DNA from: Candidatus Saccharimonadota bacterium
GTDB taxonomy: Bacteria > Patescibacteriota > Saccharimonadia > Saccharimonadales > Saccharimonadaceae
Assembly (NCBI GenBank): GCA_030445265.1
Contig: JAUCSC010000001.1
Location: 124,001-188,000, forward strand
DNA length: 64,000 nt
Reading direction: 5' to 3'
How positions within the stretch are numbered: the stretch's first letter is position 1; each line of letters opens with the position of its first letter. The notes beneath the pieces were generated by a model that did not search any database, was not told the origin of the DNA, and worked only from the letters and a program-made list of their open reading frames with translations. Positions 1 through 64,000 of this stretch are shown piece by piece. The translations under genes and the position numbers were made by a program.

Positions 1-47
1 CGTAAGAGGCTATTGCTTTTTTATCAAGTTTATGCTATAATTTAAGT

Positions 48-1112
48 ATGAGTATCGAATATGACCGAACGGCCCTCCTCGCTCTCCCCGGTATACGCGA
101 CGGTAATCCTGAAGAAAAAGGGTTATTGTCGTGGTCTCGACCATATCTAGTCAACGAAATCCGCCAGCATGGCGTTGATGTGGCTGTTGCCAGAGGGCTC
201 GCTTCGTTAGATGAGACAGAGGCGATGGCGCATGACGTCATACGACCAGTCTACGGCGATCACGACCGCCAGGTCACGATAGAACGCCTTGGTTCTGTCG
301 GGGTAGGGGAATTTTCCGTGGTTCGGAATATTCTTCGGCCGCTTCATATGGAGACAGATACACCACTTCTGAACCCAAATAATGTACGGGCCCTCGCTCG
401 TGACAAATATCAGGTCGCCCAGACGGTGTTCGGACCAAACGATATGTATGGCAGAGAAGCGACGTTGATTGATAGAGAAGATAGCGGCTCGGATGTACAG
501 GCGAAGCTTGAATCGCTCCCTGGAGACCTTGTCGTTGCAAAACCGATTAATGGGCAACGCAGTAAGGGTGTGTATGTTGGCACGAAGGAAGAGGTTAGTC
601 AGGCACTAACTGAGAGGACAGCTGGCTACATTGTTGAGGAAAAACTTGATTTCAGTTCGCCACTCCCGCATCTTCGTGGTGTCGACGCAGAGCAACAGTC
701 ACGCCTCGAGCACGCCAACCAAGAGGGCGTGAACAAAGAGGTGCGCCTGTATTATTTCGGAAATGATCAATGGGATGTTGTCGGCCGGGTTGCAAAACGC
801 GGTGAAATCGACTTCCGCAGTGACGAGTGGCTCTATCTTGATCTTGAGTCAACGCCTGGCTACCTGGTAGAGGGTGCGCGGCAAGTGATTGCTCGCCTCC
901 AGGAGATTACCGGCAGCGACGAATTCAATATTGCAATCGACTGGGTATACGCCAGTTCAGCCTCACGTCCCGAGCCTGAATGGAAGCCGATGGAGTTGAA
1001 CGCCGCTGAGCCCCAGCTTGTCCAGCTCGGTGAACATGATGAAATCGGTCGCCGACATCACCGTAAACTTGCGGAACAGATTAGCCGTATCGCCCTGAAC
1101 AGGTATAATTAA
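48..1112 (+). CDS. ATP-grasp ligase-like protein (glutathione/cyanophycin synthetase-like)
   Basis: 354 aa ORF; ATP-grasp-like segments (DLVVAKPINGQRSKGVYVG, YIVEEKLDF, WKPMELNAAEPQ); TATAAT 6 nt upstream of ATG; operonic with a Mur ligase and RimK. Confidence 0.7.
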   Translation: MSIEYDRTALLALPGIRDGNPEEKGLLSWSRPYLVNEIRQHGVDVAVARGLASLDETEAMAHDVIRPVYGDHDRQVTIERLGSVGVGEFSVVRNILRPLHMETDTPLLNPNNVRALARDKYQVAQTVFGPNDMYGREATLIDREDSGSDVQAKLESLPGDLVVAKPINGQRSKGVYVGTKEEVSQALTERTAGYIVEEKLDFSSPLPHLRGVDAEQQSRLEHANQEGVNKEVRLYYFGNDQWDVVGRVAKRGEIDFRSDEWLYLDLESTPGYLVEGARQVIARLQEITGSDEFNIAIDWVYASSASRPEPEWKPMELNAAEPQLVQLGEHDEIGRRHHRKLAEQISRIALNRYN

Positions 1113-1132
1113 TAGAGAAGAAGGAGAACCAT

Positions 1133-2410
1133 ATGGCTACTGTTCCTATTATTTCTGTCACTGGCACAAAGGGCAAGACAACAACTGTCTCTGTCATTGC
1201 TGACGTGCTATTGCAGCTCCAGCACAACGTTCTCAAAGTAGATACGACGGGGCATTTCATGAATGGTGAACGTCGCAGCACGCTTGACGATTCCAAGTCA
1301 GCCTGGCGACTCGTACCCAGTGTCGCGCCTGGTCGCTATTTGTGGGAATTTCACGCTCGTCCCGAATTGAAAGAAAACGGTGTTGCCGTACTTGAATGCT
1401 CGCTTGGCTGTAGTGCTTCATCTGGTTTAGCCTATCGATATCACAAGGTGGGAATATTTTTGAACGTGTTTGAAGACCACCTTGGCTCGTCGGACCGTAT
1501 CAAAACCAAGGAAGATATCGCTCATGCCAAAGAATTTATATTCTCCCGCCTCCTCCACCAGGATGCGTATGCCGTATTCAACGCCGACGATATATTGGTT
1601 GTCGATCGACTGGAAGTCAGACCGAAAGTTGGTGTCACGCTGATCCCGTTTGGTCTCACGTTCAGCCACTTTGATATTCAGAGGCACCTGGCGGACGGCG
1701 GTGTTGCTGTCACGATGACTGAAGATAAGCGGATTGTACTACGCCGCCAAGAAAGCGACGAGACTATCCTCGACCTGAGGCAGATCCCTTGGACGTTTGA
1801 CGGTAATTTCTTACCCTCAGTCTGGAACCTCATGGCAGCCGTCGGAGGGATATATGGTATGTACGACGGTCAATTACCCGCAGGCGTCAAAGCAGTCTTC
1901 GAAGCAGTCAGACTTGACCCTTATGGCGGCCGCCTCACTATGCTCCGTAATCAAAATAACGTTCAGGTTCTGGCAGACTATGCCCATGAAAAAATATCAC
2001 TCGGTATGGTCGCCGACTTAGCCCGGACTAAAATTGGTGATGGTGGTAAAGTTATTGGCGTGGTACGTTTAGCCCACGACCGCACCGATGAATTGATGCG
2101 AGAAACGGGGACGGTTATCGGCCAGGCGTTTGATCAGCTGGTGGTCTACGACAAGATTGACGGCTATCTCAGGAAGGCTGTCACCAAGCATAAAAGATTC
2201 GAAGAAGTAGAAGGGCGCACGTCGCAGATACTGACCGATGCCATCGCTGAAGTGAACCCGCATGTCGAACGTATCATCCGTGAAGACGAGGCAATCGCGC
2301 GAGCTGCGGCCATAGCAAAGCCTGGTGACGTGGTCGTTATCATCGTGAACGACGACATAGTCCGCTCGATTAATTTCATTAAAAAAGCGTTTAACGCGGA
2401 GTTCGTGTGA
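1133..2410 (+). CDS. Mur ligase family protein (CphA C-terminal/MurE-like)
   Basis: P-loop VTGTKGKTTTVSVIADVL, LNVFEDHLG, LADYAHE motifs; SD gaaggaga upstream. Confidence 0.85.
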   Translation: MATVPIISVTGTKGKTTTVSVIADVLLQLQHNVLKVDTTGHFMNGERRSTLDDSKSAWRLVPSVAPGRYLWEFHARPELKENGVAVLECSLGCSASSGLAYRYHKVGIFLNVFEDHLGSSDRIKTKEDIAHAKEFIFSRLLHQDAYAVFNADDILVVDRLEVRPKVGVTLIPFGLTFSHFDIQRHLADGGVAVTMTEDKRIVLRRQESDETILDLRQIPWTFDGNFLPSVWNLMAAVGGIYGMYDGQLPAGVKAVFEAVRLDPYGGRLTMLRNQNNVQVLADYAHEKISLGMVADLARTKIGDGGKVIGVVRLAHDRTDELMRETGTVIGQAFDQLVVYDKIDGYLRKAVTKHKRFEEVEGRTSQILTDAIAEVNPHVERIIREDEAIARAAAIAKPGDVVVIIVNDDIVRSINFIKKAFNAEFV

Positions 2411-2901
2411 TGTCGGAGAGTCAACTTACTATTATTGGTCGCGCCGAGAAGGTAGCTTTTCCAGAACTTGGCGCCAAAATGGTTCCGACGAAGATTGATA
2501 CCGGTGCAGACTCATCCTCAATATGGGCTCATGTCACCAAGGTAGAGGATGAACGTCTGAAGGTCGTTTTCTTTAGTCCTGAGTCGCCTTATTACACCGG
2601 TGACGAACACGTTTTTGAAAAAGGTGACTTTGTCATTACGCGCGTGTCTAACTCATTTGGGCAAAGAGAACTTCGTTATAAAGTCACATTAAAGATTAAG
2701 GTTCATAATCGAGTCATTAATGGAACGTTCACGCTTGCAGATCGATCAAAAAAACTTTATCCTGTGTTGATCGGCCGTTCACTCCTGAAGAAGAAGTTCC
2801 TCGTTGACGTCTCGCTGGGCAGCCCACTGCGCAAGGAAGAGAAAGAGCGTGCCGACCGTCTGCACGAAGAACTGGTTAATACGAAAGAGGTTACTACATG
2901 A
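2407..2901 (+). CDS. RimB-like retropepsin-fold protein (ATP-dependent zinc protease family)
   Basis: KIDTGADSSSIWA (DTGA) motif and RxxLyPVLIGRSLLKKKFLVDVS; 4-nt overlaps with both neighbours. Confidence 0.8.
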   Translation: MMSESQLTIIGRAEKVAFPELGAKMVPTKIDTGADSSSIWAHVTKVEDERLKVVFFSPESPYYTGDEHVFEKGDFVITRVSNSFGQRELRYKVTLKIKVHNRVINGTFTLADRSKKLYPVLIGRSLLKKKFLVDVSLGSPLRKEEKERADRLHEELVNTKEVTT

Positions 2902-3803
2902 AAATTGCTATTTTATCGAAGGGAAGTGCTAACTACACGACCAAACGGCTCAAAGAAGTTGCTAAAGCTCGAGGCCATGAAGTCCGAGTCATCAACTATG
3001 CCAAGTGCTATGTTTCAATTGAAAAAGATAAGCCAGTCATCCGCTACAAAGGGGAGTCGCTGGATCATTTTGATGCCGTCATTCCTCGTATCGCTCAAAG
3101 CTATACCAAATACGGCACAGCGATGGTTCGCCAGTTTGAGAGTCAGGGCAGTTTTACGACCGCCAGCTCGATCGCTATTACGCGGTCGCGCGACAAGCTG
3201 CGTGCCTATCAGATTCTCGCAAAAGCCGGAGTCAGTATTCCAAAGACCGTCTTTGCGCGTGAAACTGCCAATTTCGAGGACGTCATTGCACTTGCCGGCG
3301 GCACGCCGCTCATTATTAAGGTAGCCCGTGGCACCCATGGCAATGGTGTAGTGCTCGCTGAAACACCAAAAGCTGCCAAAGCAGTTATGCAGGCGTTCTA
3401 TGTCGAAGGTGTGAACTTCTTGGTTCAGGAATTTATCAAAGAATCAGCTGGTGAGGATATCCGTGCGCTCGTGGTGGGCAGCCGGGTCGTTGCCAGCGTG
3501 AAACGGCAGAGTCTCGATGATGATTTTCGCTCAAATACTCACCAAGGCGGCGTCGGGACACCGATTAAACTGACTGATGAAGAGGTGAAGACAGCCATAA
3601 AGGCTGCTAAAGCGATGGGGCTGCCGATCTGTGGTGTCGATATGATGCGCAGTGAGCGTGGGCCGGTCGTTTTGGAAGTGAACTCATCGGCAAGTTTGAA
3701 GACGCCGGAAGCAATCACCAAGCGTGATATTGCGACCAGGATCATTGAATACATCGAGCTGAATGCGAAGCGTCACAATAAAAAAGATAAAGTCGGCGCC
3801 TAA
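2898..3803 (+). CDS. rimK: RimK-like ATP-grasp alpha-L-glutamate ligase
   Basis: ATP-grasp with GTHGNGVVLAE, VQEFIKESAGEDIRALVVG, RSNTHQGG, VLEVNSSASLK. Confidence 0.85.
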   Translation: MKIAILSKGSANYTTKRLKEVAKARGHEVRVINYAKCYVSIEKDKPVIRYKGESLDHFDAVIPRIAQSYTKYGTAMVRQFESQGSFTTASSIAITRSRDKLRAYQILAKAGVSIPKTVFARETANFEDVIALAGGTPLIIKVARGTHGNGVVLAETPKAAKAVMQAFYVEGVNFLVQEFIKESAGEDIRALVVGSRVVASVKRQSLDDDFRSNTHQGGVGTPIKLTDEEVKTAIKAAKAMGLPICGVDMMRSERGPVVLEVNSSASLKTPEAITKRDIATRIIEYIELNAKRHNKKDKVGA

Positions 3804-3827
3804 GAACCGCCTGCTATAATGGTGCTT

Positions 3828-4319
3828 ATGGCACCAGCTCACTTTTCTCTTCGTCATAATCATCTTGTGTGGTTGGCTGTAATTGGAGCGGTACTTATTG
3901 TTATTGCGAGTGCCGTTTCTATTATCATCAACAATTTTGGTGGCAATACGACGCAGCTTCTCATTGGCAATGCCGCCTTTGACGCGCGGGTAGCAAAGAC
4001 GGAGGATCAGCGCGTCAACGGCTTGTCGGGCACGCCTTCGCTTGGCAACCGTGAAGCCCTTCTTATGGTCTTTCCGTCGAACGGCGATTGGCAAATTTGG
4101 ATGAAAGATATGAAATATCCAATCGACATTATCTGGCTTGATGACCAAAAACGGGTCGTGTATATGGTTCAAGACGCCCAGCCGGAAGAACCAGCCTCAA
4201 AAATCTATGCGCCCGACGTAGATGCGCGGTACGTTGTTGAGCTAGCGGCTGGGACAATCCAGAAGATATCAATCCGCAGCGGTCAGGCTGCTATTTTTGA
4301 CGTAGGAGAGCCGTCATGA
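3828..4319 (+). CDS. DUF192 family protein with N-terminal TM
   Basis: NGLSGTPSL...LMVFPSNGDWQIWMKDMKYPIDIIWLD is DUF192-like; start chosen at TATAAT-N7-ATG rather than the upstream 3819 start. Confidence 0.8.
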   Translation: MAPAHFSLRHNHLVWLAVIGAVLIVIASAVSIIINNFGGNTTQLLIGNAAFDARVAKTEDQRVNGLSGTPSLGNREALLMVFPSNGDWQIWMKDMKYPIDIIWLDDQKRVVYMVQDAQPEEPASKIYAPDVDARYVVELAAGTIQKISIRSGQAAIFDVGEPS

Positions 4320-4801
4320 ACGTTCTCGTCGTCTTTATCGCCCTCGCCGTTTTCTTATTCCTTGCCGCCTTCCTGACAAAACGTCGTTTTGGGCTTCTGG
4401 GCCTGGCGCTGGCCGCTGGTGCCACACTAAGCATGCTATGGATAGATGAAGCGGGTGAGTTAGTGGCAATGATTGGCCTGTTCCCGATTTCACCACTAAC
4501 CAACGCGGTCACCCTCGGGCTTTTGGTATTGCTTCCAGCAATCCTGCTCCTGTTTCATGGTTATAGTTACAAGCGCCTCCCTGGGCGAATCATTGGCGCG
4601 ACACTGTTTACCCTCCTGGCCCTCGCCTTCCTGGTAGACCCCCTGCAATTTGCGCTACAGCTTGATGGAGTGGGCGGTACCGTGTACCGCTGGCTGCAAG
4701 AGTACAAAGACGTTATCATTGGCCTCGGTATGGTCATTGCCGTGGTCGACCTTTTTCTGACGAAGCCCGCTCCGGCTCCTGAGAAAAAGGGCAAACATTG
4801 A
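4316..4801 (+). CDS. multi-pass membrane protein, unknown function
   Basis: ORF overlapping DUF192 gene by 4 nt (ATGA); several hydrophobic segments. Confidence 0.6.
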   Translation: MNVLVVFIALAVFLFLAAFLTKRRFGLLGLALAAGATLSMLWIDEAGELVAMIGLFPISPLTNAVTLGLLVLLPAILLLFHGYSYKRLPGRIIGATLFTLLALAFLVDPLQFALQLDGVGGTVYRWLQEYKDVIIGLGMVIAVVDLFLTKPAPAPEKKGKH

Positions 4802-4851
4802 CTTTCGACCCCTATTAGCCTATAGTTTTTTGAGTACTTTACTATTATTAC

Positions 4852-4928
4852 GGGTCCATAGCTCAGCTGGTTAGAGCACCTGCCTTTTAAGCAGGGTGTC
4901 GTGGGTTCAAGTCCCACTGGACCCTCCA
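4852..4928 (+). tRNA. tRNA-Lys(TTT), CCA encoded
   Basis: gggtcca...cttttaa anticodon loop...gttcaagtc...tggaccc-t-cca; cloverleaf folds by eye. Confidence 0.95.
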
Positions 4929-4934
4929 AGAAAT

Positions 4935-4961
4935 AATACTCACCTTGTGTGGGTATTTTTT
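4935..4961 (+). terminator. Rho-independent terminator after tRNA-Lys
   Basis: aatactcac-cttgt-gtgggtatt stem followed by T run. Confidence 0.75.
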
Positions 4962-4981
4962 CTTGGTTGAGATCGATGCGT

Positions 4982-5001
4982 GACTTGAATCCACGACACC
5001 C
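4982..5001 (-). repeat. inverted near-copy (19/20) of tRNA-Lys 4894-4913
   Basis: gacttgaatccacgacaccc versus reverse complement gacttgaacccacgacaccc. Confidence 0.9.
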
Positions 5002-5102
5002 GTTAGGTGGAGTGGGTGAGAATTGCCAGTGGCAGTCCGCAAGGCAACCTTCCGATGGCAACTGGTTGCCGATCGCGAAGTTGCGGGGTCGCGGAACGTG
5101 AC

Positions 5103-5123
5103 CAAGTCCCACTGGACCCTCCA
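5103..5123 (+). repeat. 21-nt exact direct repeat of tRNA-Lys 3' end (4908-4928)
   Basis: caagtcccactggaccctcca at both positions. Confidence 0.95.
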
Positions 5124-5131
5124 TAGAATTT

Positions 5132-5157
5132 AAAAGAGCCCGGATGGGCTCTTTTTG
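5132..5157. terminator. bidirectional terminator hairpin
   Basis: aaaagagcccggatgggctcttttt. Confidence 0.8.
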
Positions 5158-5183
5158 GTACTGAGATTAATGGCTAAACGAGG

Positions 5184-5276
5184 CTATTGATTCGGCGTCT
5201 TGCTGTTGATGCTTTCCAGCACATCTCTGATGGCGCGCAGCTCCTCGAGAATTTCTTGTACATCTGAATGTTCCAT
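5184..5276 (-). CDS. small protein MEHSDVQEILEELRAIRDVLESINSKTPNQ (30 aa)
   Basis: read on the minus strand; strong SD gcaggaggtccc-ATG; terminator immediately downstream; below the ORF track size cutoff. Confidence 0.6.
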   Translation of the reverse strand: MEHSDVQEILEELRAIRDVLESINSKTPNQ

Positions 5277-5445
5277 GGGACCTCCTGCTTATGTGTTAGG
5301 CAACAGTACGATTATATATATCAAAGCTGGTGATCAGCTTAAATTGCTTATTAGTCCACGCCCCGCGGCTATAGTGTTTATGTTGACACGGCTCGTAGCT
5401 GGGAATACACTCAACTCATAGCATTCAATAAGGAATAAACACAGA

Positions 5446-6156
5446 ATGAAACAAAATATAGTACAGACGACAATAATAAGTCTGATAGCTGTCTTGGCAC
5501 TGTCTTTCATCGCACTCATGGTGATCAGTAGCCAATCAGTTCTTGCCAAGGACGGCTCGGATTCGACTGAGGTTGAGGATAATACGAGCGGCAGCGGTTC
5601 AAGTGGAACGAGCGGTAGTGGCAAAGCTGAGGGAAGTAGTAATAGCGGCAAATCTGTCGAAACGACCGTTCGGCAAAAAGCCGAGGATTCGCAGCAGCTC
5701 TCCGAAGATCGGGTGACGACGCAGCGCGTACGACTAGGGGAAGCCAAATTAAAGATTTGTCAGAACCGCGAACAAAATATCCAAGGCATCATTACCCGTA
5801 TCACCGATCGTGGTACAAAGCAGCTCGCCGTCTTTGATAAGATTTCTGACCGTGTCCAACTGTTTTATACAACGAAGGGAAATATCTGGAGTGGGTACGA
5901 CGCCCAGGTCGATAAAGTAGCAGCAAAACGGGCCGCAGCTACGGCAGCCATTGACTCAGTTAAATCCACAAGCACGGAGTTTACCTGTGACGGTGATAAT
6001 CCGAAGGGTGTCGCTGATAGCTTCAAGCAACAACTACGCTCAGTGAAAGCTGCCTTAAAAGAATACAAAACAGCTCTTAAGGACCTGATCGTTGGCGTGA
6101 AGTCAGTTCAGCCAGACGACACCGCAGAGACTACTGAAGGGAGCCAAGCACAATGA
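5446..6156 (+). CDS. secreted/membrane-anchored protein with Ser/Gly linker and coiled-coil-like region
   Basis: N-terminal hydrophobic segment, SGSGSSGTSGSG linker, Lys/Gln/Ala-rich helical region. Confidence 0.6.
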   Translation: MKQNIVQTTIISLIAVLALSFIALMVISSQSVLAKDGSDSTEVEDNTSGSGSSGTSGSGKAEGSSNSGKSVETTVRQKAEDSQQLSEDRVTTQRVRLGEAKLKICQNREQNIQGIITRITDRGTKQLAVFDKISDRVQLFYTTKGNIWSGYDAQVDKVAAKRAAATAAIDSVKSTSTEFTCDGDNPKGVADSFKQQLRSVKAALKEYKTALKDLIVGVKSVQPDDTAETTEGSQAQ

Positions 6157-6434
6157 TATCACCTATACAACGTGGCTTTACTATTGTCGAGGCCGTCATC
6201 ATCATTGCGATCATCGGCGTGATCGGACTCGTTGGCTACGTCGCGTACAATACGTTTCAGAAACAGGCGGCGAATGAATCGAGCAGTCAGGTGTCAACGG
6301 CCAGCGATGTGCCAGAAGCGCCGACGATTGAATCTAAAAGTGGTTTGGACGCTGCATCAGCAACGATCGATGACATCAATCTTGATGATGAGAGCGATCT
6401 CTCTCAGCTCGACAGCGAACTCGACACTTTTTAA
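6153..6434 (+). CDS. short prepilin-like protein
   Basis: RGFTIVEAVIIIAIIGVIGLVGYVAYN class III prepilin signal; 4-nt overlap with upstream gene. Confidence 0.75.
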   Translation: MISPIQRGFTIVEAVIIIAIIGVIGLVGYVAYNTFQKQAANESSSQVSTASDVPEAPTIESKSGLDAASATIDDINLDDESDLSQLDSELDTF

Positions 6435-6513
6435 AGCAGCTATCTATAGATAGGTTACCTTGACCTGTACCGGTCGCTAGATTGTCGGTCAATACAGGTG
6501 GTATACTCAGCGT

Positions 6514-7971
6514 ATGCAGTGGTGGGTGCTGAGGCGTCGTGTGCATATATCGTGGATTATTGCCATCGCCTCCCTGTGCTTTGTGATAGGCGTGGCTAGT
6601 ACGCTTTATATCTCGCTTAACCCATCCCTTCTTCTCGCTGTCGTTGTTGTAACGGCGCTGACGCTGCCTATCGTCGTCTGGCGCCGCACGTACTACCTCT
6701 TGCCTCTGCTTGTGGTCTTTGCCGTCAGCTTCGGCTTGTGGCGCGGCACACTCTCACAGCAACAGCTTGATGAGTATGACAGCTATTATGGTCGACACGT
6801 CGTTTTAGTCGGGACCGTGCTTGATGATGTGGAAGTGAATCGTCGAGGAGAACACACGGTGAGGCTGGGCGATATTATGTTAGACATGAAAAGCATGCCT
6901 GGGCAGATATGGCTGTCATCGTCACCGCGTCAAACAATTAAGCGGAGCGACACGGTATTGGTAGCCGGTGACTTGTCTCAGGGATTTGGGAATTATGCGG
7001 GTTCAATCTATCGTGCTGACATTAGGGAAGTCTTGTCTCCAAGACCAGGTGATGTTGCCCTCGGCGTGCGTGATTGGTTTACGAGCGGAGTGCGCCGGGC
7101 GATTGATGAGCCCCAAGCGAGTCTTGGCATCGGCTACGTCGTTGGGCAGAAAAGTGCGTTACCTGATGAACTTGTTACATCCCTGCAAATTGCGGGGCTG
7201 ACGCACGTGGTGGTCGCGAGCGGGTATAATCTGACGATCCTGGTGCGATTAGCGCGTCGGTCACTCGAGAAAGTGTCTAAATATCTATCATTTTTAGCAG
7301 CCGGCTTAATGATTGTCGGGTTTATTGCTGTGACGGGCCTAAGTCCGAGTATGTCACGGGCAGGACTGGTGGCGGGGCTGAGCCTTTTAGCGTGGTACTA
7401 CGGCCGCCGCTTTCATCCCTTGGTGTTGTTGCCTTTCGCCGCCGCAATCACAGTCGCCGTTCAGCCAAGTTACGCATGGAATGATATCGGCTGGCTACTC
7501 AGCTTTGCGGCGTTTGGCGGCGTGATGTTACTGGCTCCGCTCATGCAGCGCTATTTCTTCGGAGATAAGAAACCCGGCATTGTTCGGCAGATTCTTGGTG
7601 AGACTATCGCTGCCCAAATTGCCACGGTACCGATTATTTTATTGAGCTTCGGCGTCTTTTCAAATGTTGCCGTACTGGCTAACCTGTTGGTCGTGCCGCT
7701 TGTACCAATCGCAATGTTGTTGACATTCATTGCGGGCATTGGCGGGCTGGCGGTACCGGCACTGGCTCATATATTTGGCTATCCAGCACAGATGCTCCTA
7801 TCATATATGACGTCTATCGTTCACTTTTTTGCTTCATTTGACTGGGCACAAGTTGAACTTACCTTCACTCCCTGGTTGTTGGCGGCGCTCTACGTGCTCA
7901 TTATCGGCGGGGCACTCTACTTATGGCGAGTCACTAAATATAACTTTAGAGAAAGTAATATTGTTGTATGA
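6514..7971 (+). CDS. comEC: ComEC/Rec2 family DNA-uptake channel
   Basis: GLTHVVVASGYNLTILV and PSMSRAGLVAGLSLLAWYYGR motifs, many TM segments. Confidence 0.85.
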   Translation: MQWWVLRRRVHISWIIAIASLCFVIGVASTLYISLNPSLLLAVVVVTALTLPIVVWRRTYYLLPLLVVFAVSFGLWRGTLSQQQLDEYDSYYGRHVVLVGTVLDDVEVNRRGEHTVRLGDIMLDMKSMPGQIWLSSSPRQTIKRSDTVLVAGDLSQGFGNYAGSIYRADIREVLSPRPGDVALGVRDWFTSGVRRAIDEPQASLGIGYVVGQKSALPDELVTSLQIAGLTHVVVASGYNLTILVRLARRSLEKVSKYLSFLAAGLMIVGFIAVTGLSPSMSRAGLVAGLSLLAWYYGRRFHPLVLLPFAAAITVAVQPSYAWNDIGWLLSFAAFGGVMLLAPLMQRYFFGDKKPGIVRQILGETIAAQIATVPIILLSFGVFSNVAVLANLLVVPLVPIAMLLTFIAGIGGLAVPALAHIFGYPAQMLLSYMTSIVHFFASFDWAQVELTFTPWLLAALYVLIIGGALYLWRVTKYNFRESNIVV

Positions 7972-8126
7972 CATAGTTGCTTATGATAAGGTTCTCGTCA
8001 AATCTTCTTGTTAAAAAGATGAAAGTTTTGAGCGCTTTAGTATGAGGACGACGTATCTGGAGGGCATCTCATACTTCTGGTATAATAAGTAAAAGTTATA
8101 CACTAAAAAAGTGGAGATGCTGATAT

Positions 8127-8849
8127 ATGTCAGGGCATAGCAAATGGTCAACTATTAAACGTGAAAAAGGCGCCAAGGACGCGAAGCGTGGTGCTGTTTT
8201 CACGAAAATCGGTAATCAAATTGCCATTGCAGCGCGTAGCGGCATTGATCCTAATATGAACTCCTCGCTGGCGCTGGCGATAGAAAAAGCGAAGCAAGCA
8301 AATATGCCTGCGGCCAATATTCAGCGGGCAATTGACCGTGTGGCCGACAAGAACGCTGCAGTACTCGAAGAAGTCACCTATGAAGGCATCGGACCGGGTG
8401 GCGTCGGTATTATCATCGAGACGGCAACCGATAATAAGAATCGTACCTTTCCTGAAGTGCGGAGTGCTCTCACGAAGAATGGTGGACGTATTGCTGATGC
8501 CGGTAGCGTCATGTTCCAGTTCAGCCGCAAAGGTGTGATTAATGTCGAAGCTTCGGGCGAGGATGCGCTGCTCGCCGTACTAGACGCTGGAGCGGAAGAT
8601 GCAATTGAAGAAGACGGCGAACTCATTATCTATACCGATCAAAAAGAACTAGCCAAAGTTCGTCGGGCAATCATCGACGCCGGGTTGACTGTTCGGAGCG
8701 CTGAGCTGCAGTATGTTCCGAACATGCCCGTACCGATTGACGAGAAAGAAACGGCCGAAAAGGTAATCCGTGTGATGGACGCCCTCGATGATCTTGATGA
8801 CGTAGTTAACGTCCATACCAACGCTGATATCCAAGTCGAACTCAGCTAA
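8127..8849 (+). CDS. yebC: YebC/PmpR family protein
   Basis: MSGHSKWSTIKREKGAKDAKRG..., TYEGIGPGGVGIIIE. Confidence 0.97.
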   Translation: MSGHSKWSTIKREKGAKDAKRGAVFTKIGNQIAIAARSGIDPNMNSSLALAIEKAKQANMPAANIQRAIDRVADKNAAVLEEVTYEGIGPGGVGIIIETATDNKNRTFPEVRSALTKNGGRIADAGSVMFQFSRKGVINVEASGEDALLAVLDAGAEDAIEEDGELIIYTDQKELAKVRRAIIDAGLTVRSAELQYVPNMPVPIDEKETAEKVIRVMDALDDLDDVVNVHTNADIQVELS

Positions 8850-8892
8850 AAAACCTATTGTATTTAGGGCAACAAGGCAGTACCCTGGAGCT

Positions 8893-10719
8893 ATGCACAG
8901 GCTGTGGGTGGGAGTGATGGTCGTGGTAGCGGCCCATGTATATGGACTTGGTATATCAAATGTCCATGCCGAAGCGGGCAATGTGGTAATCAGCCAGATA
9001 AAGCCTGCCAATATCTCCACTGCCAGACTGATAGAACTTTATAACAATAGCACCAGCCCAACTGAAATAACGGGCTGGTGCGTTTTTTATAGTAGTGCTT
9101 CTAACCTTTCGCTAGCTCAGGCCACCTGTTTCAATGGTACGTCGGTGGCTGAGCATCTTTTTCTGCCATCGTATTCATCACTTCTGGTGGCATCGGCCGA
9201 GCTAAATATCGTCTCGGACTCTGTGCTTGTGATTGGACTCGGGACGGGCACCGCTGGCCATATCTATCTGAAAGATGCTAGCGGACAAGAACGTGATCGT
9301 GTAGGGTGGGGAACGGCGGTGAATCCTGAAGGAGGTATCCCGGCAACAATCGGGACGACAAAAGTCATTGAGCGAAAGGGAGTAATAGGCAGCGCGCTCC
9401 AGGACACAAATCAGAACAGCAATGACTTCTTCCAATCTCAGCTACGGCCAATATACCAGACCGGTGCCCTCTACGAAGAATTGGATGTATGTCAAAATCT
9501 GAATGGTATACAGACAATGCCGCCTGATGGTTTTAATACCGACGGTACTAACTGCACACTCCCAGCGGTCGATGACTGCAGTAATATCGATGGTGTCCAA
9601 GTCCTTCCGCCAGCTGGCTACGGTGCAGACGAGACGGGCAAATGTTTCGTTGACCAATGTCTGAACATGAACGGCTTGCAGATAGATATACCAGCGGATT
9701 ACCGGCAACTGGAAGGCCAAGACTGCGAACAAATTGACCTCTGCGACAATATCGATGGTGCGCAACTCGTGGTACCGGAAAACTTCGGCATGGACGCATC
9801 ACAGTGCTTTTTTATAAGTGCGCCTCTCAAAGTGACTGAGCTACTCGCCAATAAGGACGGTACTGATGCAAATAATGAGTTTATTGAAATCTATAACTCA
9901 TCGGATCAGATGGTCGAACTCGATAATTATCTTTTGCAGCTCGGAACGGCATTCGACAAGTCGTATCATTTTCCCTCAGGAGCAGTCATCGGGCCCCATG
10001 GCTATTATGTGCTTTCCAATGCCGATGTCCCCTACTCACTCCTCAATACTTCTAGTCAGGTCAGGCTCGTGACGATTGATGGTCAAGAAGTGGCCCGATC
10101 CGACCCGTACGTCGATCCAAAGGAGGATGAGGCCTGGGCACTGATTGATGGACAATGGCAGTATACGAATCAGCCAACCCCAGGATTACCAAATCTTGCT
10201 TGGCTTGAAGAGACTACAGTAGGAACAGACGATACTACTGCCTTAAAACCGTGTGCAGATAATCAGTATCGTAGCCCGGAGACAAATCGCTGCCGATTAA
10301 TCGCAGTCGCCACCGTACTGGCTCCCTGTAAGGATGGCCAGTACCGCAGCGAACAAACGAACCGCTGTAGAAGTATTGCCAGTGATATCATTTCTCTTGT
10401 GCCCTGTGCCGAAGGGCAAGAACGTAATCCACTGACCAATCGTTGCCGGCAAATGCTGACTGCATCGACCGATCTTGTCCCGTGCAAGGAAGGTCAAGAG
10501 CGCAGTCCAGAAACGAATCGTTGCCGTAATATCGTCAGCATGCCTGATGTGGGATATCCGGTACTGGGTGCGCAGACCTTTGCTCAGCAGGGGAGCGGTA
10601 TGACATGGCTGTTCGTCGGTGCGGGCTCACTTGCCGCAGGATATGGCGTCTGGGAGTGGCGTGTGGAACTGGTTGGTGGAGCCAAACGGATCTGGTCGTA
10701 CCGGAAGTTTTTGAAGTAG
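8893..10719 (+). CDS. secreted protein with two lamin-tail-like domains and two sets of Cys repeats, C-terminal TM
   Basis: VISQIKPANISTARLIELYNNS and KVTELLANKDGTDANNEFIEIYNSS (LTD-like); four C-x2-N/M-x-G-x-Q repeats; four PC-x-(D/E)-xQ-x-R-x4-TNRCR repeats. Confidence 0.75.
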   Translation: MHRLWVGVMVVVAAHVYGLGISNVHAEAGNVVISQIKPANISTARLIELYNNSTSPTEITGWCVFYSSASNLSLAQATCFNGTSVAEHLFLPSYSSLLVASAELNIVSDSVLVIGLGTGTAGHIYLKDASGQERDRVGWGTAVNPEGGIPATIGTTKVIERKGVIGSALQDTNQNSNDFFQSQLRPIYQTGALYEELDVCQNLNGIQTMPPDGFNTDGTNCTLPAVDDCSNIDGVQVLPPAGYGADETGKCFVDQCLNMNGLQIDIPADYRQLEGQDCEQIDLCDNIDGAQLVVPENFGMDASQCFFISAPLKVTELLANKDGTDANNEFIEIYNSSDQMVELDNYLLQLGTAFDKSYHFPSGAVIGPHGYYVLSNADVPYSLLNTSSQVRLVTIDGQEVARSDPYVDPKEDEAWALIDGQWQYTNQPTPGLPNLAWLEETTVGTDDTTALKPCADNQYRSPETNRCRLIAVATVLAPCKDGQYRSEQTNRCRSIASDIISLVPCAEGQERNPLTNRCRQMLTASTDLVPCKEGQERSPETNRCRNIVSMPDVGYPVLGAQTFAQQGSGMTWLFVGAGSLAAGYGVWEWRVELVGGAKRIWSYRKFLK

Positions 10720-10733
10720 CCTATACTAAAGAC

Positions 10734-11225
10734 ATGAGAATTATTGGCATCGACCCTGGTACGGGTATTATGGGCTTCGGTGTTATTGATGTGCTGAAGG
10801 ATAAGATCAAAATGGTAGATGCGGGCGTTATTACCACACCGGCACATACGCCGCACGCTGAACGCCTTGAAGATATCTTTGATAGTTTGACGGAAATTAT
10901 TGCCGCCTCGCGTCCTGACGTCATGTCAATCGAACGGCTGTTCTTTTCACGGAATATCACGACGGCAATGACCGTGGCTGAAGCACGTGGCGTCGCTCTG
11001 CTCGTCGCACGAAAGGCTGGACTTGATGCAGCTGAGTATACGCCTCAACAAATTAAGCAGACGCTGACGGGATACGGAAAAGCCGACAAGAAGCAAGTGC
11101 AGGAAATGGTGCGGATACAACTGGGTCTTAAAGATGTACCGAAGCCCGACGACTGCGCTGATGCGCTTGCGGCGGCTATTACGCATTCAATGATGATGCG
11201 TACCAGCGAGCTCGCGACCACATAA
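10734..11225 (+). CDS. ruvC: Holliday junction endonuclease RuvC
   Basis: MRIIGIDPGTGIMGFGVID, SIERLFFSRN, DDCADALAAAITH; start reset from 10605 to 10734 (TATACT-N6-ATG). Confidence 0.92.
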   Translation: MRIIGIDPGTGIMGFGVIDVLKDKIKMVDAGVITTPAHTPHAERLEDIFDSLTEIIAASRPDVMSIERLFFSRNITTAMTVAEARGVALLVARKAGLDAAEYTPQQIKQTLTGYGKADKKQVQEMVRIQLGLKDVPKPDDCADALAAAITHSMMMRTSELATT

Positions 11226-11270
11226 CGGCCATTGCCTCTGTTTTTATGGATATTTGCTATAATAGACAGG

Positions 11271-13577
11271 ATGGTTCGTCAAGAAATCCACCGTAACAAA
11301 CCGAGTATACTGCGACGTCTGAAATGGTCTATCAGGAAGAAGTGGCGGTGGTTTTTGGCACTCAAATGGTGGCAAAAAGTTCTTTTGATTGGTCTGCCGA
11401 TTTTGGCCTTTTTGATTATCGTTCCCCTTATTACCTACGCCATCTTTGCCAGTGATATTTCCGACCAGGAACGCCTCATGAACCGGAACAATACGGGCAT
11501 CGTCATATATGACAAGAATGGAAAAGAACTATATACCAGCGGACGGGCCGTTCACAGTGAGCTTGTTCCGCTTGATCAGATTAGTGACACTATGGAGCAT
11601 GCCTTGGTTGCCAGTGAGGATAAAAACTTCTACAAGCATGGCGGCTTTTCGTTTACCTCTATCCTCGGGGCACTCTATGGCAACTTCGTCTCGGGCGGCA
11701 ATAACTACGGAGGATCGACCCTCACACAGCAGCTCGCTAAAAACACGCTACTGACCAGTGACCGTAATTTCCTCAGGAAATACCAGGAGCTATCGATTGC
11801 CCTGGCTATCGAACAGACCTACTCCAAAGAACAAATTCTCGATATGTATCTCAACTCTGTTTTTTATGGGGAAGGAGCCTTCGGCATTAAGGACGCCGCC
11901 GACATTTATTTCAATAAGTCCCCAGCTGATCTTGATCTCGCGGAAAGCGCCATGCTGGTTGGCGTCTTGCCGGCACCTTCAGCCTACTCGCCAATCAGCG
12001 GTGATCTTGAGCTTGCCAAAGAACGGCAAACCACCGTCCTCACGCGCATGGTGAATAATGGCTTTATCACTGAGGCAGACAAAAAAGCCGCCCTGGCTGA
12101 AGAATTGACGTACGCCGAACCGGAAACGACAACCGGCAAGGCGCCCCACTTTGTCGAAATGGTGCTTGACGAGCTCTATGACAAGTACGGAGAAGAACGG
12201 GTAACGCGCTCAGGCTTCCAGGTGACAACCACGCTCGACAGTACCTTACAGGATCAACTTTTGGCGAATATCGATAACCGCATAGCTTACATTCAAGCAA
12301 ACGGCGGTAGCAATGCGGCTGGTATTGCGATAGACCCTACATCAGGCGCTATCCTGGCACTCGCTGGTAGTGCCGATTGGGATAATGAGAAGTGGGGTAA
12401 GGTCAATATGGCAACGACGCCGAGGCAACCGGGGAGTAGTTTTAAGCCAGTCTATTATTCGGAGGCACTCGCGAAGGGCGTTATCACGCCAGCGACAATC
12501 TTCAATGATGCGCCCATCGATATCAACGGTTACTCACCACAGAATGCCAGCCGTACCTACAGTGGACGAATCACGGTACGTAACGCACTTTCGCGTTCAC
12601 TGAACATTCCAAGTGTTCTTGTCATGCAAAAACTGGGCATCGATAACGCTGTGTCAGCCGCCAAGCGTATGGGGGTTAGTACCTTGAATGATACGGATTA
12701 CGGCCTCTCGCTCGCGTTGGGATCAGCTGAGGTCCCACTGGTTGAAATGACTAATATCTATTCCGCCTTTGCCAACAAGGGAGTTCAGTATGAACCATAT
12801 ACGATCCAGAATGTGAAGGATAAATACGATGCAACATTATTCCAGGAACGGCCAAATGCGAAGCAGGTGATAACTGAGCAAGGTGCGTATCTTATCTCCA
12901 GCATCCTGTCGGATAATACCGCCCGCGCACCGATATTTGGTTCGTCATTAACCGTCTCTGGACGAACCGTTGCGGTAAAGACGGGTACAACCGACGAAGC
13001 ACGGGATGCCTGGACTATTGGCTATACGCCGCAGCTTGCGATTGGCGTCTGGGTCGGCAATAATGACAATACGACCATGCTCAATGGTGGCTCCGGCATG
13101 GCCGGACCGATTTGGCGACAGACCATGCAACAGGCGCTGCAAGGCAAAACAGTTGTCAGCTTTAGTGTGCCAAGTGGTGTTGTTCAGCGGTTTGTCTGTA
13201 TCGGGACGGAGAGTATTGCTTCGACTCAGGGGGCTAATACCTTTAGTGAGTATTTCTTATCATCCGCCCAGCCGTCAGGGCGCTGCAACACGCAGCAAGC
13301 TCCCGTTGAAGATACAAAAAAGGATGAAGAGCCGACTGATGATACGACCGATACGCAAACGGATACCGGCACGGGAACCGGAAGTGGCGCTGGTACGGGG
13401 TCGGGAAGCGGTACCGGGACAACCTCGGGTGGGACGGGCTCTGGTACGGGGACGACTACTGGTGGATCGGGCACGGGAACCGGAAGTGGCGCTGGTAATG
13501 GTTCCGGCACGGGATCGGGTAGTGGCACGCCGGCGAACCCAGGTTCGGGTGGAGCAGGCAACTCGCCTACGCCGTAG
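11271..13577 (+). CDS. class A penicillin-binding protein (PBP1) with Gly/Thr/Ser low-complexity tail
   Basis: VASEDKNFYKHGGF, GGSTLTQQLAKN, RQPGSSFKPVYY, SRSLNIPSV, KTGTTDEARDAW. Confidence 0.95.
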   Translation: MVRQEIHRNKPSILRRLKWSIRKKWRWFLALKWWQKVLLIGLPILAFLIIVPLITYAIFASDISDQERLMNRNNTGIVIYDKNGKELYTSGRAVHSELVPLDQISDTMEHALVASEDKNFYKHGGFSFTSILGALYGNFVSGGNNYGGSTLTQQLAKNTLLTSDRNFLRKYQELSIALAIEQTYSKEQILDMYLNSVFYGEGAFGIKDAADIYFNKSPADLDLAESAMLVGVLPAPSAYSPISGDLELAKERQTTVLTRMVNNGFITEADKKAALAEELTYAEPETTTGKAPHFVEMVLDELYDKYGEERVTRSGFQVTTTLDSTLQDQLLANIDNRIAYIQANGGSNAAGIAIDPTSGAILALAGSADWDNEKWGKVNMATTPRQPGSSFKPVYYSEALAKGVITPATIFNDAPIDINGYSPQNASRTYSGRITVRNALSRSLNIPSVLVMQKLGIDNAVSAAKRMGVSTLNDTDYGLSLALGSAEVPLVEMTNIYSAFANKGVQYEPYTIQNVKDKYDATLFQERPNAKQVITEQGAYLISSILSDNTARAPIFGSSLTVSGRTVAVKTGTTDEARDAWTIGYTPQLAIGVWVGNNDNTTMLNGGSGMAGPIWRQTMQQALQGKTVVSFSVPSGVVQRFVCIGTESIASTQGANTFSEYFLSSAQPSGRCNTQQAPVEDTKKDEEPTDDTTDTQTDTGTGTGSGAGTGSGSGTGTTSGGTGSGTGTTTGGSGTGTGSGAGNGSGTGSGSGTPANPGSGGAGNSPTP

Positions 13578-13637
13578 CAAAAACTACATCTTACATCATG
13601 GTTATGACTTTCTTCAAATTGTGGCATAATAGACCAT

Positions 13638-14216
13638 ATGATTGCGCATGTTTATGGGGTAGTGGCTGAAAAGTTTCAGTCGTCGGTCATCGTTGATGTT
13701 CACGATGTCGGTTATGAGGTCCAAGTTCCAGCGGCCGACTTTGAAAAAGCGATCTTAGGTGAACCTATTAAGTACTTCACCTACCATCATATCCGCGAAC
13801 AATCTCAAGAGCTTTTCGGCTTCATCTCCCTGACCGCAAAGAAATTATTTGAAATGCTCATTACCGTTCAAGGAGTTGGACCGAAGGCCGCTCTATCGAT
13901 CTTGAGCCTGGGTGAATCTGAGGTCGTACGGAGTGCCATAGCGAGCGGAGATACCGGCTACATATCAAAAGCGAGCGGTGTTGGTAAGAAAACGGCAGAA
14001 CGGGTTGTTGTGGATTTATCAGATAAAGTTGGTGTACCGACTCGATTTGCTTCCGCTACGACCAGCGAGGCTGAAATAAGTCTGCATGATGAGGCACTCG
14101 AAGCACTGATGGCGCTTGGCTACACCTTAAATGATGCCACCCAGGCCCTCGTTGACATACCGAGCACGCTTCCGACGGCCCAGCGAGTGACGCTTGCCTT
14201 AAAGGGGAACGGGTAA
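13638..14216 (+). CDS. ruvA: Holliday junction branch migration protein RuvA
   Basis: [28 protein letters not shown]. Confidence 0.93.
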
Positions 14217-14217
14217 T

Positions 14218-15246
14218 ATGGCGATTGAACGGATTGTTGATACGTCAATTCCTGAAGAGGACTACGACGAACAACTCATTGAGGTGACATTACGGCCACA
14301 AAGCTTTGCCGATTATGTTGGCCAGGAACGGCTTAAAAAGAACCTACGCCTGGCGATTGACGCCGCAAAAAAACGGAGTGAACCGCTGGATCACATTCTG
14401 CTTTACGGACCCCCTGGTCTTGGCAAAACGACGATGGCATCAGTTATCGCTCATGAGATGGGGTCGAGCATCCGCGTTACGGCTGGGCCGGCCATAGAGC
14501 GTGCTGGTGACCTGGCTAGCATCCTCACCAATCTCACCGACGGCGATATTTTGTTTATTGATGAGATCCATCGTCTGAGTCGGACGGTCGAAGAAGTCCT
14601 GTACGCTGCGATGGAAGACTATAAGCTGGATATTATGATCGGCAAAGGTCCAGCCGCGCGCAGTGTCCGGCTTGATCTGCCAAAGTTTACGGTCATCGGT
14701 GCAACGACTCGTACTGGCGCCTTAGCTGCACCGCTTCGGGACCGTTTCGGGCACATTTATCGGCTCGATTTTTATACGCACACGGAAATTGCACAAATCA
14801 TTCTGCGCGCTGCCTCAATTCTCGGTAGCACCATTCACGAGCAAGCGGCCCAGCTCTTATCGACGCGAGCTCGTTTGACGCCGCGTATTGCCAACCGTCT
14901 CCTGAAGCGGGTGCGGGATTTTGCTGATGTCAATGGCGATGGCATTATCGATACGGTGACGACGACCAAGGCATTGGAGCTTTTGGAAGTCGATGAACTG
15001 GGGCTTGATGCCGGTGACCGCAACTTATTAACGAGTATGATCGATCACTATGGGGATAATCCGGTGGGTCTCACAACAATCGCCGCGCTGACAGGTGATG
15101 AAGCGACGACCATTGAAGATTTTTATGAGCCATACTTACTGCAAATCGGATTCATCGAGCGGACACCGCGCGGCAGACGCGTGACCGTAAAGGCCTATCA
15201 ACATATGGGAAAAACGCACAGTCAGGCAACCGAGGAATTGGTATAA
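14218..15246 (+). CDS. ruvB: Holliday junction helicase RuvB
   Basis: [60 protein letters not shown]. Confidence 0.97.
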
Positions 15247-15253
15247 TAAAGGC

Positions 15254-15988
15254 ATGAAGCAAGCGCCCGATACCCGTACACCCGATTACGCTGAACCCGT
15301 TGCCTACGATACTGATGGGAGGCCACTCTACGCCCATCCTCAGAAGGCCCAAGAGCCGCAGATAGTTCATATGACTCGTCCACTCGAGCCAGCAAAACCT
15401 GAACTAAGTGAAGAGGTGCGAAGAAAGCACGATGATTCAGCGCAGCGCTATCCACATATCAATCTGAGTGAAGGTGAGTACGTACTCCGGGCCGTGAAGC
15501 GGCACCCTATCGGCTTGTTCTTTCCGATGGGGCTCGGCATCTTTATGATAGCGCTGATATTAGCGCTACTTATCAACTTTTCTGCCCTGACAGACACCTT
15601 AGGTCTCAGCGACGTCATGAACGTCAGTACGATTATCATTCCAGTGCTGCTGTTTGTTATTCTGATCGCGCTCGGCATGTATATTGTGTACTACGTCTAT
15701 ACCAGCAATGAATTCTATCTGACGAATGAAAGCGTTGTTCAGCAAATACAAACAAGTTTATTCACCCGCAGTGAGCAGACCGTAAGTCTGGCAAACATTG
15801 AAGACGCGAGCTTTGTTCAGAGCGGTATTCTTCCACAGCTCTTGGATTACGGATCTATTCGATTAAGTACGGAAGGTGATGAGACGACCTACCGGTTTAA
15901 TTATGTAGCGCGTCCCAAGGATCATATCGAGACCTTGAACAATGCCGTTGAAGCATTCAAGAATGGCCGTCCGGTCTCCGATAATTAA
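15254..15988 (+). CDS. membrane protein with bacterial PH-like (bPH2/DUF304) domain
   Basis: two TMs then YYVYTSNEFYLTNESVVQQIQTSLFTRSEQTVSLANIEDASFVQSG. Confidence 0.75.
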   Translation: MKQAPDTRTPDYAEPVAYDTDGRPLYAHPQKAQEPQIVHMTRPLEPAKPELSEEVRRKHDDSAQRYPHINLSEGEYVLRAVKRHPIGLFFPMGLGIFMIALILALLINFSALTDTLGLSDVMNVSTIIIPVLLFVILIALGMYIVYYVYTSNEFYLTNESVVQQIQTSLFTRSEQTVSLANIEDASFVQSGILPQLLDYGSIRLSTEGDETTYRFNYVARPKDHIETLNNAVEAFKNGRPVSDN

Positions 15989-16378
15989 TTAATCGTTTTT
16001 ACGAATGAAGTCGGCTTCATTTTCGAGGCTGGTACGAAGTGTATAGCTTTTGCAGGCGTTATCATTGCAATTGGTAGCTTCATAGCGGTAGTCGCTTTCG
16101 GCCGTACCTATTTTATGACCCTCTGGATCAGTCAGCAGTGCAGGGTCAAGTGCGCGGAACGTCTCGTCCGTCAGTTGTTGTGGGTAGGAGCCATTTTCAG
16201 CGAAATACACTTTCTCAAGATTATAGTATATGGCGTTGATCGCTGTCTTGCGGGCTTGATCGCGGCCGATGCTCTCGACGGTATTCTTTTGAACAAAGAA
16301 TAGGATACCGGCGCCGGCTATAACGACGATGATTAAAAGTAATTCGATAACGGTGAAGCCGTGAGAACGATGAGTCAT
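15989..16378 (-). CDS. prepilin-like protein
   Basis: HGFTVIELLLIIVVIAGAGILFFV signal; TATAAT 7 nt upstream of ATG. Confidence 0.8.
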   Translation of the reverse strand: MTHRSHGFTVIELLLIIVVIAGAGILFFVQKNTVESIGRDQARKTAINAIYYNLEKVYFAENGSYPQQLTDETFRALDPALLTDPEGHKIGTAESDYRYEATNCNDNACKSYTLRTSLENEADFIRKND

Positions 16379-16443
16379 TACACTGATTATAGCAAATTAC
16401 CCCGCCCAGACGTATAATAGAAACAGTAGAAAGAGAGGGAATC

Positions 16444-17481
16444 ATGGCGAAAAAATCTGAAAAGACTGAAGTTACTACAAAGCCGATTGCTACCGAAGGA
16501 AAACTCAAGGCACTTGGACTCGCGCAGGAGCAAATTAATAAGCAGTTTGGCGATGGCGCCATCCGCCGACTCGGCGATACAAAAACGGTTGATGTTGAGC
16601 TGATTAGTAGTGGGGCATTAAGTCTCGACCTTGCCCTTGGTGGCGGTTACCCGAAGGGACGCATCCTTGAAATATATGGTCCTGAAAGTTCAGGAAAAAC
16701 GACCTTAACACTCCACGCCATCGCCGAAGTACAGCGAGAAGGTGGTACGGCAGCGTTCATTGACGCTGAGCACGCACTCGACCCAGCCTATGCTCGTCGT
16801 TTAGGCGTCGATACGGATAATCTGCTCGTTTCGCAGCCTGACAATGGTGAGCAGGCACTGGAGATTGCAGAAACACTTGTTCGATCGAGCGCCGTTGATT
16901 TGGTTGTCATAGACTCCGTTGCCGCGCTGGTGCCACAGGCCGAAATTGAAGGTGAGATGGGTGACTCGCATATGGGTCTTCAGGCACGTTTGATGAGTCA
17001 GGCGCTGCGTAAACTGACTGGTATCATCAGTAAGAGCAAGACAACCGTCATCTTCATTAACCAGATTCGTATGAAAATTGGTGTCATGTTTGGTAACCCG
17101 GAGACAACAACCGGTGGTAACGCACTGAAGTTTTATGCATCAGTCCGGTTAGATATTCGCCGAACAGGCCAGATCAAATCAGGTGAAGAAATCATAGGCA
17201 ACAGAACGAAGGTGAAGGTGGTGAAAAACAAGATCGCGCCGCCATTCCGAGTAGCTGAGTTTGATATCATGTACAACGAAGGTATTTCAAAAACGGGTGA
17301 TGTCCTTGATCTTGCTGTCTTAAATAATATTGTCGGCAAAAGTGGTGCGTGGTTCGACTACGCTGATGCCAAGATAGGACAAGGACGTGAGGCGACAAAG
17401 CAATATCTCGCAGAACACCCTGACGTACTGGCGGAGATCGACAAAAAGGTTCGCGCTAAGGTCAAAGAAGAAGAACGCTAA
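16444..17481 (+). CDS. recA: Recombinase A
   Basis: [64 protein letters not shown]. Confidence 0.98.
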
Positions 17482-17492
17482 ATACCATTAAT

Positions 17493-17520
17493 AAATCGCC
17501 TCGTGAATGAGGCGATTTTT
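17493..17520 (+). terminator. Rho-independent terminator after recA
   Basis: aaatcgcctcgtgaatgaggcgattttt. Confidence 0.85.
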
Positions 17521-17532
17521 GTGTAGAAACTT

Positions 17533-18165
17533 ATGCAGATATCCGCACTGACAATTCAGGTACGTGACAAGAACCGCGTTAATGTCATGGTTGACGGCAA
17601 GTTTCGCTTCTCGCTAGAGATTGGTCAGGTCGGGGAACTTGGTATCAAGGTCGGCAAAGAATATACCGACGCCGAGCTGACTGAGCTAGAGACAGAAAGC
17701 ACCTTCGGCAAACTCTATGCTCGGGCGCTCGAGTATTCAATGATGCGTCCTCATAGTACTGCCGAGCTACGGCAGTACCTTTATAAGAAAACCCGTGATA
17801 CCCTCCAGAAGAACGGCGAGATACGTAAAGGCATCGCACCGAGTGTGACGGACCGAGTATATGATCGGCTCGTCTCAAGAGGATATGTGAATGACGAGAA
17901 TTTTGCCCGTTATTGGATTGAGAATAGGCAGTTACGTAAAGGGATTAGTCGGCGCAAATTGATGATGGAGCTACGGGGAAAAGGCATTGATTCTGCTGTT
18001 GTCGAGTCACTACTTGGTGAAACGGAGCGGAGTGACCAAGAAGAACTGCAAAAGGTGATCGCAAAAAAAGCAGCTCGCTATGATGATCGTCAGAAACTCA
18101 TAGCTTATTTGATGCGGCAAGGCTTTCGCTATGATGATATTCTGTCGGCCCTGGAGAGCGATTAG
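17533..18165 (+). CDS. recX: RecX family regulator
   Basis: AELRQYLYKK, RGYVNDENFARYWIENRQ, downstream of recA. Confidence 0.85.
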   Translation: MQISALTIQVRDKNRVNVMVDGKFRFSLEIGQVGELGIKVGKEYTDAELTELETESTFGKLYARALEYSMMRPHSTAELRQYLYKKTRDTLQKNGEIRKGIAPSVTDRVYDRLVSRGYVNDENFARYWIENRQLRKGISRRKLMMELRGKGIDSAVVESLLGETERSDQEELQKVIAKKAARYDDRQKLIAYLMRQGFRYDDILSALESD

Positions 18166-18740
18166 CGCTTAATTTGCTCAGGCTGAGGAGCTGTGGATCG
18201 GAACGGATTGATATAAGCAGTCGTCCGTTCATTCTTCATAACGGGAGTCAGTTTCTTGGCGGTCGTATGAACGATGATATTCTTGTCATTAATTTCGACG
18301 ATTTGTGAACGGTGAATGAGAGCACCTGTGTCGGTAAAACCACGGAGGATGCCGCGCTTGATGTGAAGCTGTTGGATGACGAAGCTTTCGGTCTCGATGG
18401 TGTAGTCTTCGACCTTACCGATTTTTCGCTTCATTTCGTCAATGACGGGCATCCCAATGAGCGAAAAACCAAGGTTATATAATTCTTCAAGCTTGATAAC
18501 GTCATTCATGCCGACGAATTCATCGCTGCTATCGACGATGAGTCCGATACTACTTAACTCACGGACATCTGCTGTCCGAAGAAAAGATGGCTGTTCACTC
18601 AAAAGCGGGCCTTCGAGTACATACGCCACGATTTTTAAGTTTGCCGGGTCGATTAAGGGCGCCTTAATACTGGCAAGGCGAGTCCCTGTCTGCAGGCTCA
18701 TGACAGCCTTGTCGAGTATACGAGAACCAAGCAGTAACAT
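18162..18740 (-). CDS. PRC-barrel-like domain protein
   Basis: tandem PRC-like segments (SSDEFVGMNDVIKLEEL, GMPVIDEMKRKIGKVEDYTIE); TATACT-N6-ATG promoter. Confidence 0.65.
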   Translation of the reverse strand: MLLLGSRILDKAVMSLQTGTRLASIKAPLIDPANLKIVAYVLEGPLLSEQPSFLRTADVRELSSIGLIVDSSDEFVGMNDVIKLEELYNLGFSLIGMPVIDEMKRKIGKVEDYTIETESFVIQQLHIKRGILRGFTDTGALIHRSQIVEINDKNIIVHTTAKKLTPVMKNERTTAYINPFRSTAPQPEQIKR

Positions 18741-18772
18741 GACTTTAGTATAAGCGTTTTTTTAGTTTGGCG

Positions 18773-19060
18773 CTACTGATTACCGAAGGGGTTGATTGAA
18801 CCAGCTGGAATTGAACTAGAGCCTTGGCCATTTGTTGCCTTTAGATGATTGATACGATTGACAGTTCCTTGGTCAACGGTGGCTCCACTTAAGCTCGAAG
18901 TATAGCCATTGGCTTCGTGAGACTTCAGAATGATTTGGTTCAATGTCAGGATGCTCAAGGCGGCGACTCCGGCAATGAGAATAAAGAAGATGATTTGTTG
19001 GTATCGTGCTAAGAATGAGCCAACAGATTTTCCTAGTAGTGATATGTTCATATGTTTCAT
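18773..19060 (-). CDS. small single-TM protein of pilus operon
   Basis: hydrophobic segment IIFFILIAGVAALSILTLNQI; directly downstream of pilO-like gene. Confidence 0.55.
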   Translation of the reverse strand: MKHMNISLLGKSVGSFLARYQQIIFFILIAGVAALSILTLNQIILKSHEANGYTSSLSGATVDQGTVNRINHLKATNGQGSSSIPAGSINPFGNQ

Positions 19061-19062
19061 AA

Positions 19063-19656
19063 TTACCTTGGGTATACCTGTAGGGTTATCGGATCAACAG
19101 TCGCTGCACCAGTCGACGGATCGTCAACTGCAGTTATTTTAAGGCCAGTCAGCTGCATTCTTGGCAGTGTCGATTCAATGTCGGCAATAAAAGCCACTAA
19201 CTTCTTATACGGTACGGGATTCGTGAAGGTGACGATAATGATGTTTGTTGGAGCGGCTGGCTGTAGCTCTTGAGGGGTGGCTGGTGTCGCTCCTGGGGTA
19301 GCTGGCGTGGCCGAAGCCGCCGGTGTTGCTTCGTAGCTATAGGTCACCTTGAGTCCGGCTTTGTTGGCATACTGTGTCAAAACTGGCGTGAGCTGAGCTC
19401 GGTAATCAGTGCTAGCGAAGACACTCGACGAGGCTGCGATAATATCTTGCTGCTCGGCGAGCGTGCCGCCAAGTTGTCGCAACGTCTGAAGGTTGGTGGC
19501 GCTGGCTTTTGCATCTTGCTCGATCTTGCTAACGGCGAGAGCATAACTATCAAGCCATTGGTACACGAAGTAAAAGCCGGCTCCGGCAACGCTAAAGATC
19601 AATAGGAGGAGGATGACGAGGGTTGCTCGTAACTTGGTTGCTTTCATCGTCTTCAT
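19063..19656 (-). CDS. pilO: PilO-like pilus assembly protein
   Basis: single N-terminal TM, coiled-coil region, position after PilN. Confidence 0.6.
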   Translation of the reverse strand: MKTMKATKLRATLVILLLLIFSVAGAGFYFVYQWLDSYALAVSKIEQDAKASATNLQTLRQLGGTLAEQQDIIAASSSVFASTDYRAQLTPVLTQYANKAGLKVTYSYEATPAASATPATPGATPATPQELQPAAPTNIIIVTFTNPVPYKKLVAFIADIESTLPRMQLTGLKITAVDDPSTGAATVDPITLQVYPR

Positions 19657-20216
19657 GGTGTCACACCTGCTTTATTGATTGTTACGGTAAGCTTAACGCT
19701 GACAGGGTATCCAGCTGGCGCCGTAGGATCGTTATTAATCATTCCTTGTGATACAACCGATGAAAAGACGGGGGCACTCAGGTATTGATTTTGAAGGGCC
19801 GTCGCGTCTTCAGCCGTCTTGGCGTAAGCCTGGAGGGTCATCGGTGCTGTAATTGCAGCGGCAGTGATATTAATTTCTTTGATGATCGCACCTTCGGGTG
19901 TCGCTTGGCCGATGGCTGTTAATATTCCCGAGTAAGGTATGTCTTGATCAAGGATGGACTTTGCGGCGGTGATGTTGGCGCTAAGCGTATCTGCTTGAGC
20001 TTTAACGTCGCTGAATTGAGCAGCTTTCTGTTGATTTTGCTCAACCGTGTCTTTTGCATTGAGCTCAGATTGGAGGAGGACGAAATACGTACCGCCTATG
20101 AATGCACCAACGAGTACGAGGGCTCCAAGGCTGATAAAGATATAACGAACCAGTAGGACGTTTGCGTGGGCTGCTCTCAGCTGTTTTTTCTCGGTATCGG
20201 GCAAGAGATTAATCAT
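19653..20216 (-). CDS. pilN: PilN-like pilus assembly protein
   Basis: MINLLPDTEKKQLRAA motif, TM, 4-nt overlap with pilM. Confidence 0.75.
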   Translation of the reverse strand: MINLLPDTEKKQLRAAHANVLLVRYIFISLGALVLVGAFIGGTYFVLLQSELNAKDTVEQNQQKAAQFSDVKAQADTLSANITAAKSILDQDIPYSGILTAIGQATPEGAIIKEINITAAAITAPMTLQAYAKTAEDATALQNQYLSAPVFSSVVSQGMINNDPTAPAGYPVSVKLTVTINKAGVTP

Positions 20217-21268
20217 GACAGGACACTCCTCGGTTCCACTAAAGCCTGTCCAGCAACAGCAATATAGCGGGAGCGGAACTGCCGCGGTGGCTCAGTCAGC
20301 TTGCCAAAGTCGAGCTTCTGCCATGGACTGGCAACACGGGCGGGCATAATAAGTGCGTTGGTAAAGTACTCGCCCATTCCCGGTACATTGCTCCCACTTC
20401 CCACCACGAGCAATTGCTCAAGCTTACGAGTCGAACTAATTCGTTCGTCGTAATACCGCATGACCTTCTTGGTTTCTGCTAACATACGGCTTAAGCTTTG
20501 GTCGAGAGCAGACGCAATTTTTTGTTGACGCGGACCAGCATTCAGGCCATTAAGGACTTTGAGTTGGTGGGCATTCTCGAGGGTGACATTGAGGTGCTTG
20601 GCAATATCAAGGGTAAATGTATTGCCGCCGATAGCGATGCCACCCGTGACACGGATTGCGCCTTTATCTAAAATAGCGATATCAGTGCTGGCTGGGCCGA
20701 TATCAACAATGACAGTCGGTAAGTCGCCCTCTTCCGTAGCTGTGAGGACTCTTCCGACTGAACTGATACTTGGCTCCATCATCACCGCCTGTAGGCCTGC
20801 GCCCTCCACGGCGTCAATTGTCCGATCAATAATGCGGCGGGCCACAGCGCTCATGAGCACCGTAATCTCCTTGTGATTCCGTTCCACGACTTCATAATCA
20901 AGATAAAGCGTGGATGAGGGCAGCGGGATATACTGCTCAGCCTCGAGGATGACCGCATCCTTCAGATTCTTTTCGGTACTGGCCGGTAGCGTAAAGGTTC
21001 GCGAATAGCTCCGAGCGGTCGGTACCCCGATCACCACATGGTTGCTGGCAAGGGTGCCAACGACGCCGTCTTTAATTAGGCTTCTGATGTTGTCGGCAAG
21101 GTAAGGGCTATTGCCTTCGAGAGACTCTTTGACTTTAATCGGCTCCAGGTCCATTGACCCATATCCAAGAACGAGCCATCGTTTGCTGTCAATTGACATG
21201 ACTTTGATGCCCGTATTTCTGATGTCGAGACCGATGATTGGTTTGTCTTGATAAAATAGTTTAGCCAT
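20213..21268 (-). CDS. pilM: PilM-like actin-fold pilus assembly ATPase
   Basis: IGLDIRNTGIKVMSID, VIVDIGPASTDIAIL, GGIAIGGNTFTLDIA. Confidence 0.85.
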   Translation of the reverse strand: MAKLFYQDKPIIGLDIRNTGIKVMSIDSKRWLVLGYGSMDLEPIKVKESLEGNSPYLADNIRSLIKDGVVGTLASNHVVIGVPTARSYSRTFTLPASTEKNLKDAVILEAEQYIPLPSSTLYLDYEVVERNHKEITVLMSAVARRIIDRTIDAVEGAGLQAVMMEPSISSVGRVLTATEEGDLPTVIVDIGPASTDIAILDKGAIRVTGGIAIGGNTFTLDIAKHLNVTLENAHQLKVLNGLNAGPRQQKIASALDQSLSRMLAETKKVMRYYDERISSTRKLEQLLVVGSGSNVPGMGEYFTNALIMPARVASPWQKLDFGKLTEPPRQFRSRYIAVAGQALVEPRSVLS

Positions 21269-21325
21269 GATGCCCACTGTAGGTAAACGCTTACTCACAA
21301 TTATAGCATGAGCGGAAAAGGGTGC

Positions 21326-22558
21326 CTACGACTGAATATTTTGTGCGAGGCCGGCAATCGGACCCATCACGCTGGCGGCGATCAAACCGACCATGCCGCC
21401 CATAACGACAATCATTGCTGGTTCGATAATTGAACTGAGGCCATCAATGGCGACATCGACCTCTTCTTCATAAAAGTCTGCTACTTTGACGAGAACCGTA
21501 TCGGTCTGTCCCGTTTCTTCACCGACGGCGAGCATTTGGGCAACGATAGCCGGGAAGAGCGGATTATCACCAAGGACACTTGAAAGTGACCGGCCGTTCT
21601 TTACTTCAGTCACTGCCTGCAGGAGAGCTTCCTCATACAGGACATTACCGACCGCTCGTGATGTCACAGTCAGGCACTCCAGCACGGCGACTCCTGCCCC
21701 CATCAACGCCGAGAAAGTGCGCGCAAAGCGGGCAACTGCCACTTTCTTAACAATGGTATTAATCGCAGGTATTTTGAGGATAACTTGGTGAAACTGCCTG
21801 CGACCCCGCTTGGTTTTGATGTAGCGGAGCGTTCCAATAACGAGTCCTACTACCCCTGGAATAACGATATACCAATATGATGTCATGAACCCACTAATGG
21901 CGAGCATTCCTTGCGTTAATGCCGGGAGCTTCGCATCTGGGCCGCCGAGATCGGTGAGAATTTCTCCAATCTTTGGAATTACGAACAGCATCAGGCCGAA
22001 GAACGCCGATACCGTAATCACAACGAGCACCATCGGATACGCCATGGCGCTGCGGACTTTCTTGCGGATTGAAGCGCTTTTTTCCAGCTGAGATGCGAGC
22101 CGCTTTAAGATATCGTCGAGAATACCGGCCGCTTCGCCGGCGCGCACCATGTTGACGTAAATGTCATTAAACGTTTCTGGGTGCTTGGAGAGCGCATCGC
22201 CAAGTGGCGTTCCCCCTTCGACATCTTTGACAACTTCCGACAAGATCTCCTTTAGGGCCGGACTCTCCGAGTGACCTTGGAGGGAGGTGAGCGCACGAAG
22301 CAGCGGGACGCCAGCCCCAACCATAACGCTTAATTGCCGCGTCATGATAACCAAGTGGTCGTGCTTGACCTTCTTGCCACCAAGTGATGCATTTAAGCTA
22401 AAGTGACTTGATTTTCCGGCTGACAACTCTTTTATGCTGACCGGACGAAGGCCTTGCTTGACGAGCGCGGCGATGACAGCGGCGCGGTCAGTTTGCTCAG
22501 TCTTGCCGTTGACTGCTTGACGGTTGGTATCAATGGCGACGTATGAAAAATTTGCCAT
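21326..22558 (-). CDS. pilC: type IV pilus inner-membrane platform protein PilC/GspF
   Basis: RQLSVMVGAGVPLLRAL, FARTFSALMGAGVAVLECL, IVAQMLAVGEETGQTD. Confidence 0.92.
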   Translation of the reverse strand: MANFSYVAIDTNRQAVNGKTEQTDRAAVIAALVKQGLRPVSIKELSAGKSSHFSLNASLGGKKVKHDHLVIMTRQLSVMVGAGVPLLRALTSLQGHSESPALKEILSEVVKDVEGGTPLGDALSKHPETFNDIYVNMVRAGEAAGILDDILKRLASQLEKSASIRKKVRSAMAYPMVLVVITVSAFFGLMLFVIPKIGEILTDLGGPDAKLPALTQGMLAISGFMTSYWYIVIPGVVGLVIGTLRYIKTKRGRRQFHQVILKIPAINTIVKKVAVARFARTFSALMGAGVAVLECLTVTSRAVGNVLYEEALLQAVTEVKNGRSLSSVLGDNPLFPAIVAQMLAVGEETGQTDTVLVKVADFYEEEVDVAIDGLSSIIEPAMIVVMGGMVGLIAASVMGPIAGLAQNIQS

Positions 22559-22559
22559 G

Positions 22560-24341
22560 CTAATCTTTGCTCACTCTCATTACTTCTTCAATTGTCGTCT
22601 CACCGCGGAGTGCCTTAATCAGCCCATCGATCTGCATCGTAATCATCCCCTCGGTTATCGCCTGCGCTTGGATCTGTGCGCTCGTGGCGTTACTCATAAT
22701 AAGCTTTTCGATCGCTGACGAGTTATCGAGTACCTCATAAATACCAATTCGGCCACGGTATCCGTCGTGAACGTCTTCATCGTTAAAGCTTTTATCGGGT
22801 CGCCATAGGGTCTTAATGCCATTCTCGTCGGTGCTCAGAGGTGTATCTCCACCAACTCCTGACGCAGCTGCCTGCTTCTCTAATTCATGAATAATCTTAA
22901 GACCATTGTCTGCTGGCAAATTGAAAAGGCGCATGATGGCTTTTTTCTCTTGTTCACTCGGAACGTAGCTTTGACGAGAGTCTTTATGCAGTTTACGAAC
23001 AAGCCGCTGTCCAACGACCGAGCGTACCGTGCTGGCAATCAGAAATGGCTCAATGCCCATGTCAATGAGGCGGGGGAGGGTGGTGGCGGCATTATTCGTG
23101 TGAAGTGTCGTGAGTACCATGTGACCGGTCAAGGCTGCTTGCACACCAAGATTGGCCGTCTCGACGTCACGGATCTCACCGACCATGATGATATTTGGAT
23201 CTTGTCGGAGGAGCGCCCGGAGGCCGTTCGCAAATGTCATGCCCGCCTTGCTATTGGTCTGTGTCTGATTGACGCCGAGAATCTTATACTCGACGGGGTC
23301 TTCAACAGTCGAAATATTGACATCAGGTTTATTAAGAATGGTGAGCATACTAAACAGACTGGTGGACTTACCACTTCCGGTTGGCCCCGTAATAAGAATC
23401 ATGCCATTTGGCTCGACCATAGTCGTATTGATAACCTGGAGCGAGTGCCCCCAGTAGCCAAGTTGTTCAAGCGTCACCGCTTGGTTGGACTCATCAAGAA
23501 TACGCATGACAATCTTTTCACCGTCAATGATCGGCAGGGTGCTGACACGAAGGGCATATTGCTTACTACCAACTTTTATCTTGAAGCGGCCATCCTGAGG
23601 GACGCGGTGTTCGTCGATCTTGAGGTTACTCAGGATCTTGATACGGCTGACGAGCGCTCCGATCACATTGCGGGGTACACGGTTGACTTCTTTGAGCACA
23701 CCATCGACTCGGTAACGAATTTGGACGTATTCTTCGCGCGGCTCAATATGAATATCGCTGGCATGAGAGCGGATGGCGTATTCGAGGAGCAGATTAACCG
23801 TTTTGGCGATAGCTGAATCCTCGGCAATACTTTCTTCGGCGGTCGTGTCATTCTGTGTATCTTCAGATCGTTGGATGTCGATCACTTCATTCAGCTCTTT
23901 ATTGACGTCGCCGCGGTAGGCTTCGAGGGCGGCAAGGATATTCTCGGTCGTTGCTATGTAAATACGGGTGTTAGTCCCTAGTTCTTTTTGGAGGAAGTTA
24001 ACCGCCTGGACATCATCGGGATCTTCCATGGCTAAATGATGAGCCCCGTCGGCATCTATCTGAAAGAGGACGGCATTATATTGTCGGGCGACTCGTTCAG
24101 GGATGACGTTTAATACCTCTTTGGGTATTGCCTGGGGGTCAAGTTCGATGTAGGGGATTTGCGCGTAATCGGCAAACGCTTGAGCCAGGATCTTTTCAGT
24201 GGCAATTTCGCGCTCTAAGACGATGTCTTGAAGGGGGCGCTTGAGTCGAACACCTTCTTCTTTGAGGGTGGAAATTTGTTCAGCTGGCGCCAAGCTACTG
24301 CGTTCAAGCAGCTTTTCCATAGTGACATCTGGTATATGCAT
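22560..24341 (-). CDS. pilB: type IV pilus assembly ATPase PilB/GspE
   Basis: DIHIEPREEYVQIRYRVDG, ITGPTGSGKSTSLFSML, RQDPNIIMVGEIRD, GHMVLTTLHTN; start uncertain (ORF open to 24413). Confidence 0.93.
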   Translation of the reverse strand: MHIPDVTMEKLLERSSLAPAEQISTLKEEGVRLKRPLQDIVLEREIATEKILAQAFADYAQIPYIELDPQAIPKEVLNVIPERVARQYNAVLFQIDADGAHHLAMEDPDDVQAVNFLQKELGTNTRIYIATTENILAALEAYRGDVNKELNEVIDIQRSEDTQNDTTAEESIAEDSAIAKTVNLLLEYAIRSHASDIHIEPREEYVQIRYRVDGVLKEVNRVPRNVIGALVSRIKILSNLKIDEHRVPQDGRFKIKVGSKQYALRVSTLPIIDGEKIVMRILDESNQAVTLEQLGYWGHSLQVINTTMVEPNGMILITGPTGSGKSTSLFSMLTILNKPDVNISTVEDPVEYKILGVNQTQTNSKAGMTFANGLRALLRQDPNIIMVGEIRDVETANLGVQAALTGHMVLTTLHTNNAATTLPRLIDMGIEPFLIASTVRSVVGQRLVRKLHKDSRQSYVPSEQEKKAIMRLFNLPADNGLKIIHELEKQAAASGVGGDTPLSTDENGIKTLWRPDKSFNDEDVHDGYRGRIGIYEVLDNSSAIEKLIMSNATSAQIQAQAITEGMITMQIDGLIKALRGETTIEEVMRVSKD

Positions 24342-24412
24342 AATGCTTACGCTCCATTGTAAATCAGACATAAGCAAAACGCTAGGGAGTCGGGGTGGTA
24401 TAATATGCATCA

Positions 24413-24853
24413 ATGATAGTGGAAATGAATAGCGAACAAGAGACGCTTAGCTTTGGGCGGCGAATCGGTGAGATGCTTCGCGGCGGCGAAGTTATTGAGC
24501 TGGTTGGGGACATGGGAGCCGGTAAGACAACGCTCACAAAAGGTATCGCACTGGGGCTGGGTATTACCGAGGATATCCAAAGCCCAACCTTTACGATTAG
24601 TCGAGTCTACGACACGCCTGCCCAGCTACGATTATTCCACTATGACTTTTATCGGCTGAATGACCCCGGCATTATGCAGCTTGAACTCCAGGAGTCGATA
24701 ACCGATCCGAGCGCCATAACGATCATCGAATGGGCTGGTATCGTACAAGCCGCTCTTCCAGATAACCGCTTGAGGATAACCTTCACCGCTCCATCTGAAC
24801 TATCTCGCCGACTGGAGCTGAGCGGGCATCTGCTAGAAGGGCTGATGAGATGA
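24413..24853 (+). CDS. tsaE: tRNA t6A ATPase TsaE
   Basis: LVGDMGAGKTTLTKGIALGLGI, QSPTFTISRVY, HYDFYRL. Confidence 0.9.
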   Translation: MIVEMNSEQETLSFGRRIGEMLRGGEVIELVGDMGAGKTTLTKGIALGLGITEDIQSPTFTISRVYDTPAQLRLFHYDFYRLNDPGIMQLELQESITDPSAITIIEWAGIVQAALPDNRLRITFTAPSELSRRLELSGHLLEGLMR

Positions 24854-25239
24854 TCCTGTTAATCGATAGTTCGACACCAACCTTTACCGTGACTGTTGTC
24901 GACGGTGAGCACAAGCGATGTCATTTTTCATGGGAAGCGGGCAGAGAGCTGGCACGGAATATTCTGACTTATCTCAATGAAGCCCTCGCGAGCTCCGAGG
25001 CAACGTGGGATGATATCATCGGTATAGGAGTATTCGAGGGACCCGGAAGCTTTACCGGACTGCGGATCGGTATTACGGTCGTGAATACGATTGCTCAGGC
25101 GAACAGCGTAGCAATCGTCGGTGCTCGGGGCGAGGCCTGGCAAGATCAGGCATTGAACAAGCTAGCCGCTGGTGAGCACCAGCAGGTCATCATGCCATAC
25201 TATGGGAGTGAGGCCCATATTACGTCGCCGCGTAAATAA
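24850..25239 (+). CDS. tsaB: TsaB-like protein, short
   Basis: MILLIDSSTPTFTVTV, GVFEGPGSFTGLRIGITVVNTIA; only 129 aa. Confidence 0.8.
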   Translation: MILLIDSSTPTFTVTVVDGEHKRCHFSWEAGRELARNILTYLNEALASSEATWDDIIGIGVFEGPGSFTGLRIGITVVNTIAQANSVAIVGARGEAWQDQALNKLAAGEHQQVIMPYYGSEAHITSPRK

Positions 25240-25384
25240 GCTTGCGCTGTAGACATTACAGCAGCTACAATATATGCAGTCAGATATGTGACTTTTTTGT
25301 AAAATTTTGAATGTTCAGTGCAATTTGTGATAACGATACGCCAAGACGAACACTTGGCCAAATTGCCTGAGGAAGGAAGCAACC

Positions 25385-26908
25385 ATGGGAATAGAAATAA
25401 TTGCCGCAATTATTGGGGTACTTGCTGGTGTTGGCGCGGGAATTGGTGGTAAATACACCTACGACAAGAGCCGAACGACTGGTGGCAAGACCAAGGCCGA
25501 TCAATTGGTGGCCGAAGCGAAGACCAGGGCGAGCGATATTGTACTATCGGCTAAGGATGAAGCAGTGCGACTGACAAACGATGCTAAAAAAGATGAAATC
25601 GACCGCCGTAAGACATGGGAAAAAACCGAGAATCGGCTGGCTGAACGCGAAACAGCCCTCGATAAAAAGCTTGATGAACTTGACAAGCGCGCCGAAGGAT
25701 TACGGGCACAAGAAGATGAAGTCGAAGACTTGAAAAATGAGATCAAGCAGATCCGTGTGAAGCAGCAAGAGAAATTAGAAAAAATTGCCGGTCTCAAAAA
25801 AGCTGATGCCGCCGAAAAACTGATGCAGATGACCGAACGGGACATCAAAGATGACCTGACCGGTCTTGTGGCGAAGCTGCAGAACGATGCTATGGAGACC
25901 GCAGAAGAGCGCGCCCAGACGATTCTTGTCACGGCCATGGAGCGTATGAGTAGCGAAGTGACTGCCGAACGGACCGTCACAGCTATTCGGCTGACAGATG
26001 ATGAAATGAAGGGCCGGATCATTGGTAAAGAAGGACGTAATATACAAGCACTCCAGCGGGCGACTGGTGTTGATATTCTTGTCGACGATACGCCAGGCAT
26101 GATTATTCTCAGCAGCTTTGATCCTTTGCGCCGACAGGTCGCACGGCTGAGTATGGAAATGCTAATGAAGGATGGGCGCATCCATCCGGGCCGCATCGAA
26201 GAGGTTGTGGCAAAAGCAGAAAAAGAAATTGATAAAGAAGTTACCCGCGCCGGCGAAGATGCAGCACGTGAAGTTGGTGTCGTGGGGATCCCTAAGGACA
26301 TGTTGCAGCTGCTTGGCGAGCTCAAATTCCGGACGAGTTACGGGCAAAACGTGTTACTGCATAGTGTAGAAATGGCTCATCTGGCTGGTCTTATCGCGGA
26401 AGAAATTGGTGCCAATGTGCGGATAACCAAGATCGCGACATTGCTACATGATATTGGTAAGGCGGTGACGCACAAAATAGAAGGCAAACATCACCACATT
26501 GGTGCTGAACTTGCACGCAAGAGCGGCATGAGCGAAGAGATTGTTCACGCGATTGAAGCGCACCATGATGATATTGAGGCAACGACGCCAGAAGCGCTGG
26601 TCGTCCGTGTCTGTGATGCGTTGTCGGCCGCCAGGCCAGGCGCTCGTAATATCAGTGCTGAAAACTTTGCTGAACGTATGCGCGACCTGGAAAACATTGC
26701 CGTTAGCTTCAAGGGTATCGACAAGGCATACGCCATTAGTGCTGGACGGGAAGTCCGCGTCATCGTGTCACCCCAGGCGATTGATGACTTGAGTGCTATC
26801 AAATTGGCACGCGATATAGCGACAAAAATTGAAAGTACGATGCAGTATCCCGGCACTATTAAAGTCAATGTGATTCGTGAAACGCGCGCGATTGAATACG
26901 CGAAGTAA
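25385..26908 (+). CDS. rny: Ribonuclease Y
   Basis: N-terminal TM, coiled coil, KH segment GRIIGKEGRNIQALQRATGVDILVDDTP, HD segment LLHDIGKA. Confidence 0.96.
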   Translation: MGIEIIAAIIGVLAGVGAGIGGKYTYDKSRTTGGKTKADQLVAEAKTRASDIVLSAKDEAVRLTNDAKKDEIDRRKTWEKTENRLAERETALDKKLDELDKRAEGLRAQEDEVEDLKNEIKQIRVKQQEKLEKIAGLKKADAAEKLMQMTERDIKDDLTGLVAKLQNDAMETAEERAQTILVTAMERMSSEVTAERTVTAIRLTDDEMKGRIIGKEGRNIQALQRATGVDILVDDTPGMIILSSFDPLRRQVARLSMEMLMKDGRIHPGRIEEVVAKAEKEIDKEVTRAGEDAAREVGVVGIPKDMLQLLGELKFRTSYGQNVLLHSVEMAHLAGLIAEEIGANVRITKIATLLHDIGKAVTHKIEGKHHHIGAELARKSGMSEEIVHAIEAHHDDIEATTPEALVVRVCDALSAARPGARNISAENFAERMRDLENIAVSFKGIDKAYAISAGREVRVIVSPQAIDDLSAIKLARDIATKIESTMQYPGTIKVNVIRETRAIEYAK

Positions 26909-27601
26909 TCAGACTTTTAGCAGGATATTGGCTGTAATCGCCCGGTGATCCGAGAGGGTGTCAGGCGATGGCAGTAAGTCCACGAACAAATTGGATTTCG
27001 GCATCAGGAAGTAATCTATCCGTTTATTTTCACCAGGATAGCTGATATACGGCTCGCTGATCGAAGCGGTATATCCATGATTCCATAAGTCCGAGTAATC
27101 TTCGAGGTGCGGCATATTGAAGTCTCCAGCGATGATCCGACGTTCGTGACGTGAATCAAGAATGCCCAGAAGCTCTCTTAGGTGGTCAACAGCCATCTCG
27201 GGCAATTCTGCGAAGTGGACGTTTGATAATTTGACGGTGTAGCCATGGTAGTTGATATCAAATAACTGGACGATACGTTGTAGGTGGTCTTTTGGATCCT
27301 GCTTCAATACCAGTGTTTCGCTTTTGGTAATGGGGTATTTACTCAGGACACTGAGTCCTTCTCGGTAGGCTGCATAATGCGGGCTCTCCTGGAGTCGGCT
27401 GACGACAGTCTGCTCATAGGGATATTCCAGGTGCCTATTGAGTAGTGTCGTCTGCGTATAAGGCGATTCTTCAGGAAGATAGACCACTTCTTGAAAGAGA
27501 ATAATGTCGGGGTCTTCTTTTTTTATGTAATCAACAATCGCTGTTTTGCGCTGTTGCCAGTGATTAAGACCGTAGAGATTGAGACTTGTGATTTTTGTCA
27601 T
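26909..27601 (-). CDS. endonuclease/exonuclease/phosphatase family protein
   Basis: LFQEVVYLPEES, IIAGDFNMP, SDHRAITANI. Confidence 0.85.
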   Translation of the reverse strand: MTKITSLNLYGLNHWQQRKTAIVDYIKKEDPDIILFQEVVYLPEESPYTQTTLLNRHLEYPYEQTVVSRLQESPHYAAYREGLSVLSKYPITKSETLVLKQDPKDHLQRIVQLFDINYHGYTVKLSNVHFAELPEMAVDHLRELLGILDSRHERRIIAGDFNMPHLEDYSDLWNHGYTASISEPYISYPGENKRIDYFLMPKSNLFVDLLPSPDTLSDHRAITANILLKV

Positions 27602-27661
27602 ATTTGTTTCTTGATGCTTACGTTTTTATTATAGCGCATTTATACAAAGTCTATAAAAAGA

Positions 27662-27690
27662 TAATAACCTGTCAAAAACAGGTTATTATT
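27662..27690. terminator. hairpin downstream of tRNA-Pro
   Basis: aataacctg-tcaaaaa-caggttatt. Confidence 0.7.
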
Positions 27691-27691
27691 C

Positions 27692-27768
27692 TGGTCGGGG
27701 TGAAAGGATTCGAACCTTCGACCTCACGGTCCCAAACCGCGCGCGCTAGCCAACTGCGCCACACCCCG
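27692..27768 (-). tRNA. tRNA-Pro(TGG), CCA encoded
   Basis: minus: cggggtgtggcgcagttggctagcgcgcgcggtttgggaccg...ggttcgaatcctttcaccccgacca. Confidence 0.95.
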
Positions 27769-27872
27769 ATAAACGGTACTTGTCAGATTATACGACATAT
27801 AAGGTAACTTTTCCAGGGGGTCTACCTTGGTTGTCAGGATGCCTAGTGACGCGGTATCATAAGAGTAGCGAT

Positions 27873-29444
27873 ATGATAGAGAAAAACGAAGCAAAACAGC
27901 TGAAACGCAGCTGGCTACTCGACGGTATAATTATTGTCAGCCTGTTAGCGCTATTTGCTGTCTTAACACTGATTGGCATTGAGAATAGCTCAATCTGGTT
28001 CGATGAAGCTTTTAGCGCCTACATCACGCAGTTTAATTTTGTTGACATTGCCCGCTACACGGCTACTGACGTCCATCCCCCATTGTATTACTGGCTTCTG
28101 AAATCGTGGGAACTCGTCTTTGGTGACTCTGCATTAGCACTCCGTTCGCTCAGTGTGCTATTTGCCATGGCAACGGGCATCATCGGTTATTTTCTATTAA
28201 AACGATTCTTCGGTCTTAGGACCGCCGCCGTCGGTTTATTGCTGTTCGTCTTGTCGCCGATGATTATCCGCTATAGTCAGGAAGCTCGTATGTATATGCT
28301 TATTTCGCTGATCGTCATGAGCGCGGTAGCTACGCTCATCAAAGCAGAAGAGACGAAGCGTCGGTCACTGTATGTATGGTATGGGGTTTTATTGGCGCTT
28401 GGTATGTGGACGCATTATCTTGTGGCTCTTGCATGGCTGGCAGTATGGGTCGGACGTGCTCTGGTGCTATGGAGTAAGGGCGAGCGGGGGAAGCAGCTGC
28501 TTCGGGCTTTCTTCTCAAAAGACTGGATTTATGCTCACGTCGTTGCCGTGGCGTTATTCCTGCCCTGGCTTCCCTACATGGCTATCCAGCTGACAACCAT
28601 CCAGGCAACGGGATTTTGGATTGGGCCGGTCGGCGTTGATACACCGGTCAACTACCTTACTAATGCTTTTTATTATCTTGAGCATGGTGAGGTGCAAGGC
28701 TGGCTCGCGCTACTACTCATGGTCGTTTTAGGACTACTTTTGACGTCAGCAATCCGGACATACCGGATACTTGCACCAGCAAAAAAGAGAGTATATCTTT
28801 TGTTATTTGCTATGGCAGTAGTTCCGCCACTTTTACTGTTTCTTACATCGCTGCCACCACTTCGTTCGTCGTGGGTAGAGCGGTATCTTTTCCCGGCAAT
28901 TATTTTTATTCCTTTGCTGCTCGCTATTGTGACTACCTATGGTCGCCATTGGAAAAGGGTTGGATCGTTGGCCCTGCTTGGCTTGGTCATTACTATGTTC
29001 GCGATCGGCATTGGTAACGTCAAATACTATGGGAACTTTAATAAAAATTCTGGCGTGACAATCCAGACCAAGCAGCTCATGGAGAAGGTGATAGCTCATG
29101 CTGCGCCTGGAGAACCGATCATCGCAAATTCGCCGTGGACATTCTATGAAGCGGTCTTTTACGAAACCAAGGAGCATCCGGTGTACTTTATTGATGCTGA
29201 TACGGAGTACGCCTTTGGTTCACTCGACATGTTGAAGTATAACGATATGCACAAGATTAAAGATCTCAAAGCGTTTACGAGCGAACATCCCGTCGTCTGG
29301 TATATCGGTTTTAGTAGTACGAGGCTCGCGCCGCCACCAAATACCTCATGGAAAGAGCTTCGCACCGAAGAGACGTTCGATACCATAAGGCAGGTCAGTA
29401 ACTATAAGGCAGTGCGCTTTTCGACCGGTACTAGCGCGGAATAA
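27873..29444 (+). CDS. GT39/ArnT-like membrane glycosyltransferase
   Basis: SSIWFDEAFSAYIT, TDVHPPLYYWLLK, FVLSPMIIRYSQEARMYML. Confidence 0.85.
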   Translation: MIEKNEAKQLKRSWLLDGIIIVSLLALFAVLTLIGIENSSIWFDEAFSAYITQFNFVDIARYTATDVHPPLYYWLLKSWELVFGDSALALRSLSVLFAMATGIIGYFLLKRFFGLRTAAVGLLLFVLSPMIIRYSQEARMYMLISLIVMSAVATLIKAEETKRRSLYVWYGVLLALGMWTHYLVALAWLAVWVGRALVLWSKGERGKQLLRAFFSKDWIYAHVVAVALFLPWLPYMAIQLTTIQATGFWIGPVGVDTPVNYLTNAFYYLEHGEVQGWLALLLMVVLGLLLTSAIRTYRILAPAKKRVYLLLFAMAVVPPLLLFLTSLPPLRSSWVERYLFPAIIFIPLLLAIVTTYGRHWKRVGSLALLGLVITMFAIGIGNVKYYGNFNKNSGVTIQTKQLMEKVIAHAAPGEPIIANSPWTFYEAVFYETKEHPVYFIDADTEYAFGSLDMLKYNDMHKIKDLKAFTSEHPVVWYIGFSSTRLAPPPNTSWKELRTEETFDTIRQVSNYKAVRFSTGTSAE

Positions 29445-30561
29445 GTTTCATCAGGATCTGGTAGTGAATGGCTAGTCGAATCAAAGCAATAACGCCAATC
29501 GATACCACGAAGTTGAAAGGCAGCGCGCCCGGATCAACAAAGAGGTGGACGAAAAATATAATAATTGCCTGCATCGTGTAGACATACAGTGAGTTTGTTC
29601 CAAAGGCGAGTAGCAACCATCCGGCGTATTTAATAATGACCGTTTCAAATTTTCGCACCAGCCAGAACGCGGCCATGAACCAGCTCATAAACATCAGAAC
29701 TCGGGGCAGGGGCAACTGCTCTTTATCAAACAACTGGGCATGTACCAAGGTGCCAAAATCATCAAGTTGCATCGCAATATCAGCTGGTATGGGAATAACC
29801 ATTTTGGCGCCAAAAACAATAAAGATATTAGCAAGCAATGAACCGAATCCAATGGTGACGGTGGTACCGATAAGAATCTTGCGTACTCGCTGTGTCCGGC
29901 TCAGCCACCAGCCGACAATCGTCGGCCAATAAAAGCCGATTGTAAAGCCACCAAAAAAGAGCAGTTGCCATGACAGTGGCTGGAGGAGATGTTGAATATT
30001 CTCGGGAGTAGTCGCTGGGTTCGGGAATAGTAACCAAAGGATAATACTGACGGTGAGCAGAACATACCACCAGCCACGGCGCAGCAGCCAAAGGGCGAAG
30101 GGGCTCACAAAAAGAAATATACTGTACAGCTTGAGATAATCAGCCCAGCCATAGTCGTATTGGAAGGTGAGGGTCTGCCATAGTAGAAGCGGCAGATTCT
30201 CCATGAATGGCCAGATGCCTTCTTTGAGTCCGTGGTGATCATTGAAGACAAACCAACCAAGCGCCGTAAAGATAAGCGTTAAAATGATCGAGAGAACGTA
30301 GAGATGCAAGCCCCTTTTCAGGAGGAGTCGAGCCGCATCTTTGAACGGCTTATCGATCAGTTTGACGCCCCGGACGATGCCAAGTACGATACCGGATATT
30401 AAGAAAAAGCCCTCTGCCGCGGACACGTACAGATTGCCTTGCATTGCAACCCAATCTAAGCCATTGGGGTAAAAGAATAGGTGATCGAGGACGATGGCAA
30501 GCAAAAAATACCCGCGTAGTAAGTCGAAGGTGGCGATCCGGGTCATCTCAATTTTTTTCAC
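29431..30561 (-). CDS. OpgC/acyltransferase-like multi-pass membrane protein
   Basis: ATFDLLRGYFLLAIVLDHLFFYP, EGFFLISGIVLGIVRG; GTG start with TATAAT 7 nt upstream. Confidence 0.7.
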   Translation of the reverse strand: MKKIEMTRIATFDLLRGYFLLAIVLDHLFFYPNGLDWVAMQGNLYVSAAEGFFLISGIVLGIVRGVKLIDKPFKDAARLLLKRGLHLYVLSIILTLIFTALGWFVFNDHHGLKEGIWPFMENLPLLLWQTLTFQYDYGWADYLKLYSIFLFVSPFALWLLRRGWWYVLLTVSIILWLLFPNPATTPENIQHLLQPLSWQLLFFGGFTIGFYWPTIVGWWLSRTQRVRKILIGTTVTIGFGSLLANIFIVFGAKMVIPIPADIAMQLDDFGTLVHAQLFDKEQLPLPRVLMFMSWFMAAFWLVRKFETVIIKYAGWLLLAFGTNSLYVYTMQAIIIFFVHLFVDPGALPFNFVVSIGVIALIRLAIHYQILMKLIPR

Positions 30562-30610
30562 TCGTTATATTATACCCGACCGGGCAGGTTTATCGCGGTG
30601 GCTGCAGCGT

Positions 30611-30871
30611 TTATTCGTCTTCGTCGCCAAGTAGGTCGGGATCATCTTCCGTATCAATGTCCTGACTACTGACGATGCCAGTTCTTTTTCGTAACTCCTC
30701 GATACGGGTCGTGGCCTCGGCTCTAGTCATTGAATAGTCTGGCACTGGTTCGCCGGCCTGGTCAGAAAGAGTCTGCAGGTATACTCGCTGTGCATCCGTT
30801 ATCGGATCTTCAGTGGTCTTCCATTCATCGGAGTCTCGAAGCATTTCACTGCTAGCACTGTTGTTTGTCAT
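30611..30871 (-). CDS. DUF3072-like small acidic protein
   Basis: DPITDAQRVYLQTLSDQAGEPVPDYSMTRAEATTRIEELRKRTG; SD aaaggag. Confidence 0.75.
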   Translation of the reverse strand: MTNNSASSEMLRDSDEWKTTEDPITDAQRVYLQTLSDQAGEPVPDYSMTRAEATTRIEELRKRTGIVSSQDIDTEDDPDLLGDEDE

Positions 30872-31003
30872 CGTGGCTGCTCCTTTTAGTTAGTTGCGAT
30901 GGTCGCAGAGAGAAAGGATTACGTGTCCTTATTCGTGTGTCCAATATTCAGTATATATAGTTAACAGAGGTCAATCTGTGAGATATATTACCTTTGGCAA
31001 TAA

Positions 31004-31732
31004 CTATCGTGGTCGCTTCAGCGCAATTTCGCGGGCAGGCTCAATCAGATGGTCATCGGGAGTGCCGCTTGGTTCGAAGCTACCATAGCGATTGGTCACT
31101 GCAGTCGTAATCAAGAAATCTGCGAGACGGGGGTTTTTTGGCAGAATTGATCCATGTAAGTACGTACCGATGACATTGTTGTAGCGGGCGCCCTCGCTCG
31201 AGTCGGCCATGTTGTTGCCGGCGCCTTTTATGACGCTGCCAAACGCGGTCGCGCCTTCGCCAATGAAGGTTTGTCCGCTGTGATTTTCATATCCAATGAC
31301 ATCGCCAAACTCTTTCGTCCTGACAATGATATTGCCGATGAGTCGTTCTGGTTTTGCGTATGTTTCAATATCAAGGAGACCAATGCCCTTTATGATTTCG
31401 TCGTCGCTCGTTTTAAAGAATTTACCGAATAGTTGGTAGAGACCGCACACCATTAGCATGGGGACGTTACTATCTGCGAGTGTTTGCAGATGGTGGACAA
31501 TGGTATGGAGGTCATCTTGAACCTTACTCTGACCGCTATCCTGACCGCCGCCGCCTACGATGATGTCAACGTTATCTGGGAATGAATCACCTGGGTCGTA
31601 GGTCAAGACGACCGGCGTATAGCCGTACCATTCCAGCCGACGCTGCAATGTAAGAATGTTGCCGTGATCACCATAAATATTCATATCCCGCGGATAAAGA
31701 TGGAGCAGCTTTATGGGGCGGTTACTATTCAT
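31004..31732 (-). CDS. gatD: GatD-like type 1 glutamine amidotransferase (lipid II isoglutaminyl synthase subunit)
   Basis: LHLYPRDMNIYGDHGNILTLQRR, VGGGGQDSGQ, MLMVCGLYQLFG; partner of MurT. Confidence 0.88.
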   Translation of the reverse strand: MNSNRPIKLLHLYPRDMNIYGDHGNILTLQRRLEWYGYTPVVLTYDPGDSFPDNVDIIVGGGGQDSGQSKVQDDLHTIVHHLQTLADSNVPMLMVCGLYQLFGKFFKTSDDEIIKGIGLLDIETYAKPERLIGNIIVRTKEFGDVIGYENHSGQTFIGEGATAFGSVIKGAGNNMADSSEGARYNNVIGTYLHGSILPKNPRLADFLITTAVTNRYGSFEPSGTPDDHLIEPAREIALKRPR

Positions 31733-33000
31733 TCGATAGCTCCTACTTTGACATAGTGGGCCATTTCTCGCCGGAGTTCACGCATGGCCGTGTATGAACA
31801 GAAGATGCGTTTTGGCGTATCGGGATGAGACGCGAGGAACTGCTTGAGCGCCTTAGCCCGGTCAGGCTCGATACGTTCAACCGGGACTAGATCATATTGC
31901 AAACGCAGTGCCATGTCGTAGGCACGGATACCCGTGACAAGATTGACGCCGGAATTCCGAAGACCTTCAAAGTCAACGTCCCAGAGCCACGACATATCAC
32001 GCCCGTCGGCGTAACGGTCATTGATAGCGATCATGACGGAGTTGCCGCTAGCGGGGAAGGAAGCGAGTGATAGCCGAAACCCTGAAGGATTCTTCACCAA
32101 TACAAATTCGATTGGCTGACCTTTATACATAAACTGTTCGCCGCGGCCGAATGCCGGTGTTATTGTCGAAAGCTTTTCAAGTAGCGGCTTCGGAGAAGCA
32201 TCGGGCAGGATTGTCCGAACGAGCGTCAGTGCCGCTGCCGCGTTAAAAATATTATAGATGCCATGAAGTTCAAGCGTCGTTTCAAAAGTCTGTTCGCCGA
32301 TACGGAATTTGGCACGATCGCCCTCGAATGACTCGAGTATGACGTCGGCGGCCAGCTTATTTGGTGTTTGTTCTGCGCGCTGTCCGTGCAATTCATCATC
32401 GGTGGGAAATTGTTGGCGCAGCTCAGGGGCCAGTCCGAAGTAGCGAACCAATCGACCATCGAGTGTACTGGCAATGTTTGCTACGCGGTCGTCCTCCCGG
32501 TTTAAGATGACACTATCGGTGGTCGCATCGGCGATTGTTCGTAAAAGTTGAGCTGTCTTATCAATTTCTCCGAATCGGTCTAATTGATCACGCATGACAT
32601 TGAGTACCAGGCAGTATCGGGGGGCCACTCTTTTGACGAAATGAACGCCGTGAGCTTCATCGAGTTCAAGCACCGCAATATCAGCCGGGAGCTTGCCGTT
32701 TAGTTTAACGGCACCGAGGAGCGATGCGGCGACGCCACGCACAAAATTGCTACCACTACGATTCGTAAAAACGCGAAGTCCTTGGCTCTCGAGGAGCTCG
32801 ACAACCATTTTGGTCGTCGTCGTCTTACCATTAGTACCGGTCACGACAACCACGCCATGAGGGAGTTGTTGGAGCGTTCGGCTGACGAAGCCAGGGTCGA
32901 CTTTTTCGGCAAATAACCCTGGCAGCGCCGAACCGCCGCCACGCAGTCGCGCCGCATGACGCACGAGCTTGCCAGCGATGACGACAAAGGGATAAGGCAT
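31729..33000 (-). CDS. murT: MurT-like Mur ligase (lipid II isoglutaminyl synthase subunit)
   Basis: VVVTGTNGKTTTTKMVVELLE, NRSGSNFVRGVAASLL, LNVMRDQLDRFGEIDKT. Confidence 0.9.
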   Translation of the reverse strand: MPYPFVVIAGKLVRHAARLRGGGSALPGLFAEKVDPGFVSRTLQQLPHGVVVVTGTNGKTTTTKMVVELLESQGLRVFTNRSGSNFVRGVAASLLGAVKLNGKLPADIAVLELDEAHGVHFVKRVAPRYCLVLNVMRDQLDRFGEIDKTAQLLRTIADATTDSVILNREDDRVANIASTLDGRLVRYFGLAPELRQQFPTDDELHGQRAEQTPNKLAADVILESFEGDRAKFRIGEQTFETTLELHGIYNIFNAAAALTLVRTILPDASPKPLLEKLSTITPAFGRGEQFMYKGQPIEFVLVKNPSGFRLSLASFPASGNSVMIAINDRYADGRDMSWLWDVDFEGLRNSGVNLVTGIRAYDMALRLQYDLVPVERIEPDRAKALKQFLASHPDTPKRIFCSYTAMRELRREMAHYVKVGAIE

Positions 33001-33036
33001 ATGGTCTATTATAGCCCAGCCTAGTATAATGATGAT
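33001..33036. promoter_or_regulatory. 36-bp divergent intergenic region with two opposed -10 boxes
   Basis: attata 33008-33013 (minus TATAAT, 7 nt to murT ATG) and tataat 33025-33030 (6 nt to ATG 33037). Confidence 0.75.
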
Positions 33037-33420
33037 ATGTTTCTGGTGGGCATTTTGTCTTGGTGGTACGGTAAAGGGTTACGGCAGCAAGCGGTCTTAA
33101 TCGTACGTCGGCTCCAGCGTCTTGCCGACGATTTTTCGATTGTCTTATCCTTAAAGACATTGTTTGCGCCGTTTCGCCAAATATCAGCTAGCCGTGCCAA
33201 CGGATCAATCGCTGTGATGTGGCAGGCGTTTGTCGACCGTATGGTTTCAAGAGTTATCGGCTTTATTGTTCGTAGTATGACAATTCTTGTCGGAGTGCTT
33301 CTTATGGTACTTCTTATGTTCTACGGCGTCGTCCTGCTCGTAGTTTGGTTGCTTATCCCGCTTTTTCCTGTCGTTGGCTTAATACTTTGGGTCATTGGTA
33401 AGGTGCCATCGTGGCTGTAA
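33037..33420 (+). CDS. small membrane protein, unknown function
   Basis: 127 aa, C-terminal hydrophobic segments; overlaps downstream AAA+ gene by 10 nt. Confidence 0.65.
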   Translation: MFLVGILSWWYGKGLRQQAVLIVRRLQRLADDFSIVLSLKTLFAPFRQISASRANGSIAVMWQAFVDRMVSRVIGFIVRSMTILVGVLLMVLLMFYGVVLLVVWLLIPLFPVVGLILWVIGKVPSWL

Positions 33421-35840
33421 GCTTTCAATATAAACATCCTCGAGCTGAGCGTGCTCGGATGGCGACCCGTTTGCAGCCGTGGGTGGCCACTCTGGAGACC
33501 CTCACGATCTTAGCGGTACTGCTTGGTATGGTAGCTCTTGGTTTCGGACTCGCGATCGGCTGGGCGCTCGTCGGCTGTGCCGCCCTTCCCGCCATGGCTG
33601 CCACCTGGTATAAAGGTGAGCTCATGAAACTACCTCCTGCGAAAGCCGCTGAGGCAATTGATGATATGCTCGATTCGACAATCCTCGGACAGCTCCGACC
33701 GCAGCCCTCACCTTATGATCTGGCAACAATTGTTGCCACGAGTCACGGTGGCCAATTTATGGCAGCCCGTTTAGGTCTGGGATCGGGGTTCCTGCAACAA
33801 TTAAGTTCGCATGACTCCAAAGATGCTGAAGAAATCTGGCAAGAAGCGTTGCTTCTCAAGCAGGAGACTGGCTCGCCAGATATAAATGGCGCGCTACTCG
33901 TCGCCGCGATTGTGCGAGTTATTCCAGCGGCCGAAACATTGCTCGCTCATTTGCAGCTCGATCTTCACGATCTTAGTAGAGGTATCCAGTGGTATGATCA
34001 TATCGAATCAATTATCCAGCACTTTAAAACGCAACCTCGGCGCAGCGGTGGTATCGGCCGCGACTGGGCGTTTGGGTGGATTCCGCTCCTCGGCCGTTTT
34101 GGGCACAATTTAAGCGACGGGCGAGACGAACTAGCGGCGGCCGAACTGGAAGCTCATCAATCGGCGATAGAGGATATGCTGAAAGTACTCGGTGGCAACG
34201 GTCGTAAAAGTGTTGGACTGGTCGGATCGATTGGAGTTGGTAAGAGTGAAGTAGTGCGGGCATTTGCCCATAGGCTGATGAGCCAAGCTAGTTCCGTGCC
34301 GAGTAGCCTGGCATTTCGACAGGTATTTATGCTTGATGCGTCCTCGCTTATTGCGGCTGCCCCTGGGCGCGGTGAGCTGGAGCATCTCGTCGAACAATTA
34401 CTGGCTGAGGCGTATGCTGCAAAAAATATTATCCTTTGTCTGGATAATGCGCACCTGTTCTTTGAAGATGCGATTGGCTCGGTGGATCTGACGAACCTTT
34501 TGCTACCTATTATTGAAGCGGGCAGGCTTCCGATTATTCTCACCCTCGATCAGCAGCGATTCATCGAGATTGCTGGTCGTTCAGTTACATTTAGCAATGC
34601 TTTCCACCGGATCAATCTTGATGGCGCCAGCGAAGATGAAGTCATGCGCGTGATGCAGGACCACGCAATCCTCCTCGAATACCAGCATGGCATCGTCTAT
34701 ATGTACCAGGCGCTCAAAGAAGCGTACCGGTTAGGCAGTCGATATATTTCGGAGCTCGCTATGCCGGGCAAGGCAGTGACTCTGCTTGAAGCAGCGGCGC
34801 AGTTCGCTGATGGCAAGCTCGTATCGGCCGCATCGGTAGGTAAGGCGATTGAGAGTAAGTACGGCATCAAGGTACGTTCGGTCAATGATCAAGACGAACG
34901 TGATAAACTTCTCAATCTTGAACAGCTGCTCCACGAGCGAATGGTCGGGCAGGATCGAGCAGTCAGCGTCATAAGCGATGCGCTTCGACGAGCCCGCGCC
35001 GGTGTACGTAATGAGAATCGCCCGATCGGTGCCTTTCTCTTCCTCGGTCCGACTGGAGTCGGCAAGACGGAACTCGCCAAAGCTTTAGCGGCTGTCTATT
35101 TTGGCGGTGAAGAACGAATTATTCGCCTCGACATGAATGAGTACGTCACGAGTGATGACGTCACACGGTTGATTGCGGACGCCGGGGGCAATGCGATGAG
35201 CCTTGCTGCCCAAATCAAGAAGCAGCCATTTAGCGTGGTACTGATGGATGAGATAGAGAAAGCGCACCCCAATGTACTGACGGCTCTCCTGCAGCTGCTT
35301 GACGAAGGAGTGCTTCGTGATGAGAAAAACCGGGAGATTAGCTTTAAGGACGCTATTATTATTGCCACCAGCAACGCTCATGCCGACCGCATCAGGGAAT
35401 ACATTGACCGCGGATATCGACTGGAGCAGTTTGAGACGACGCTAGTCAATGAACTCCTCGACAGTGGTGCTTTCAAACCAGAATTCATTAACCGTTTTGA
35501 TGATGTCGTCGTCTTCCAGCCGCTCACGAAGGATGAGTTACTCGAGATTGTTGATCATATCATCGGCTCCATAAATAAGACGCTCGCCGGACAAAAGATC
35601 ACCGTTACCGTGTCCGATGACGCCAGGCGTTACCTGGTTGAAGCGGGCTATGACCCACGGCTGGGTGCGCGTCCAATGCGCCGTGTTGTGCAGCGCGCTG
35701 TTGAAAATACGGTAGCAAAACTACTCATCGCTCAGGCTGTTGCACCGGGTGGTACGGTCATGATTGATCTCGAGCAGGTCCGGTCCATTCTCGAATCGAA
35801 ACAGCAGGCGGAACAAATTGCTGCCGATAGTGCGGAATAG
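33411..35840 (+). CDS. membrane-anchored Clp/Hsp100-like double AAA+ ATPase
   Basis: N-terminal hydrophobic hairpin; GSIGVGKSEVVRAF (AAA1), FLFLGPTGVGKTELAKALA and LMDEIEKAHPNVLTALLQLLDEG (AAA2), ClpB-type C-terminal domain. Confidence 0.88.
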   Translation: MAVSFQYKHPRAERARMATRLQPWVATLETLTILAVLLGMVALGFGLAIGWALVGCAALPAMAATWYKGELMKLPPAKAAEAIDDMLDSTILGQLRPQPSPYDLATIVATSHGGQFMAARLGLGSGFLQQLSSHDSKDAEEIWQEALLLKQETGSPDINGALLVAAIVRVIPAAETLLAHLQLDLHDLSRGIQWYDHIESIIQHFKTQPRRSGGIGRDWAFGWIPLLGRFGHNLSDGRDELAAAELEAHQSAIEDMLKVLGGNGRKSVGLVGSIGVGKSEVVRAFAHRLMSQASSVPSSLAFRQVFMLDASSLIAAAPGRGELEHLVEQLLAEAYAAKNIILCLDNAHLFFEDAIGSVDLTNLLLPIIEAGRLPIILTLDQQRFIEIAGRSVTFSNAFHRINLDGASEDEVMRVMQDHAILLEYQHGIVYMYQALKEAYRLGSRYISELAMPGKAVTLLEAAAQFADGKLVSAASVGKAIESKYGIKVRSVNDQDERDKLLNLEQLLHERMVGQDRAVSVISDALRRARAGVRNENRPIGAFLFLGPTGVGKTELAKALAAVYFGGEERIIRLDMNEYVTSDDVTRLIADAGGNAMSLAAQIKKQPFSVVLMDEIEKAHPNVLTALLQLLDEGVLRDEKNREISFKDAIIIATSNAHADRIREYIDRGYRLEQFETTLVNELLDSGAFKPEFINRFDDVVVFQPLTKDELLEIVDHIIGSINKTLAGQKITVTVSDDARRYLVEAGYDPRLGARPMRRVVQRAVENTVAKLLIAQAVAPGGTVMIDLEQVRSILESKQQAEQIAADSAE

Positions 35841-35851
35841 AGCAAATAAAA

Positions 35852-35880
35852 AAGAGGAGGCACATGGCTTCCTCTTCTTT
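35852..35880. terminator. terminator hairpin between AAA+ gene and tRNA-His
   Basis: aagaggaggc-acatg-gcttcctctt then ctttt. Confidence 0.7.
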
Positions 35881-35883
35881 TCT

Positions 35884-35961
35884 TGGGGCGAATAATGGGG
35901 ATTGAACCCACGACCTCCGGAACCACAACCCGGCGCTCTAACCAACTGAGCTACATTCGCC
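35884..35961 (-). tRNA. tRNA-His(GTG), CCA and G-1 encoded
   Basis: minus: ggcgaatgtagctcagttggttagagcgccgggttgtggttccgg...ggttcaatccccattattcgccCCA. Confidence 0.93.
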
Positions 35962-36030
35962 ATCATAGATTAACTTAGCCATTGTAACAGATTAGAAGTT
36001 ATATTTGAATATGGTATAATGGTGTAATCT

Positions 36031-36105
36031 GCGGGCGTCGTATAACGGCTAATATGTCTGCCTTCCAAGCAAACGATGCGAGTTCGATTCTCGCCGCCCG
36101 CACCA
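36031..36105 (+). tRNA. tRNA-Gly(TCC), CCA encoded
   Basis: gcgggcg...ctgccttccaagcaaa...gagttcgattctcgccgcccgc-a-cca; C-A mismatch in anticodon stem. Confidence 0.92.
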
Positions 36106-36115
36106 TGAGATTATG

Positions 36116-36142
36116 AAAGCTCCTCAATACGAGGAGCTTTTT
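36116..36142 (+). terminator. Rho-independent terminator after tRNA-Gly
   Basis: aaagctcctcaatacgaggagcttttt. Confidence 0.85.
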
Positions 36143-36156
36143 GTTATAATCACGGC

Positions 36157-36747
36157 ATGAGTGAACTTGGCAAAACAGTATTAGTCGATATGGACGGCGT
36201 CATGGCTGATTTCGATAATGCTGCGTTAGTGAGTATTTCAAAAAAAGATATTGTCCTTAGGTCAAGCTTTTATGTCGCACATGATTATCCTGCCAATCTG
36301 CAACCTGCAATAGAAGATGTATATAATGCACCGGAATTTTTTGAGAATCTTGAGCCGATGCCCGGGTTGAAAGAAGCCTGGCAGGAGATGATTGATAATG
36401 GCTATGATCCACGAGTGGCTTCAGCGCCACTCGCGAGTAATAGGTCGGCCGTAGAAGGAAAAATAAAGTGGCTGGACCGCGTAATGGTGCCTGATTTTGG
36501 ACCAAAGATTGTTGAGGAAGCTATCATCGATAAGCAAAAGTGGAAATACCGCGGCATCGCTTTGATAGATGATCGGCCTGACGTACCTCGGGGTGAAAAT
36601 GGTGCGGAAGATGCAGTCTGGCAGCATATTTTGTTTGGGTGGGCTCATATGAGTAAGGTTCCACTAGCCGCAACGGCATTTCGCTTATTGAGCTGGCGGG
36701 ATATAAATGGATTGTTATCCACGCTGGAATCTATAGAGAAGGGTTAA
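36157..36747 (+). CDS. 5'(3')-deoxyribonucleotidase-like HAD protein
   Basis: VLVDMDGVMADFDNA, ASAPL, GIALIDDRPDV. Confidence 0.85.
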   Translation: MSELGKTVLVDMDGVMADFDNAALVSISKKDIVLRSSFYVAHDYPANLQPAIEDVYNAPEFFENLEPMPGLKEAWQEMIDNGYDPRVASAPLASNRSAVEGKIKWLDRVMVPDFGPKIVEEAIIDKQKWKYRGIALIDDRPDVPRGENGAEDAVWQHILFGWAHMSKVPLAATAFRLLSWRDINGLLSTLESIEKG

Positions 36748-36818
36748 GACTGAGCCACTGTAAACCGCGGTGATTACCGTGATATAGTAATATCATTAGC
36801 TTAAATAAGGAATAAGAT

Positions 36819-37214
36819 ATGCAAGAAGATCGTCAAACCACAGAAGTCCGTAAAACTGATGAGCAAGTTGGTGATACAAATGTCCAGCGACAAAGTGTCG
36901 AAAAGCGGACAGCGGTACCAGGCGTGGTCATTGCACAGCGAGTCGTTTACTACATCGGCGGAGTGATTATTGCGCTACTACTAGTAAGATTATTGCTCCA
37001 GCTACTGGGCGCAAATCAGGGTAGTGACTTCGTCGGCTTTGTCTACGGAATAAGTGGAGTATTTGCCGCACCATTCTTTGGCATCTTCGGTGAACCGACC
37101 TTCGGACAATCACACTTCGAAACATCAACGCTGGTAGCTATCGTTATCTACCTACTACTAACCATTGGTATCGCGAAACTCCTGACAGTCACTCGGCCTC
37201 ACGACGAAGTCTAA
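36819..37214 (+). CDS. YggT-like small membrane protein
   Basis: VVYYIGGVIIALLLVRLLLQLLGAN...FAAPFFGIFG. Confidence 0.65.
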   Translation: MQEDRQTTEVRKTDEQVGDTNVQRQSVEKRTAVPGVVIAQRVVYYIGGVIIALLLVRLLLQLLGANQGSDFVGFVYGISGVFAAPFFGIFGEPTFGQSHFETSTLVAIVIYLLLTIGIAKLLTVTRPHDEV

Positions 37215-37219
37215 GCCGA

Positions 37220-37645
37220 CTAGGCTTCGCTTTGTTCATTCGGGTCACTGTCTGCATCTTCCTTGGTATGGTGAACCGTGCCAGGAAGATGATCGGGTGG
37301 CCCATATACCGTATATAACTTGAGGGTATCATCCCCTTTATTGACGAGATTGTGCCAGGTACCTGCTGGGACGAATAGCGCATCATCAGCTCCGGCGTCC
37401 CACGCCGTTAAGTTATCTTTATCTTTTCCGGTGTATACCGTTGCTACGCCTTGTTCAATGCGTATGAACTGATCATGGGTCGGATGAACTTCAAGTCCTA
37501 TGTCATCACCTGGCTCGATTGCCATGAGCGTCAGTTGAATATTCTTACCTGTCCATAGGGTCTGGCGATAGTCAGTATTGTCTAGTGTTGCTGTCTCGAT
37601 ATTGACGAGAAACGGTTCGGGACCATGATCGGTAATGTGAGTCAT
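37220..37645 (-). CDS. cupin-domain protein
   Basis: QLTLMAIEPGDDIGLEVHPTHDQFIRIEQGVATVY, VPAGTWHNLVNKGDD. Confidence 0.9.
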   Translation of the reverse strand: MTHITDHGPEPFLVNIETATLDNTDYRQTLWTGKNIQLTLMAIEPGDDIGLEVHPTHDQFIRIEQGVATVYTGKDKDNLTAWDAGADDALFVPAGTWHNLVNKGDDTLKLYTVYGPPDHLPGTVHHTKEDADSDPNEQSEA

Positions 37646-37728
37646 TTACACCTCCTTGTACTTCTATTATACCGAGAATGTGTGAATGATTAGCCTCTCT
37701 CCCATAGATTCGCTATAATAATGCTCGC

Positions 37729-37805
37729 GCCCCGGTAGCTCAGTTGGATAGAGCAGAGGACTTCTAAGCCTAAGGTCGCAGGTTCAAATCCTGCCCGGGG
37801 TACCA
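37729..37805 (+). tRNA. tRNA-Arg(TCT), CCA encoded
   Basis: gccccggtagctcagttggatagagc...cttctaa...ggttcaaatcctgcccggggtacca. Confidence 0.95.
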
Positions 37806-37830
37806 CAACATTCCAATCTGTGAATTTTTA

Positions 37831-37870
37831 TAGACCAAGTTGGAAATAGGAACTTCGGTCTATTTTGTTT
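37831..37870 (+). terminator. terminator after tRNA-Arg
   Basis: tagaccaagtt-ggaaatagg-aacttcggtcta (one bulge) then ttttgttt. Confidence 0.7.
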
Positions 37871-37881
37871 ATCATAAATAT

Positions 37882-38415
37882 ATGAAGAGAGTCATATTGT
37901 TACATGGAAACGGAGGTGGTAAAGGAAGCGATAATTGGTTTCCATATATTCAAAATGCTATGGAAGAGCTGGGACCAAAGGCTATCATGAATCGTCTTGG
38001 TGGTGCGGCATTTATCGACTATCTACTGTTTGATGCGTTGCATGGGACTGGTACGCGTCTCGATACTGATGCTCTTCGGCCATTTATTGATAGCGCATAT
38101 GAAAGTACCGAATCATTTCAAACGGGCATCGCGATTGCAGGCGGTTTAAATGCCGAGGTGGTTACAGAAGACTTGCCAGCACTGCTAAAAGATTATCCCA
38201 ACTTATCCTGGGACGCCGAAGGGCAGCTTCATCCGGTCGACGCGCAGGGTAAGCGACCACTGGATATTGAAAAAGCCCGAGCGTATCTGTACGCATCGGC
38301 TTCAATATTACCAGCACCTACGCATGAACCGCTTTCGACGCAACGAGCAATATTCGCCTCTGAGTTTTATTGGTATGGCAGCCTCCAAAAACGAGCACCA
38401 TTCCCGTACGATTGA
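37882..38415 (+). CDS. chimeric protein: RBBP9-like alpha/beta-hydrolase N-terminus plus PRAI-like TIM-barrel segment
   Basis: MKRVILLHGNGGGKGSDNWFPYIQ then IDYLLFDALHGTGTRLDTDALRPFI...TGIAIAGGLNAEVV. Confidence 0.55.
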   Translation: MKRVILLHGNGGGKGSDNWFPYIQNAMEELGPKAIMNRLGGAAFIDYLLFDALHGTGTRLDTDALRPFIDSAYESTESFQTGIAIAGGLNAEVVTEDLPALLKDYPNLSWDAEGQLHPVDAQGKRPLDIEKARAYLYASASILPAPTHEPLSTQRAIFASEFYWYGSLQKRAPFPYD

Positions 38416-38530
38416 TTAAAATACCCTAACTAGCGGAACGATTACAATAAGACTCCATTGGTGCCCGCGTATAATGGCGGTGCACAAGGCCTTTCGTGCT
38501 TGTATGCTTTTTAATATATACTAGCTGTAT

Positions 38531-39616
38531 ATGAAAGATTCAAAATCATCCCCCAGCAATATCCCCCATCGCCTTGATTATATCGCCGGTATATCATGGC
38601 GGCTCCTCGCTATCATCGGCGTCGTCATTGTCTTTATTTTTATCATTATTGAGTTAAAGATTATTGTCATACCGTTTCTCGTTGCGCTACTGGTGACTGC
38701 ATTACTATTTCCTCTGGTGCAGTGGCTCAACAAGAAGGGAGTGAAAAAAGGGCTGGCTGTAGCGATAAGCCTGGTGCTTATGATCATCATTGTCTCCACA
38801 CTGGTCTTTATCGTCACCAAGCAAATTCAAGGAGCGTATCCGGCATTAAAACAGCAGTTTGAAGCATCCCTCAGCGGTGCACGTACGACGTTATCAAACG
38901 AACCTTTTAATATTGATGCTAGCCAGATCAATCAATATCAGCAAGATGCGCTCAACTATGCTCAGGAGAATTCGAAAGTCCTACTGTCGGGCTTATCGTC
39001 TGTCGGTGTCACCGCGGGACATGTTTTGGCTGGTATATTCCTCGCTCTTTTCTCGGTTATATTTCTGCTGCTTGATGGCAAGAATATCTGGCGATGGGTC
39101 GTTAATCTTTTCCCGAAGACCTCACGTGAGCGTATCTTAACAGCAGGTTTCAGAGGCTGGCGAACACTCATTAGCTTCGTCAAATCGCAGGTAATAGTGG
39201 CGGGAGTCGACGCGCTGGGTATTGGCCTTGGTGCATTAATTCTCCAAGTACCATTAGCCATCCCGATAGCTGTCATGGTATTTCTCGGTTCGTTTATTCC
39301 TGTGGTTGGTGCTGTCGTGACGGGTCTTATCGCGGTCGTCGTCGCCTTTATCTTCAACGGCTGGCTTGCCGCTCTGTTGATGCTTGGGGTTGTGCTCATT
39401 GTGCAGCTTATCGAAGGTCACGTACTTCAACCGTTCTTAATCGGCAAAGCCGTAGAGATTCACCCGCTCGCGGTAGTGCTAGCCGTTGCTATCGGGTCAC
39501 TACTGGCCGGGATACCAGGAGCGCTGTTTGCTGTGCCGATTACGGCAGTGTTGAATGTAATGGCTGTCACGCTGCTCGGTGACAAAACTTCCAGCAACAG
39601 TGCCAAATCCGCATAA
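38531..39616 (+). CDS. AI-2E family transporter/permease (PerM-like)
   Basis: multi-TM, FLGSFIPVVGAVVTGLIAVVVAF, LIEGHVLQPFLIGKAVEIHPLAVVLAVAIGSLLAGIPGALFAVPI. Confidence 0.92.
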   Translation: MKDSKSSPSNIPHRLDYIAGISWRLLAIIGVVIVFIFIIIELKIIVIPFLVALLVTALLFPLVQWLNKKGVKKGLAVAISLVLMIIIVSTLVFIVTKQIQGAYPALKQQFEASLSGARTTLSNEPFNIDASQINQYQQDALNYAQENSKVLLSGLSSVGVTAGHVLAGIFLALFSVIFLLLDGKNIWRWVVNLFPKTSRERILTAGFRGWRTLISFVKSQVIVAGVDALGIGLGALILQVPLAIPIAVMVFLGSFIPVVGAVVTGLIAVVVAFIFNGWLAALLMLGVVLIVQLIEGHVLQPFLIGKAVEIHPLAVVLAVAIGSLLAGIPGALFAVPITAVLNVMAVTLLGDKTSSNSAKSA

Positions 39617-39639
39617 TTGCATAGGTTCTCGACTAACCA

Positions 39640-40698
39640 CTAGTCACCAGAATCATAGCTTCTTGATGATGCATTCTTATCGCCGTATCGCTGTGGACGC
39701 TTATTCGCTTGTCTGTCTCGCTCCGTAGTCTTAACGGTCAAGATAGATAACTCGGCCTTCATCTTCAGATAATTCGCGTAATGTTTTTTATCGAGACTGC
39801 CGTCTGCGAGAGCCTGTCTGATGGCACAGCCTTCTTCGGTGGTATGTCGACAACTCTTGTATTTGCACTGTTGGGTGATGTCGACGATATCATCGTAGTT
39901 GATATCTAACTCGCTTTCAGTGCCCCAGAGTTGCAGCTCGCGTATTCCCGGCGTATCAATGAGCATACCGCCACCAGGGAGCTGAAATAGCTCTCTATGG
40001 ACTGTCGTATGTTTACCCGTTGAGTCTGATTCGCGTACGTCGTTGGTACTTTGTGCTTCGCGGCCTAATAGTTTATTGGTAAGCGTTGATTTACCGACGC
40101 CCGATGAACCCAGGAGGATGGCTGTATCACCTGATTTTATCCAGCCAGCAATTTCAGTGACACCAGAACCGTCTGTTGCCGTGCTCACCACGATAGGCAA
40201 CTTAAGTTCATTAAGCTGAGTGAGATACGAGGCAAGGTCATCGGTCTTGTCGGCTTTGTTTAATACGATCACGGCTTTAACGTTGCTAACGGACAACTGG
40301 TAGAGGAATCGTTTGAGGCGCTCGACACTAAAATCATTATCAAGTGAGAGGAGTACGAAGGCGATATCGACGTTGGCAGCAGCAATTTGTTTCAGGACTT
40401 GTTTGCCTGCGACCTTGCGGGCGATTTCGTTTGACCTGAGTACGACTGACTCAACGGTAGCAGCGCCACCATCGGTAATGTTTACCGCTACCCAGTCACC
40501 GACCTTTGGGGTTTCGTCGCGGCTCGCATAGTGCGCAAGCTTACCCGATAGCTCAGCAGTGATAATGTGCGGCGTGGCAATCTTTACGGAGGTGCCGAAG
40601 TCTGCGATGACTCGAGCTGGCCGAACATCAGAAAGCTCTAGCTGATCCCAGGCCAATTGTTTCGCCGGTGTCCATCCAAAATCAGTAAGAGTGCTCAT
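39640..40698 (-). CDS. rsgA: ribosome small subunit GTPase RsgA
   Basis: circularly permuted GTPase: NKADKTDD, LLGSSGVGKSTLTNKLLG, DTPGIRELQLWG, CKYKSCRHTTEEGCAIRQAL. Confidence 0.95.
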   Translation of the reverse strand: MSTLTDFGWTPAKQLAWDQLELSDVRPARVIADFGTSVKIATPHIITAELSGKLAHYASRDETPKVGDWVAVNITDGGAATVESVVLRSNEIARKVAGKQVLKQIAAANVDIAFVLLSLDNDFSVERLKRFLYQLSVSNVKAVIVLNKADKTDDLASYLTQLNELKLPIVVSTATDGSGVTEIAGWIKSGDTAILLGSSGVGKSTLTNKLLGREAQSTNDVRESDSTGKHTTVHRELFQLPGGGMLIDTPGIRELQLWGTESELDINYDDIVDITQQCKYKSCRHTTEEGCAIRQALADGSLDKKHYANYLKMKAELSILTVKTTERDRQANKRPQRYGDKNASSRSYDSGD

Positions 40699-40806
40699 TG
40701 GGTCTATTATGGCATGTTCTGCTGAGCCGACGTCTTTTTGTGAGCGTTTAGTGCCTTAATCGTATTTCGCTATCGTATTATTGCAATACCTCATATAATG
40801 AAGGCA

Positions 40807-41982
40807 ATGGTGTGGCGTTTTTCGATAGCTCTTATCCTTGTGGTCGTATCGATCGTAGGTTTGAGTAGTGCGTCACAAGCTCGAGCAGAGGAGGGGAGAC
40901 TGATAACCCTGTATGACAGAGGCGTGAAGACAGTTTTTTTGGCAAAAGAAAAGACATTAGGCGAGGCATTGAAGGTTCAGCATATTACTCTTGATGCGAG
41001 GGACATTGTTGAGCCAGCTGCGAGCGAAGAACTCATCGCCCCCGCTTACCACGTCAATATTTACCGGGCTCGACCGGTCGTTGTTGTCGACGGAGCTATC
41101 CGCTTAAAGACAGTATCATCACATCAAACCGTGCAGCAGATTGCAAAGGACGTTGGGATAACCGTCTACGACGAAGATATTACCACGCTTAAACCATCAA
41201 GCGATTTTATTTATGACGGCGCCGGATTGCTCCTCACGATTAATCGAGCAAAGACTTTTATCCTCGACCTTTATGGCAAGAAAACGGAGGCTCGGACACA
41301 CGTGGCGACAGTTGGTGCAATGCTACGAGAGAAGCAGATTACGCTGGGGCCAAATGGCCGGGTATCGGTGCCAGAGAACACGCCAATAACTCAGGGTATG
41401 GAAGTGCGGGTGTGGCGTGAGGGAAAACAAACGGTCACGCTCGACCAGGAAATCCCGTTTGCTAGTCAGCTCGTCTACGACGGTGATCGGCCGCTCGGTT
41501 ACCGCGCGGTGCAAAGTAAAGGTGTGCCTGGAGTCCGAAGTGTGACGTATGAGCTGGAAGTAAAAGGCGGCGTCGAGGTTTCGAAAATAGCAGTAGCCAA
41601 TATTGTGACGCGGAATGCGGTTAAGCAGGTCGAAGTCATTGGCCTTCGCAACGACGGCAGTGGACTGACCCTTTCTCGTGGTGCCCTATTCCACGTCGAC
41701 AGTAAAGGGGTGACACACCGTGAAACGTACTACGATCTTAATATGAGGGTTGTTATGCAAAGCTGCGGGCAAGGCGGGTACTACTCAGTACGGCCGGACG
41801 GTGCAAAGGTAGATGCACAGGGCTACATCATTATTGCTGCCAATTTTGCACGCTATCCGAGGTGCTCCTTCGTAGAAACAAGTATAGGTACGGGGAAGGT
41901 TTATGACACGGGCGGCTTTGTTGCCCGGTATCCTGACGGCTTTGACCTGGCGACTGACTGGTCACGGGCTGACGGCATTTAG
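40807..41982 (+). CDS. secreted DUF348/G5/3D-like domain protein
   Basis: signal peptide; GVKTVFLAKEKTLGEALK and TEARTHVATVGAMLREKQI DUF348 repeats; G5-like region; C-terminal TGKVYDTGGFVARYPDGFDLATDW; TATAAT-N7-ATG. Confidence 0.8.
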   Translation: MVWRFSIALILVVVSIVGLSSASQARAEEGRLITLYDRGVKTVFLAKEKTLGEALKVQHITLDARDIVEPAASEELIAPAYHVNIYRARPVVVVDGAIRLKTVSSHQTVQQIAKDVGITVYDEDITTLKPSSDFIYDGAGLLLTINRAKTFILDLYGKKTEARTHVATVGAMLREKQITLGPNGRVSVPENTPITQGMEVRVWREGKQTVTLDQEIPFASQLVYDGDRPLGYRAVQSKGVPGVRSVTYELEVKGGVEVSKIAVANIVTRNAVKQVEVIGLRNDGSGLTLSRGALFHVDSKGVTHRETYYDLNMRVVMQSCGQGGYYSVRPDGAKVDAQGYIIIAANFARYPRCSFVETSIGTGKVYDTGGFVARYPDGFDLATDWSRADGI

Positions 41983-42036
41983 TACATCTCGCCTTTTATG
42001 CTTTATTCATCGGTACGAGGGGACTATGATAGAGCA

Positions 42037-42477
42037 ATGAATGAGCGCCAAAGCCCCCTGCTTATTGTCAGGGCAATTATTACTGACAGTGAACGCCTCC
42101 TAGTTCTGCGGCGTGCGCCGCCTGATGTGCATAACGCCGGTCTCTGGGAACTGCCGGGCGGGAAGGTCGACGCAGGCGAAGAACTCCCTGTAAGCCTGGG
42201 CCGTGAGGTACAGGAAGAGACGGGACTGACTATCCACCAGGATCCACAGATCGTTCATGTCGAAAGTGAGATTATCCGTAGCGGCAAATATGAGGGAAGG
42301 TTATACGTCGCATTATTTTATGCAGCCCAACTCCTCGATGGCCATCTGCGACTCAGTAGTGAACACGGCGCATCAAGCTGGGACACGCCCGAACAAGCAA
42401 TGGAACGAGAGCTGACGGTCGAGAGTCGACGCGCGCTGAAAGCGTTTCATACCCGTGAAGCTTTTTATACTATCTGA
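42037..42477 (+). CDS. NUDIX hydrolase
   Basis: GLWELPGGKVDAGEELPVSLGREVQEETGL Nudix box. Confidence 0.93.
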   Translation: MNERQSPLLIVRAIITDSERLLVLRRAPPDVHNAGLWELPGGKVDAGEELPVSLGREVQEETGLTIHQDPQIVHVESEIIRSGKYEGRLYVALFYAAQLLDGHLRLSSEHGASSWDTPEQAMERELTVESRRALKAFHTREAFYTI

Positions 42478-42523
42478 AAATCGTTGACTATGAGGCCCTA
42501 AGGCCATGATGTAGTATAAGAGT

Positions 42524-42790
42524 ATGAAAACGCAGCAACTCCTTAGTGGGACGGTGCATAAAATGCCGGCAGACGTACGGGATGCCTTGCTGAAGGACGC
42601 CCCAGCACTTACCGCCTGGCATGATATCACGCCGCTTGCTCGTAACGAGTGGCTCTGCTGGGTAGAGTCGGCCAAGTTAATCGAGACGCGGGCGAGGCGC
42701 GTTGAGCGAACGCATACCGACCTTGCTGAAGGCATACGCCGGCCATGCTGCTGGCTAGGCTGCATCCACCGCGAACGAAATGGTAGATAA
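42524..42790 (+). CDS. YdeI/OmpD-associated-like small protein
   Basis: MPADVRDALLKDAPALTAWHDITPLARNEWLCWVESAKLIETRARRVERT. Confidence 0.65.
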   Translation: MKTQQLLSGTVHKMPADVRDALLKDAPALTAWHDITPLARNEWLCWVESAKLIETRARRVERTHTDLAEGIRRPCCWLGCIHRERNGR

Positions 42791-42815
42791 AATATAGCTC
42801 CGGAGAGGAGCTATA
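42791..42815 (-). terminator. terminator of small ORF 42837-42995
   Basis: tatagctcc-ggaga-ggagctata; T-rich on minus strand. Confidence 0.65.
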
Positions 42816-42836
42816 ATATCATGAGCTGGGAATGTC

Positions 42837-42995
42837 TTACTCGTCTTTTTTCTCGTCGTTATGATTCAGGAAATGTTCTTTGGCTTGATCAAGCGTCAGG
42901 CCTTTTTCCTTGGCGATCTCCTCAATTTTTGCTCGCTTATCAGGGTCGTCCATAACGTCCCCCACTTTGTCCTTGATGTCATCTAGTAAACCCAT
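42837..42995 (-). CDS. small charged protein MGLLDDIKDKVGDVMDDPDKRAKIEEIAKEKGLTLDQAKEHFLNHNDEKKDE (52 aa)
   Basis: manual minus-strand translation; SD aaaggagattat-ATG; terminator downstream. Confidence 0.7.
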   Translation of the reverse strand: MGLLDDIKDKVGDVMDDPDKRAKIEEIAKEKGLTLDQAKEHFLNHNDEKKDE

Positions 42996-43112
42996 ATAAT
43001 CTCCTTTGTTACTTATCTATGGTAGCAACCAGAGCACATGAATGTTATGAAATAGTTCACCAAGGAGGAGTATCATGCACAAGCATTATGAAGAGTGGTA
43101 TATTGGAAACAT

Positions 43113-43373
43113 ATGACCATTCAAAGAAACAATAGCAATCTGGCTGTGCGGGGTATAGTCGGGTGGATAGGTGTGTTACTGGTGCTGAGCGCCTTTATCC
43201 TGACGACGTTTGAGATTATCAGTGCGAAAGATTTGCCTTACGGCGTGCTCAATGCCTTGGGGGCCGTTGGTATCATCATTTCTTCACATGCTAAACGAGA
43301 CTTTCAGCCGATAGCGCTTAACGCCGTATGGTTATTAGTGGCCGCTTTTGGCATACTAAAATCCGTCATCTAA
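43113..43373 (+). CDS. small CBU_0592-like membrane protein
   Basis: VGWIGVLLVLSAFILTTFEII...NALGAVGIIISSHAKRDFQPIALNAVWLLVAAFGI. Confidence 0.65.
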   Translation: MTIQRNNSNLAVRGIVGWIGVLLVLSAFILTTFEIISAKDLPYGVLNALGAVGIIISSHAKRDFQPIALNAVWLLVAAFGILKSVI

Positions 43374-43379
43374 ACCGCC

Positions 43380-45020
43380 TTACGCAAAGGCACGGGACGC
43401 TCGTTCTGCCGCGCTCATACGGTGTTTGGCTACAGCAAGTAGGTCGTTGGCATTGAGTTGGCTCATGCGTAGCGCCTGCGCGACTGAATGCTTGCCAAGA
43501 TGGAATAGTCCAGATAGGGCAAGCACCGATCGTGATTCTTGTTTAAGGCTCGGGAGTACTTCTAGGGCAGTTTGTACATCGTATGTTACTGCGTGGCGCG
43601 ATTCGGCCAAGGGTTCGGCGGCATTCTGTCTTCCTAGGGTGATCTGGAGTTCATCACGTAAACACGCTTTCATAACTTCATCATACGCTTGGGGCCTGGT
43701 GAAAGGAACGTAGCGTAAAGCACCCGCTTCGATGTCGCGACTGACTCGCTGGCCAGCCGATCGGATAGCGTGGGCCGCTTGTTCGTCATTGAGGCCAGCG
43801 CCAAGCAGTGAACCATGGTAGCGGCTGCTGACGCGCTCAACCCATTCGAGTAAACCGTCTACTGTCGCTTCATTTGATACCGGTTCGAGAATATCAGCAA
43901 GAGCATGCTTGGGCTCATGCTCAATAATAAGCGACGAATGTCGGTCATCATGAATGGGGGCGGCAACGTATGCTCCACTCAAGGCGCTGTTTTCAAGTGT
44001 TAATCGCGCAACACGAGACTCAGATTGCAATAACTGGAGGGCTAACTTACCAGACGCTGGCACGGGAAAGGCGATGACGTTTTTATCAAGTGATTTATCA
44101 GTTTTCTTAGTGGGAGATTGGGATTCGTAGCCAAGGAGCGCTTGCCAATTTGTTTTCTCGATGACCACCTGCACCAGGCGCGCATCCTTAATGTCATGGA
44201 GGAACTCTACTACGCGGCGTGTATCATCGATCTTAAGGTTTTGCTTGATGACGACTTCGCTGATGAGCTTTTGCTCTTCGTGGCGATTCGGGAATGCTTT
44301 GGCGATGACATTGAGATGTTCTGGGGTTAGATTGGTTAGCTCGTGACCACTCCGCCGTCTACGTACCTGTTTAATGAGCTCCGGGTCTGAGATTTGAGCC
44401 GTCGCCATGACATTGTGGATGACGGACGGTGCTTTCCGCCACCGTTCACTTTTATCAATAGCCCAGGCCCTAATTGCCTCGGCCTCTTCCATTTTTAATC
44501 CAAGGTTACGGCCGGTCATTTTTTTATTAGATGCGAGACGGAATACTTGCGCGACGTCAATGCGCCTCGCCCATTCGGTTTTTTGCCATGCATCGCTCAC
44601 CCACTCGTACGTGCGCGCAAAGCTGACGTTCGTATGAGCGTGAGCCGTCATAATGCGTAAATCAAGTACTTCTTCAGCGCTCGTATTAATCTTGATGGTC
44701 GAAAAGATATCAGTAGCGTTTAATTGCTGCTGAGCAGCATCACGGTGGAAGCCATCAATAATCTTGAAGGTCCGTTCTCCGGGTATATGTCCTAGCAGAA
44801 TCGGGGAGAGCTGGCCGTTAACCGAGCCTTTCTCAATCTCTGCCGCCATGGAAAGCGCTAGCTCGTCAACGTGGCTTTGATCGACCGGTACTTCGGAGCG
44901 GTCGATGAGTCCTATCGGAACCATCGCCTCCATCAAACCGCCTTCACGTTCTTTGTATACTTCGATTTTTGATAACAAATAGTCGTTCGGCGCGGTATCG
45001 CGCGGATGTGCTCGTTCCAT
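43380..45020 (-). CDS. ParB/sulfiredoxin-fold domain protein (non-canonical)
   Basis: IPIG/L-D-E-L-type N-terminus, IIDGFHRDAAQQQLN, long helical C-terminal part. Confidence 0.65.
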   Translation of the reverse strand: MERAHPRDTAPNDYLLSKIEVYKEREGGLMEAMVPIGLIDRSEVPVDQSHVDELALSMAAEIEKGSVNGQLSPILLGHIPGERTFKIIDGFHRDAAQQQLNATDIFSTIKINTSAEEVLDLRIMTAHAHTNVSFARTYEWVSDAWQKTEWARRIDVAQVFRLASNKKMTGRNLGLKMEEAEAIRAWAIDKSERWRKAPSVIHNVMATAQISDPELIKQVRRRRSGHELTNLTPEHLNVIAKAFPNRHEEQKLISEVVIKQNLKIDDTRRVVEFLHDIKDARLVQVVIEKTNWQALLGYESQSPTKKTDKSLDKNVIAFPVPASGKLALQLLQSESRVARLTLENSALSGAYVAAPIHDDRHSSLIIEHEPKHALADILEPVSNEATVDGLLEWVERVSSRYHGSLLGAGLNDEQAAHAIRSAGQRVSRDIEAGALRYVPFTRPQAYDEVMKACLRDELQITLGRQNAAEPLAESRHAVTYDVQTALEVLPSLKQESRSVLALSGLFHLGKHSVAQALRMSQLNANDLLAVAKHRMSAAERASRAFA

Positions 45021-45111
45021 AGAATAATTCGTCCCCTTAGCTGTATGTCATGATAGGCGAGGTTATTTTTATACGCAATACGTACAATGCACAACGCTAT
45101 GTATATTATTG

Positions 45112-45148
45112 TACAAAAACAAATAGCGCTCCTTAGTAAGGAGCGCTA
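45112..45148 (-). terminator. terminator of gene 45167-45373
   Basis: tagcgctcctt-agt-aaggagcgcta, 11-bp perfect stem, T-rich on minus strand. Confidence 0.8.
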
Positions 45149-45166
45149 CGATCGAGTGTGTAATGT

Positions 45167-45373
45167 TTATTGTCCTGAGCCGGTTGTCGGAGTGGTTGTC
45201 TGGACTTCCAGGTTGGTCGTGTCCGTGCTTGACTGTCCCCCCTTGAACAGATTAAGGCCACCAAAAGCGAAGAACAAGATGAGCAAGACGACAATCGCTA
45301 CAACTGCGGCGATCCAGGCACCACTTGAGCGCCGTTCACCGTTATCAACTACTACTGTTTCACGTTCAGCCAT
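45167..45373 (-). CDS. small single-TM protein
   Basis: GAWIAAVVAIVVLLILFFAFGG TM; Thr-rich C-terminus. Confidence 0.6.
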   Translation of the reverse strand: MAERETVVVDNGERRSSGAWIAAVVAIVVLLILFFAFGGLNLFKGGQSSTDTTNLEVQTTTPTTGSGQ

Positions 45374-45446
45374 ACTAAACTCCTTATATTAATTGTGTCA
45401 TGACAAGTGTAGGGGAGTCGGGTGTATATATCTGTGAAAAAAATTA

Positions 45447-46592
45447 CTAACTATGACGGCGTTTCTTATGCCCGACAGAACCTTTGATGAACCGATCAAA
45501 GATGTCGCCGAGCCAGAAGCCCGATACGAGTGCGACCAGCGTCCAGTAGATAGGTAGCGTCACCTCGATCCAAGGCCTCACTGTTTCAGGCAGATCGCTG
45601 GTACTGCCTGCACCGGCGGCAGGATCACTGACTTGGATAACGGTTTGTATTTGATATGACGAGTTGCTATGATCGACCAGCTTCAGCATAACTGAGTGTA
45701 CGCCACCAGTGTGGTAGGTGTGCTTAAACGATACTTTGCCTGGTTCGGAGACGCTATAGACATCATCTGTAGCATCGCCCCAGTTAACGAGTAGAGCATA
45801 AGGCTTGAGGCCACCGCCTACGTAAAGCGGAAGCTCAATGGTCTCACCAACGTACGACGACCTTATGATGCAGCCAACGCTGACAGAGAGATTTTCAGAT
45901 GAGGACGGAGCAAGGGCACAAGGATCAGTTGAAGTTGCTGGTTGAGGGTCCGGGAGAGCCGGAGCGGGCGGTGTTGGTGTAATGGGGATAGCGGTCGTGG
46001 GCGTAGTGGGAGAGGCCGGCGTGGTTGGAGCTTCTGGTACAACCGGTGGCGTGTAGTAAACGTATACAGGGCTCGTCGCAGGGCCCGGTTGGTTGACGCC
46101 GTCATAGTTCTGGGCCTGAAGGATATTCAGTCCAGAAAGAAGCTGCACGTCAAGTTCAAACAATCCCGACGTCGAACAAGTAATCGATCCGGCGCTATCG
46201 CCATTGCGGTAGACGACGACGAGCGTACCGCTTGGGCAGGTACCCTCGACTGCCTGAACTGCCGAGGGCGCTTCATAGTTATTGACCGGTGAAATTATGT
46301 CCGCACCTTCCGATGGCGGCGGGCCGGAGACGACGGCGGTGATCACGGATGACCCGGAAGTCGTTAAACTGCTGGCTTTGATAGTCAGGATGTTCGCGAA
46401 GAGGACAATACCTGCCAGTATAACAATGAGCAGTAGTGCACCGTGCGACGTATGGCGATGCGTCAGCCGTCGACCAGTATGGTGGTGGGCAGAAAAAGAC
46501 ACCGCACCAGCAAGAATATGGCGAGCCAGTGAGCGCTGCAGACTAGACGCTTGTCGCTTAACGCTTCTTTTTTTTGCTGCTGTCTTTGCCAT
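45447..46592 (-). CDS. membrane-anchored surface protein with PKD-like domain and Pro/Thr linker
   Basis: TM; PTTPASPTTPTTAIPITPTPPAPALPDP linker; LVNWGDATDDVYSVSEPGKVSFKHTYHTGG PKD-like; C-terminal TM. Confidence 0.7.
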   Translation of the reverse strand: MAKTAAKKRSVKRQASSLQRSLARHILAGAVSFSAHHHTGRRLTHRHTSHGALLLIVILAGIVLFANILTIKASSLTTSGSSVITAVVSGPPPSEGADIISPVNNYEAPSAVQAVEGTCPSGTLVVVYRNGDSAGSITCSTSGLFELDVQLLSGLNILQAQNYDGVNQPGPATSPVYVYYTPPVVPEAPTTPASPTTPTTAIPITPTPPAPALPDPQPATSTDPCALAPSSSENLSVSVGCIIRSSYVGETIELPLYVGGGLKPYALLVNWGDATDDVYSVSEPGKVSFKHTYHTGGVHSVMLKLVDHSNSSYQIQTVIQVSDPAAGAGSTSDLPETVRPWIEVTLPIYWTLVALVSGFWLGDIFDRFIKGSVGHKKRRHS

Positions 46593-47574
46593 GGTTGCCC
46601 GTTACCTGACTGATGATGTAGCGATTGTACCGTTTGACCAGCAGGCGGATAACGAAGAAGAGAGTGACAATACTGAGGAGCCCAAGCAAAATTGGCTTGT
46701 ACGGTATTACCCAAAACGTGAAATCTTCAGTGATCGCCTGACCAGCTGTGCCGTAGCCAATACTAAGATGAGCGGTGTACGGTCCGAATAGTGGTTTGTC
46801 CTTGAGTGTTGACTCAAATCGCCGCACGCTACCAGGGAGGACGTTGCCGAGATCTTTATTGACGTCCAGCGTACCAGCCACATTACCGAATATGTCACGT
46901 ACTTCGATATGACCGGTCGGCTTCACATGAACATTACCGGTATTCTTAAAACGCGTGACGAGTGTGACTGGGCCCGACTCAAAAAAGTTCGAGAAGGAAT
47001 CACCCTTTGCGCCGCTGAATGTAATCAAATTGACTTGTTCCTTGATATCACCAGCTACTCTGACTAAGAATATCGTTCCAGCACTCGCCGACAGTCCGAC
47101 GCCGTTGCCGCTGACATTAGGCTCATTGCCACTGAAGCGGACGATGCCGTAGTGGCCGCCTGGCTCAGCATCAGCGGGGACTTTAAGGGTCGCATCAAAT
47201 GCAATCTCTTCTCCGGGTTTGAGGTTGAAGGTGCTGATAGGTTGCACCCACTGCTTAATCGAGGCACTACGTGGCACATCGTCGAGCATTATATTTGGCG
47301 TACCCGTCTCGTTCTTTTGCCCAAAATCGTTGACGACGTACGTAAAGGTCAGATTACTACTAGTGACATTGGTTACTTTAAGCGGGACCGTGTATGTCTT
47401 GCCGGGTTCGGCGTTCAGTTCGACGCGTGCAGGGCTGATCTGCATGCCTTCGGTCGCCGTAATGCCCGATGTCTGGTTCTGAGCGCTTTGGGCATGAATC
47501 GTATGAACTTGTAGTAAGCTCGCGCTAACGACACCGAGAGCAAGCATGAAGCTAATGATTGTTCTTCGCTTCAT
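46558..47574 (-). CDS. DUF916-like (WxL-interacting-protein-like) membrane-anchored surface protein
   Basis: ISPARVELNAEPGKTYTVPLKVTNVTSSNLTF...PGGHYGIVRFSG; C-terminal TM and basic tail. Confidence 0.75.
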   Translation of the reverse strand: MKRRTIISFMLALGVVSASLLQVHTIHAQSAQNQTSGITATEGMQISPARVELNAEPGKTYTVPLKVTNVTSSNLTFTYVVNDFGQKNETGTPNIMLDDVPRSASIKQWVQPISTFNLKPGEEIAFDATLKVPADAEPGGHYGIVRFSGNEPNVSGNGVGLSASAGTIFLVRVAGDIKEQVNLITFSGAKGDSFSNFFESGPVTLVTRFKNTGNVHVKPTGHIEVRDIFGNVAGTLDVNKDLGNVLPGSVRRFESTLKDKPLFGPYTAHLSIGYGTAGQAITEDFTFWVIPYKPILLGLLSIVTLFFVIRLLVKRYNRYIISQVTGNHGKDSSKKKKR

Positions 47575-47586
47575 GAGGACCTCCTT

Positions 47587-48594
47587 CTAGAAGTTGGCAG
47601 CTGCTACGTAGGTTAGATTCGTTGAGTATTGACCAGCAGCCGTCAGTCCGTCAATGTTCGCGATGTAGCTGACGGTAAAGGTATTGCTGTTGGTTGGTCC
47701 AGTTGCAGCGGCAACCGTATCACCAGTGACAAATTTGAATGAGTTGGCGGTGTTGTACCCTGTTTGCGGCGTACCAGTACCGGTACCCGATGCGGCGGTA
47801 CCGACGCTAGGGGTGGCGTTTGCCATCAGGTTGATGCCGAATTGCTTGGAGTTTTGCGTGGAAGCGGTCGGGGTCGTAAGTGCCGTAATATTACCACCCG
47901 ATGAAGTTAAGGTTGAGCCACTGACGGTAACAGAGTAACCGCTGACGCCATTTGTCGATGCAGTCATTGATGATGTACCAGAGCCAGTCGAGCTGGTTGT
48001 TAAACTGCCGAGAGCGACTGTCGCCGAGGCGAGCGTAAAGGTCAAAGCTTCACCAACGGTTGCTGTCACTTGGATCGGACCAGCGGTAGAAGTAGCCACG
48101 GTACCTGTATCGATAGGAGTGGTCCAGGCGGCGTCGGAGTATGTCGTAATACGCAGGAAGAAGGTTGCGTTGGTTGCACTTGGGTTAACAACACTGTTGA
48201 ATGTGATTGCTTGGCTACCTGTTGGAGCTGTCGAGTTGCCAGAGTTTACTGCACGGAGAGCAGTAGCAGTACCAGTGTTGACGGTCCAGCCGGTCGCAGC
48301 ACCTAAGTTGGTTGGCTGAGAAGCAAGCGTAGATGAGGAAGAAGAGAAGCCTGAGACAGGTGAACAGGCGCCAGTAGAAGTCGTACAGGCGTCAAAACCA
48401 ATTGATTTGATCGCCGTGGCACTTGGAACAGTAAACGTAAAGGCATACGAGGTACTTGCACTAGCTGCTGAATTGCCGATGACAACCGAGCGGGCAGTTA
48501 TTGGTGATGCGTAGGTGCTGCTGGCGAATGAGGCAACGCTCACCACCGCAATCGATAAGATCAGAAATGCTTTTTGAATTGATTTTTTTAACAT
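47587..48594 (-). CDS. secreted Ser/Thr/Ala-rich beta-strand surface protein
   Basis: signal peptide; TASTNGVSGYSVTVSG...FTVSYIANIDGLTAAGQYSTNLTYVA C-terminal module. Confidence 0.7.
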   Translation of the reverse strand: MLKKSIQKAFLILSIAVVSVASFASSTYASPITARSVVIGNSAASASTSYAFTFTVPSATAIKSIGFDACTTSTGACSPVSGFSSSSSTLASQPTNLGAATGWTVNTGTATALRAVNSGNSTAPTGSQAITFNSVVNPSATNATFFLRITTYSDAAWTTPIDTGTVATSTAGPIQVTATVGEALTFTLASATVALGSLTTSSTGSGTSSMTASTNGVSGYSVTVSGSTLTSSGGNITALTTPTASTQNSKQFGINLMANATPSVGTAASGTGTGTPQTGYNTANSFKFVTGDTVAAATGPTNSNTFTVSYIANIDGLTAAGQYSTNLTYVAAANF

Positions 48595-48651
48595 TATTTC
48601 TTCCTTTTATGTTTCGTACGTTTTACTGCTATTATATGTAGCATAAACATT

Positions 48652-49200
48652 ATGTTTAAACCAATTTTAACACTAGTGGCATTAATTACAAGCGTTTTAG
48701 CTGTTTTCATTGCGGCGCCGTTATTGATGGCTGCCCCATATGGCGCCGGCAAATATAATAGCAATGTACCGTATGGTGCCGAGACTCAATTATCGATCTC
48801 AACTAGTGGCCCGATTTCTTTGGAGATTACCCCGTCTGATACCGGTACGCTCGGGTCGGCGAGCGGTACGGTAACGGTCGTGTCGACGGACGTCGTCGGG
48901 TACAAGCTCTATATTAGAGCACTCAACGCGACAACCATGGTAAATGGAACGGCAAACATTCCGGCGTCGAGTAATAACGTTGGAGCGGCACTTGCTAACA
49001 ATACCTGGGGCTACAACCTGGATGCGAGCGCCAATTTCGTCGGTGTTACCAGTAGTGATACCTTGATTCGTAACGCGACGCAGCCGTATACAACGGGAGA
49101 TGTGATGACGGTGACGTATGGCGCTAAGTTTGATCGGAGCAAGCCATCTGGCAATTACAGCACAACTGTCATCTACACCGCAGTCCCGCAGACGAATTAG
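48652..49200 (+). CDS. secreted surface protein, WxL-like/beta-sandwich module
   Basis: signal peptide; VVSTDVVGYKLYIRA...NTWGYNLD...MTVTYGAKFDRSKPSGNYSTTVIYTAV. Confidence 0.7.
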   Translation: MFKPILTLVALITSVLAVFIAAPLLMAAPYGAGKYNSNVPYGAETQLSISTSGPISLEITPSDTGTLGSASGTVTVVSTDVVGYKLYIRALNATTMVNGTANIPASSNNVGAALANNTWGYNLDASANFVGVTSSDTLIRNATQPYTTGDVMTVTYGAKFDRSKPSGNYSTTVIYTAVPQTN

Positions 49201-50099
49201 TTAGCGGTCTTTATGCGTTTATTACGATTATGTCGGTATACGCGGTAAGTAATGAATAATGCAATGAAGGCGAGTAGTACCCCGAGTTGCACGGGCGGAA
49301 GGTATAAGAACCAATGAGTGCTTTTTACGGCAGGGCTGTCGCCAAGGCCGATACTGTAATCAACTTTATAGAGACCTATCCACTGAGGTGTTGGTGTGGT
49401 GTTTGATACCAAACGGACTGATCCTGGCAAGATCAAGGCAGTATTCTCATATGATGATATCGACTTTCCAAATAATGATTGCAAGGTGATATTGTAGACA
49501 CTCCGAAAGTGGGTTGACCCGCTATTTTGAATGGTCGCACTCCACGTGCCTTTCTGCAATACTACGGATGGAGTTTGAAGGTCGAGAAGTGCCCCAGTTC
49601 GTGAAATATCACCAGGTACCGTCACATAGACGAGTGAGGCAATGCGCTCAAGCGGATCAATGCCTGTCGTCAGTTCTGAAGGGCGGCTGCTGGCAAAAAA
49701 GCTCAAATAGTGTCCACCAGCCTCAGCTCCCACGGGTACGCCGATAGTATATTCAATCTCCCTCGATTCGCCCTGCTTGAGGTCAACTGATGCGGGCGAG
49801 AATGTCACCCATTTTGATTCAGGGCTACTTTCATCAAATCGGTAATCGTACGCTTGATTGATGACTCCGAAACTTTCAGCCGACATTTCTACAGTGAGCG
49901 GCGTTTGCCCGTTGTTAGTTAAGGATAGGCTACTCATAAACGAAGTTCCGGCAGCGATTTCGACTTCACGACGAAGCGGTGTGACGCTCAAGCCCTGCCT
50001 GCTACCCGTCTGGGCCCTCGCCGGCACGGCGAATACCGATAGTAACGACGCGAGTAACAAGACGCTACAAAAAAGATAAGATACTGTCTTTGGACTCAT
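49197..50099 (-). CDS. second DUF916-like membrane-anchored surface protein
   Basis: LSVTPLRREVEIAAGTSFMSSLSLTNNGQTPLTVEMS...GAEAGGHYLSFFASS; C-terminal TM and basic tail. Confidence 0.7.
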   Translation of the reverse strand: MSPKTVSYLFCSVLLLASLLSVFAVPARAQTGSRQGLSVTPLRREVEIAAGTSFMSSLSLTNNGQTPLTVEMSAESFGVINQAYDYRFDESSPESKWVTFSPASVDLKQGESREIEYTIGVPVGAEAGGHYLSFFASSRPSELTTGIDPLERIASLVYVTVPGDISRTGALLDLQTPSVVLQKGTWSATIQNSGSTHFRSVYNITLQSLFGKSISSYENTALILPGSVRLVSNTTPTPQWIGLYKVDYSIGLGDSPAVKSTHWFLYLPPVQLGVLLAFIALFITYRVYRHNRNKRIKTAN

Positions 50100-50201
50100 G
50101 AAGTTATTATAAATGGCTGCACCCTTTTTAGCTAAGCGAAAGCGTTTCCATTCGGGAGATACTCTAGTATACTGGGCACATAAATATAGCGGGGTAATTG
50201 G

Positions 50202-50906
50202 GTGCCACAGCGTCTGCCGATAGTAAATAGTGACGATGGTCAGTGGGGGACCATTCTTAACCAGTATCTAGCGAAAGAGCACTATGACACCGGGACAGAC
50301 AACGCCGCTAACGGCGGCCACAAAACGGTAACTATCCAGCCCGGGACGGCCACTGCAGGTACTGCCCCACTCAAGCTAACATCAGGAACATTGATGTCGG
50401 CAGCGGAAGCAGGTGCTGTTGAATTTGATACTGATAATCTCTATTTCACCATTACCACTGGCACCGTTCGCAAAAAAGTAGCCCTGTTCGATGATACGTC
50501 CGGGGCTGCAGGTGATACGTACTACAGAGAGGCCGGCACCACCGGAAAACTGATAACGTTGCCAGCTGGAACCGCGAATCAACAGTTAACGATGGTAAGT
50601 GGCTATCCCGCCTGGCGAGATACGACTTATCCTACATCAGCAAAGACCAGTAACTACAGTATAGGAGCGAGCGATACAGTCATCTTTGCGAACGCGTTTA
50701 GCGCAGCGGTAACGATCACATTACCTACCCCAAGTTCGTTTGCAGGTTACCGTTTCTATATCAAACGCATCGATAGTGTCTATGCCAACGCTTGTACGGT
50801 GGCGACAGCGGGCGGATCAATAGATGGGCAACCTACTTTTACGCTTAATATCCAGTATATGTCCGTCATGGTGGTGTCTGATGGTACCGGGTGGTTTATA
50901 CTGTAA
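50202..50906 (+). CDS. phage tail/fibre-like protein
   Basis: LPIVNSDDGQWGTILNQYLAKEHYDTGTDNAANGGHKTV N-terminus; terminal beta-rich domain (SVMVVSDGTGWFIL); GTG start. Confidence 0.6.
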   Translation: MPQRLPIVNSDDGQWGTILNQYLAKEHYDTGTDNAANGGHKTVTIQPGTATAGTAPLKLTSGTLMSAAEAGAVEFDTDNLYFTITTGTVRKKVALFDDTSGAAGDTYYREAGTTGKLITLPAGTANQQLTMVSGYPAWRDTTYPTSAKTSNYSIGASDTVIFANAFSAAVTITLPTPSSFAGYRFYIKRIDSVYANACTVATAGGSIDGQPTFTLNIQYMSVMVVSDGTGWFIL

Positions 50907-50915
50907 GGAACATAT

Positions 50916-52178
50916 ATGGCTTATATTCCAGGCAAAATTAATTTTCAGATTTCAGGTAATACCTCCGGTACTTCGGCTTCGATTTCGTCGGGCACCATGG
51001 TTTTTGCTGGCGGTAATAACATCACTTTGAGCCAGCACAGCAGTAATTCAAATGCCATTACGATTGTCGGCGGCTCTGCGGGATCCCATACCTTTGGTAT
51101 GAGTAATCTCGGTAATGTCGCCGGTACTAATGGCGTTGTGTCGGGATCAAATGTGCGGGTACTCTTTGCTGGCGGTAATAACATTACTTTGAGCCAGCAA
51201 ATAAATAGTGGATCCGCCACGCTCACCATAGTAGGACCTCCTATGTTCGATGCTGGCGTTTCGAATATCGGTAACACCGCTGGTGTTACCGGTACAAACA
51301 CCAATGGTCTGTTTCTTGTCGGAGGAAACAACGTCACGCTTTCGCAGAGCACAAACGTATCTGGCGCGTATGTGTCCATCAACGCCGGTGGCGGTATAGC
51401 TTTGGCCGGTGGGGGTACGACATATGCGACCGGGACGGCAAATATTTCTGCTGCTGGTGGTGCTCTGACGATCGCTAGTACCACGGGACAAGGACTGAAC
51501 TTTTCGGTACCAGCCACGTCTCAAATCATTGGTACGAACGGGATATCGATGTCTAGCTCCAGTGAGTCCATCAGTATCGGCCTTGATCTTCCGAAACGTT
51601 GGCATGAACTTTACGTGAGGCCAACACTTACGAACATCACTAATCTCACGGCTATAAATGGGCGTCCTATTTTTCAGCCCTTTTTTAATCAGGGTAATCT
51701 TTCGATTAACCAAATGGACATAGAACTAAGCCGCTCAACCAGTGGTAGCAACCTTTTCACCATACGGGCGGGTATCTTCAGCTATGTAAACGATACACAG
51801 GTATCTTTGTTAGCAAGCTTGTCGAACTCATACTCCAATACCCTAACAGCGAGCGTTAGCGGTATAGTCAGGTTAGCAGTCTCAAATTTCAACATTACTA
51901 CTTTTGCCCCAGGTGAGTATGTGATGGGTATGTTATTTACGGCAGCCGCGACTGCTTCTATGAACTATTCACTGAGGGGCGGAAGCACTTTGCCAGTGCA
52001 ATATATACAGCCAGGATCTGACCTCTATATTATTAGTGGCTCTAACGCGGGAATTCCATTTTTGGGCCGATACACGACTACGACGGCGTCGATGCCTGCA
52101 TCACTCGCGGCAAGCCAACTGTTTGGATTTGGAACGGCAACGAGCGTACAGGCAATAAATTGGTGGCAAGCGATATAA
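50916..52178 (+). CDS. repetitive phage-fibre-like protein
   Basis: three repeats of SN(L/I)GNxxGxxG...GGNN(I/V)TLSQ; 10 nt downstream of previous gene. Confidence 0.65.
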   Translation: MAYIPGKINFQISGNTSGTSASISSGTMVFAGGNNITLSQHSSNSNAITIVGGSAGSHTFGMSNLGNVAGTNGVVSGSNVRVLFAGGNNITLSQQINSGSATLTIVGPPMFDAGVSNIGNTAGVTGTNTNGLFLVGGNNVTLSQSTNVSGAYVSINAGGGIALAGGGTTYATGTANISAAGGALTIASTTGQGLNFSVPATSQIIGTNGISMSSSSESISIGLDLPKRWHELYVRPTLTNITNLTAINGRPIFQPFFNQGNLSINQMDIELSRSTSGSNLFTIRAGIFSYVNDTQVSLLASLSNSYSNTLTASVSGIVRLAVSNFNITTFAPGEYVMGMLFTAAATASMNYSLRGGSTLPVQYIQPGSDLYIISGSNAGIPFLGRYTTTTASMPASLAASQLFGFGTATSVQAINWWQAI

Positions 52179-52228
52179 CCTACGTTATGATGATTCAACG
52201 GGTTCTACGCACGAAAGAGCTTTTCTAA

Positions 52229-53176
52229 ATGGCAGCACCACCTTATAACTATGACTATACGGGCACAGATGGTGCAGCTTGGGCTGGTTGGACAATCCAG
52301 TCAAGTGGTGGCACGGTTGATATACAATCGAATCAAGGTCGGTTACTAACCAATGTAGGTACAACTACCTGGGTCCGCGCCGACTTACTGGGCGTGCAAA
52401 CGACGACCGGTAATGTTGACGTTACGTACGATTTCTATACATCACAGCCTTCAGTGTCAGGCACCTACGGAAATCTCGGCTTTATGATCAACAGTGACAA
52501 TAGCGCCCCTGGTACTAATGCAGGTGCCGGGTATTATTTTTTCTATACGCCAAACTACCAATCGCACCTTAGTAACTTAAACGTTGGTCTCGCCACCAGT
52601 ACTTCAGGTACGACGATGCAGACAACGGTCGTTCCCCTTTATTATGGACCGAATAATAACTTCTCAGTCCGTTACCGGGTGCTTAGTGACGTCATATACT
52701 ACAAGGTGTGGTATACAGATGGTACTGAGCCAAACGCGTGGGCAAATACGTACACTCCTGGTGGGACGATACCGTCGGGCGTCGCAGAGTTTTATACCAA
52801 TGGTCTCGCCGCTGGCGCAACTACTTTTTTGGTTGATAATTTTGCTATGTACGACCCGTCACTTCAGACTACTGTGCCTGGGAGGGTGCCAAACGTCACC
52901 GTTTCAGCGGGTAATACGAGCGCCACAATTAATTTTGCTGTGCCGCCATGGGATGGCGGTTCTGCTATCACGTCATATACTGCGACGATTAATCCTGGAG
53001 GCATTACCGTATCAGGTAACGCCACATCACTACGAGTCACGGGATTGACGAACGGAACGAAATATATAGCAACAGTTCAGGCGCTTAATATAAACGGAGC
53101 TGGTCGTGCCTCGCTAGACTATCCGTTTACCCCTAAGACGGTGAATTCATCTTCTTTACCATGGCGTGGAATGTAA
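52229..53176 (+). CDS. beta-sandwich/fibronectin type III-containing protein
   Basis: C-terminal FN3: PGRVPNVTVSAGNTSATINFAVPPWDGGSAITSYTATINPGG...VTGLTNGTKYIATVQALNINGAG. Confidence 0.7.
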   Translation: MAAPPYNYDYTGTDGAAWAGWTIQSSGGTVDIQSNQGRLLTNVGTTTWVRADLLGVQTTTGNVDVTYDFYTSQPSVSGTYGNLGFMINSDNSAPGTNAGAGYYFFYTPNYQSHLSNLNVGLATSTSGTTMQTTVVPLYYGPNNNFSVRYRVLSDVIYYKVWYTDGTEPNAWANTYTPGGTIPSGVAEFYTNGLAAGATTFLVDNFAMYDPSLQTTVPGRVPNVTVSAGNTSATINFAVPPWDGGSAITSYTATINPGGITVSGNATSLRVTGLTNGTKYIATVQALNINGAGRASLDYPFTPKTVNSSSLPWRGM

Positions 53177-53229
53177 GAAGGTGCCCGTATGACCGCACGT
53201 CTTTTTTCTCCATGATATAATCTTAAGAT

Positions 53230-53955
53230 ATGGCGTTACCGCAAATCCTCGTACCTGATAACACTGGCATTCACAATGCCAGTGATTATTCCTCTCGACT
53301 CGAAAAAGAGAAGACATACCGAGACCTCTCTACGATTATCGTTTGCCCAACACGGGGTTATATCAGTGCACGTATCGTACAGAGTTGGCAGGGAATGATT
53401 CGGCCAATGAACCAAAAAGTAATCGGGCCGATCTTCATGGAACAGATGGAAGTCGGGGAAGCGTACAATCAAGTGATCAAAATGATTCTTGAGAATGAAG
53501 AGTTAGCTAAGTTCAAGTTTATTCTAACGCTTGAAGAAGATAATGCACCCCCTGCAGACGGTCTAGTAAAGTTGTATGAATCAATAGATGATTACGACGC
53601 TGTCGGCGGGCTGTACTGGACAAAAGGCGAATCGGGTCAACCGATGTGTTATGGCGATCCCAGTGTTATGCCGCTCAATTTCATCCCGCAGATTCCGCAA
53701 CCTGACACGGTGACGCCTTGCAACGGCCTCGGTATGGGCTTTACGCTGTTTCGCATAGAGATGCTAAAAGATAGCCGGTTTGAATACGGTAACTGGTTCA
53801 AGACAAAACAGGGGCTGAATGCGAACGGGCATGCTGAGGTCTTCACTCAGGATCTCTGGTTCTTTCAGCGAGCGCGCGAACTTGGTTATAAATTTGCTTG
53901 TGACTCGCGCGTAAAAGTCGGCCATTATGACGCCGAAAATCAGATAATGTGGTAA
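53230..53955 (+). CDS. GT-A-like glycosyltransferase family protein
   Basis: TIIVCPTRG, FILTLEEDNAPPADGLVKLYE, GMGFTLFRIEML, QDLWFFQRARELGYKFACDSRVKVGH. Confidence 0.7.
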   Translation: MALPQILVPDNTGIHNASDYSSRLEKEKTYRDLSTIIVCPTRGYISARIVQSWQGMIRPMNQKVIGPIFMEQMEVGEAYNQVIKMILENEELAKFKFILTLEEDNAPPADGLVKLYESIDDYDAVGGLYWTKGESGQPMCYGDPSVMPLNFIPQIPQPDTVTPCNGLGMGFTLFRIEMLKDSRFEYGNWFKTKQGLNANGHAEVFTQDLWFFQRARELGYKFACDSRVKVGHYDAENQIMW

Positions 53956-53964
53956 GGAGAAGAA

Positions 53965-54552
53965 ATGGCTGAGAAGAAAGAAAAGGTACTGAAATTATCC
54001 CTCGCGTGTGGCGACAATAAGCCTGAAGGGTTTAAAGGCGTCGATATCGTTAAGACGGATTCGACTGATTATGTCCAAGACTTGATGCAATTTCCGTGGA
54101 CACAGTTCAAGGACAACTCCGTTGATGAGATCGAATGTTCGCATTTTGTCGAACATATTCCACATGGTGATGGCTATCACGATCCATTCCTGCAGTTTTT
54201 TGATGAAGTCTACCGTATCCTGAAGCCAGCCGAGTTCGATCCGAGTAATCCCAACATACCGACTAAAGGCTTCATGAGTATCGTGACTCCGTACTACTCG
54301 AGTATGCGTGCTTGGCAGGACCCCACACACCAACGTGCCATTTCTGAAGCCAGCTATCTTTACCTCAATCGACAGTGGCGCGTAGACAACAAACTCGACC
54401 ATTACGACATCAGCTGTAACTTTGACTTTAGCTACGGCTACGCACTCGACCCAGTCTGGCAAAGCCGTAGTACCGATGCCCAGCAATTTGCTATCCGTCA
54501 TTACATAAATGTCGTTAATGATCTTCAGGTCACTATAATCAAGCGCCCGTAG
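53965..54552 (+). CDS. SAM-dependent methyltransferase-like protein
   Basis: LKLSLACGDNKPEGFKGVDIVK, FKDNSVDEIECSHFVEHIP, FFDEVYRILKP. Confidence 0.75.
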   Translation: MAEKKEKVLKLSLACGDNKPEGFKGVDIVKTDSTDYVQDLMQFPWTQFKDNSVDEIECSHFVEHIPHGDGYHDPFLQFFDEVYRILKPAEFDPSNPNIPTKGFMSIVTPYYSSMRAWQDPTHQRAISEASYLYLNRQWRVDNKLDHYDISCNFDFSYGYALDPVWQSRSTDAQQFAIRHYINVVNDLQVTIIKRP

Positions 54553-54623
54553 ACAACCCCATTGCGTATTCAACAGATATCGCTTATAGTTTTAGGCAGA
54601 ACATCTAATGTGAGGGAACCAGT

Positions 54624-54806
54624 ATGTCACTTGGGAGAGTAGAGATAATCTTATTAATCGTTTTGGTGATTATCATCTTGTTTGTGGGAGCAAAGAAGTT
54701 GCCAGAACTTGCACGTAGTATCGGTGAGTCAGCCAAAGAGCTAAAAAAAGGCTTTAAGAGCGACGATGCAGACACCAAAGACGCAAAGAAGTCCGACAAG
54801 AAATAG
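54624..54806 (+). CDS. tatA: Sec-independent translocase TatA
   Basis: RVEIILLIVLVIIILFVGAKKLPELARSIGESAKELKKGFK. Confidence 0.93.
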   Translation: MSLGRVEIILLIVLVIIILFVGAKKLPELARSIGESAKELKKGFKSDDADTKDAKKSDKK

Positions 54807-54831
54807 CGACCAGTTCAAAAACAACAGCTAA

Positions 54832-55881
54832 TTGGGAAACAGGGTGAAAAAGAAACAAAAGACACAGAATGAGCAGCAGGTAATGCTGGATCACGTGCGT
54901 GAGCTACGACTCCGTCTGTTCGCTTGTGTGGCTGTTCTCGTTGTCGGTGGAGTAGTAGGCTATCTTTACTACGAGCCAATCCTCGCTTGGCTACGGACAC
55001 CGCTCGGGACAGAGCTATACTATAGCAGTCCTGCTGGTAGCTTTAACTTCGTCATGAAGGTCGCCGCCATCGTTGGTATCGGCCTGGCGATGCCGGTGAT
55101 TGTGTACAACTTAATCAAGTTTATCAAACCCGCCTTTGAGAATTTCTTACCGATACGCAAAATAATTTTTATTTCCACCATGTCGCTGTTACTTGCGGTA
55201 TCCGGGGCGGCCTTTGCCTTCTACATGATTATCCCAGGAGCGCTCAAATTTTTTACTGGTTTTGAGGTCAGCGGTTTATCGGCGCTCATTACGGCCGACA
55301 GTTACCTGAGTTTTGTGGCAAATGTCATGGTGACGTTTATCATTATGTTTCAAATTCCGCTGCTTATTCTCTTCATCGACTACATAAAGCCGCTGAAGCC
55401 GTCGTCACTATTTAAAGGCGAGAAATATGCTGTCCTGGGCGGGCTAGTCGTGAGCTTCTTTGTGCCGTTTGCACTCGATATTACGACTAGTCTCCTCATC
55501 GCCCTGCCGATTATCGCGCTCTATAATCTCTCAATCGGACTGGTGATAGGACAACATGCCATTCGGAAGCGTCAGCAGGCACGTCGGCCAGTGGTGGAAA
55601 ATATTGCCTTCACGCTCGAAGACACGCTTGTGGACGATCTACTCGCTCCAGAGCACCGGGCAAAGCCGATCGAGGACGTTGCCTTATATATGCCAAAGCC
55701 ACTGCTGAATGGACGCGCCATGTTCCTCGGTGTAAGGCGTCCTTTAGATATGAAACCGGCCCAAATCTCAAGCGATCAGATGAAACAGCAAATCTTGCAG
55801 CAGCGAGCAGAAGAAAAGGAACGCCGTTTTCAGGCTATTCAGTCTTCACAAAATCTTCGCGTTATTAACGATATATTCTAG
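54832..55881 (+). CDS. tatC: Sec-independent translocase TatC with long C-terminal extension
   Basis: MLDHVRELRLRLFACV, six TMs, SFFVPFALDITTSLLIALPI; start may be GTG 54844. Confidence 0.93.
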   Translation: MGNRVKKKQKTQNEQQVMLDHVRELRLRLFACVAVLVVGGVVGYLYYEPILAWLRTPLGTELYYSSPAGSFNFVMKVAAIVGIGLAMPVIVYNLIKFIKPAFENFLPIRKIIFISTMSLLLAVSGAAFAFYMIIPGALKFFTGFEVSGLSALITADSYLSFVANVMVTFIIMFQIPLLILFIDYIKPLKPSSLFKGEKYAVLGGLVVSFFVPFALDITTSLLIALPIIALYNLSIGLVIGQHAIRKRQQARRPVVENIAFTLEDTLVDDLLAPEHRAKPIEDVALYMPKPLLNGRAMFLGVRRPLDMKPAQISSDQMKQQILQQRAEEKERRFQAIQSSQNLRVINDIF

Positions 55882-55889
55882 AGTACCGG

Positions 55890-56096
55890 CTATTGGCCGT
55901 ATTTGGATGCACCATAGCCATTGTTCTTTTGGCTGGCAGGCTCAGCGACTGGCGCATGGTGGGTAGTGACAAGTAAACGAATCAGGCCAGATACCCCAAT
56001 GACAGCTAGGAGAATCCCTCCGCTGTATTGGAGGAAATTTTTGCGGTCCATTTCTTTGGTGAGCAGGCTATCGAGCTGCTTTTTTATGTTTACCAC
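55890..56096 (-). CDS. small protein with Tat-like N-terminus (DRKNFLQ + hydrophobic)
   Basis: MDRKNFLQYSGGILLAVIGVSGLIRLL; convergent with tatC. Confidence 0.6.
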   Translation of the reverse strand: MVNIKKQLDSLLTKEMDRKNFLQYSGGILLAVIGVSGLIRLLVTTHHAPVAEPASQKNNGYGASKYGQ

Positions 56097-56158
56097 GTCC
56101 CCTACCTTTTCTGCTTATAGTTAAACAGATATTGGCTCTGTCTTCAAGACGTACGCAT

Positions 56159-57691
56159 TTACTCGGTTATATCGTGGAGAATAGTAATCTTGGCGCCGAG
56201 TGTATTGAGCCGTTCGGCCAAGTCTTCATAGCCACGATTGATGGAGTAGATATTGCGTAGCGTTGAAATGCCAGGCGCCGCAAGCATACCGAGGAGGATG
56301 ACCACGGCAGGGCGAAGGGCTGGAGGTGTGATAACTTCGGCCGGTTTCCAGCGCGTCGGCCCTTCGATATAAATGCGGTGCGGGTCGAGTAATTGGACGT
56401 TGGCGTTTAACTTGCTAAGTTCCGTGAGGTAGATGGCGCGATTTTCATATACCCAGTCATGGAGGAGAGTGCGCCCTTTAGCCGTGGCAGCAATGACGGC
56501 AAAAAATGGTAAGTTGTCGATATTAAGACCTGGGAAGGGGAGGGGGTGAATCTTATCGACTGGCGCTTTCAGCTCGCTGACTTTTGTCGTGATATCTACC
56601 AAACGTGTCTTGCCATTCATTGCGAGGTACTCGTCGGAAAGTTCGTAGATGAAGCCCATATTCTCTAGTGTCTTAAGCTCGACTTCCAGGAACTCGATCG
56701 GGGCACGTTCAATCGTAATCTCTGATTTCGTCACGATGGCTGCGGCGATGAAACTCATGGCTTCAATCGGATCTTCAGCCGGGGCATATTCTACATTTTT
56801 GCTAATATCACGGACACCGTGCACGACGAGTGTAGTCGAGCCGATGCCTTCAATCTTAACGCCAAGCTTTTGGAGGTAAAAACAAAGGTCCTGAACCATA
56901 TAGTTTGGGCTAGCGTTACGGATCGTCGTGACGCCATCATTTAAGGCCGCCGCCATCAAGATATTTTCAGTAACCGTGTCGCCGCGCTCGGACAAGACGA
57001 TATTACGCTCTGGTTTGAGCGGTGAGGCCGTCGCCTCGTAAAAATTAGTAACGGTCTTAACGTTGAGACCAAACGGCTGGAGGCCGTCGAGGTGCGGTTC
57101 TACGGTGCGCTCACCAAGCGTACAGCCGCCCGCATAAGGAAGGCGGAAGGTTTTGTAGCGGTGAAGAAGCGGGCCGAGGAACATGATGATACTACGGGTT
57201 TTTTTGGCTGCTTCAATGTCCATGTTTTCAAGTTTCAATCGAGCTGGCGGGATGATTTCGAGGTCGTTATCGCCAAACCAGCGCGTCTTGACGCCAATAC
57301 TATTGAGGACTTCGATAATACGGTTGACCTCTTCGATACGGGCAACATGGCGTAGTGTCGTCGTGCCACGGTTGAGGAGCGATGCGCAGAGCAAAGCAAC
57401 GGCAGCATTCTTGCTGGTCTTGAGGGTAATATGACCGCTGAGTTTATGGCCGCCTTCAACCCGGAAGTTGACCGACCCAGACTGATTAAGACTGATAATT
57501 TGACTTGACAAAACATCGCTGATACGGGCCAACATCTCAAGGCTGATATTTTGACCACCTTTTTCGATGCGGTTTATAGCACTTTGGCTTGTCCCCAGGG
57601 CCTTGCCGAGCTGTGCTTGAGTCATGCCGCGGGCTTGACGCGTCTCTTGTATTAGTGTACCGATCTTCGCTTTGTAGGTGTCATTTTGCAT
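56159..57691 (-). CDS. murA: XRE-HTH::MurA fusion (UDP-GlcNAc 1-carboxyvinyltransferase-like)
   Basis: IGTLIQETRQARGMTQAQLGKALGTSQSAINRIEKGGQNISLEMLARI (XRE) followed by MurA: TSKNAAVALLCASLL, GGCTLGERTVEPHLDGL. Confidence 0.9.
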   Translation of the reverse strand: MQNDTYKAKIGTLIQETRQARGMTQAQLGKALGTSQSAINRIEKGGQNISLEMLARISDVLSSQIISLNQSGSVNFRVEGGHKLSGHITLKTSKNAAVALLCASLLNRGTTTLRHVARIEEVNRIIEVLNSIGVKTRWFGDNDLEIIPPARLKLENMDIEAAKKTRSIIMFLGPLLHRYKTFRLPYAGGCTLGERTVEPHLDGLQPFGLNVKTVTNFYEATASPLKPERNIVLSERGDTVTENILMAAALNDGVTTIRNASPNYMVQDLCFYLQKLGVKIEGIGSTTLVVHGVRDISKNVEYAPAEDPIEAMSFIAAAIVTKSEITIERAPIEFLEVELKTLENMGFIYELSDEYLAMNGKTRLVDITTKVSELKAPVDKIHPLPFPGLNIDNLPFFAVIAATAKGRTLLHDWVYENRAIYLTELSKLNANVQLLDPHRIYIEGPTRWKPAEVITPPALRPAVVILLGMLAAPGISTLRNIYSINRGYEDLAERLNTLGAKITILHDITE

Positions 57692-57698
57692 GATTCTT

Positions 57699-57736
57699 AT
57701 GATATATCAATCATGATATAAGTTCAAGATGATATA
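57699..57736. promoter_or_regulatory. three direct ATGATATA repeats plus TGATATATCA palindrome
   Basis: ATGATATA at 57699, 57713, 57729; palindrome 57700-57709, between divergent murA fusion and glyA. Confidence 0.7.
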
Positions 57737-57760
57737 ATGGGGATAAATAGGAGCATATAT

Positions 57761-59032
57761 ATGAACGATACAGCGATTGCGGCGCTTATTCATGGTGAAG
57801 AACAGCGTCAACAGGATGGACTGGAGCTTATCCCGAGCGAAAATTATGTCAGCAAAGACGTACTGACCGCGCTGGGAAGCGTCCTGACGAATAAGTATGC
57901 CGAAGGCTACCCTGGACGCAGGTACTACGGGGGGCAGGAGTTTACCGATCAAGTTGAGCAGCTAGCCATTGATCGGGCCAAGCAGCTTTTCCATGCCGAC
58001 CATGCCAATGTGCAGGCTCACTCAGGCGCTCCAGCGAATGACGCTGTTTACAGTGCCTGGTTGGAACCAGGTGACACGGTGCTGGCGATGGACCTCAGCC
58101 ACGGTGGTCATCTCACGCACGGCGCGCCCGTGACACGGAGTGCACAGCTCTATCACTTTGTCCGCTATAAGATGAAAGACGTCACCACTGGCGAGATTGA
58201 CTACGATGCACTTCGTGAGCTTGCCCTGCAGCACCGGCCAAAGATTATTTTGGCTGGCTTCAGCGCTTATCCGCGTGAACTTGACTATGACCGGTTCGTT
58301 GCTATCGGCAATGAAGTCGGTGCGTTGCTTGTTGCCGATATGGCGCACATTGCAGGACTCATCGCTGCCGGGGTGAGCGAGAATCCGCTCGATCACGGCT
58401 TCCATGTCATGACCACAACAACCCACAAGACACTGCGCGGTCCTCGCGGTGGCCTGATACTCAGTAATGGTACGGTTAGCAATCCGCTGAAGGCGGTTGA
58501 TAAGACGATTGACAACATCCCGACGCTGATCGACCGGGCTATCTTCCCGGGCATGCAGGGAGGGCCTCATATGCATTCGATTGCCGCCAAAGCGGTCGCC
58601 TTCTATGAAGCGATGCAACCTGACTTTAAGGATTACGCACGCCAAGTACTTAAAAACGCCTCTGCGCTGGCGAACGCACTCCAGTCACGGGGCTTTGAGC
58701 TGATAACCGGCGGAACCAGTAATCACCTCATACTCGCCGACGTTCAAAAGTCCTTCGGCCTTGACGGCAAGACGGTCCAGGAGCTTCTGGACACGATTGG
58801 TCTGTCGCTGAATGCCAATAGCATTCCTGACGACATCCTACCAGCCTATCGACCGAGTGGCATACGTCTCGGAACGCCCGCCATCACGACTCGTGGATTA
58901 AAAGAAGAACACATGGAGCAAATCGCGACCTGGATAAAGCAGGCGATTGACCAGCGTGATGACACTGAGGCACTTGAGCAACTTCATCAAGACGTTACTT
59001 CATTTGCTCGAGCTTTCCCATTGCCTAAGTAG
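57761..59032 (+). CDS. glyA: serine hydroxymethyltransferase
   Basis: LELIPSENYVSKDVLTALGSVLTNKYAEGYPGRRYYGGQE, VMTTTTHKTLRGPRGG; start reset to ATG 57761 (SD taggag). Confidence 0.97.
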   Translation: MNDTAIAALIHGEEQRQQDGLELIPSENYVSKDVLTALGSVLTNKYAEGYPGRRYYGGQEFTDQVEQLAIDRAKQLFHADHANVQAHSGAPANDAVYSAWLEPGDTVLAMDLSHGGHLTHGAPVTRSAQLYHFVRYKMKDVTTGEIDYDALRELALQHRPKIILAGFSAYPRELDYDRFVAIGNEVGALLVADMAHIAGLIAAGVSENPLDHGFHVMTTTTHKTLRGPRGGLILSNGTVSNPLKAVDKTIDNIPTLIDRAIFPGMQGGPHMHSIAAKAVAFYEAMQPDFKDYARQVLKNASALANALQSRGFELITGGTSNHLILADVQKSFGLDGKTVQELLDTIGLSLNANSIPDDILPAYRPSGIRLGTPAITTRGLKEEHMEQIATWIKQAIDQRDDTEALEQLHQDVTSFARAFPLPK

Positions 59033-59050
59033 ACAATCGGTAAGATAAAT

Positions 59051-59081
59051 AAAATACCGCTCATCTCTGAGCGGTATTTTT
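59051..59081. terminator. bidirectional terminator after glyA
   Basis: aaaataccgctcatctctgagcggtattttt. Confidence 0.85.
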
Positions 59082-59099
59082 GTCGTTACATGCGAACTA

Positions 59100-59669
59100 T
59101 TAGGCGTTAGCGCCTGAGCTCTTCCAAGTTCCTGAAGTACAACCACCCGTATATAGTGCTGTCCATTTGTCAGTTGCCGTGGATGCATAGTCCCAGTAGT
59201 AAACACCCATACCACCACTCAGGCCGCAGGAGATGAACTCAAGCTGCGAAGGTGACGATGGAGCCGTCGTTGGACGCGTCGTCCAGTTCGGAGTGGTTCC
59301 ACCGGCTGTACCAGTCACAAACGTAATCCCAGGGATTGCGTAGCTCGCAGTGTTTGGAGCGCTGAGCAGATCGTTCGGAAGTACCGGATAGCCAACCGTC
59401 GCCGGCTCGGTATTGTAGGCTTCTGCTTTCTTGAGTACCGTATTGGCAGATGCCTTCGCGCTGGCTGCGTTTGCACGGGCTGTAATACCGTTGTACGAAA
59501 CAATGGTAATAGCCGCCAGGATACCGATCACCACAATGACGATCAAGAGTTCGACAATCGTGAAGCCGCGGGCGGTCTTTTTAAGTTGATGTGCAATCAT
59601 ATGTTGATGCCCCTTACTTATGATTTTTAATTTCTCTTCAAGTGTACTATAGGACATTGCGATAAGCAT
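59100..59669 (-). CDS. type IV pilin-like protein
   Basis: RGFTIVELLIVIVVIGILAAITIVSYNGITARANAASAKASANTVLKKAEAYN; start may be internal ATG (MIAHQLKK). Confidence 0.9.
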   Translation of the reverse strand: MLIAMSYSTLEEKLKIISKGHQHMIAHQLKKTARGFTIVELLIVIVVIGILAAITIVSYNGITARANAASAKASANTVLKKAEAYNTEPATVGYPVLPNDLLSAPNTASYAIPGITFVTGTAGGTTPNWTTRPTTAPSSPSQLEFISCGLSGGMGVYYWDYASTATDKWTALYTGGCTSGTWKSSGANA

Positions 59670-59709
59670 AGGCGCAAAGACGTATAATGTAGATAAAACA
59701 ACGTACTGC

Positions 59710-60204
59710 TTATGGTGCGGGCACTACGTAGGTACCAGTCGACGTGGCAGCGCCAACATAGACAACGTCAGTCGAACGCGCCTGAGTAATAAAATCCCAA
59801 TAAGTGATCCGTCCACCCGTCGAATTGGTGCAGGTGATATAGCACGCGTAAGCAACGGATGTTTTGCCGTTGCTCGTACTGATATTCAGCGTGCCAGTGA
59901 AACCACCGGATGTCCCTGCTTGCCCGGCGACGACAGTGAGGCCGTCTGAGACCTTTGACGTCCCTGAGTAGTTCATAAGATTGCTAATCGTATCTGGAAA
60001 GACACCCTTGTCCGACTTGTAGGATAAAACAACCCGCCTAAGGTCGATAGCATTTGTCTGCGCCTGTGTCGTGCCTTGGCGAGCTGTAATGCTGCCATAG
60101 GACAAATAGGTGATTGTCATGAGGATGGCGAGGACGGCGAGGACGACGACCATTTCTGTAAGGCTAAAGCCAGATTGCATTGCGTGATTGAATTTGCGGG
60201 CCAT
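59710..60204 (-). CDS. type IV pilin-like protein
   Basis: SGFSLTEMVVVLAVLAILMTITYLSYGSITARQGTTQAQTNA. Confidence 0.88.
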   Translation of the reverse strand: MARKFNHAMQSGFSLTEMVVVLAVLAILMTITYLSYGSITARQGTTQAQTNAIDLRRVVLSYKSDKGVFPDTISNLMNYSGTSKVSDGLTVVAGQAGTSGGFTGTLNISTSNGKTSVAYACYITCTNSTGGRITYWDFITQARSTDVVYVGAATSTGTYVVPAP

Positions 60205-60253
60205 TACTTAACAGGATAATAGGTATCAAGCATTAGCGCAATCACTGAAAACT

Positions 60254-60282
60254 AAAAAAGCACCCCGGAGGGTGCATTTTTA
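60254..60282. terminator. terminator hairpin downstream of pilin 60314-60808
   Basis: aaaaaagcaccccggagggtgcattttta. Confidence 0.8.
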
Positions 60283-60313
60283 GTTCTATTTGTATATCTC
60301 TACTAAGTAAGGA

Positions 60314-60808
60314 TTACGCTTGGAAACAGACGATACCGGTACCAGAAACGGTTCCTGCGTCGACAAAGACAACAGCGTTAGTCTGGTAGTTCCAGTAACC
60401 GAAGCGGTTACCAACAACGTTACCGGCTATGATTGCCGCTGCGTTAGCTGGTGTACCTGAACCACACTTCCAGTAGTTGAGTACTGACGGGCTGGCAGGT
60501 AAGTTGCTAGTTGTAAATGGCGATGCTGCGCTGAACGATACACCTGTCAATTGATAAGTAGTCGTTGATGCTGCACCGGTAAGCTCTGTACCAGCGATCG
60601 TGTAACGGTTGTTACCGTCAGCGTTGTACGCTTCAGCTTTTTTGGCTGCGGTGTTTGCTGCAGCTTGTGCGCTTGAAGTGTTTGCTCGAGCCGTAATACC
60701 GTTGTATGAAACGATCGTGATTGCAGCCAAGATACCAATGACGACGATGACGATCAAGAGTTCAACGATAGTGAAACCTTTTGCATTACTTTTTTTATTG
60801 TGAACCAT
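60314..60808 (-). CDS. type IV pilin-like protein (paralogue of 59100-59669)
   Basis: KGFTIVELLIVIVVIGILAAITIVSYNGITARANTSSAQAAANTAAKKAEAYN. Confidence 0.92.
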   Translation of the reverse strand: MVHNKKSNAKGFTIVELLIVIVVIGILAAITIVSYNGITARANTSSAQAAANTAAKKAEAYNADGNNRYTIAGTELTGAASTTTYQLTGVSFSAASPFTTSNLPASPSVLNYWKCGSGTPANAAAIIAGNVVGNRFGYWNYQTNAVVFVDAGTVSGTGIVCFQA

Positions 60809-60895
60809 TTATTTATTGCCCCCTATTAAGTGGTTGTTATCAATAATGTACTATACCGCCGGTATAAACACAAGCATTTTCATGCCCAGCTTTTT

Positions 60896-62371
60896 TTATT
60901 TGGCTCCCTGCTGAAAGAGCGTCGTAATTTGGGCAGGTGTTAAGGCCTGTGTATAGATACGGACATCATCGATGCTTCCGTTAAAATATTCCGTATTATT
61001 GGTGCGACCAATGGTACCGTTTGCGGCGGCGGCATTGTGCCCCGTAGGCGTATCTGACGCGGCTAAAACGCCGTCGACATAGGTTGTTCGGGTCGTACCG
61101 TCAAATTGAGCGACGACATGATGCCAAGAGCCGAGCAGCGTGTCATTGTTGTAGTTGAGGTCGTTACCCCACCAGTAATGCAGGACGCCACCAGTGGTCA
61201 TCCTGATAGCCGTCGTCGCATTCGTCGTTCCCCATGTTCCCCAGCCTGCGACACCAGCTGTATTCGAGTAGACGGTCGGTTTAATCCATGATGAAACCGC
61301 GTACGAGCCATTTCCAGAAATTAGTGAACCGTTGGGGATGGTGATGAAGTTACTCGTACCATTAAAGGTGTACGCACTGCTCGCTGTGCCGTTTTGGCCG
61401 GCCGTGAGAGTTGCGCCGGTTACCGTGCCGGTGTAGTTATTGCCGCTGCTGTCATTAACGTTTCCATTGAATGTCCACCAGGCTTTAGGGGAGGGTTCGG
61501 TCGGTTGTGTCGTTCCTGCGATCGTAGGTACGCTGGTGACGTACGAATCTAGGGGTATCGTCGCCCGCAGCGTTGCGGTCTGTTTGATATCACGCCCGGC
61601 TACCGGCTGTTTAATGTTGAAATCTATTTGAACAGTCTTCGCGCCCGCGAGTGCTATGAGGCGGGTGGAGGCGAGCTGGGTTGGGTCCGAGGCAGTCGTA
61701 ATCTCTGCAGTGGAGGATGGAGTTGGGAAATATTTGAAAGTTAACTGATTTGGAAATATTTTCTTTATAAGAATAGTATCGCCAGTAACACACACGCCGC
61801 CCGTGACTCCAGGCGCACAGCTCGGTTGTTGCCACGGCGTTGAACAGCCAGCCGTTGCATAGTTTGTCGGCATGATGGTGCGGCGGAATAAGACACCTTT
61901 CCAAATGTAGTAGATGATATTAAGGTACATAATATCATTGCCATCAGAACGTGAATCACTGCAATCGAACGGTGCATCGGCATACCGAACATATTTGGCC
62001 GATGTAGAGTCGGGGTTTGCTGTCGTTGCAGGTGTTTCCAGGATGAGGCCAGTTCCATTTCCGCCGACATTGAGAAATTGATAGGCTTGCTCATCGAGTC
62101 CCTGCGGCGCAGCAGCAGCAATAAGGTTATATGACAGGAACCTTCGACTATGGATGACGTCTTTTTCCATGCGATTAAAGGAATCCTGTACATCACGCGA
62201 GAGGGCATTAGCACTTCGTGTTGCCAGAACATCGCCAGTTACCGTGATGATTGCTGCTATGAATGCGGTGATTGCTAAAATGATAATTGGTGCAATAACG
62301 AGCATCTCTACGAGAGTGAAGCCTCGATTTTTTCGTAACGCAGAATGTTTAGTTATTGATGAACGTGGCAT
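60896..62371 (-). CDS. prepilin-like protein fused to C-terminal LamG/concanavalin-like domain
   Basis: RGFTLVEMLVIAPIIILAITAFIAAI; C-terminal WWTFNGNVNDSSGNNYTGTVTG...GSWHHVVAQFDGTTRTTYVDGVLAAS...GSIDDVRIYTQALTPAQI. Confidence 0.88.
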   Translation of the reverse strand: MPRSSITKHSALRKNRGFTLVEMLVIAPIIILAITAFIAAIITVTGDVLATRSANALSRDVQDSFNRMEKDVIHSRRFLSYNLIAAAAPQGLDEQAYQFLNVGGNGTGLILETPATTANPDSTSAKYVRYADAPFDCSDSRSDGNDIMYLNIIYYIWKGVLFRRTIMPTNYATAGCSTPWQQPSCAPGVTGGVCVTGDTILIKKIFPNQLTFKYFPTPSSTAEITTASDPTQLASTRLIALAGAKTVQIDFNIKQPVAGRDIKQTATLRATIPLDSYVTSVPTIAGTTQPTEPSPKAWWTFNGNVNDSSGNNYTGTVTGATLTAGQNGTASSAYTFNGTSNFITIPNGSLISGNGSYAVSSWIKPTVYSNTAGVAGWGTWGTTNATTAIRMTTGGVLHYWWGNDLNYNNDTLLGSWHHVVAQFDGTTRTTYVDGVLAASDTPTGHNAAAANGTIGRTNNTEYFNGSIDDVRIYTQALTPAQITTLFQQGAK

Positions 62372-62738
62372 ATTTTACCGTTTCTATGGGTGAATTATAA
62401 TTAACTGTTACTTCAAGCTTGGAAAGATTTGGTGTTTGGGCCAGTGATGGACATGATAGGACGACAGTGACGCTTATATTACTTATATTGTCGGTGTTTG
62501 CGATCGCGGAGTTGGTTAGTGGTGTCTGCGCCGTGCATGGTTTCGAGGCGGTCGGTGTATAACGTTTTAGATAATCGTACGCGATGCTTGCTGCCTGTGA
62601 TTGTCCTCGGGCTGTGCCACTATCTTGAACGATGATGCTATAAAGTTGATAGCCTGCCAGCAGGAAGATGGCAGCAACAAACAAGGTAATGAGAAGTTCG
62701 ACGGCAGTGAAGCCAGCCTGGGTGGGTATAGCACTCAT
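62349..62738 (-). CDS. minor pilin-like protein
   Basis: AGFTAVELLITLFVAAIFLLAGYQLYSII; overlaps neighbours. Confidence 0.85.
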   Translation of the reverse strand: MSAIPTQAGFTAVELLITLFVAAIFLLAGYQLYSIIVQDSGTARGQSQAASIAYDYLKRYTPTASKPCTAQTPLTNSAIANTDNISNISVTVVLSCPSLAQTPNLSKLEVTVNYNSPIETVKYATFINN

Positions 62739-63247
62739 TGGTTACGACTGATTTCCTGTTGAACGGTATTGTTTGCTTCCAGACGATAGTAAATATTAAA
62801 TTTACGGCATTCTTCTGTAGTAAGCGTACATAAAGTGTTGTCACTCTTTAGCGCTTGGTAGACGTATTGGCTAATGGTCGGTTGGGGTGTGACGCCCGCG
62901 GCTGTCTGGGTGGTATTGGTTGCCGCGACCATGGTGGCACCAATATCCGCTGCCCCGGGTGCTATTAAAGAACTTTCGTCGATATCTCGGAGAACCTGGA
63001 GAATATATGCATCGCCCTGACTGATGAACGAAGTGGGTGGATACTTGCCAGTTGTGGTCGTGCCTTCATTGCCGCCGGAATCATAGTATACATCTAAGCT
63101 ATTACTAATGGCTTGAACGTCGGCTATGCGTTCGCTGTCACGTGCCTTTACCTGAGTGTCGCTGAGGGTCACAATACCGAGCACCAGTAAAATACCCATC
63201 ACCGCGATAATGATGATGATTTCAACAATAGTAAACCCGCGCCGCAT
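62735..63247 (-). CDS. minor pilin-like protein
   Basis: RGFTIVEIIIIIAVMGILLVLGIVTL. Confidence 0.87.
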   Translation of the reverse strand: MRRGFTIVEIIIIIAVMGILLVLGIVTLSDTQVKARDSERIADVQAISNSLDVYYDSGGNEGTTTTGKYPPTSFISQGDAYILQVLRDIDESSLIAPGAADIGATMVAATNTTQTAAGVTPQPTISQYVYQALKSDNTLCTLTTEECRKFNIYYRLEANNTVQQEISRNQ

Positions 63248-63287
63248 GCATATAGCATAAGGGGTTTAAGTCCAAATCGCAAGCTGT

Positions 63288-64000
63288 CTATAGTTCGAGT
63301 GGTTCTTGCTCGATTGGTATGCGGAACTTACCATAGACGGCGTCAACAATTTCTTGACGTGCAGCTGCAAGATCGGCGTAGCCAGTCGCCTCATGATTAA
63401 TAAGAACGAGGGCATTCTTGTCGTGTATACGCATGCCGTGCAAGACCTGGCCCTTGAAACCGGTTTGTTCGATCAGCCATCCGGTCGGGATTTTAAAGCG
63501 GCCGTCGCTCATCTCATAACTCGGAGCATCGGGATATTGTTTCTTGAGATCATGTAACTGCCAATCTTCGATGATCGCATTCTTAAAGAATGAACCGGCA
63601 TTTGGAAATTCGATCGGATTAGGTAGTTTGTCGCGCCGGATATCGATGACGGCGTCACGGACAACTTGCTGAGTAAAGATGGTCACTTTCCGTTCATCAA
63701 AATAACGCTGAAGCGCCTCGTAAAACGGGGGATTGGGCAGGTTCTTCGATAACTTTAAAGTGATCGATGTAATGATATAGCGACCAGTTTCAGCTTCCCG
63801 GAAAATGCTACTGCGATAGGCAAATTGGCAGTCGGCATTCTGCAGGGTAACGATCTGGCTGGTCGTGGTGTCGTATGCTTCGAGGGATACAAGGGTATCG
63901 GCCAGCTCCTGCCCGTAGGCACCGATATTCTGGACGGGTGCACCACCGGCCGTTCCCGGAATAGCCGACAGGGCTTCAATGCCAGATAAGTTCGAGACAA
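63288..64000 (-). CDS. murB: UDP-N-acetylmuramate dehydrogenase (5' part outside window)
   Basis: frame stays open upstream of the 63686 GTG called in the ORF track; GIEALSAIPGTAGGAPVQNIGAYGQEL, ADCQFAYRSSIFR, NAGSFFKNAII. Confidence 0.88.
   Translation of the reverse strand, partial: VSNLSGIEALSAIPGTAGGAPVQNIGAYGQELADTLVSLEAYDTTTSQIVTLQNADCQFAYRSSIFREAETGRYIITSITLKLSKNLPNPPFYEALQRYFDERKVTIFTQQVVRDAVIDIRRDKLPNPIEFPNAGSFFKNAIIEDWQLHDLKKQYPDAPSYEMSDGRFKIPTGWLIEQTGFKGQVLHGMRIHDKNALVLINHEATGYADLAAARQEIVDAVYGKFRIPIEQEPLEL

Follow-up and report, generated by a model that had tools for sequence, protein, structure and literature searches.

The window is the whole stretch of DNA that was analyzed (64,000 nucleotides), and it comes from one of the Saccharibacteria, tiny bacteria of a parasitic type. 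Near its start it contains four genes on the + strand (positions 48 to 3803) with intact motifs. They encode a divergent ATP-grasp, a Mur ligase, a RimB-type retropepsin, and RimK. Gene 1 (48 to 1112) encodes a lineage-variable ATP-grasp amidoligase of no Pfam family, with a RimK/Ddl/MdnC fold and invariant residues. Gene 2 (1133 to 2410) encodes a stand-alone Mur ligase resembling the M domain of cyanophycin synthetase (CphA). It contains Mur M and C domains without Mur N, and its P-loop, GTKGKT, is at 1163. Gene 3 (2407 to 2901) encodes a RimB-type retropepsin-like aspartic peptidase with DTGA at 2497 and a likely ATG start at 2410. Gene 4 (2898 to 3803) encodes RimK, an S6-type alpha-L-glutamate ligase that aligns with its relatives over the full length. 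A DUF192 gene follows on the + strand (3819 to 4319). It is a frequent downstream neighbor of rimK in Saccharibacteria and serves as a frame marker, and its membership in the pathway is not clear. Positions 1 to 5 (+) hold the last bases and stop codon of a gene for a CphA G-domain-like ATP-grasp. That gene spans -945 to 5 of the window (G000:C1:123055-124005, equal to L027:5056-6006) and lies between dnaJ and gene 1. Its start and the stop codon of dnaJ share 1 nt.

The preliminary description had placed the four genes on one strand with a 20-bp gap and had named the three motifs and all four enzyme classes. The open reading frames, the P-loop, the DTGA, and the RimK ATP-grasp were all recovered, and the enzyme classes are right (by Pfam for genes 2 to 4 and by fold and invariant residues for gene 1). 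The 20-bp gap separates genes 1 and 2, and a purine-rich stretch resembling a ribosome-binding site, agaaggagaacc, precedes gene 2. Two 4-nt overlaps had also been described. RimB and RimK share 4 nt (ATGA). Mur and RimB would share 4 nt only with GTG 2407 as the RimB start, and an in-frame ATG at 2410 (TGATG) reduces this overlap to 1 nt. The ATG start better matches the MSxxLTIIGRAE N terminus of the homologs, so the overlaps are probably one of 4 nt and one of 1 nt. A promoter scan of the window start reported no sigma-70 consensus match 5' of gene 1, and its totals were close to the shuffled expectation. The sequence TATAAT does occur about 10 nt 5' of gene 1. In UBA2951, a perfect 12/12 promoter lies between dnaJ and the Mur gene.

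Gene 1 had no match in the Pfam profile search. Its AlphaFold model (pLDDT 78.7, pTM 0.82) matches RimK (5zk6, TM 0.69 normalized to the target), Ddl, and MdnC. The catalytic residues are not missing from the alignment, as K165, R233, D298, E316, and N318 do not vary among five homologs. Judged by its predicted fold and these residues, gene 1 is a real ATP-grasp despite the missing Pfam match, as first proposed. Genes 1 and 2 had also been proposed to be a split CphA-like ligase. This was rejected for gene 1, which had no match to CphA and no specific kinship to it in the Pfam and NCBIfam searches. The CphA G homolog is instead the separate gene upstream of the window, and a weaker form of the proposal was kept for that gene and gene 2. 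In the fold comparisons, gene 2 matched CphA1 best, and gene 1 matched RimK, Ddl, and MdnC.

Gene 2 contains Mur_ligase_M (1e-14) and Mur_ligase_C (2e-10). The UDP-binding Mur_ligase_N domain was not found in the Pfam search, and the alignment begins at the P-loop domain. The best NCBIfam match is cyanophycin synthetase (1e-52), which is far better than the MurE models (5e-17 to 9e-20). The match covers model positions 478 to 860 of 862 and scores 179 bits, below the cut-off of 850. The best fold match is CphA1 (7wae, E=3e-26, TM 0.77), above MurE. Gene 2 has both the P-loop and the C-terminal lid that mark the CphA M domain. In CphA, this domain joins Arg to Asp side chains (PMC9427784). The upstream gene matches the cyanophycin synthetase model TIGR02068 (4.7e-35) over positions 204 to 470 and CphA 7lgn (1.8e-24). 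The two genes do not make up a single-chain N + G + M cyanophycin synthetase: each of the G-like and M-like parts has a gene of its own, and the N domain is absent.

RimK and RimB are known to tune the ribosome through glutamylation of S6. Gene 3 contains Zn_protease/RimB (PF05618; 9e-15, 55 bits, cut-off 27). It has the PF05618 fold and the catalytic DTG of a RimB, and DTGA is invariant in the eight RimBs aligned. It is RimB-like and divergent, scoring 49.5 bits against the NCBI equivalog cut-off of 200 (NF052261). Gene 4 contains RimK (2e-55) and Rimk_N (5e-37) and is above the family cut-offs for PF08443 (188 bits; 21), PF18030 (127; 26.4), and TIGR00768 (244; 143). It falls narrowly under the S6-modifying RimK equivalog PRK10446 (326 versus 331 bits), and its G019 homolog passes (342). 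It also matches a probable alpha-L-glutamate ligase (PDB 7qyr) at 1.8e-89. The domain searches that had been suggested thus matched Mur_ligase_M, RimB, and RimK in genes 2 to 4, with gene 1 lacking a Pfam match. They support the proposed RimB/RimK pairing, as does the position of rimB directly 5' of rimK in most loci. Free poly-alpha-glutamate is a product of RimK, whose activity RimB stimulates (PMC11957791).

The pair is nearly universal in Saccharibacteria. RimK is present in 87 of 101 genomes and RimB in 79. RimB or a RimB fusion lies directly 5' of RimK at 77 of the 83 loci read. One exception, UBA2951, is an artifact of ORF picking, as an intact RimB is present there in another frame. 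The order shares a fixed frame, dnaJ, a slot, rimB, and rimK, and the window has this layout. The rimK block has been horizontally acquired relative to dnaJ. The slot was surveyed at the 72 loci where both anchors, dnaJ and RimK, are present, including the window. It carries an accessory amidoligase or a MATCAP peptidase at 48 of these loci (ligases at 43, MATCAP at 21). Most MATCAP copies have HExxxH and EEG, the signature of the tubulin carboxypeptidase/deglutamylase family (PMC10499314). This signature independently suggests that the common substrate is an acidic peptide tail. A CphA-G-like ligase and RimB form one chain in G005, G036, and G057, and a RimK-like ligase is fused to RimB at eight dnaJ-anchored loci.

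Conservation of the neighborhood was found for rimB-rimK and the dnaJ frame and not for the four-gene arrangement, which had been put forward as a unit. RYN410 has gene 1 as a deletion remnant, and the UBA2951 and G073 loci are without it. Other genes replace it elsewhere, and the slot is hypervariable. The Mur ligase is rare cargo (5 of 101 genomes). All eight copies located in Saccharibacteria are in the dnaJ-rimB slot (G000, G019, G058, G073, G098, G355, RYN410, and UBA2951). G073 and UBA2951 keep Mur, RimB, and RimK without gene 1 at the locus, and a CphA-G gene was not found anywhere in their genome sequences searched. The conserved unit is therefore Mur+RimB+RimK and not a split cyanophycin synthetase. 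CphA-G-like genes are more common in slots without Mur than in slots with it. The two are paired in RYN410, and both are present in G355.

S6 generally has an acidic tail in these bacteria. The tail ends in E in 55 of 76 relatives with RimK and 8 of 15 without, which is not significant (Fisher p=0.22, 91 tails). Of five tail criteria tried ad hoc, only that of any E in either of the final two positions reached p=0.04, and this was lost after correction. The tails of Mur-containing genomes end in DEE (G058), TEE (G073), KEE (G019), EEGEEE (UBA2951), and DA (G355). The S6 gene was not found in the window's own genome, which is 77.6% complete.

We narrowly favor a rimB-rimK tail-modification locus whose variable dnaJ-rimB slot carries a cyanophycin-synthetase-type ligase set, with Mur extending the tail made by RimK. 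Going by family biochemistry, RimK would extend an acidic C terminus, most likely that of ribosomal protein S6, with a run of glutamates, or make free poly-alpha-glutamate. RimB would trim the glutamate tail and stimulate RimK. As the CphA M domain does, the Mur ligase would use ATP to activate a carboxylate of the terminal acidic residue on the chain. It would then join an amino acid to this residue, so that the tail becomes branched or capped. Both additional ATP-grasps, encoded by gene 1 and by the CphA-G-like gene upstream, may add further residues here and appear dispensable to the Mur+RimB+RimK core. We infer the substrate and product by analogy, and the glutamate tail is probably on S6. 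A bolder form, which we hold only tentatively, is a combinatorial S6 "tail code." Its fixed RimB-RimK writer and trimmer would work with a horizontally swapped cassette of amidoligases and MATCAP, which in the window would attach CphA-type side chains to poly-Glu. The amidoligase kinds exchanged under that reading are CphA-G, CphA-M, RimK-like, GSH-S-like, and L-amino-acid-ligase-like.

The preliminary description had suggested a tag or storage peptide. A tag that is attached and trimmed is supported by RimB/RimK and the slot survey. The storage polymer is disfavored, given the lack of a CphA N domain, the lack of a cyanophycinase-family (PF03575) match in the window's own incomplete genome, and the persistence of Mur without a CphA-G gene. 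A split cyanophycin synthetase would make a free storage polymer, with the CphA-G backbone enzyme upstream, Mur adding side chains, and RimB/RimK as mere neighbors. Between them, the CphA-G-like gene and gene 2 cover CphA model positions 204 to 860 in the order found within CphA, and both recur in RYN410 and G355. However, the CphA-G gene was not found in the UBA2951 and G073 sequences searched, and CphA-G-like genes mostly occur without Mur or, in three genomes, fused to RimB. We consider this explanation unlikely. The slot enzymes might instead act on free poly-alpha-glutamate or a secreted or regulatory peptide rather than the ribosome. The free product of RimK and its stimulation by RimB fit such a target, as does the lack of a significant link between E-ending S6 tails and RimK. 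The nearness of gene 4 to S6-modifying RimK and the widespread acidic S6 tails make it improbable. Mur is rare and could also act on a metabolite. That Mur is a MurE-like peptidoglycan paralog present by chance is very improbable; the MurE models do match it, but CphA is far better in sequence and fold, Mur_ligase_N is missing, and all eight copies located are in the slot. A conflict locus, in which variable tail modifications shield the ribosome from toxins or phage and so drive cassette turnover, fits the hypervariable slot and the replaced rimK block but is highly unlikely, as PADLOC gave no match for the eight slot and core proteins tested, relatives of the Mur ligase were absent from the viral contigs searched, and no direct toxin link was found.

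Saccharibacteria are epibiotic bacteria with minimal genomes that have lost most biosynthesis. If the products of the tail-modification locus act on S6, these bacteria are diversifying a modification carried on a ribosomal tail. Finding a ligase of the CphA-M type outside CphA, in association with RimK and not with the CphA ATP-grasp, points to a way of making branched poly-glutamates that is undescribed in the literature searched. No report joining Saccharibacteria with RimK was found in that search, which did not cover Iyer et al. 2009 on amidoligase systems, said to be the most likely earlier report of similar neighborhoods. Saccharibacteria and cyanophycin occur together in two papers, one of which concerns a Gracilibacterium.

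A near-universal RimB-RimK beside a slot that exchanges amidoligases and deglutamylase-type peptidases has the enzyme logic of the eukaryotic tubulin tail code. Like TTLL polyglutamylases and MATCAP/TMCP carboxypeptidases, the slots of relatives pair ATP-grasp glutamate-type ligases with MATCAP-family HExxxH and EEG peptidases. This system is bacterial, however, its likely substrate is S6 and not tubulin, and the window's own slot is without MATCAP. The RloABC operon of Pseudomonas aeruginosa encodes a secreted retropepsin, an inactive transglutaminase, and an ATP-grasp (PMC12239564). It shares the pairing of a retropepsin with an ATP-grasp, but no transglutaminase or 7TM partner was identified among the slot genes, and the best class match of gene 3 is RimB, not RloA. 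CphA1 contains N, ATP-grasp G, and MurE-like M domains. Gene 2 is homologous to its M domain, and the upstream neighbor of gene 1 to its G domain. Here they are separate genes without the N domain and with another ATP-grasp in between, and the M-type ligase accompanies RimB/RimK and is also found without the G-type gene. The closest layout is that of Pseudomonas rimABK/rimBK, in which RimB is likewise directly 5' of and overlapping RimK, with the DTG motif and RimK ATP-grasp intact. RimA was not found in the block here, and the upstream slot adds amidoligases, MATCAP peptidases, and the CphA-M-type Mur ligase. RimB-ligase hybrids occur in both. In the fusions of L026 and G005, a second RimK-like or CphA-G-like domain comes first and RimB follows on its C-terminal side, whereas RimB is N-terminal in the published RimBK hybrid (PMC11957791).

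The window begins at base 124001 of a 645-kb contig, assigned to Saccharibacteria from its nearest named relatives. At 48-3803 it carries a block of four genes on the forward strand, all of them where the preliminary description had placed them. Gene 1 (48-1112) encodes a divergent ATP-grasp protein, identified by ORF reading, alignment and a fold model. Gene 2 (1133-2410) encodes a Mur ligase (Mur_ligase_M and Mur_ligase_C), gene 3 (2407/2410-2901) a Zn_protease/RimB protein and gene 4 (2898-3803) a RimK; Pfam and NCBIfam agreed with the families proposed for these three. The 20-bp gap between genes 1 and 2 and the 4-nt overlap of rimB with rimK are exact. A second 4-nt overlap, between the Mur ligase gene and rimB, holds with the GTG start at 2407 but becomes 1 nt with the ATG at 2410, and comparison with homologues favors the ATG. 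A tRNA-Lys(TTT) lies downstream of the block (4852-4928). The antisense reading frame across it (4567-5124) is probably spurious.

Gene 1 had no significant match in Pfam or NCBIfam. It is an ATP-grasp protein, as had been suggested, because the ATP-grasp Lys/Arg/Asp/Glu/Asn residues (K165, R233, D298, E316 and N318) are common to five gene 1 homologues in alignment and its structure model (pLDDT 78.7, pTM 0.82) resembles ATP-grasp ligases. Among the listed matches, the top target-normalized TM-score was to RimK bound to RpsF (0.69). Gene 1 is not recognizably a CphA-type ATP-grasp.

Genes 1 and 2 had been likened to a split cyanophycin synthetase (CphA), a reading that does not hold for gene 1. 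Upstream of the window is dnaJ, followed by a 316-aa gene. Its start shares 1 nt with the dnaJ stop codon, and its last base is base 5 of the window. This gene is CphA-G-like, with hits to the G domain of CphA (TIGR02068, 4.7e-35, positions 204-470) and to PDB CphA 7lgn (1.8e-24). Gene 2 aligns to the M domain (positions 478-860), and its best fold match is CphA1 (7wae, E=3e-26), with MurE ranking behind. The CphA-like pair is therefore the upstream gene and gene 2, with gene 1 in between. The pair has no CphA N domain. G210, a more distantly related phylum member, encodes an 891-aa CphA-like protein (ATP-grasp plus Mur; L155:960-3635 on its extracted locus), then two more CphA-G-like ligases.

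The search for direct relatives of gene 2 covered 101 related genomes, 380 phylum genomes and GTDB contigs. Their gene neighborhoods are not alike. The genome RYN410 has dnaJ, CphA-G, gene 1, Mur, RimB and RimK. Its gene 1 is an internally deleted remnant (L021:5744-5995) with an intact start, then the C-terminal end out of frame; the three genes 3' of it are still intact. UBA2951 has dnaJ, Mur, RimB and RimK; its RimB frame is intact, and automatic ORF listing showed an antisense ORF in its place. G073 has dnaJ, a GGDEF-like gene, Mur, RimB and RimK. The CphA-G gene was not found in the UBA2951 and G073 genomes searched. At contig edges, G098 has gene 1, Mur, RimB and RimK, and G058 a partial Mur, RimB and RimK. 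G019 has gene-1-like, RimK-like, RimK-like::RimB (one chain), Mur and RimK genes, and its adjoining dnaJ-like gene has a divergent sequence and lies on the opposite strand. G355 has MATCAP (PF08014 peptidase), Mur, GSH-S-like, CphA-G-like, RimB and RimK genes. The Mur gene lies between dnaJ (or a contig edge) and rimK in all 8 Saccharibacterial copies, the window's included. The Mur-rim association is a Saccharibacterial feature. The GGDEF-like gene of G073 (L023:5596-6378), directly 5' of Mur-RimB-RimK, is reminiscent of the c-di-GMP link of Pseudomonas RimA/RimK.

RimK was present in 87 of the 101 relatives and RimB in 79; locus reading covered nearly all of the RimK-bearing genomes. By automatic calling, RimB or a RimB fusion lies directly upstream of RimK in 77/83 loci, and dnaJ is on the same stretch in 72 of the 83. 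These 72 were picked partly for holding matches, and the fractions below are those of a sample that is not unbiased: 48/72 carry an accessory amidoligase or MATCAP peptidase between dnaJ and rimK (amidoligases in 43/72, MATCAP in 21/72), and 24/72 carry no recognized accessory gene there. The amidoligases of this slot were CphA-G-like, RimK-like, GSH-S-like, L-amino-acid-ligase-like, gene-1-like and Mur, classed with purpose-built profiles and checked on representatives by Pfam/NCBIfam. MATCAP was found by Pfam search in 26/101 relatives, many at the rim locus and some elsewhere (e.g., G011, G046 and G026). Members of this metallopeptidase family (QEGLA/TMCP) with HExxxH and EEG lie beside RimB-RimK at some 20 rim-slot loci in addition to L156:3105-4484, L159:7011-8363 and L244:5039-6424. 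These two motifs, retained by most MATCAPs of the slot, are the signature described for tubulin carboxypeptidases/deglutamylases (PMC10499314). Three genomes encode a CphA-G-like protein with RimB C-terminal in a single chain: G005 (L164:5352-6848; verified), G036 (L162:4645-6198) and G057 (L163:6130-7650). No earlier description of such fusions was found in the literature examined. Together with the MATCAPs, they point to an acidic-tail substrate shared by slot ligases and RimB.

The window RimK (2898-3803) shares 87-90% identity with RimK of several other genera versus 64-70% with congeners. The DnaJ of this genome, encoded upstream of the window (-2045 to -945), is most similar to those of congeners. 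In trees built from a quick search, grouping with congeners was rejected for RimK (p-AU 2e-7) and accepted for DnaJ (p 0.55), and the RimK-style grouping was rejected for DnaJ (1.5e-5). Judged from this conflict, the rimK end of the locus has been exchanged horizontally relative to dnaJ.

In the known members of these families, RimK glutamylates ribosomal protein S6 and makes poly-alpha-glutamate; RimB takes glutamates off and has a stimulatory effect on RimK (PMC11957791). In CphA, the G domain makes a chain and the M domain attaches Arg to its Asp side chains (PMC9427784). By analogy, the simplest reading of the conserved Mur-RimB-RimK core is that RimK would supply an acidic chain, in the role held by the G domain in CphA, and that the Mur ligase would add a residue to it; we infer the substrate, the added amino acid and the linkage. 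S6 is a probable, putative acceptor. It is graded no higher because its acidic, usually E-ending tails did not differ significantly between genomes with RimK (55/76 E-ending) and without (8/15), and no S6 gene was found in the incomplete own genome.

In the literature searched, with Iyer et al. 2009 lying outside the comparison, no report joined Saccharibacteria with RimK. Cyanophycin synthetase is similar in that the window Mur ligase is an M-domain homologue. The window locus is nevertheless not a cyanophycin synthetase: its genes, tested for a single chain and an N domain, had neither. The Saccharibacterial rim-slot MATCAPs mirror tubulin deglutamylation enzymes in HExxxH and EEG. The window locus is built on the RimB-RimK module and works in the same manner.
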